Source: a virus
Direction: 5' to 3' (one strand)
IMG/VR virus record: IMGVR_UViG_3300027896_004158
Coordinates: 1-22,761 of that record
DNA length: 22,761 nucleotides
The translations under genes and the position numbers were made by a program. This document shows positions 1 to 22,761 of the stretch, piece by piece. Numbering within the stretch: the first letter of the stretch is position 1; the number at the start of each line of letters is the position of its first letter. Below the pieces are notes generated by a model. It searched no databases and had not been told where the DNA came from. It saw only the letters and a list, made by a program, of their open reading frames with translations.

Positions 1-2887
1 GGGGTGGTGTTGTACTTATTTGAATTGAATTAATATAAATCTGTATTCTTTTAACACCAGAACGTAAATTAAATTGAACAGTATAATGATCATAAATCTG
101 TCCATTAATTATTATATCTAATGGATAAGATTCGTATCCTATTAAATTATTATTTGAATCAAAAAATTTAAAAGTAAAATCTCCAGTTATTCTCCCAAGA
201 TACAATACTGTTTGTGGAACAAAAAAACTAATTGACTGTACTGTTGTTATATCAGACAAAGTGCAATCCAATATAAAATAACTATTACTTGATGTTCCAG
301 CATAACTAATACAATTTGCTGGTGTTTTAGTATCTCTATCAAATAACCAAGTTGTCCAACCATTTATTAAACTTCCCGGAGTATATAATCCATTGTAATA
401 TGTAGTACAACTTAATAGATATAACGGAGAAGGTGTTGATAATTGAACATATTTCGAATCAACTTTAAAAACTTCATAAGGTGCTCCTATATCATTATTA
501 TTTTTAGGTTGAAATTTCCAAACATTGTTTATACTTACGCTGAAATCTATAGAAGTTATTGATTTAACAGATTCGCTTCCCCATTTACTTCCGGGCATGC
601 TATTAATAAAATTAACTTCCCACATTCCTGTTGTTCCACTAAAATATTCATTTGAATTATTTGTAGTTAAAACAGTTTTTAAATAAGAATCTGTAATTGG
701 GTCGTATGCTTCAGAATTTGGATCTGTTGAGATAAACAACATACTTCCTATATAAAAATTAAAAGGCAAATTAAAATTTGTTTCTGGTATAAAAGCAAAA
801 CCAATATAACTAACGCCATTACCATTTGAATTTGTATTTGTAATATAAGTCCAACCTTCTGCAGGATAATTATCAACCAGTGTAGTAGTTGTTCCCTGAG
901 ATTGATTATTTATCCACAATTTTGGATATTGAGGAACTGTTAATATTGACTGCAAATTACAAGTAGATGTATTTAAATTATCAACTTTTAAATAATAATA
1001 ATTAGGTAATCCAGTTAAAGAATTAATCATTGAAGAATAATCAGCTGGAGCTAAAACCAATTTCTGCTGAGAAGCGAATGCAGTATAATTGCTATTATTC
1101 TGATAAGGATTTGTTGAATCCAATTTATTAGGTAAAAGATTATTTGGCATTGAGTTATGACCAAGCATTCTTACTCTTGTGTAAATATCAGCATCTTGAA
1201 ATTCAGTATGAGATTGAATTAATGGTAATTCATAATCATAATTATTTGGATTACTGGCATCATTACTTCTCTGTTGTAGATATTTTAACCAAACTTTATC
1301 ATAACCATCGTAATATATTACATAATTTGGAGCAACTAAGTTACACAATTCCTTTATAGCATCATATCTAATTTTAGAATTTTGAAATCTATAATCTATT
1401 ACAGATAATTTAACGCCAGATGATTGTAATGTTTTAAAAGTATAATCTTTAGATGGATTATTTGAATAATTATAAGTTATTATTGTATTTTTATTAGCAC
1501 CACTCACTATTACACATCCATACCTTTGGCAAACTGAATTTAGAGAACCATCGAAAACACCGGGCGATACTGCACTTGGATAATTTTGTATAATACTACC
1601 GTCACTAATTTGATAATCTGATTTCAATAAATTACTTTGAATATTATTATATTTATGATAAAATATATTATATGGTTCATATATAACATTTTCTATTTCA
1701 ACTTCTTCAACATTTGGATATAAAACATCAATTGCATTTCCGTCTTCTGTCATTTTTTGATTTAAAATTTGAGAAGAAACAAAAACATTATTTTTATAAT
1801 TATCTTTTAATAATAAAATTTGTTCAATTACATCTTCAATAAAAAAAGGTAATTCATAATAATGAAAATATGACCAAACTTCAAATTGAACTATATTTAA
1901 CATTGAATTAATTTGTAATTGTCCGACCTCATATCCAATAGTAAATCCATTAAATTGAGGATCTTCTATTAAATTTCCAACATCATGTATATTAATTATT
2001 GGAATTAATTTTGGACTAACAAAATTTACAGAATTGAACCAATACTTTAATGTTGGATTACCATTAACATCATTAAAATACCTAGATATTCCATTATTAC
2101 CCTGATAGTTTGTTGTTGACCAATAACCAAAATCAAAAAATTGTCCAAAATTTAAAGTATTTGACATTTGGCTATTAGATTGTCTTATTATGTCTCCAGA
2201 AGATATACTGTTAACCGGAGTTATATTTGAAACTTTTAATTGATTATTAATTAAATCTACAGAAACAATAGTAAAAATTTTAGTTATTGTTGTATCAATT
2301 AAACCATCGGTATTATATGTTATAATATTAATAGTTGCTGTTCCTGGCTCAAATCCATTAGCATCATCAACATATATATAACAAGAACCACTACTTACAG
2401 TTGGTCCATTTTGTGTACATGTTGCAATTATTTTAGATTCCTCTAATTTAACACCACCTGTTGACTGCAGTGGCATTGATTGTATATAACAATATCCAGA
2501 TTCAAATAAATCATCAACATCTGTATCTTGTAAAACTGTCAAATTATCAACACACGTTAATTGTATTTCATCAATACCAGTTGATTCTGGAGAAATTTGA
2601 AATATCTGACCTTTAAACTTATTAAAAGATTCTAAAATATTTGAAGAATTATATAAACCTTCTATTATTAATACAGAATCACCTTTATTAAAAGTATTAC
2701 TAAACTGTCCATTTTCATTTTCTATTTTAATAGTAGCATTTTTAATACTGAATTGAGAATCATTCTGCCAATTAAAATCCTTAATATACGAAGTATAACA
2801 AATACCATTTATTACTATATCATAATAGGTTGTAATATCTTTATTTGTAATTGTTTGCAAAGCGCTTTCGCTCAATCTTAAAGGCAT
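1..2887 (-). CDS. Tail hub / tail-tip protein (Tal-like), C-terminus beyond the window
   Basis: An uninterrupted reading frame of 962 codons runs from the ATG at 2887 to the left edge with no stop, so the gene is partial. AAGGAA lies about 9 bases upstream of the ATG, and the previous stop is 3 bases away. The position directly after the tape measure and Dit-like genes is that of the siphovirus tail-associated hub protein. The N-terminal ~115 residues resemble the first hub domain of prophage tail proteins. Around residues 480-560, AIKELCNLVAPNYVIYYDGY followed by a DADIYTRVRMLGHN segment resembles the second hub barrel. The rest (about 600-962) is rich in Asn, Thr, Ser and Tyr, as in receptor-contacting tip or fibre modules. 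No peptidoglycan hydrolase motif is visible in the part present, though one could lie beyond the edge. The tail role is inferred mainly from gene order; I am sure the frame is coding. Confidence 0.82.
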   Translation of the reverse strand, partial: MPLRLSESALQTITNKDITTYYDIVINGICYTSYIKDFNWQNDSQFSIKNATIKIENENGQFSNTFNKGDSVLIIEGLYNSSNILESFNKFKGQIFQISPESTGIDEIQLTCVDNLTVLQDTDVDDLFESGYCYIQSMPLQSTGGVKLEESKIIATCTQNGPTVSSGSCYIYVDDANGFEPGTATINIITYNTDGLIDTTITKIFTIVSVDLINNQLKVSNITPVNSISSGDIIRQSNSQMSNTLNFGQFFDFGYWSTTNYQGNNGISRYFNDVNGNPTLKYWFNSVNFVSPKLIPIINIHDVGNLIEDPQFNGFTIGYEVGQLQINSMLNIVQFEVWSYFHYYELPFFIEDVIEQILLLKDNYKNNVFVSSQILNQKMTEDGNAIDVLYPNVEEVEIENVIYEPYNIFYHKYNNIQSNLLKSDYQISDGSIIQNYPSAVSPGVFDGSLNSVCQRYGCVIVSGANKNTIITYNYSNNPSKDYTFKTLQSSGVKLSVIDYRFQNSKIRYDAIKELCNLVAPNYVIYYDGYDKVWLKYLQQRSNDASNPNNYDYELPLIQSHTEFQDADIYTRVRMLGHNSMPNNLLPNKLDSTNPYQNNSNYTAFASQQKLVLAPADYSSMINSLTGLPNYYYLKVDNLNTSTCNLQSILTVPQYPKLWINNQSQGTTTTLVDNYPAEGWTYITNTNSNGNGVSYIGFAFIPETNFNLPFNFYIGSMLFISTDPNSEAYDPITDSYLKTVLTTNNSNEYFSGTTGMWEVNFINSMPGSKWGSESVKSITSIDFSVSINNVWKFQPKNNNDIGAPYEVFKVDSKYVQLSTPSPLYLLSCTTYYNGLYTPGSLINGWTTWLFDRDTKTPANCISYAGTSSNSYFILDCTLSDITTVQSISFFVPQTVLYLGRITGDFTFKFFDSNNNLIGYESYPLDIIINGQIYDHYTVQFNLRSGVKRIQIYINSIQISTTPP

Positions 2888-2890
2888 ATT

Positions 2891-3364
2891 CTATATTTCC
2901 TTGAAGTCAATATCTAACTTATAGAGTTGATTAACACCACTAAATAAATATATTTTACTTGTATTTAAAAAATATCCATCAAAAGATTGAGAAGGAATAT
3001 GAGTATAAACTCTAACTTTCATTTTATTATTAATATCAGATTTAATATATCCTTCTATATTAATTAAATCAATTGGGTCTGTAGCTTCTGAAATTTCCCA
3101 TTTTGTTTGCATTTTTATTGATTTAATTTTAGGAGAAACAACAACTTCTCCACCATTTGCAAGTTTTACTATTTGAATATTAGATTGAATTCCACGATTT
3201 ACTTCTGTATTTCCAGGGCATGGTATAACATAAGCATCAACATTTTGTATAAAACATCCATTATAAATTACAGGATTGGAAGACTCCTGCCCATTATTAT
3301 TTAATCTACTTATTATCCAATTTGAAGTTATCCAAGTATTAAATACATCATAATAAATATTCAT
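2891..3364 (-). CDS. Distal tail protein (Dit-like)
   Basis: The protein has 157 residues and is predicted to be mostly beta-strand (for example NQLYKLDIDFKEI at its C-terminus). It sits between the tape measure and the hub gene, which is the slot of Dit, the hexameric ring joining the tail tube to the tip. Its start codon overlaps the tape-measure stop as TAATG, so translation is probably coupled. The stop is TAG, unlike the TAA used by most genes here. The sequence itself carries no motif I would call diagnostic. The name rests on position, size and strand content, and another small tail-tip adaptor is possible. Confidence 0.6.
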   Translation of the reverse strand: MNIYYDVFNTWITSNWIISRLNNNGQESSNPVIYNGCFIQNVDAYVIPCPGNTEVNRGIQSNIQIVKLANGGEVVVSPKIKSIKMQTKWEISEATDPIDLINIEGYIKSDINNKMKVRVYTHIPSQSFDGYFLNTSKIYLFSGVNQLYKLDIDFKEI

Positions 3365-6300
3365 TAAATACTCCTAAGTGCTGAAAAACTACCAGTTGTT
3401 AAATGTTCACTTAATGCAGATGCTATTTCTTTTGCTGATACTTTAGTATTTATTACTATAGAAGTACTACCACCAGTATACGCACCTGGTCTAAAATAAT
3501 AACTAGATCTAATACCAAGTGGTTGTATTGCTTGTCTCATTGCAACCAAATTACGATTTACTACATTTAATTCTGTATGACTAGTACTTAATATATCACT
3601 CATTCTTTGTAATGCCTGAACTATTGGACTATCTTTTTTAAATGCAGATCCTATAGCAGTACCTAAAATTGATCCTACTCCAGATTGACCCCAAATAGAA
3701 CCAATTAATGCGCCAACAGCTCCACCTTCTTGAGCATAACTATTAGGATACATTGAATTACCAGCTGCCAATGCTAATGCTGGTACTATTTTATTAAAAG
3801 TAGATGAACCTGTAAAATTTCCTAATTTTTTAAAAAACCCACCTTGAGAATCAGAAATCATATTTTGCTGATCCTGTGTTGACATTGTTGCATGTATAGG
3901 TTCAAAATTATCAACAGCATTTTTTAATCCAATAGAAATTGCAGAGTTTTTAACACTAGAGCTATCAATTTGTGACCCTGGAGATGTGTTTGAATAACCA
4001 AAACCAGATCTTATTGAGCTAAACATATAATCTCCACCAGAATATAGTGCATTTTTCCATATCTCTGCAACGCTTACGCCAGTTGTGTGTAAAATTGTTG
4101 CATACTCTTCTGGATGCGCTAATCCAAATTGAGCTGGTGCTATTTTTTCCAATAATGGTTTTATTGTAATATCAACAAAATTATCTACCAATTGTTTACG
4201 AATTGTTTTAGAAATATCTGTTAAAATACCACGAAGACTATTATTTAAAGCGACACCACCACGCTCAGTTGAATCAAATGCTTTATCAAATTCATTTGTA
4301 AATATATTTGCAGTATCTTTTACTATATTACCCAAATTTTGAACCAATTGAAGTTTAAACGTGTCAACAAGTTTTGTTATTTTTGAATTAAGAACATCTG
4401 CACCAGTTAGCATATGATTTGTAACATCTTGCCATGTTCCACCTTCTTTTTTCATTGTCAAACCAATCATTTCTAATTGATTTTCAAAATCTTTATGTTT
4501 ACCAGTTGCCTTATCTAATTCTAATAAATAAATTGAATTCTGGTATGTATAATCACTAAGCCCCCTTAATTCAACCAACATTTCTTCTTTAATTTTATTA
4601 ATTTGTTCGCTATATTTTTCATTTAATTCTATAAATTTAGCTAATTCTTGTATAGATGAATTTTCTTGTTCTAAAACAATTTTTTTCATACTACCAGATG
4701 ACAATGCACTTTCCGTTTCTCCAGCTGTATTTAATAATTCGCTAGATTTATTAACGCTATCTAAAGCATTTTTTAAAGAATCTAATGAAATAGTTCCTTC
4801 CTTGAAACCAGAAATAAATTTTTCCAATTTTTCTACTTGACCATTTTCTATAATTGTAACATTTTCATCTTTTATATTTTGCAAATATTTTATTATTTTA
4901 TTTTTATAATCATTAATTTGTGTTAAATTTTTTATATTTTCATCTGTTAAACTTTTTAATGCAATTTTATTTCTATTGTATTGTGATGTTAATGTTTCAA
5001 CTTCTTTACCAATGGTTGGATAAATTCCTAAACCAGCTTTCAAAGAATCATTATAATCTTGTCTACTTTTTGTAATTACTTTTAATTGTTCCTCTTCTAC
5101 AATTAATGCCTGTTTAACTTTTAATGTAGAATTAAAAAATTCAACAATAAATGATTCTAATTTTTCTTTTGGTTCTGAAGTCATTTTGCCATAAGCTTCA
5201 GAATATGCTCTAGCGCCTTCTATTGCCTGTTGTTCTAAAAAATGAACATTTGTAATTTCTGATTTATTTGTCATTCCTTTTGGAGTAATCGATCCAACTT
5301 TATAATTTCCTCTATTAATTTGTTCATTAAAAATATCTAACGATTTTTGATCATTTTTAAATATTTCGCGTAACTGACTTTGAGCAGACTGACCCTTACT
5401 GTATGATATTAATGATTTCTTAAAAAAATCTATTTCTTCAATATTTTTACCAGTTTTATATAATTCATTTAAATGATCTTTTATTAAACCTAATCCACGA
5501 GATGCTTGATATATTTTTTCCTGTTTAATAATTTCAGCTTTATCTGAATTTGCTTTAATATTTTGTCCTATTTCTGTACCTATCATCCATACAGCTCCAA
5601 TAGCTGCCAATGATCCCATTAATGGTATTTCAGTAGATAACACATCAATTAATGTTAAATTAGCAACAGTAAAAGATTTAATTGCCGCTGTTAATGACGA
5701 ATACCCAATTACAACTAATGGAATTACTGTTTTTAATAAATAAAATATTCCAACAAATTTACCCAATTCTATAGCCCAACTTATAGTATAACCTATAACT
5801 GGTGCTAATAGTTTTATTAATGAAGCAACCTGTAATCCAAAAGTAACAATACCTTCTATTGATTTTTGAAATGGAGCTTTACCAAGTTCTATTCCTATTT
5901 GTTGAAATTCATTTAACAAATCGCCCAATTTTATTTTAAGAGAATTACTTTTTTCAATCATAGCTATTTCTGCTGTACCAGCTGAATTAAGTGCAACATT
6001 ATTAGCTTGAATTGCTGTTGTAAAATTCTTCATCATTGCTTCAAATTGAGAAACCTGCCTAACACCAGCAACATCCTGTGCTATTTTAACCCTTTGAACT
6101 TCATTTAAATTTTTCCATTTTTCATTTAATTGTTCAAAAACAGAACCTAGGCTTGCGTATCCAGTAGAAGTATATGATACAACACCAGCCATGTCTTGTA
6201 AATCTTTAATAACTTCAGGTCTTCTAACCCTTGAAAATATTGTTCTCAATGCAGTTGCTATTGTTGTAGAATTAAGACGAGTTGTTGCTGTTACTTCTGT

Positions 6301-7464
6301 AATTATAGCAGCTGTTTTCTCAAATGATAACCCAAATTCGTGTGCAATTGGACCAACAGTTTTAATACCTTCTCCTAATTCTTCAGCTGAAATTGCATAT
6401 TTTCTACTTAAATTAAATAAAACATCTGTAATTTTTCCAGATTCTCTTGCACTAATATTAAATTCAGCCATTATTGCTGTTAAAACATGATTTGCTTCTG
6501 ATTCTTTTATTGTAGTTAATGTAGTTAAAAGCATTTCTTGTCGCATTAAATACAATGTATCTTCTACTGACCTTCCTTGCCTAATCCATAATTCCATAGA
6601 TTCAGAAACATATTTAAATGACTTTCCAAATTCTGAAGCAATCTGCATACCTCTCATAAATCCAGAAGAAATTTCATTTACAGATTTACCAGTCAATGCT
6701 GACATTGTTTCAATGGAATCATTAAATTTTAAATTTAAGTCAATTGTTTCCCTAATTCCATTTTCAACAACCCTAATTGCACCATAAATTAAATTCCAAC
6801 CTAATGCCCATGTTGACATTTTCTTAATTTGATCCATAAATGACTTTCCTGATTTCTCAGAAGAAGTAGTCATCATGTCTGATGTTTCTTTTATATTTTT
6901 TTGAATTTGTTTTAAATTTTGATTATATTTTTCAGATTCAGAAATATATGTATTAAAGCCAATATTTCCCAATCTATATTGTTGTTCCAATTCTTTCTGA
7001 GACTGACTGCTTACCTTTTTATAATTATATTGAGTTAATGGTAATGGTCCATTTTTAACAGACAACAATTCTTCTGGAGTTAAACCAAGTCTATTAAATT
7101 GTTGAGATCCTGCAATTGGTCCTAAAAATTGAGGCATTAATTGTTCATATTGACTTTTATATCTATTTAATTGTTTTTGTTGTATTTCAATTGATTCTTT
7201 AACTTTTGAATTTAGTGTTTTAGAACTGGATATTCCGGGGGCAATATTAATACCAGAAAAATTAGATGGGAATCCATTAATTGATTCATCCAATGATGAT
7301 AAATTTACACCAATTGTCCCAATTTTTTCTTGTAAATTTAAAAATTTTCTTAAAGATTGGGCAGCTTGATTTATTTTTTTATCAAGTTTATCAAACTTTA
7401 TAGACGGATCATCACCAGTAGACAATGTTTCAACTATAATTTTTTTAATTTCATCTTGTGCCAT
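3364..7464 (-). CDS. Tail tape measure protein
   Basis: At 1366 residues this is the longest complete gene in the window. Residues ~245-500 are a recognisable phage tail tape-measure core: an alpha-helical stretch including FNDSIETMSALTGKSV, VSESMELWIRQG, ISAEELGEGIKTVGPIAHEF, TALRTIFSRVRRPE and DVAGVRQVSQFEAMMKN. Hydrophobic helices follow at ~536-635, then long coiled-coil-like segments. A Gly/Ala-rich hydrophobic part lies near ~1230-1290. The protein sets tail length and is ejected with the DNA. By the usual rule of about 1.5 angstroms per residue the tail would be near 200 nm. I see no muralytic or peptidase motif. The start overlaps the chaperone T frame by 14 bases, with a GAAGAG purine run upstream. 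Confidence 0.95.
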   Translation of the reverse strand: MAQDEIKKIIVETLSTGDDPSIKFDKLDKKINQAAQSLRKFLNLQEKIGTIGVNLSSLDESINGFPSNFSGINIAPGISSSKTLNSKVKESIEIQQKQLNRYKSQYEQLMPQFLGPIAGSQQFNRLGLTPEELLSVKNGPLPLTQYNYKKVSSQSQKELEQQYRLGNIGFNTYISESEKYNQNLKQIQKNIKETSDMMTTSSEKSGKSFMDQIKKMSTWALGWNLIYGAIRVVENGIRETIDLNLKFNDSIETMSALTGKSVNEISSGFMRGMQIASEFGKSFKYVSESMELWIRQGRSVEDTLYLMRQEMLLTTLTTIKESEANHVLTAIMAEFNISARESGKITDVLFNLSRKYAISAEELGEGIKTVGPIAHEFGLSFEKTAAIITEVTATTRLNSTTIATALRTIFSRVRRPEVIKDLQDMAGVVSYTSTGYASLGSVFEQLNEKWKNLNEVQRVKIAQDVAGVRQVSQFEAMMKNFTTAIQANNVALNSAGTAEIAMIEKSNSLKIKLGDLLNEFQQIGIELGKAPFQKSIEGIVTFGLQVASLIKLLAPVIGYTISWAIELGKFVGIFYLLKTVIPLVVIGYSSLTAAIKSFTVANLTLIDVLSTEIPLMGSLAAIGAVWMIGTEIGQNIKANSDKAEIIKQEKIYQASRGLGLIKDHLNELYKTGKNIEEIDFFKKSLISYSKGQSAQSQLREIFKNDQKSLDIFNEQINRGNYKVGSITPKGMTNKSEITNVHFLEQQAIEGARAYSEAYGKMTSEPKEKLESFIVEFFNSTLKVKQALIVEEEQLKVITKSRQDYNDSLKAGLGIYPTIGKEVETLTSQYNRNKIALKSLTDENIKNLTQINDYKNKIIKYLQNIKDENVTIIENGQVEKLEKFISGFKEGTISLDSLKNALDSVNKSSELLNTAGETESALSSGSMKKIVLEQENSSIQELAKFIELNEKYSEQINKIKEEMLVELRGLSDYTYQNSIYLLELDKATGKHKDFENQLEMIGLTMKKEGGTWQDVTNHMLTGADVLNSKITKLVDTFKLQLVQNLGNIVKDTANIFTNEFDKAFDSTERGGVALNNSLRGILTDISKTIRKQLVDNFVDITIKPLLEKIAPAQFGLAHPEEYATILHTTGVSVAEIWKNALYSGGDYMFSSIRSGFGYSNTSPGSQIDSSSVKNSAISIGLKNAVDNFEPIHATMSTQDQQNMISDSQGGFFKKLGNFTGSSTFNKIVPALALAAGNSMYPNSYAQEGGAVGALIGSIWGQSGVGSILGTAIGSAFKKDSPIVQALQRMSDILSTSHTELNVVNRNLVAMRQAIQPLGIRSSYYFRPGAYTGGSTSIVINTKVSAKEIASALSEHLTTGSFSALRSI

Positions 7465-8388
7465 TTTTATTCTCTTCTTCTTTTATTTGTTTAAAAACAC
7501 TTGGATCAATCATTATGCTACTTGAACTATTTTTTTTAATATTGCTACCAACTGAATGTTTCTTGTCTAAATTATCATAATATTCTTTTTCTTTCTCGTT
7601 TTCATATGCTTGAGCCAACTCATCAAGCAATAATTGTTCATCTGTTATACCATATGTATCATTATTTTTAGCCATTTCACCCCATATGCACTTACTAAAT
7701 GGACTAATTCCATACAATTTAGCAAACCTACGTCTTCGCATATAGGGCGAGTATGGATATATTATTTTTTTAATTCGTCTTCCCTTGGCTGAGACTGAAT
7801 AGCTACTATTTCATTAATTTCAACTAACGTTAAAGAACCAATATCTTCAATATTGGAAAATATTTTTTTATTATGATCATTTATATCCTTAGCACATAAA
7901 TATATCAAACACTTAATAAAGCTATTTTGATATAACTGATTATATATTTCCTGATCATAATATTCATATTTAACCCTAATTGGAGTAGATGGCGCTTTAT
8001 TAAAAAAAACAACCCTTAAATCTGGGGAGTAATTATATTCCTCTTCAGGTATAAGGGTTGAATCTTTATATATTTTTAAAGTAGATTCCTTAAAAGATGA
8101 CGGATTTAATGTAAAAACATTATTTTCTCCATCAATTTTTCCTTCAGGACATCCATTAAAATTTCCTTCAATTGGCAAAAATCCATCTTTTATTAATTCT
8201 TTAAGTTTTATTTTAAAATATGCTCTAAAATAAACCCTACTTTCAAATCCAATCCTAGACCAAAATACTTTTTTTCTTTCTCCATTCCCGATTGGTATTT
8301 CTACCTCTCCTTCTGGATTAATTACCTTAGCAAGTATCCTATCTTCACCATTAATTTCGATATTAGTATTACTTATACCGTTTTCCAT
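7451..8388 (-). CDS. Tail assembly chaperone G-T fusion made by -1 frameshift
   Basis: In siphoviruses a minority of ribosomes shift -1 near the end of chaperone gene G to make a G-T fusion that binds the tape measure. Here the 208-codon G frame ends TTA AAA AAA TAA, which contains the heptamer A AAA AAA. Slipping back one base enters an open frame reading IIYPYSPYMRRRR without a stop. It continues to the stop at 7451, giving a 312-residue fusion. The T part is acidic and Lys/Glu-rich (QAYENEKEKEYYDNLDKK). The only ATG that could start T alone (7741) has no ribosome binding site. T overlaps the tape-measure start by 14 bases, as in other phages. What I see is the site and the frames; that shifting occurs is inferred from the family. 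Confidence 0.88.
7709..7757 (-). other. Candidate frameshift-stimulating stem-loop
   Basis: On the coding strand TCCATAC (7757-7751) can pair with GTATGGA (7715-7709), a perfect 7-bp stem closing a 35-base loop. It begins 7 bases after the slippery heptamer, within the 5-9 base spacing typical of -1 frameshift stimulators. The loop can form smaller pairings of its own (CCTA with TAGG). Whether it folds as a hairpin or a pseudoknot cannot be judged by eye. Confidence 0.5.
7762..8388 (-). CDS. Tail assembly chaperone G (zero-frame product)
   Basis: The 208-residue protein lies between the major tail protein and the tape measure, the fixed position of chaperone G. AGGAGG stands 6 bases before the ATG. 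The N-terminus (ILAKVINPEGEVEIPI) and the C-terminal helical part (residues ~147-200, with KKIFSNIEDIGSLTLVEINE) look like the chaperone fold. Between them, residues ~76-146 form an apparent inserted beta module (VFTLNPSS, then LRVVFFNKAPSTPIRVKYEY). This resembles the C-terminal module of the adjacent tail tube protein. The gene ends at the frameshift site described separately. The identification rests on position, the frameshift and the helical ends. Confidence 0.82.
   Translation of the reverse strand: MENGISNTNIEINGEDRILAKVINPEGEVEIPIGNGERKKVFWSRIGFESRVYFRAYFKIKLKELIKDGFLPIEGNFNGCPEGKIDGENNVFTLNPSSFKESTLKIYKDSTLIPEEEYNYSPDLRVVFFNKAPSTPIRVKYEYYDQEIYNQLYQNSFIKCLIYLCAKDINDHNKKIFSNIEDIGSLTLVEINEIVAIQSQPREDELKK
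7765..7771 (-). promoter_or_regulatory. Slippery heptamer A AAA AAA for -1 frameshifting
   Basis: Seven consecutive A residues on the coding strand are phased as TTA AAA AAA TAA. Both the P-site and A-site codons can re-pair after a one-base slip back. The zero-frame stop follows immediately, and the -1 frame continues into the T extension. Confidence 0.88.
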
Positions 8389-8421
8389 TTTCCGCCTCCT
8401 ATAAAATTAAACATCTAAAAT

Positions 8422-9168
8422 CTACGGCTGTGTAGCTGTAGTTGTATAAACTATTCTTACCTTAGAACCATTAACTGGAGCCGTTGTAAATACTACATTA
8501 CATTCTCCGTTAACACAATGAGCTGTAAAAGTAACACCATCGTTATTCCAAGGATTATCAGAAGAACCTAATACATTACCAGATGGACATTCAATACTTA
8601 AAATTTGTGTTTCAGAAGTGATACTTGAATTTATTAAAAACATTTTACATGCACCATCAGCAACGTGTTCACGAACAGTTGCCTTACCATCAAAAACCTG
8701 AACTGAATCAGCAGAACCATCTAAATTAACAGTAGCATCAGCGTTAACTGCAAAACTATCAGAAGCCATTCTTGGTTTATAACCACCAGCTATTACTGTC
8801 ATTATAACAGTACTTTCATCTTCTGGTGATAATACCCAGTTAATACAATTTACTTTCTTAAAATCACCTATATACAAACGCCTAGAAGACGACGTATCAA
8901 CTCCAGAAAGATTAGCTAAATTAACTAAATCTCTAATTAAAAGACTTGTTGCAACAGTATAACTAATAGTACCATAAATTGTTTTTTGAGCAGCTAAACC
9001 CAATTCTGATACTTTCGTTTCAGCTTCTTCCTGTCCAGGATTAAAATTCTGTGCGCCTCTTATTTGAACAGAAGTAAAATCTGGTAAATTTACAAACGTT
9101 GCTCCTGCTTTAGTCCATAATTGGACTTCTTTACCTTGAAAACCTGCTATATCTCTACCTGTAAACAT
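8422..9168 (-). CDS. Major tail (tube) protein
   Basis: The 248-residue protein has a strong AGGAGG ribosome binding site before its ATG, fitting an abundant product. It lies between the tail-terminator-like gene and the chaperone G/T pair, the usual position of the siphovirus tube subunit. Residues 1-150 fit a tail-tube fold: GKEVQLWTKAGATF, then VQIRGAQNFNPGQEEAETKV, where the tube family has a conserved 'E' strand, and IYGTISYTVATSLL. From ~160 on there is a separate C-terminal beta module ending NVVFTTAPVNGSKVRIVY, of the Ig-like or decoration type commonly displayed on tail tubes. It carries three Cys residues (IECPS, AHCVNGEC). No second tube or sheath gene is present. Confidence 0.88.
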   Translation of the reverse strand: MFTGRDIAGFQGKEVQLWTKAGATFVNLPDFTSVQIRGAQNFNPGQEEAETKVSELGLAAQKTIYGTISYTVATSLLIRDLVNLANLSGVDTSSSRRLYIGDFKKVNCINWVLSPEDESTVIMTVIAGGYKPRMASDSFAVNADATVNLDGSADSVQVFDGKATVREHVADGACKMFLINSSITSETQILSIECPSGNVLGSSDNPWNNDGVTFTAHCVNGECNVVFTTAPVNGSKVRIVYTTTATQP

Positions 9169-9194
9169 TGTATGACCTCCTATTGAAATTTTAT

Positions 9195-9665
9195 TTATTT
9201 TACCAATTTAAATGTCGCTGTTAATGAAAACTTATATTTTTCTTCTTGTGATGGAGTTAATATTCTTATTGGTGCACCATCATAAGCAACTGTTTTTAAT
9301 GTTGAAACTAAATTAGTACTTCCATTATTAGAATAATTATAAAATGGAATTGTTGTGGCTTCTATATATTTTAAAATATTACCCATTATCTGTTCTCTTT
9401 CTAAATTAGTTCTTGCAAAAAGATCAAAATCTATATCATAAAAATGAGTTACTTCTCCACCTAATTCGTAATCACTTTTAAAAGAAACGCCGCCAATATC
9501 CATTGATAATGTTGGCAAATGCAAACCAGTTGGATCTATTGGATAAGAATCTACTATACTTAATTGATCAGTTCCAGTTCCTATAATATAACTAGTTCCA
9601 TTGTGTATATTTGAAACAATATAATCATAAAGACTTTTTTTAACTAAACTTATATCGAAATACAT
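9195..9665 (-). CDS. Tail terminator-like protein
   Basis: The 156-residue protein has the pattern of tail-terminator or minor tail proteins: an N-terminal helix (ISLVKKSLYDYIVSNI), LPTLSMDIGG, ELGGEV, then YDIDFDLFARTNLEREQI and a C-terminal beta strand (KYKFSLTATFKLVK). Members form a hexameric ring that ends tail-tube growth and joins it to the head connector. Its ATG overlaps the preceding stop as TAATG, and the major tail protein follows 26 bases later. Position and the FDLFARTxxERE-like segment make this call good but not certain. Confidence 0.75.
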   Translation of the reverse strand: MYFDISLVKKSLYDYIVSNIHNGTSYIIGTGTDQLSIVDSYPIDPTGLHLPTLSMDIGGVSFKSDYELGGEVTHFYDIDFDLFARTNLEREQIMGNILKYIEATTIPFYNYSNNGSTNLVSTLKTVAYDGAPIRILTPSQEEKYKFSLTATFKLVK

Positions 9666-10390
9666 TATTTTTCCTGTTTTGTTTTTGGTCTATTTAAATA
9701 TTTTACATATCTTTCGGAAATGTCTCCACTTAATTGTTTATTTACATCATTATACAATCTATTCATATTTTCCTTAATAAAATCCTTAGCTGCAATTCCT
9801 CTATTAAACCAAACAACTCTTTGTTTAATTTTCCTTCTTCTTATAAAACCATATCTATCAACACCTGTAACTACTGAATTTGTTTCATACTGAGGCTGAT
9901 TCCTATATTGAGAAGGAGGTAATTTCCTTGCATTAATTTCACTTAAATGAGAAAAAAACCATGCCCTCATTTTTTTAAAAGTATTAGGATTTAAATTCAT
10001 TTTCCAAGGTCTTCCACCTGTTTCTTGTATTTCCCAATAGTACCTATCACTTCCTTTTGCCTTTTTTTTATTCAAAGAACTTAAATCTAACAAACTAACT
10101 TCAAAAGAATGACCTTCTGGTGTTACTTTTCTATCTCTTATTATTACTCTTACAGAATTTATTAAACCACCACCAGTTGTTCTATATCCAGGCATTCTAG
10201 TTACTATATCATTTAATAAATGTTCTGAATTTTTTTTAGCAACTTCTATAACCTGGTTTTTTATCCAATTAACAAAACTCATTTTACCATGTTTTGTGCT
10301 AATATTATTTCTTTTAATATTTAATAATAAGTCTTCATATCCATTAAAACCAGAACTGTTTTCAATTCTAATACTATATGCTTTTGCCAT
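9665..10390 (-). CDS. HK97 gp10-like head-tail joining / tail completion protein
   Basis: The 241-residue basic protein has a long N-terminal helical part (NWIKNQVIEVAKKNSEHLLN) and ends with a segment like the gp10 family (RGIAAKDFIKENMNRLYNDV). That family often has a similar 'xAKxFlxxA' motif before a final helix. A middle segment YYWEIQETGGRPWKM fits the family's beta part. At 241 residues it is longer than the usual ~120-150, with a basic insertion (RRRKIKQR, residues ~187-194). It overlaps the preceding gene by 17 bases. Its role would be at the neck between connector and tail tube. It is placed by position and the C-terminal pattern; the precise family is uncertain. Confidence 0.65.
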   Translation of the reverse strand: MAKAYSIRIENSSGFNGYEDLLLNIKRNNISTKHGKMSFVNWIKNQVIEVAKKNSEHLLNDIVTRMPGYRTTGGGLINSVRVIIRDRKVTPEGHSFEVSLLDLSSLNKKKAKGSDRYYWEIQETGGRPWKMNLNPNTFKKMRAWFFSHLSEINARKLPPSQYRNQPQYETNSVVTGVDRYGFIRRRKIKQRVVWFNRGIAAKDFIKENMNRLYNDVNKQLSGDISERYVKYLNRPKTKQEK

Positions 10391-10688
10391 TTTCTAATTC
10401 CTTTGGATCAATATTTGAAAGATCAATTATTGACTTTGATGGAACTATACTTAGCTGTCCTACTATTAAATCAACTAGTTCAATTACAGAATTACCATTA
10501 TCAAAAAGAACTTTTTTAACTTTCTTAAATCCGCCATTTTTATAAAAATCATCAATATTTTGACTTTTTTTTAATTCTAATTCCAAAGTATCTAAAACCA
10601 TTTTAAATAAATAATTTTGCTTCCAAGTAATAACTTTACAAATTCTTTCATTAATTGTCTTTCCGTTAATATCTATTCGATTATCCAT
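10374..10688 (-). CDS. Small head-tail region protein of unknown function
   Basis: The protein has 104 residues, mostly predicted helix, with a Lys-rich centre (FKKVKKVLFDN). Its start overlaps the stop of the upstream zinc-finger gene in the form ATGGATAA, an 8-base coupling overlap also used elsewhere in the window. It lies among head-completion genes, so a structural or assembly role is likely. I do not recognise the family and see no motif that would assign one. Confidence 0.6.
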   Translation of the reverse strand: MDNRIDINGKTINERICKVITWKQNYLFKMVLDTLELELKKSQNIDDFYKNGGFKKVKKVLFDNGNSVIELVDLIVGQLSIVPSKSIIDLSNIDPKELENGKSI

Positions 10689-11151
10689 TTGGTATCCCCT
10701 TAGAAGGATCAGATCTTGTCATTAATACTCTAATTGATGTGTTTAAAATATTAATCGCAGTACCTGTCGGCCACATACTTTGACCATCTACATTAATAGG
10801 AATATGAAAAGAAACAGAATTATCAAAATATGGTTTTGATTGTAATTTAGCTAATAATTTGCAATCCCCAGTAATTAAATCACCACCACTTAAATCTTTT
10901 TGTTGTTCTTCTATTAAATATTTTATTATAACATTTTCTTTATGTATTGAAGTTATATACAAATAACCCAATCCGTGACATTTTGGACAATCTGGATTTG
11001 AAGAAGTTTTATAATAAGGATCAAATGTACATATATTACATAATGTTTTAGCATCATAATTTAAAATTGATACAGAAACACCATATGTATCAATTTCATT
11101 TTCTTCCTGTTGCTGTATTTTTGATAAATTATTTTTTAATATATTTACCAT
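10681..11151 (-). CDS. Head-completion protein with four-cysteine zinc-binding motif
   Basis: The 156-residue protein sits two genes after the major capsid gene, where head-closure or stopper proteins are found. Residues 38-58 carry C38-x2-C41-x13-C55-x2-C58, the second pair reading CPKCHGLG, close to the DnaJ-type CxxCxGxG repeat. One zinc ion bound by four Cys is the likely reading. The C-terminal two thirds look like beta-strand (SVSFHIPINVDG, AINILNTSIRVLM). The ATG is 1 base past the upstream TAA, so initiation is probably coupled. Zinc-ribbon neck proteins of this size occur in phages of Gram-positive and other hosts. The assignment to head closure is positional. Confidence 0.65.
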   Translation of the reverse strand: MVNILKNNLSKIQQQEENEIDTYGVSVSILNYDAKTLCNICTFDPYYKTSSNPDCPKCHGLGYLYITSIHKENVIIKYLIEEQQKDLSGGDLITGDCKLLAKLQSKPYFDNSVSFHIPINVDGQSMWPTGTAINILNTSIRVLMTRSDPSKGIPNG

Positions 11152-11152
11152 A

Positions 11153-11782
11153 TTAAAATACCGTTGCCATTACTTTTCTTCCTACTTTTAACCATAAATC
11201 TTGTATATCATTATTTAGTTCGAGAATAGAATTACCATAAGCACCCCTTGGACCATAACTAAATTGATATGAATCCAATCTCTCAGAAACTAAACCTCCA
11301 GATTTATTATTAGAAAGTCTAATTAGCAAATCCTTTTCTGTCATTTTAAAACAAAGTTTCCTTGCCAAATTAAAATAATTAGGATCTTCCGAACTTAAAC
11401 ATCCGTATGTATATGTTACAGAAACATTTTGTAAACCTTTAATAAAAACTTGACCATATAATTGACCATAAATATAATTTGGAAGTTTAATTAAATTAAT
11501 ATCTTTGTAAACATTATAATTTGTAAAAGTTGATCCATTTACTATCAAAGAACTAACACTTTCTACTGGAAAATGATTTAAATACAATTGTCCTGTATTA
11601 TCACCATCATAAAGTTCTGTAACAGTTGTACTATAAAATTGAACAGATGATTCGCTAAATATTTCCGATTCATTTAATTCAACCAAATCAATTATGTCCT
11701 GATCAGACACATCTGAAACATCTGATGCTCCTATATAATTTCGTATTGTGAGAAGGTCTGAAGATCCATTGATTAGATACAT
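11153..11782 (-). CDS. Head-tail connector (adaptor, gp6-like)
   Basis: The frame is open back to a TTG at 11824, but that TTG lies inside the terminator loop. I choose the ATG at 11782 because AAGGA precedes it by 8 bases, giving 209 residues. The N-terminal ~45 residues are helical (DQDIIDLVELNESEIF), as in gp6-type connectors. A beta insertion follows (~55-128: LYDGDNTGQLYLNHFPVESV, VNGSTF, VSVTYTYG). A final helix-rich part contains LARKLCFKMTEKDLLIRL. This beta insertion is common in connectors of related siphoviruses. The protein would form the ring under the portal. It is the first gene after the capsid terminator, so its level should be below that of the capsid protein. Confidence 0.72.
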   Translation of the reverse strand: MYLINGSSDLLTIRNYIGASDVSDVSDQDIIDLVELNESEIFSESSVQFYSTTVTELYDGDNTGQLYLNHFPVESVSSLIVNGSTFTNYNVYKDINLIKLPNYIYGQLYGQVFIKGLQNVSVTYTYGCLSSEDPNYFNLARKLCFKMTEKDLLIRLSNNKSGGLVSERLDSYQFSYGPRGAYGNSILELNNDIQDLWLKVGRKVMATVF

Positions 11783-11797
11783 TTTCCATTTCCTTTT

Positions 11798-11840
11798 AAA
11801 AATCTGTGGGAGATACTCCCTCAAAAAGTATCTCCCTCAG
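11798..11840 (-). terminator. Intrinsic terminator after the major capsid gene
   Basis: On the coding strand GGGAGATACT pairs perfectly with AGTATCTCCC across a 9-base loop. An extra CTG/CAG lower stem is separated by an A-A mismatch. The hairpin is followed by A then TTTTT. It lies 14 bases beyond the capsid stop and ends 16 bases before the connector ATG. The GC-rich stem stands out in this AT-rich DNA. It probably terminates many transcripts after the capsid gene while letting some read through. Confidence 0.88.
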
Positions 11841-11853
11841 AATATTTTTCTAT

Positions 11854-12762
11854 TTAACTACCGTAAGTTGGACTTAAAACGTTTGTAATCTTTACATGGA
11901 ACTTTGAAGCACCTTTAACTGCTAATGCTCTCCACGTTTTAACTCTGAACGCTCTTGCATCAGTTGTAGTTCTGCTTGTTAAATCTTCATAAGTGAAATT
12001 TTTAACAACAGGAACAGTAATACGAGAAGTATCTAAAGCTAATACGTAAGACTCAGAACCGCTTTTACCTAGATTAGTAGGAATGAAAGAAGTTCCGTAT
12101 AACGGAATACCACGATATTCTGTTAAATATACACCAGCTGCAACTTCAACTTTCTGCCATGCATACAACATTTTATCACGCATAATTTTATGTAACTTCT
12201 GTAAATCTCTAAAATTCATTACAAAAAGATTAATTTTACCATTATTGGTCTGTACTGCATCAATAGCCTGGTCTAATAAATCTAAAGAAATAACAGAACA
12301 TGCGGCATTAATTGTCTGAGTGCAAAGATTTGAAAGTCCATCAAATTCTTTTGTATTTGCTGTTGCATTACCTTCAATATAAAGCCTTTCTACTTCTTGA
12401 GCAGCCGATTTCGTTGCGCTCTCTATTTCAGCCTGCCAAGAATCTATATATGATTTTGAAGTTTCATATAAAATATTAGAAACAGCTCCTTCCGATTTTA
12501 CCATTTTAATTGTAACTGTTTTTCTACCATAAGTAGATTGATTCGAACTAAACGTATCAGCTTCATCATAGGCAGCCGCTGTATTAAGAGCTGACCTTTC
12601 ATTCCACTGATATGCAATACCTGTCCAATCCATTTCTTTTAAAAGAGTAATAAGGGGCGTTTCCTTTATTGCTGTTTCTACTAGAATGGGGTCAAGTTTT
12701 TCTGGTATAATTGCGGCACCAGATGCTGTTGATGTAACTAAAGCTTTCTTCAAGTCTAACAT
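11854..12762 (-). CDS. Major capsid protein, HK97 fold
   Basis: The 302-residue protein has a very strong ribosome binding site (GGAGG, spacing 8). Residues ~65-98 look like the E-loop (YDEADTFSSNQSTYGRKTVT). Residues ~107-130 form the long spine helix of the P-domain (SWQAEIESATKSAAQEVERL). DGLSNL, an A-domain with LFVMNFRDLQKLHKIMRDK, and a final beta part ending HVKITNVL follow. There is no long N-terminal delta domain, consistent with a separate scaffold encoded just upstream. About 415-420 copies would build a T=7 shell if the head is HK97-sized, but the T number cannot be read from sequence. A strong terminator follows at once. Confidence 0.93.
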   Translation of the reverse strand: MLDLKKALVTSTASGAAIIPEKLDPILVETAIKETPLITLLKEMDWTGIAYQWNERSALNTAAAYDEADTFSSNQSTYGRKTVTIKMVKSEGAVSNILYETSKSYIDSWQAEIESATKSAAQEVERLYIEGNATANTKEFDGLSNLCTQTINAACSVISLDLLDQAIDAVQTNNGKINLFVMNFRDLQKLHKIMRDKMLYAWQKVEVAAGVYLTEYRGIPLYGTSFIPTNLGKSGSESYVLALDTSRITVPVVKNFTYEDLTSRTTTDARAFRVKTWRALAVKGASKFHVKITNVLSPTYGS

Positions 12763-12791
12763 TGTAAAACCTCCATAAATTATTTAAATTT

Positions 12792-13880
12792 TTATTCTAC
12801 TTCAGCTAACTGTGACAATACTTCTTTCATTTTCTCTTCAATTGTTTTTGATTTTTGAATTTCAGCTTCTTTCTTTGAAGTAATCTCTTCCGTAACTAAA
12901 GCTAAACCTTTTTTAATTTCCACATCGGTAGCAGGAATTTTTGCAAGTTCATTTGCTAAAATTTCTTTAACCAATTGTTCTGTTAACATTGATTTTTTCA
13001 AATCTTGTATTAAAGAAACAACATCATTCATTGACTTAGTTACTTCAATTGGCTTAACAACTTCTATTTCTTTTTTATTTTTATCTTCAACTTTAGAAGT
13101 ATCTAATGATTTTGTAACTTTGTCTCCAGTATCTAAAGAACTAGTAACAGAAGTTACAGTATTAGGATCTGCTACTATTTTATTGTCAGGAAAACCTTCT
13201 GGCAACTTAGGAATATTAAATTTTGAACTATCTAAACTCTTATTGCAATACATACCAGTTTTCAAAGCCTTTGAAACCTTACATAAAGAATTTTTTATTT
13301 CCTGAGGATCTGTTAAACCAGATATTTTTTCTATAGTATTACCTAAATCCACATGATGACAATGTTTTCCATCGCCACATAATGAATTATCAATATAATC
13401 TCCAGGTGGAATAACTTCATTATTTTTTTGTACACTCATGTCAGCAACAACAGGAGATTTGTCATCTTTTTTCTTTTTTTCTATTTTATCTTCTTCTAAT
13501 TTCTGACCATTAATTTCACCCTTATTTTCAGAAGGATTTAATTCAGGGTCAACAACTGCATTATCTCCATCTTTTTTCTTATATACTTCCGCAGGTAATT
13601 CCACTGGCTTCATACCTTGATTTTTACCTTTATCTTCAACAGTTGGCTCTGGTTTTTCAGGATCTGGCTGACCTTGATTACTACCAGCTTTTTTATCATT
13701 AGATTGATCTTTTTCTTTTACAGGAGATAATCCCTGATTTTTTGAACTATCTATCTTTGCTGATTTTTGTATAACTTCATCTAAACTTTTACTTATTTCT
13801 AAAAATTCTGGAGAATTTGAAACTTTCTCCGCAAGTTTTTTCTCTTCCTGCTCAGCTGCTTGAATTTCTAATAACGTCAT
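12792..13880 (-). CDS. Nested scaffold protein from internal in-frame start
   Basis: An ATG at 13880, in frame with the protease gene, is preceded by GGAGGT at an ideal 6-base spacing. That is far better than anything before the protease start. The product is 362 residues beginning MTLLEIQAAEQEEKKLAEKV. It contains a disordered Lys/Glu/Pro-rich middle, a Cys/His cluster (CGDGKHCHHV, residues ~168-177), and a C-terminal helical region (~275-362) likely to contact the capsid protein. This matches the lambda C/Nu3 arrangement, where scaffold is made from an internal start of the protease gene in large excess. The site is visible; its use is inferred. Confidence 0.75.
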   Translation of the reverse strand: MTLLEIQAAEQEEKKLAEKVSNSPEFLEISKSLDEVIQKSAKIDSSKNQGLSPVKEKDQSNDKKAGSNQGQPDPEKPEPTVEDKGKNQGMKPVELPAEVYKKKDGDNAVVDPELNPSENKGEINGQKLEEDKIEKKKKDDKSPVVADMSVQKNNEVIPPGDYIDNSLCGDGKHCHHVDLGNTIEKISGLTDPQEIKNSLCKVSKALKTGMYCNKSLDSSKFNIPKLPEGFPDNKIVADPNTVTSVTSSLDTGDKVTKSLDTSKVEDKNKKEIEVVKPIEVTKSMNDVVSLIQDLKKSMLTEQLVKEILANELAKIPATDVEIKKGLALVTEEITSKKEAEIQKSKTIEEKMKEVLSQLAEVE

Positions 13881-14438
13881 TGTGCTACCTCCATTTGTTT
13901 CAATTTTATTTTTATCATTTTTTTGATAAGATTTTGCAATTTCAACAGATAATATCTTTGTTCTAACATTAGCTGATAGTGGAGTAAGAGAAACTTCATT
14001 GATTACTAAATCAGTGACCTCTCTAATCAAATCCATAGTTTTTCCACTAAGTTTTTCTATATAACCCAAAACCTTTCCACCTACAGAAAGACATTTTAAT
14101 ACTCCCTCTTCGCACTGTTGCCAAATATCAGAAGCCGTTTTTGATATAACAGCAGTTATTACAATTCCCTGTAATTTTTCATTATATTCTGAAGAAATTA
14201 TTTTACCAATAGCCCTATGAGGATCATGGTCATAAAGCAATACTCCATATGTTAAAACACTACTAGCAGCTTTTCTCATAACCTCTGGAGTTAAAACATA
14301 AATAGGAACATTATTGTCTTCTCCAACAGATGCAGCTATTCCAGTTAAAATCCAATCACCAGAATGTATATCTTTATAACTTTTAAGTATATTTATTTCA
14401 CAATCAAAATTAGATTCTATATTGAATTTTTGTTCCAT
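12792..14438 (-). CDS. Prohead serine protease fused to scaffold
   Basis: I take the ATG at 14438 (548 residues). The frame also holds an ATG at 14468, which would leave almost no leader after the promoter at 14477-14505; neither has a good ribosome binding site. Residues ~15-165 are a capsid-maturation protease domain: LLYDHDPHRAIGKI gives the catalytic His (H71 or H74), KCLSVGGK the Ser (S118), and NEVSLTPLSANV follows with E148. This is the layout of HK97-, lambda C- and XkdF-type proteases. Residues ~187-548 are low-complexity, Lys/Glu/Pro-rich and end in coiled-coil helices, as scaffolds do. The protein should act inside the procapsid and cleave scaffold and probably itself. An in-frame internal start makes the scaffold alone. 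Confidence 0.88.
   Translation of the reverse strand: MEQKFNIESNFDCEINILKSYKDIHSGDWILTGIAASVGEDNNVPIYVLTPEVMRKAASSVLTYGVLLYDHDPHRAIGKIISSEYNEKLQGIVITAVISKTASDIWQQCEEGVLKCLSVGGKVLGYIEKLSGKTMDLIREVTDLVINEVSLTPLSANVRTKILSVEIAKSYQKNDKNKIETNGGSTMTLLEIQAAEQEEKKLAEKVSNSPEFLEISKSLDEVIQKSAKIDSSKNQGLSPVKEKDQSNDKKAGSNQGQPDPEKPEPTVEDKGKNQGMKPVELPAEVYKKKDGDNAVVDPELNPSENKGEINGQKLEEDKIEKKKKDDKSPVVADMSVQKNNEVIPPGDYIDNSLCGDGKHCHHVDLGNTIEKISGLTDPQEIKNSLCKVSKALKTGMYCNKSLDSSKFNIPKLPEGFPDNKIVADPNTVTSVTSSLDTGDKVTKSLDTSKVEDKNKKEIEVVKPIEVTKSMNDVVSLIQDLKKSMLTEQLVKEILANELAKIPATDVEIKKGLALVTEEITSKKEAEIQKSKTIEEKMKEVLSQLAEVE
13887..13892 (-). promoter_or_regulatory. Strong internal ribosome binding site for the scaffold
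   Basis: GGAGGT lies 6 bases upstream of the in-frame ATG at 13880. It is inside the protease coding sequence, where it encodes part of a Gly-Gly-Ser stretch at the junction of the protease and scaffold parts. Its strength, compared with the poor site before the protease start, sets the expected excess of scaffold over protease. Confidence 0.75.
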
Positions 14439-14476
14439 ATTTTTATCTTTATTATACCTTTTGTACATAAAATAAT

Positions 14477-14505
14477 ATTATAAGATAGCTCTATACATAT
14501 AACAA
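14477..14505 (-). promoter_or_regulatory. Sigma70-like promoter for the capsid gene group
   Basis: TATAAT (14482-14477) is an exact -10 consensus. TTGTTA (14505-14500) is a -35 with 4 of 6 consensus bases, and the spacer is exactly 17 bases. Transcription would start about 14470, just before the protease/scaffold gene. It lies in the largest gap in the window (14469-14569). AT-rich DNA produces chance matches, but the spacing and position support it. Confidence 0.6.
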
Positions 14506-14521
14506 GATGAGAAGACATCTT
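14504..14521 (-). other. Small inverted repeat overlapping the -35 element
   Basis: AAGATG and CATCTT flank a 6-base loop, a perfect 6-bp stem, in the gap upstream of the protease gene. Its last two bases overlap the -35 hexamer. No T-run follows at once, so it is a poor terminator. It could be a weak terminator for the upstream operon or a protein-binding site at the promoter. Confidence 0.35.
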
Positions 14522-14569
14522 TTAAAATTCTATATTATTGTATAACTATATTTGTATTATAATATAAAA

Positions 14570-14800
14570 TTATTTATATGATATATCAACATAAACAGGA
14601 GTTGGATCAGAATAATATTTCAATTTAAAAGTATTTTTAAATGCATTATTTCCCATATCTTCATTATAACTTTCTTCAATCTCTTCTACTTTTAAATATA
14701 AATCATCCATACAATCTGAAAAAACACGTAAAACATCTTCTCCCTTTAAAATATCACTTTGTAAATAATCACCTAATGCAATCCCATCTGTAATTAACAT
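14570..14800 (-). CDS. Small acidic protein of unknown function
   Basis: The protein has 76 residues and is acidic, with a helical-looking N-terminal half (DILKGEDVLRVFSDCMDDLY) and a strand-rich end (KNTFKLKYYSDPTPVYVDIS). AAGGAG stands 5 bases before the ATG, so it is well translated. It lies between the pyrophosphatase/phosphoesterase-like gene and the capsid promoter. I do not recognise it. Its place among head genes suggests an assembly or minor head role, without further evidence. Confidence 0.65.
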   Translation of the reverse strand: MLITDGIALGDYLQSDILKGEDVLRVFSDCMDDLYLKVEEIEESYNEDMGNNAFKNTFKLKYYSDPTPVYVDISYK

Positions 14801-14810
14801 AAAATCTCCT

Positions 14811-16457
14811 TTATAATGTAATTAATTCAGGTATTATTCCCGGTTTTGACCAAATTAAATGAGTTTGACCCTTAGATTTAAGTTCTTTTATTAATTTGTC
14901 TTTATTATATTTATCATAAATTGGATTTTCATCAATTTGTTTTCTAATTAACCATATTCTATTACCATTTATTAGAACAAATGAAATAACGTATCTACCC
15001 TTACATATTCCATTGTTAATAAAAATTTCCATACTATGCTCTCGCCATACACCAATAGAATAATTACCTTTTTCAATTCTTATAAATTTAGCATAATAAT
15101 TAGAAGTTGCGCCCGCATATCCAGGATTTATTATATCTCCATTTACCTCAATCATTCCTGCTGGTTCAATATTTTTCCAAGTACCGCGAAAATAATCTTT
15201 TTTCAAGTAAAAATCATTACCAGATTCTAATTCTTTAGTTGTACCTAAAAATATAGTAAATCCAGATACATCTTTACTATTAAACTTCATTCTAAGATCA
15301 CCATGTACTGATTTATTTGTTTTAAGCAATTGTTCTTCATTCATTTTACTCTGATCTAAACTTAATCCTCTCCAATGATGATGATATGAAAATTCATCAT
15401 TTCCACTTTTTGGATAACACTTATACCAATTTAATGACCAAAACTTATCCCCATCGCTTTCATAATTCATACTCTTAATAACACTATTATCAACTTCGGG
15501 TTTCTTTAAATTTCTTGCTATTTTATCTGTAAACTCATGCCAACCTAATGCATGTATAACACCAGGATTAACAACTGGTGGTTTATTTTTAACATAAGTA
15601 TCTAAAGCTTCTTCTAAGCTATCAAATCCCAACATATATTTATCTTCATCGTAAATTCCATTTTTCATTTGTTCCATTTTAAATACCTTATCACTATTAT
15701 CATTAGGTCCACAATAACAATCAATATCCATTCCATCTGGAGAATCTGTGTGAGGTATGTAACCGTAATCTGCACTCATATTTATAGGATTATCACCACT
15801 TTTTCCAATTCTTTTACTTCCTTTTGGCCATTCTATAGCAACATTTACCCCATTGATAGTTCTAACTTTTCTAATTGGATCATTATTATCAATAGTTTTA
15901 TTATTTTCAGGTTTTTCTAAATTATTATTTACAAGAATGGTTTCTTTTATTGAAGTGTCTAATACTTTATTCTTTTTTTTATTATCACCATAAAGCTTTT
16001 GTGGTTCAAGAGCAGACCCATTTGAAGTATTTAAATCATTTTGTATAATTAAAGCTCTTTTAATTATTTCTAGTTTTCTAGAAATAACATCATTTCCACC
16101 CAATGTTTTCATAAACTTTTCCTCATTAACCGTATCATCTAAATCTGTTATATTATAATGTTTATAATTATTATCTCTTAACCATTTTGCTAAATTTCTA
16201 TGCTCTTCAACAATTAAATTCTTATTAATTGGTTTTCCCTTAAGAGCGCCAGACCTATTATAAACCTCATTACCATTATTTAATTTTTCATATAAAACAT
16301 GGCACAATCTATGCGCATTCAATACTTCCTTCATATTTAATTCATTATTTGGAAGTTTTTCTACATAATTTTTATAAGATTTTATAAAATTAATTTCATT
16401 CAATTCTCCGTCTACTTTAATATTATCCATTAACTTGTTCGTTTGCTTGTTGTCCAT
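14811..16457 (-). CDS. Head-module protein with pyrophosphatase-like and LigD phosphoesterase-like domains
   Basis: I choose the ATG at 16457 (548 residues), which AAGGA precedes by 8 bases; an ATG at 16430 forms an ATGGATAA overlap with the portal stop and is also possible. Residues ~27-137 are helical. Residues ~197-305 resemble the inorganic-pyrophosphatase-like domain of phage polyvalent proteins: SADYGYIPHTDSPDGMDID, CGPN, then DEDKYMLGFDSLEEAL. The metal-binding aspartate signature is altered (DGMDID rather than DGDxxD). Residues ~357-507 resemble the 3'-phosphoesterase domain of DNA ligase D: HHHW, then VHGDLRMKF with H385, D387 and R389, GYAGAT and RIWLIRKQ. No ligase or polymerase domain is present. 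It may act on packaged DNA ends or be a degenerate structural protein. The domain calls are from memory of motifs; the function is not known. Confidence 0.68.
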   Translation of the reverse strand: MDNKQTNKLMDNIKVDGELNEINFIKSYKNYVEKLPNNELNMKEVLNAHRLCHVLYEKLNNGNEVYNRSGALKGKPINKNLIVEEHRNLAKWLRDNNYKHYNITDLDDTVNEEKFMKTLGGNDVISRKLEIIKRALIIQNDLNTSNGSALEPQKLYGDNKKKNKVLDTSIKETILVNNNLEKPENNKTIDNNDPIRKVRTINGVNVAIEWPKGSKRIGKSGDNPINMSADYGYIPHTDSPDGMDIDCYCGPNDNSDKVFKMEQMKNGIYDEDKYMLGFDSLEEALDTYVKNKPPVVNPGVIHALGWHEFTDKIARNLKKPEVDNSVIKSMNYESDGDKFWSLNWYKCYPKSGNDEFSYHHHWRGLSLDQSKMNEEQLLKTNKSVHGDLRMKFNSKDVSGFTIFLGTTKELESGNDFYLKKDYFRGTWKNIEPAGMIEVNGDIINPGYAGATSNYYAKFIRIEKGNYSIGVWREHSMEIFINNGICKGRYVISFVLINGNRIWLIRKQIDENPIYDKYNKDKLIKELKSKGQTHLIWSKPGIIPELITL

Positions 16458-17817
16458 TTTTTTCATCCTTTGTTTGTAATTTTATATTATCTATTTTTTT
16501 ATCAGATTGATTTATTATTTGATTTGGAAATGGAACTGGTTGACCACTACCGTCAACATTTAATATTGCTTTAGAAGCATCGCTAAATGGCAATATTGGT
16601 TTATTTCCCCAATCTACTGGTTTCATTCCCCTAGACTTTCTAATTTCATTAATAACTTTTATTCCATCTTTTAAATCAGATCCGTCTATCTTAGATTGAT
16701 TTATAAGATCCAAATCGTTAACTGGATTAAATTTAAATTGAAGATCAAAATTTGGAAATAATCTAGGTATAAGTCTTCTATTAATACGATTTTCAATAAT
16801 TTTCTGAACTGGATTAACTGCAAGAAATTTAAAAATTTCTATTTGATAATCAGCATTTAAACTCTTGCTATCATCTAATATTCCAAGCATAATTGGTGGA
16901 ACTTTATAAAATCCCATAATTCTTGCTCTTAACATTTTTATATATGTATTAAATTCCATATCGGAATTTTTTAAACTAATTGGAGTAACAATAACTCCAC
17001 CTCTTGTTACCAAATTACGATGTGGTTTACCCTTAAGTTCTTTTTCTGCTTGACCAGTAAATGCCATCATTTCTTTTGCACTTACTTTTCCAAGATCTAT
17101 ATGAAGCCTTGGTGTTGCATTATTATAAAAAAATCTACCATTATATTCATCGGCAAATAAATAAGAAGCCAATGTATTATCTCTATTTGCTACAGGAGAA
17201 TGACCCCTTACGTCTGATACAGGACTTGGCATTTTAAAGAAAATAAGTTCATCTTTATTAAATGTTATAATTGGTATTCCAAAATTATTCTTTTGTAAAA
17301 AGCCAGTAATTATTCCCTGCTGTGTAGCAGTTGGTGATACAAAATATGCACTAAGCTTATATAAATAAAATGGTATATTTAATCTTCTAACATCTGTTCT
17401 AGAATCTATCATTTGATAAAACTTAAGAACTAAATTTGGTTTAATTATAGGCTGCCAATAACCTTCACCAAAAAGTAATAAATCCATACATGAATCAATT
17501 ATAAGATCATCAATTGTATCATTTTCATTTGGTTCAAAAAAGAATCTATCTAATACTGATTTTTGATATTCATCAATAGTTGAACCAAATCTTGGTTCAT
17601 AATGAAAACCACCATTAGTAACACCATATGTAACAGCTTCTATACAATCTCTAATTACATCTACCTGTTTATACAACTTAAGCAATGTTGGATTATCTAT
17701 ATCTTCTTTATAAACTTCTTGCTGAACTCCCCATGTTGTAATTCCAACAGCAGTGCGTGGCTCATATGACTTTTTTATTTTAATATTATTTTTCTTATCT
17801 TCCATATTTTCAGTCAT
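16423..17817 (-). CDS. Portal protein
   Basis: The portal is the dodecameric ring at the head vertex through which DNA is packaged. The protein has 464 residues, the size of HK97/SPP1-type portals. Recognisable parts are an N-terminal DVIRDCIEAVTYGVTNGGF, CMDLLLFGEGYW, the beta/wing part FNKDELIFFKMPS, and the conserved helical core with RARIMGFYKVPPIMLGILDD followed by IEIFKFLAVNPVQKIIENRI. The Pro/Gln/Asn/Lys-rich tail (~430-464) is disordered. Terminase precedes it and head genes follow. I choose the ATG at 17817, which forms an 8-base ATGACTGA overlap with the terminase stop; a TTG at 17826 would add three residues. A K-S-Y motif lies near residue 16. Confidence 0.92.
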   Translation of the reverse strand: MTENMEDKKNNIKIKKSYEPRTAVGITTWGVQQEVYKEDIDNPTLLKLYKQVDVIRDCIEAVTYGVTNGGFHYEPRFGSTIDEYQKSVLDRFFFEPNENDTIDDLIIDSCMDLLLFGEGYWQPIIKPNLVLKFYQMIDSRTDVRRLNIPFYLYKLSAYFVSPTATQQGIITGFLQKNNFGIPIITFNKDELIFFKMPSPVSDVRGHSPVANRDNTLASYLFADEYNGRFFYNNATPRLHIDLGKVSAKEMMAFTGQAEKELKGKPHRNLVTRGGVIVTPISLKNSDMEFNTYIKMLRARIMGFYKVPPIMLGILDDSKSLNADYQIEIFKFLAVNPVQKIIENRINRRLIPRLFPNFDLQFKFNPVNDLDLINQSKIDGSDLKDGIKVINEIRKSRGMKPVDWGNKPILPFSDASKAILNVDGSGQPVPFPNQIINQSDKKIDNIKLQTKDEKNGQQANEQVNG

Positions 17818-19321
17818 TGTCTTCAACCCCCATGTAGGCTATTACAGGCCCATCATTATATTCTATTTTATTATTTTCTATTAATAAAGGATATATTGCA
17901 AAACATCTTATAGCTGACAAATTATGATCTACACCTTGATAAACATAAGTTCCATCTTTTAATTTTGTCTTTGTAGAACTTTGTATTTCGTTAAAAATTT
18001 CACTATTATCATTTTCTTTTGGTAATTGAAGTATTTTTTTTTGAAACATACTTTCAATTAAAATTGTACTATGAGACTTAATTCTACTTGTTATTTCTTT
18101 AACATTATCATTAGAATCTATTTCTTCTCCTAATTTAACAGTTCCTTGAAAATCAACAGGAATTACTCTATATGGTTTATCTGGAAAATCAGAATCACTA
18201 GCTAAATCTAAAACAACAGATCTCCCAACACCTCCAGCATCTATAGCAACTATTGATATTCTACATTGTCTAAGTATATAATCTATTATTTTTGCTTGCT
18301 TTGTAAATCTAACCGAATCAAATTTAAATTTACAACTCAATCTCCATATTTGACCTTGTATATTTTCAAATAATAAATAAATTGAAGGATCTGGATTATA
18401 ACCTATATCACAACATAGTGCATATTTATAATCGTCCTCTATTACAGGTAATTCTAATTCATCATTTATATCATCTTCGTTAATATCATTTCCATTTATA
18501 TTGCAAACATAATAATTTGGTAAATCAATAAATGATGGTAAATAATATTTAGAACTAAATGTTGAATGCTGAATTATATCATCTTCTCCCAAAACTTGAT
18601 TTCTATATCCTGGAGATGACTCTCCACCATATATCTTTATTAACCTTTGTCTTTCTTTTTCAGTAAATGTAGGATCTTGTAGTCTTGTTATTTTATGTTT
18701 TCTAAATTCAGGTATATCGTTACTATTCCATTGTATTGATAAAAAGCTATCTCTCAAACCATTAGGAACACCATAACATTTAATTACAGCGCCTGGAATA
18801 ATACATCCCTGAAGTTCTGATAATGCAGAACCAGTATATAATTGACTCTCATCTACATATAAGAAATTAACATGAAGTGAAAGAACACCCTTACCACCAG
18901 AAGTTCCTGCAATTCTACCATACAAAGTATAACCATTATTAAATTCAATTAAATATTCCGGAGATCTAATAACTCTAACTGCAAAATTCCTATAAATAGG
19001 ATCAGCTGCTATGAAATTTATCAATGCAGTAAATAACGGATCCAAATGAGCCTTGCTAGGAGTTGTTAACAAACCAGATTTATTTGGATTCAAAAGAGCA
19101 TCTTGCATTAAAACAGATTTTAAAGTAGTTGTTTTGCCAACTCCCCTACCACATCTCTGAACACTATCGCAATTCTGATCTAATAACATATTGTCTTGAT
19201 ATATTCTACTTAATTCTACATTACGATCAATTCTTGGTAAAATAACATTAAAATAAGGTATTGGGCTATTCAAGCAAGAACATAAAAATAATTCATCATT
19301 AGTTAATTGTCTCTCTACCAT
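17810..19321 (-). CDS. Large terminase subunit (packaging ATPase and nuclease)
   Basis: This motor protein pumps DNA into the procapsid and cuts it. All main motifs are visible in 503 residues: the Walker A-type CGRGVGKTTT at residues ~57-66, Walker B NFLYVDESQ with D157 and E158, and a coupling-type YGVPNG near 183-188. The RNase H-like nuclease carries D305 (LCCDIGYNPDPS), D361 (IVAIDAGGVGRS) and D465 (QGVDHNLSAIRC). GGG follows AAA at a 7-base spacing before the ATG, which lies 2 bases past the stop of the preceding zinc-finger gene. No intein or intron interrupts it. I cannot tell headful from cos packaging by eye. Confidence 0.96.
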   Translation of the reverse strand: MVERQLTNDELFLCSCLNSPIPYFNVILPRIDRNVELSRIYQDNMLLDQNCDSVQRCGRGVGKTTTLKSVLMQDALLNPNKSGLLTTPSKAHLDPLFTALINFIAADPIYRNFAVRVIRSPEYLIEFNNGYTLYGRIAGTSGGKGVLSLHVNFLYVDESQLYTGSALSELQGCIIPGAVIKCYGVPNGLRDSFLSIQWNSNDIPEFRKHKITRLQDPTFTEKERQRLIKIYGGESSPGYRNQVLGEDDIIQHSTFSSKYYLPSFIDLPNYYVCNINGNDINEDDINDELELPVIEDDYKYALCCDIGYNPDPSIYLLFENIQGQIWRLSCKFKFDSVRFTKQAKIIDYILRQCRISIVAIDAGGVGRSVVLDLASDSDFPDKPYRVIPVDFQGTVKLGEEIDSNDNVKEITSRIKSHSTILIESMFQKKILQLPKENDNSEIFNEIQSSTKTKLKDGTYVYQGVDHNLSAIRCFAIYPLLIENNKIEYNDGPVIAYMGVEDND

Positions 19322-19323
19322 AA

Positions 19324-19971
19324 TTAAACCCTTTGCTCACTTACAAAATTAACTTTCTGAATATTTCCACATTTTTCACACTTATAAATGAATTTTTCAG
19401 GATGTTCTTTTTGAAAATTTTTAAATCTTTCTAAAAGATTATTAATTAAAACACTCGGGTCCTCAGCGCTCTCGGAATCCATTCTTTTTGCTCTACTAAT
19501 TCCAAGAGAATCTTGAATTTTTCTAATCTCTTCACTAAGTTTTGTAAAAATTTGAGAGGATTGCGCATTAAGGTTCATACCTGCCCATCTTATTTGCATT
19601 CTATTCATTTCTATTTCAAGGATCAACATTCTTGACAACATTGATAAATCTGCTATATTATTAAAATTATATTCTTCTTTATACTTTTTAAGTTTGGATA
19701 AATAAAAATTCTCTTCATCTTTATTTTTTAATTTTATATTAGTTCCGTCTGGAGCATCAACAAAAATAAATGAAGTCGAATCCAATCTTTCCTTATATTG
19801 AGTCATGTGTAAAGTTCTCATTTGATTAGATTTTTTCAGCTTCCTACAATAATCACACATTGTTGGAATAGAATTCGAATCAATGAGTTTCCTTACTTTA
19901 TCCTGTTCACAAACAGAACATTTATAAAGTTTATCTTCATATATCCTTTCTCCGCTCATCTGTAAATCCAT
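19324..19971 (-). CDS. Zinc-finger protein, candidate small terminase subunit
   Basis: I choose the ATG at 19971 (215 residues) because AGGA precedes it by 5 bases. Upstream in the same frame only a TTG at 20016, overlapping the previous gene more, could serve. The N-terminus has C18-x2-C21-x17-C39-x2-C42, a four-Cys zinc site. The middle is helical (NIADLSMLSRMLILEIEMNR, SSQIFTKLSEEIRKIQDSLG), and a second pair (C198-x2-C201) lies near the C-terminus. It stands directly before the large terminase with a 2-base gap, the usual slot of the small subunit that recognises packaging DNA. The helix-rich middle fits a ring-forming core. I see no ordinary helix-turn-helix, so the zinc fingers would be the DNA-binding part. 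The role is inferred from place. Confidence 0.6.
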   Translation of the reverse strand: MDLQMSGERIYEDKLYKCSVCEQDKVRKLIDSNSIPTMCDYCRKLKKSNQMRTLHMTQYKERLDSTSFIFVDAPDGTNIKLKNKDEENFYLSKLKKYKEEYNFNNIADLSMLSRMLILEIEMNRMQIRWAGMNLNAQSSQIFTKLSEEIRKIQDSLGISRAKRMDSESAEDPSVLINNLLERFKNFQKEHPEKFIYKCEKCGNIQKVNFVSEQRV

Positions 19972-20122
19972 CCTCTTCCTTGAATTTATAAAAAGAATCA
20001 TTAACCTTTTTTTCAAACTTATCTTTAGAAATAACTTTTGCTTTAATTAATGGAATATTAACATTATATCCCATAATCGGAACAGTAATAATAAAAGATA
20101 CTATTTTAAATGGAAATTTCAA
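19937..20122 (-). CDS. Small anchored protein of unknown function (TTG start)
   Basis: The 61-residue protein starts at a TTG that immediately follows the lipoprotein stop, with AGGAG at a 7-base spacing. Residues ~4-18 are hydrophobic (PFKIVSFIITVPIMG) and could be a membrane anchor or weak signal. The rest is charged and probably helical (SKDKFEKKVNDSFYKFKEED). It overlaps the next gene by 35 bases. The anchor-plus-helix layout and the neighbouring lipoprotein would suit a spanin-like partner, but it is short. The family is not recognised. Confidence 0.55.
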   Translation of the reverse strand: MKFPFKIVSFIITVPIMGYNVNIPLIKAKVISKDKFEKKVNDSFYKFKEEDGFTDERRKDI

Positions 20123-20416
20123 TTATTTACTCCTAAAACCAATATTTTTCCAAATATCATCCATATATGTATTATTTTCTTTTGGCATAAATTGTATTTT
20201 TGTATTGGGAATATCTACAGTAACAGAAGTGTTAAATATAAAATAATTATTAATAATTATTGCTCCCGGTTCTATAGCAAAAGCACCTTTTTCAATTATT
20301 GCTGAAACTGCACCTTTTTGTATATCGCTATTAGACAAACCAACATTAGACGGAGGTTTAACAGTTAATCCAGAACATCCTACAAAAAATAATAAACTAA
20401 TTAGTAATGTCTTCAT
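20123..20416 (-). CDS. Small lipoprotein, candidate outer-membrane spanin
   Basis: I choose the ATG at 20416 (97 residues), since AAGG precedes it by 6 bases and the product begins with a clean lipoprotein signal, MKTLLISLLFFVGCSG. The cysteine to be lipidated is C14; the earlier in-frame start at 20455 would bury the signal. The mature part has a Pro pair (VKPPSN) and beta-prone segments (AIIINNYFIFNTSVTVDI). It overlaps the 41-aa TM gene by 20 bases in another frame. Small lipoproteins in phage lysis regions are usually outer-membrane spanin subunits that fuse with an inner-membrane partner. The lipobox (F-V-G-C) is slightly off consensus. Spanin is the best guess, not proven. Confidence 0.6.
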   Translation of the reverse strand: MKTLLISLLFFVGCSGLTVKPPSNVGLSNSDIQKGAVSAIIEKGAFAIEPGAIIINNYFIFNTSVTVDIPNTKIQFMPKENNTYMDDIWKNIGFRSK

Positions 20417-20522
20417 TTTTAACCTTATATTCAGAAATACAAAATTCGTATACAAATGTACCGAAAATTAAAATCAAACAAGCTATACATGAAAATAAAT
20501 ATATATCACCAATTAAAGACAT
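20397..20522 (-). CDS. 41-residue single-TM peptide
   Basis: This short gene lies 1 base past the stop of the 258-aa membrane protein. It reads MSLIGDIYLFSCIACLILIF followed by a 21-residue polar tail. One hydrophobic helix (~8-26) is followed by a charged end (SEYKVKNEDITN). AGG stands 8 bases before the ATG, a modest site. The last 20 bases overlap the lipoprotein start in a different frame. This overlap recalls inner/outer spanin gene pairs, but the periplasmic part is too short to be a normal inner spanin. It may be a holin modulator or a partner of the lipoprotein. Confidence 0.5.
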   Translation of the reverse strand: MSLIGDIYLFSCIACLILIFGTFVYEFCISEYKVKNEDITN

Positions 20523-20523
20523 A

Positions 20524-21300
20524 TTATTTACCTATCATTTCTCCAATATAAACTCCAGCCATATCTATAGTTCTATTTTCCCATTGATATTTAGCAATAT
20601 ATCCACCAATTCTACCATTTTTTAATATAGAATTAAAATCAAAATGAGTATATTTTTTAAAAGCCTCTCCAATATTTATACCTATTCCTAGACCGGTAGC
20701 TAACTTTTGCGCATCAGTTATAATTCCTAAATCTAATGATAATATAAACGGAGTTGAAGAACTATTATCTAATCTATATCCAATAAGTGAAGTTGTACCT
20801 CCATAGCAAATTGACATTGGTTCTTTAAGATTTGCAAACGTACTTGCAGTAATATTATTTTTCAAATTATCTAACAAATCACAATATCCAATACTAATAA
20901 ATGATAAAATTATTATCATTATTATTGATATTTTTTTAGAAACATCAATTACTTGTTGTGATATTTCCTGAGATGGAACAAAATATCTAAAAACATCTCT
21001 ATATTTGGAAGCTATGCTACCATTTGCTATACCTATAGCTATAAATGCGTACATTGAAGATTTATCTTTTATTTGTCCAGATGTAAATCCAGCAACTAAC
21101 CAACCAAATATACCGAGAATTTCAGAAGATAATAATTTTAAAAGATAAGGCATATTTGGGTACCACTTTTTAAGTTGTGAAACAATATATGGTATTCCTG
21201 TTATACCAATAAAACCACTTATACTATTCATGATAATTGTGTTGCTCATTAAACTACTTAAAATTGAAGTTACTGAAACAGTTGTTGTAGAAATATCCAT
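20524..21300 (-). CDS. Multi-TM membrane protein with C-terminal extension (holin-like?)
   Basis: The protein has 258 residues with AGGAG 7 bases before the ATG. The first ~110 residues have three hydrophobic segments (about 25-42, 57-73 and 82-97), the size and layout of a class I holin. A fourth (KKISIIMIIILSFISIGYC, 122-140) looks like a signal sequence or TM. It is followed by a 118-residue Gly-rich, beta-prone part (FILSLDLGIITDAQ, GLGIGINIGEAF, GGYIAKYQWEN). The two halves resemble two separate genes joined in one frame. I found no good internal start between them. Placed near the endolysin, a lysis role is likely. The second half could be an outer-membrane-facing domain; that is inference. 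Confidence 0.6.
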   Translation of the reverse strand: MDISTTTVSVTSILSSLMSNTIIMNSISGFIGITGIPYIVSQLKKWYPNMPYLLKLLSSEILGIFGWLVAGFTSGQIKDKSSMYAFIAIGIANGSIASKYRDVFRYFVPSQEISQQVIDVSKKISIIMIIILSFISIGYCDLLDNLKNNITASTFANLKEPMSICYGGTTSLIGYRLDNSSSTPFILSLDLGIITDAQKLATGLGIGINIGEAFKKYTHFDFNSILKNGRIGGYIAKYQWENRTIDMAGVYIGEMIGK

Positions 21301-21315
21301 TTAATTTCTCCTTTT

Positions 21316-21429
21316 TTATTTTTTTCCATTACCATTTTTACGAAACATATTAACAATTAAATATAACCTCAAAAATACTCCATGAATAAAATATAAAATA
21401 TCTGTCAATATAATAACTAATCTATTCAT
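21316..21429 (-). CDS. 37-residue membrane peptide
   Basis: This short gene fills the gap between the coiled-coil and 258-aa genes. AGGAG stands 6 bases before the ATG, as good as any site in the region. The peptide begins MNRLVIILTDILYFIHGVFL, with one hydrophobic stretch to about residue 28, and ends in a basic tail (FRKNGNGKK). A single TM with a positive C-terminus suits a pinholin, an antiholin or another small lysis regulator. No family can be named. The ribosome binding site and tight spacing (11-15 bases on each side) support it as real. Confidence 0.55.
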   Translation of the reverse strand: MNRLVIILTDILYFIHGVFLRLYLIVNMFRKNGNGKK

Positions 21430-21440
21430 AGAATACTCCT

Positions 21441-21788
21441 TTATTTATACACGCCATTCAATTTATCTCTAATATATTGATTTAGAGTTATAAGCGTATC
21501 TTTTATTGTTTGCAAAACATCATAAAGTTCATCGTGACCAGAAACTCTACATTCTTCACTTTTATCTAAAGATTTTATAATTAAATCCTGTTTAGAAATT
21601 AATAAATCCAAACTAGTTTGAACATGAGACAAATCATTTCCTTTAATGATATCCAATTTTTTACATAATTCATTATAATCAATATTATCTTTTTTAAAAA
21701 ATTTATCAATTACTGTTTCTAAAATTCTAGCTAAAATAGTTGCAAGAATTATACAACCAGAAATTATTTCTATTAACTGTAAATTCAT
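21441..21788 (-). CDS. Single-TM coiled-coil protein, holin- or inner-spanin-like
   Basis: The 115-residue protein has one N-terminal TM helix (~5-24, IEIISGCIILATILARILET). A Lys/Asp/Leu-rich helical region then runs to the end and is likely a coiled coil (SLDLLISKQDLIIKSLDK, LYDVLQTIKDTLITLNQYI). It starts 1 base after the endolysin stop, with AAGGG 5 bases before the ATG. An N-terminal anchor with a coiled-coil periplasmic arm is the layout of an inner-membrane spanin; small lysis-associated holins can also look like this. With the lipoprotein downstream it could form a two-component spanin, but the genes are not adjacent. Confidence 0.6.
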   Translation of the reverse strand: MNLQLIEIISGCIILATILARILETVIDKFFKKDNIDYNELCKKLDIIKGNDLSHVQTSLDLLISKQDLIIKSLDKSEECRVSGHDELYDVLQTIKDTLITLNQYIRDKLNGVYK

Positions 21789-21789
21789 A

Positions 21790-22218
21790 TTATCCCTTCA
21801 ATTCTCTCATTCCTGCATATTTATGAGTTGAATTTTCTTTTTTAAAATCTATTAATCTTCTAATTATTACATTCCCAACCCAAGCTTCCGATTCGGATAC
21901 CCATCCGCCATCTATAACGATGCCAACATGATCTATTTTATTTTCTTGTATATTTAATTTAAAAATTAAATCTCCAACTTCAGAAAAAGCTTCACTTACT
22001 GGATTAGAATTTTGAAATTCATTAATAGATCCTTCTATTTCATTTACTCCAACTTGTGATAAAAGCCAGCATATCCAACCACTACAATCTATTGATTTAA
22101 TTTTAGCAATATCATTAATTCCTTCTGCTTTTGCACCAAACAAATATGGAATTCCAATACTTGCTCCCTGTCTTGCTAATTTACATATTTTATCTTTCTG
22201 TTCTTGTGTTAATTTCAT
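21790..22218 (-). CDS. NlpC/P60-family endolysin (cysteine peptidase)
   Basis: The 142-residue protein shows the NlpC/P60 catalytic pattern: Cys45 in the DCSGWICWLL helix and His97 in IDHVGIVIDGGWVSESEAW, with a polar third residue probably in the SESE segment (109-111). GIPYLFG near 22-28 fits the substrate-side loop. Enzymes of this family cut peptide bonds in peptidoglycan stems. There is no signal peptide or cell-wall-binding domain, so it should need a holin to cross the membrane. Length matches a bare catalytic domain. AGGAA precedes the ATG. It is the first recognisable lysis gene, followed by several small membrane genes. Confidence 0.85.
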   Translation of the reverse strand: MKLTQEQKDKICKLARQGASIGIPYLFGAKAEGINDIAKIKSIDCSGWICWLLSQVGVNEIEGSINEFQNSNPVSEAFSEVGDLIFKLNIQENKIDHVGIVIDGGWVSESEAWVGNVIIRRLIDFKKENSTHKYAGMRELKG

Positions 22219-22239
22219 ATTAATTCCTAAAAATATATA

Positions 22240-22569
22240 TTAATCTGTTGACGAATCTATATTATAATTTGGATTATCAACAACATTACTACTATCGTCT
22301 AATATATATTTACCTTCAGTATCTATTCCATAAAAATCAAAATCACATGTTGTCATGTATAAATCATAATTATTACTATTAACTTGTCTTATTAAATAAT
22401 TTTTATCTTTAAGATCATAAGTATCTTCATTGTCTAAAATTTTAGTATTAGATGAAGCTATTACCCAAACTACTCTGGTTTTTTTATTATATACAATATT
22501 ACTATTACTAAAAATATTACTAATAAAAATAAATAATGATAAAAACAATATAAAAAATATACTCTTCAT
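22240..22569 (-). CDS. Small exported or membrane-anchored protein
   Basis: I choose the ATG at 22569 (109 residues): AAGGAGA precedes it with good spacing, and the product opens with a strong signal or TM (MKSIFFILFLSLFIFISNIF). The frame is open farther upstream, to 22671, but that start overlaps the previous gene. The rest is acidic and Asn/Asp/Tyr-rich (DCDFDFY? segment reads TTCDFDFYGIDTEGKYILDD), beta-prone and without a motif I know. Similar short exported proteins stand near tail-fibre and lysis genes in phages. Function unknown; it may act in the envelope with the lysis proteins or belong to the tail. Confidence 0.6.
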   Translation of the reverse strand: MKSIFFILFLSLFIFISNIFSNSNIVYNKKTRVVWVIASSNTKILDNEDTYDLKDKNYLIRQVNSNNYDLYMTTCDFDFYGIDTEGKYILDDSSNVVDNPNYNIDSSTD

Positions 22570-22579
22570 AATAATCTCC

Positions 22580-22761
22580 TTAAGGGGTTTGTCCGGTATT
22601 CCAGCTATTACAACCACCATATTGAGGTCCACCGAAATTAGAATATGCAGAATCGCTAAATGAGTGAACACAATTTCCAGTTATTTGGTTATTATTACAA
22701 TTAATATTATAAATCATAACACCAGTTGTAACATTATAAATTTTATTACCACAAATAACAT
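22580..22761 (-). CDS. C-terminus of an unidentified gene cut by the right edge
   Basis: An open frame enters at the right edge and ends at a TAA (22582-22580), giving 59 visible residues. Its stop is 10 bases before the start of the 109-aa gene, and the downstream ribosome binding site begins right at this stop. It is rich in Asn, Gly and Thr with four spaced Cys (VICGN, INCNN, GNCVHS, GGCNSW). Composition fits a secreted or fibre-type protein. There is too little to identify it, and whether it is a tail fibre or an exported enzyme cannot be told. Confidence 0.6.
   Translation of the reverse strand, partial: VICGNKIYNVTTGVMIYNINCNNNQITGNCVHSFSDSAYSNFGGPQYGGCNSWNTGQTP

What the first reader, a model, noticed from the sequence alone, without database searches (positions are those of the whole stretch)
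14811..16457. Pyrophosphatase-like plus LigD phosphoesterase-like protein between portal and protease
A 548-aa protein in the head module joins a helical domain, an inorganic-pyrophosphatase-like domain with an altered Asp signature (DGMDID), and a domain resembling the 3'-phosphoesterase of DNA ligase D (VHGDLRMKF, GYAGAT, WLIRKQ), without a ligase. Such domains are known in phage polyvalent proteins. Their job next to the portal, such as tending packaged DNA ends, acting as ejected proteins or only building structure, is unknown.
Basis: partly seen in the sequence, partly recalled or inferred. Interest (0 to 1): 0.62.

Follow-up and report, generated by a model that had tools for sequence, protein, structure and literature searches.

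The report
DNA-repair-like protein in phage head module
This phage gene, sitting between the portal and the capsid protease, encodes a cut-down member of a large, apparently undescribed family of head-module proteins that combine DNA-repair enzymes (end-cleaning, ligase, uracil removal), which suggests that some phages may carry their own DNA-mending kit into the host.

Summary
The ORF is on the minus strand (548 aa, 14811-16457). It holds an InPase domain (Pfam 6e-24) with an altered DGMDID signature, and a LigD 3'-phosphoesterase (PE) domain. The PE AlphaFold model (pLDDT 92) has the six known LigD-PE structure entries as its top six PDB hits. The Mn ligands (H361, H385, D387) and phosphate Arg (R389) are invariant in 75 unique relatives. 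The "helical domain" is T4-endonuclease-V-like (Pyr_excise), without the catalytic Glu.

The main result is the family. About 85 viral contigs carry the PE inside large head-module proteins. Of 45 non-redundant ones, 37 contain an ATP-dependent DNA ligase, 36 a C-terminal prohead protease and 24 a uracil-DNA glycosylase. A relative of the window phage (MCP 57% identical) has, in the same place, a 1276-aa protein with the same ends and NTase-methyltransferase-ligase in the middle; in the window InPase takes that place.

Best reading: a head-associated, probably packaged, DNA-end-processing protein. Packaging and activity are not shown. Against activity: LigD His84/Tyr88 are Gln/Trp in the clade and Glu/Met here, and the pyrophosphatase general base is Met. 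Held literature describes InPase in phage polyvalent proteins, not PE or ligase fused to head proteases.

The parts
14811..16457 (-). 548-aa protein: EndoV/Pyr_excise-like domain - linker - InPase - LigD-like phosphoesterase
   Evidence: ORF and start site; domains
16128..16340 (-). residues 40-110: N-terminal helical domain, homologous to the N-terminus of the L087 protein and related to Pyr_excise (T4 endonuclease V family); catalytic Glu position not kept
   Evidence: BLASTP to L087 residues 40-150, 36% identity, E 1.7e-14; hhalign to Pyr_excise members prob 92, E 5e-7, score 39.2 vs shuffle maximum 17.2; AF2 helices
15882..16118 (-). residues 114-192: linker of low model confidence
   Evidence: pLDDT below 50 over most of 101-192
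15528..15872 (-). residues 196-310: InPase domain (PF18823)
   Evidence: Pfam 6e-24; AF2 pLDDT mostly above 90, Foldseek top hits all inorganic pyrophosphatases
15720..15737 (-). DGMDID (241-246): altered metal-site signature, Met243 where relatives have Asp/Glu
14814..15449 (-). residues 337-548: LigD-type 3'-phosphoesterase-like domain
   Evidence: alignment A3, hhalign, AF2 pLDDT 92.2, Foldseek top six are LigD PE entries
15375..15377 (-). His361, counterpart of LigD His42 (Mn ligand)
   Evidence: invariant in 75 unique PE rows; partly biased by a search pattern
15291..15305 (-). HGDLR (385-389): counterparts of LigD His48, Asp50 (Mn) and Arg52 (phosphate)
   Evidence: H, D, R invariant in 75 rows, not part of any search pattern
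15153..15167 (-). EPAGM (431-435): counterpart of the LigD His84-Pro-x-x-Tyr88 loop; QPxxW in most of the clade
   Evidence: LigD roles from PMC8656161
15036..15047 (-). WREH (471-474): clade-specific motif, His474 kept in 73 of 75
16423..17826 (-). portal protein
   Evidence: Pfam 6e-32, 39% identical to the L087 portal
14570..14800 (-). small ORF, 76 aa, no assignment
   Evidence: read from the sequence
12792..14468 (-). S78 prohead protease with long charged C-terminus; likely start at the internal Met11 (MEQKF)
   Evidence: Pfam 1.8e-5; 40% to the L087 protease, whose start aligns with Met11
11854..12762 (-). major capsid protein (SU10/HK97 type)
   Evidence: Pfam 2.8e-13; 57% to the L087 MCP
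17810..19321 (-). terminase large subunit
   Evidence: PHROG 1.5e-9; 42% to the L087 TerL

Best explanation
The gene encodes a DNA-processing protein of the phage head module, most likely made with the prohead, packaged or held near the portal, and delivered with the DNA. It is a shortened member of a family whose full form is [Pyr_excise-like]-[NTase]-[methyltransferase or MBL]-[ATP-dependent DNA ligase]-[uracil-DNA glycosylase]-[LigD-type 3'-phosphoesterase]-[prohead protease]. Shown by sequence and model: domain identities, synteny, and an InPase domain standing where a relative of this phage has NTase, methyltransferase and ligase. Inferred: the PE domain uses Mn bound by H361/H385/D387, with R389 on the phosphate, to turn blocked 3' ends (3'-phosphate or 3'-ribonucleotide) into 3'-OH, so that breaks or nicks in phage DNA can be extended and sealed, here by another ligase (host's or phage's own). 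In most relatives the protein is fused in front of the head protease, so the protease would free the repair enzymes during head maturation. Here the protease is the next sizeable gene. The InPase domain is probably weak or inactive as a pyrophosphatase, and the N-terminal domain a DNA-binding relic.
For: PE fold: top six Foldseek hits are the LigD PE entries, next hit prob 0.16. Profile match with shuffle control. Two bridging proteins pass Pfam's own LigD_N cut-off (L065 57 bits, L042 50 bits, cut-off 31.1). Metal triad, R389, K428 and E477 invariant in 75 unique rows, including forms without a ligase. 37/45 relatives have a ligase, 24 UDG, 36 XkdF protease. Synteny portal - (MuF) - this gene - MCP in the relatives checked and the positional homologue in L087. 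N-terminal domain. Intein-like inserts at the same PE loop in two proteins. InPase as a packaged polyvalent-protein domain, also fused to portals: PMC5512222 and the Pa193 portal. LigD PE chemistry: PMC8656161.
Against: No virion proteomics or biochemistry. LigD His84 and Tyr88, whose mutants are dead in P. aeruginosa LigD, are Gln and Trp in the clade and Glu and Met here. Met435 is unique to the window. The InPase general-base position is Met. The window row has a long branch. No ligase is found in this 22.8-kb fragment. Delivery into the cell rests on analogy.
Confidence: 0.5

Rival explanations
1. Structural or scaffold-like head protein. The enzyme-derived domains have lost catalysis and serve as DNA-binding or assembly modules near the portal.
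For: All three domains deviate at a catalytic position: Glu lost in the EndoV-like domain, Met243 in InPase, Glu431/Met435 in PE. Long branch. The InPase tail of the Pa193 portal gave no cryo-EM density (PMC11042391), so it is a flexible appendage there.
Against: Metal triad, R389, K428 and E477 are invariant across the clade including the window. The other residues of the InPase site (E209, Y231, D241, D246, D270, K273) are kept. Most relatives carry several further enzyme domains.
Confidence: 0.25
2. Early effector against host defence. The InPase acts on nucleotides or nucleotide signals, or removes PPi, and the PE acts on RNA or nucleotide 3' phosphates after injection.
For: Proposed for polyvalent InPase domains (PMC5512222). 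Methyltransferase and MBL domains in relatives fit counter-defence.
Against: The most frequent partners are ligase and UDG, a DNA-repair set, not a nucleotide-signal set. The InPase here lost its usual acidic residue.
Confidence: 0.12
3. Acts in the producing cell at packaging: cleans the 3' ends or nicks of DNA being packaged at the portal vertex, and is not delivered.
For: Gene position between portal and protease or MCP in the loci examined. Fusion to the head protease ties it to assembly.
Against: UDG, methyltransferase and NTase partners are more easily explained by damage during the extracellular phase or at entry. No contact with the terminase was tested.
Confidence: 0.13

Closest known systems
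LigD 3'-phosphoesterase domain (Pfam LigD_N PF13298; PDB 3n9b, 3p43, 5dmp, 3p4h, 2lj6)
   Same: Fold, HxDLR motif with upstream His (Mn triad), phosphate Arg; linked to an ATP-dependent ligase in relatives.
   Different: 23 residues instead of 5 between the first His and HxDLR; HPxxY loop is QPxxW (window EPxxM); extra conserved K428, WREH, E477; located in phage head modules.
InPase domain of phage polyvalent proteins (Pfam PF18823; Iyer et al. 2017, PMC5512222) and the C-terminal tail of the Pbunavirus Pa193 portal gp19 (PDB 9b41)
   Same: Sequence family (6e-24; 9b41 2e-16), head-module or portal context.
   Different: DGMDID instead of DG[DE]xxD; joined to a PE domain, which was not seen in any of 80 other InPase loci.
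Pyr_excise / T4 endonuclease V family (PF03013)
   Same: Two-helix pattern LLxxHRxxH ... EMxRRGxxH, profile match prob 92.
   Different: The Glu of the HRE motif (Glu23 in T4, from memory) is not Glu here; the domain does not begin at the protein's N-terminus, so the catalytic N-terminal amine is lacking.
Prohead protease-methyltransferase fusions and XkdF proteases (for example 'DNA methyltransferase/prohead protease protein' of Rhizobium phages)
   Same: By annotation, a DNA-acting enzyme in the same gene as the head protease.
   Different: Relatives here carry ligase, UDG, NTase and PE; in the window the protease is a separate gene.
ANMV-1 virus 'ATP-dependent DNA ligase' (KP703175, AJP62006)
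   Same: NTase - ligase - PE-like order in one protein.
   Different: PE has HGDLM; the terminase large subunit is annotated 4.4 kb downstream on the other strand; no InPase.

Membership tests
LigD 3'-phosphoesterase (LigD_N) | Fold and profile similarity | tested here: met
   Foldseek top six; hhalign 49.6 vs shuffle maximum 23.5; LigD_N hit in 19/25 relatives, but not in the window sequence alone
LigD 3'-phosphoesterase (LigD_N) | Mn triad His42, His48, Asp50 | tested here: met
   H361, H385, D387 by alignment, invariant in 75 rows; geometry not measured
LigD 3'-phosphoesterase (LigD_N) | Phosphate-binding Arg52, His84, Tyr88 | tested here: not met
   R389 kept; His84 and Tyr88 replaced by Gln/Trp in the clade and Glu431/Met435 here
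LigD 3'-phosphoesterase (LigD_N) | Mn-dependent 3'-phosphatase/3'-ribonuclease activity | not testable with these tools
   needs purified protein
LigD (whole enzyme) | Ligase domain with POL and/or PE, partner of Ku | tested here: not met
   No ligase in this protein or contig; relatives have ligase+PE but an NTase of a different kind and a protease; Ku not sought
Polyvalent-protein InPase (PF18823) | Profile match above curated cut-off | tested here: met
   84.9 bits vs cut-off 26.8
Polyvalent-protein InPase (PF18823) | Conserved acidic metal ligands of type I pyrophosphatases | tested here: not met
   D241, D246, D270 and E209 kept, third signature residue Met243 instead of Asp/Glu
Phage polyvalent protein | Several unrelated effector or nucleic-acid domains in one protein encoded with packaging genes | tested here: met
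   three domains, between portal and protease
Phage polyvalent protein | Packaged in the virion and transferred to the host | not testable with these tools
   inferred from gene position only
Pyr_excise (T4 endonuclease V) | Profile similarity | tested here: met
   prob 92.4, E 5e-7 with the family alignment; window alone not distinguishable from shuffles (15.8 vs 15.7)
Pyr_excise (T4 endonuclease V) | Catalytic Glu and N-terminal amine | tested here: not met
   HRE is HRL in the window and HRR or other in relatives; the domain starts about 40 residues into the protein; catalytic roles in T4 endonuclease V are from memory

The most novel reading that the evidence does not exclude
A widespread class of tailed phages encodes, in the head module and usually fused to the prohead protease, a polyprotein that is a DNA-repair kit (uracil removal, 3'-end healing, nucleotidyl transfer, nick sealing). 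It would be packaged, cut free by the head protease and injected to mend the phage genome on entry. The window phage carries a reduced kit in which an InPase stands in place of the ligase part.
Probability: 0.38. Interest if true: 0.82.

Novelty: new variant of a known kind. Interest (0 to 1): 0.64.

Why it matters
If the family works as its domains suggest, phages carry repair enzymes in or with the particle, tied to the head protease, so that damaged or nicked genomes can be mended at entry. That would join NHEJ-type end healing and base-excision repair to virion biology, offer a ready set of compact end-healing and ligase enzymes, and explain a protein type now annotated only as 'ligase', 'DNA methyltransferase' or 'hypothetical'. 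It is directly testable: the domains are separate and have standard assays.

Tried and rejected
Full-length AlphaFold alignment (A6): MAFFT placed the InPase rows on the PE region, so it was dropped and the protein was modelled in two parts. N-terminal homology to the family by a single-sequence hhalign was negative; it became clear only through L087 and family profiles. Sequence search of the PE profile in PDB gave only weak LigD hits among chance hits. Search of known phages with the window PE alone: no match. Search for closer relatives by portal and MCP patterns: none. InPase+PE combination elsewhere: none in 80 InPase loci. Idea that the PE is a cellular gene caught on a viral contig: rejected, since strong hits occur in only 2 of 400 Chloroflexota genomes but in about 85 viral contigs, with head genes beside it in the loci checked. 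Idea of an assembly artefact: rejected by the many contigs with the same fusions and the syntenic L087.

Full report
WHAT IS THERE. The window is a 22,761-base viral record of about 28% G+C. Its genes lie on the minus strand in the order terminase large subunit, portal, the target, a 76-aa ORF, S78 prohead protease, major capsid protein, head-tail proteins, tape measure. The target starts at ATG 16457 with AAGGA 8 nt upstream, overlaps the end of the portal gene, and stops at 14811-14813: 548 aa.

INPASE DOMAIN. Residues 196-310 match Pfam InPase (PF18823) with E = 6e-24 and PHROG 'minor head protein'. In the PDB they match residues 633-744 of the Pbunavirus Pa193 portal gp19 (9b41, E = 2e-16). 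In that work the portal was modelled only for residues 94-528; 529-765, which include this domain, had no density, and the word pyrophosphatase does not occur in the paper (PMC11042391). Over 450 viral relatives exist. The AlphaFold model of residues 1-337 has pLDDT mostly above 90 for the domain, and Foldseek returns inorganic pyrophosphatases with probability near 1.00. E209, Y231, D241, D246, D270, E271 and K273 are invariant in 43 aligned sequences. The third residue of DGxxxD is D 46, E 7, G 1 in 54 relatives and acidic in 51 of 52 non-redundant ones, against Met243 here. In E. coli pyrophosphatase this position is Asp67, the general base (from memory). I therefore expect weak or no pyrophosphatase activity.

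PE DOMAIN. A first scan with the whole protein found one relative, of the C-terminal part only (L002, 47%). Iterated alignment scans found 3, then 30, then 99 viral relatives. The 25-row alignment A3 gave an AlphaFold model of residues 337-548 with mean pLDDT 92.2 and pTM 0.88. Foldseek against the PDB: the first six hits are the six LigD phosphoesterase entries (3p43 E 1.6e-5, 3n9b, 5dmp, 3n9d, 3p4h, 2lj6), all probability 1.00; the seventh, a lipocalin, has 0.16. Profile-profile comparison with 19 cellular LigD PE domains: probability 92, E 5.9e-7, score 49.6. Sixty column shuffles reach at most 23.5 (mean 15.0, s.d. 2.7), and the reversed alignment 13.6. Pfam LigD_N is hit by 19 of 25 rows (best 4.2e-5), not by the window itself. 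Two bridging proteins pass Pfam's cut-off of 31.1 bits: L065 (57.1 bits) and L042 (50.4 bits).

ACTIVE SITE OF THE PE. In P. aeruginosa LigD the Mn is held by His42, His48 and Asp50, and the phosphate mimic by Arg52, His84 and Tyr88; mutants of His42, His48, Asp50, His84 and Tyr88 are inactive (PMC8656161). By alignment His42 = H361, His48 = H385, Asp50 = D387, Arg52 = R389: all invariant in 75 unique rows. H361 was part of one search pattern and H474 of another; H385, D387, R389, K428 and E477 were in none of the two widest scans. The LigD loop His84-Pro-x-x-Tyr88 becomes Gln-Pro-x-x-Trp in the clade, also in both bridging proteins, and Glu-Pro-Ala-Gly-Met in the window. Met435 is the only departure from Trp in 75 rows; one relative (L084) keeps His at the His84 place. 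So the metal site is intact in sequence, and the phosphate pocket has been remodelled. I could not superpose structures, because coordinates are not exposed.

N-TERMINAL DOMAIN. Residues 43-155 match residues 40-150 of the L087 protein at 36% identity (E 1.7e-14). The family alignment A9 matches cellular Pyr_excise (PF03013, T4 endonuclease V family) domains with probability 92 and E 5e-7, score 39.2 against a shuffle maximum of 17.2. The family without the window and L087's first copy scores 32.7 against 22.4; window plus L087 scores 26.8 against 15.8; the window alone (15.8 against 15.7) is not distinguishable from shuffles. Pfam itself hints at this in two relatives (E 0.0056 and 0.0082). 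The Glu after His-Arg, conserved in the cellular members, is Leu here, so I read it as a DNA-binding relic.

THE FAMILY. About 85 loci carry the PE domain inside long ORFs. Of 45 non-redundant ones, 37 match DNA_ligase_A_M, 36 XkdF protease (Peptidase_S78_2) at the C-terminus, 24 UDG, 12 SAM methyltransferases (Methyltransf_11), 3 Dam methyltransferases, and several a metallo-beta-lactamase fold. Domain maps made with profiles from the set itself agree and add the NTase and the N-terminal domain. Upstream neighbours are portal and MuF proteins, downstream the major capsid protein, in the loci checked. Forms without a ligase occur several times and keep the PE residues. Among isolated or named viruses the domain is nearly absent: tblastn of 50,697 phage records with the window PE finds none, and BFVD gives one hit. 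The ANMV-1 virus 'ATP-dependent DNA ligase' has NTase, ligase and a divergent PE.

THE SYNTENIC RELATIVE. L087 (IMGVR_UViG_3300009503_000050; nearly the same sequence in L091) is related to the window phage over the head module: MCP 57%, TerL 42%, protease 40%, portal 39%, further head and tail proteins 29-50%. Between portal and protease it has a 1276-aa protein with the same N-terminal domain, a second copy of it, NTase, methyltransferase (7e-19), ligase (9e-17) and PE, and no fused protease. The window gene is thus a positional homologue in which an InPase stands where NTase, methyltransferase and ligase stand in the relative. The direction of change is not fixed by the tree, where the window row is long and groups with L065 at 95/78 support.

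HOW IT MOST LIKELY WORKS. Shown: domains, metal-site residues, position, family. Inferred: (1) the protein is co-assembled with the prohead, since most relatives are fused to the protease; (2) it stays with the packaged DNA and may be ejected, as proposed for InPase polyvalent proteins (PMC5512222); (3) the PE heals 3' ends (3'-phosphate or 3'-ribonucleotide to 3'-OH) of damaged phage DNA; (4) in full-length relatives UDG, NTase and ligase finish the repair, while here another ligase must do so. The weakest step is (3), because of the altered His84/Tyr88 loop, followed by (2).

LITERATURE. In the held library (open-licence PMC papers) the polyvalent-protein paper treats InPase but has no mention of LigD, and searches for LigD, phosphoesterase, ligase or UDG together with capsid, prohead protease or XkdF terms showed no paper on such fusions among the titles listed. 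Subscription papers are not held, so absence of a description is not proven.

VERDICT. The finding is real and correctly read at the domain level. Its interest lies less in the window protein, which may be partly decayed, than in the family it exposes.

Noticed in passing
L033:2952-10703 and L035:4878-9698: The fusion proteins carry intein-like inserts (Pfam Intein_splicing 1.4e-19, LAGLIDADG): three in L033 (NTase, directly after the ligase KFDGFR motif, and PE) and one in L035. The PE inserts of both lie at the same place, after QP of the QPxxW loop.
   Followed up: partly
L029:2069-4453: A 795-aa portal protein has a roughly 370-residue insert matching PHROG terminase/primase families; probably an intein in the portal gene.
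   Followed up: no
L042 (same MAG as L006, Dehalococcoidia): Separate ligase ORF followed by a 660-aa ORF with LigD_N-type repeats (50 bits, two stretches): a non-fused or ancestral arrangement.
   Followed up: partly
PDB 9b41 (Pa193 portal gp19, residues 529-765): The InPase tail of a solved phage portal had no cryo-EM density and is not called a pyrophosphatase in the paper.
   Followed up: partly
L065:3525-5969: MBL fold + two PE domains + S78-like protease in one protein; closest PE relative of the window (48-49%).
   Followed up: partly
L074:6792-9041: DHH-family phosphoesterase fused to the N-terminal domain, PE and protease.
   Followed up: no
PHROG phrog_1530 ('DNA methyltransferase'): For L003 the match covers only the XkdF protease part (profile 230-359), so some head proteases may be named 'DNA methyltransferase' for the wrong part.
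   Followed up: no
window 14436-14468: The protease gene probably starts at the internal Met11 (MEQKF), which aligns with the start of the L087 protease, not at the first ATG.
   Followed up: no
L087 residues 40-105 and 300-385: Two copies of the Pyr_excise-like domain in one protein; the window keeps the first type, most relatives the second.
   Followed up: partly
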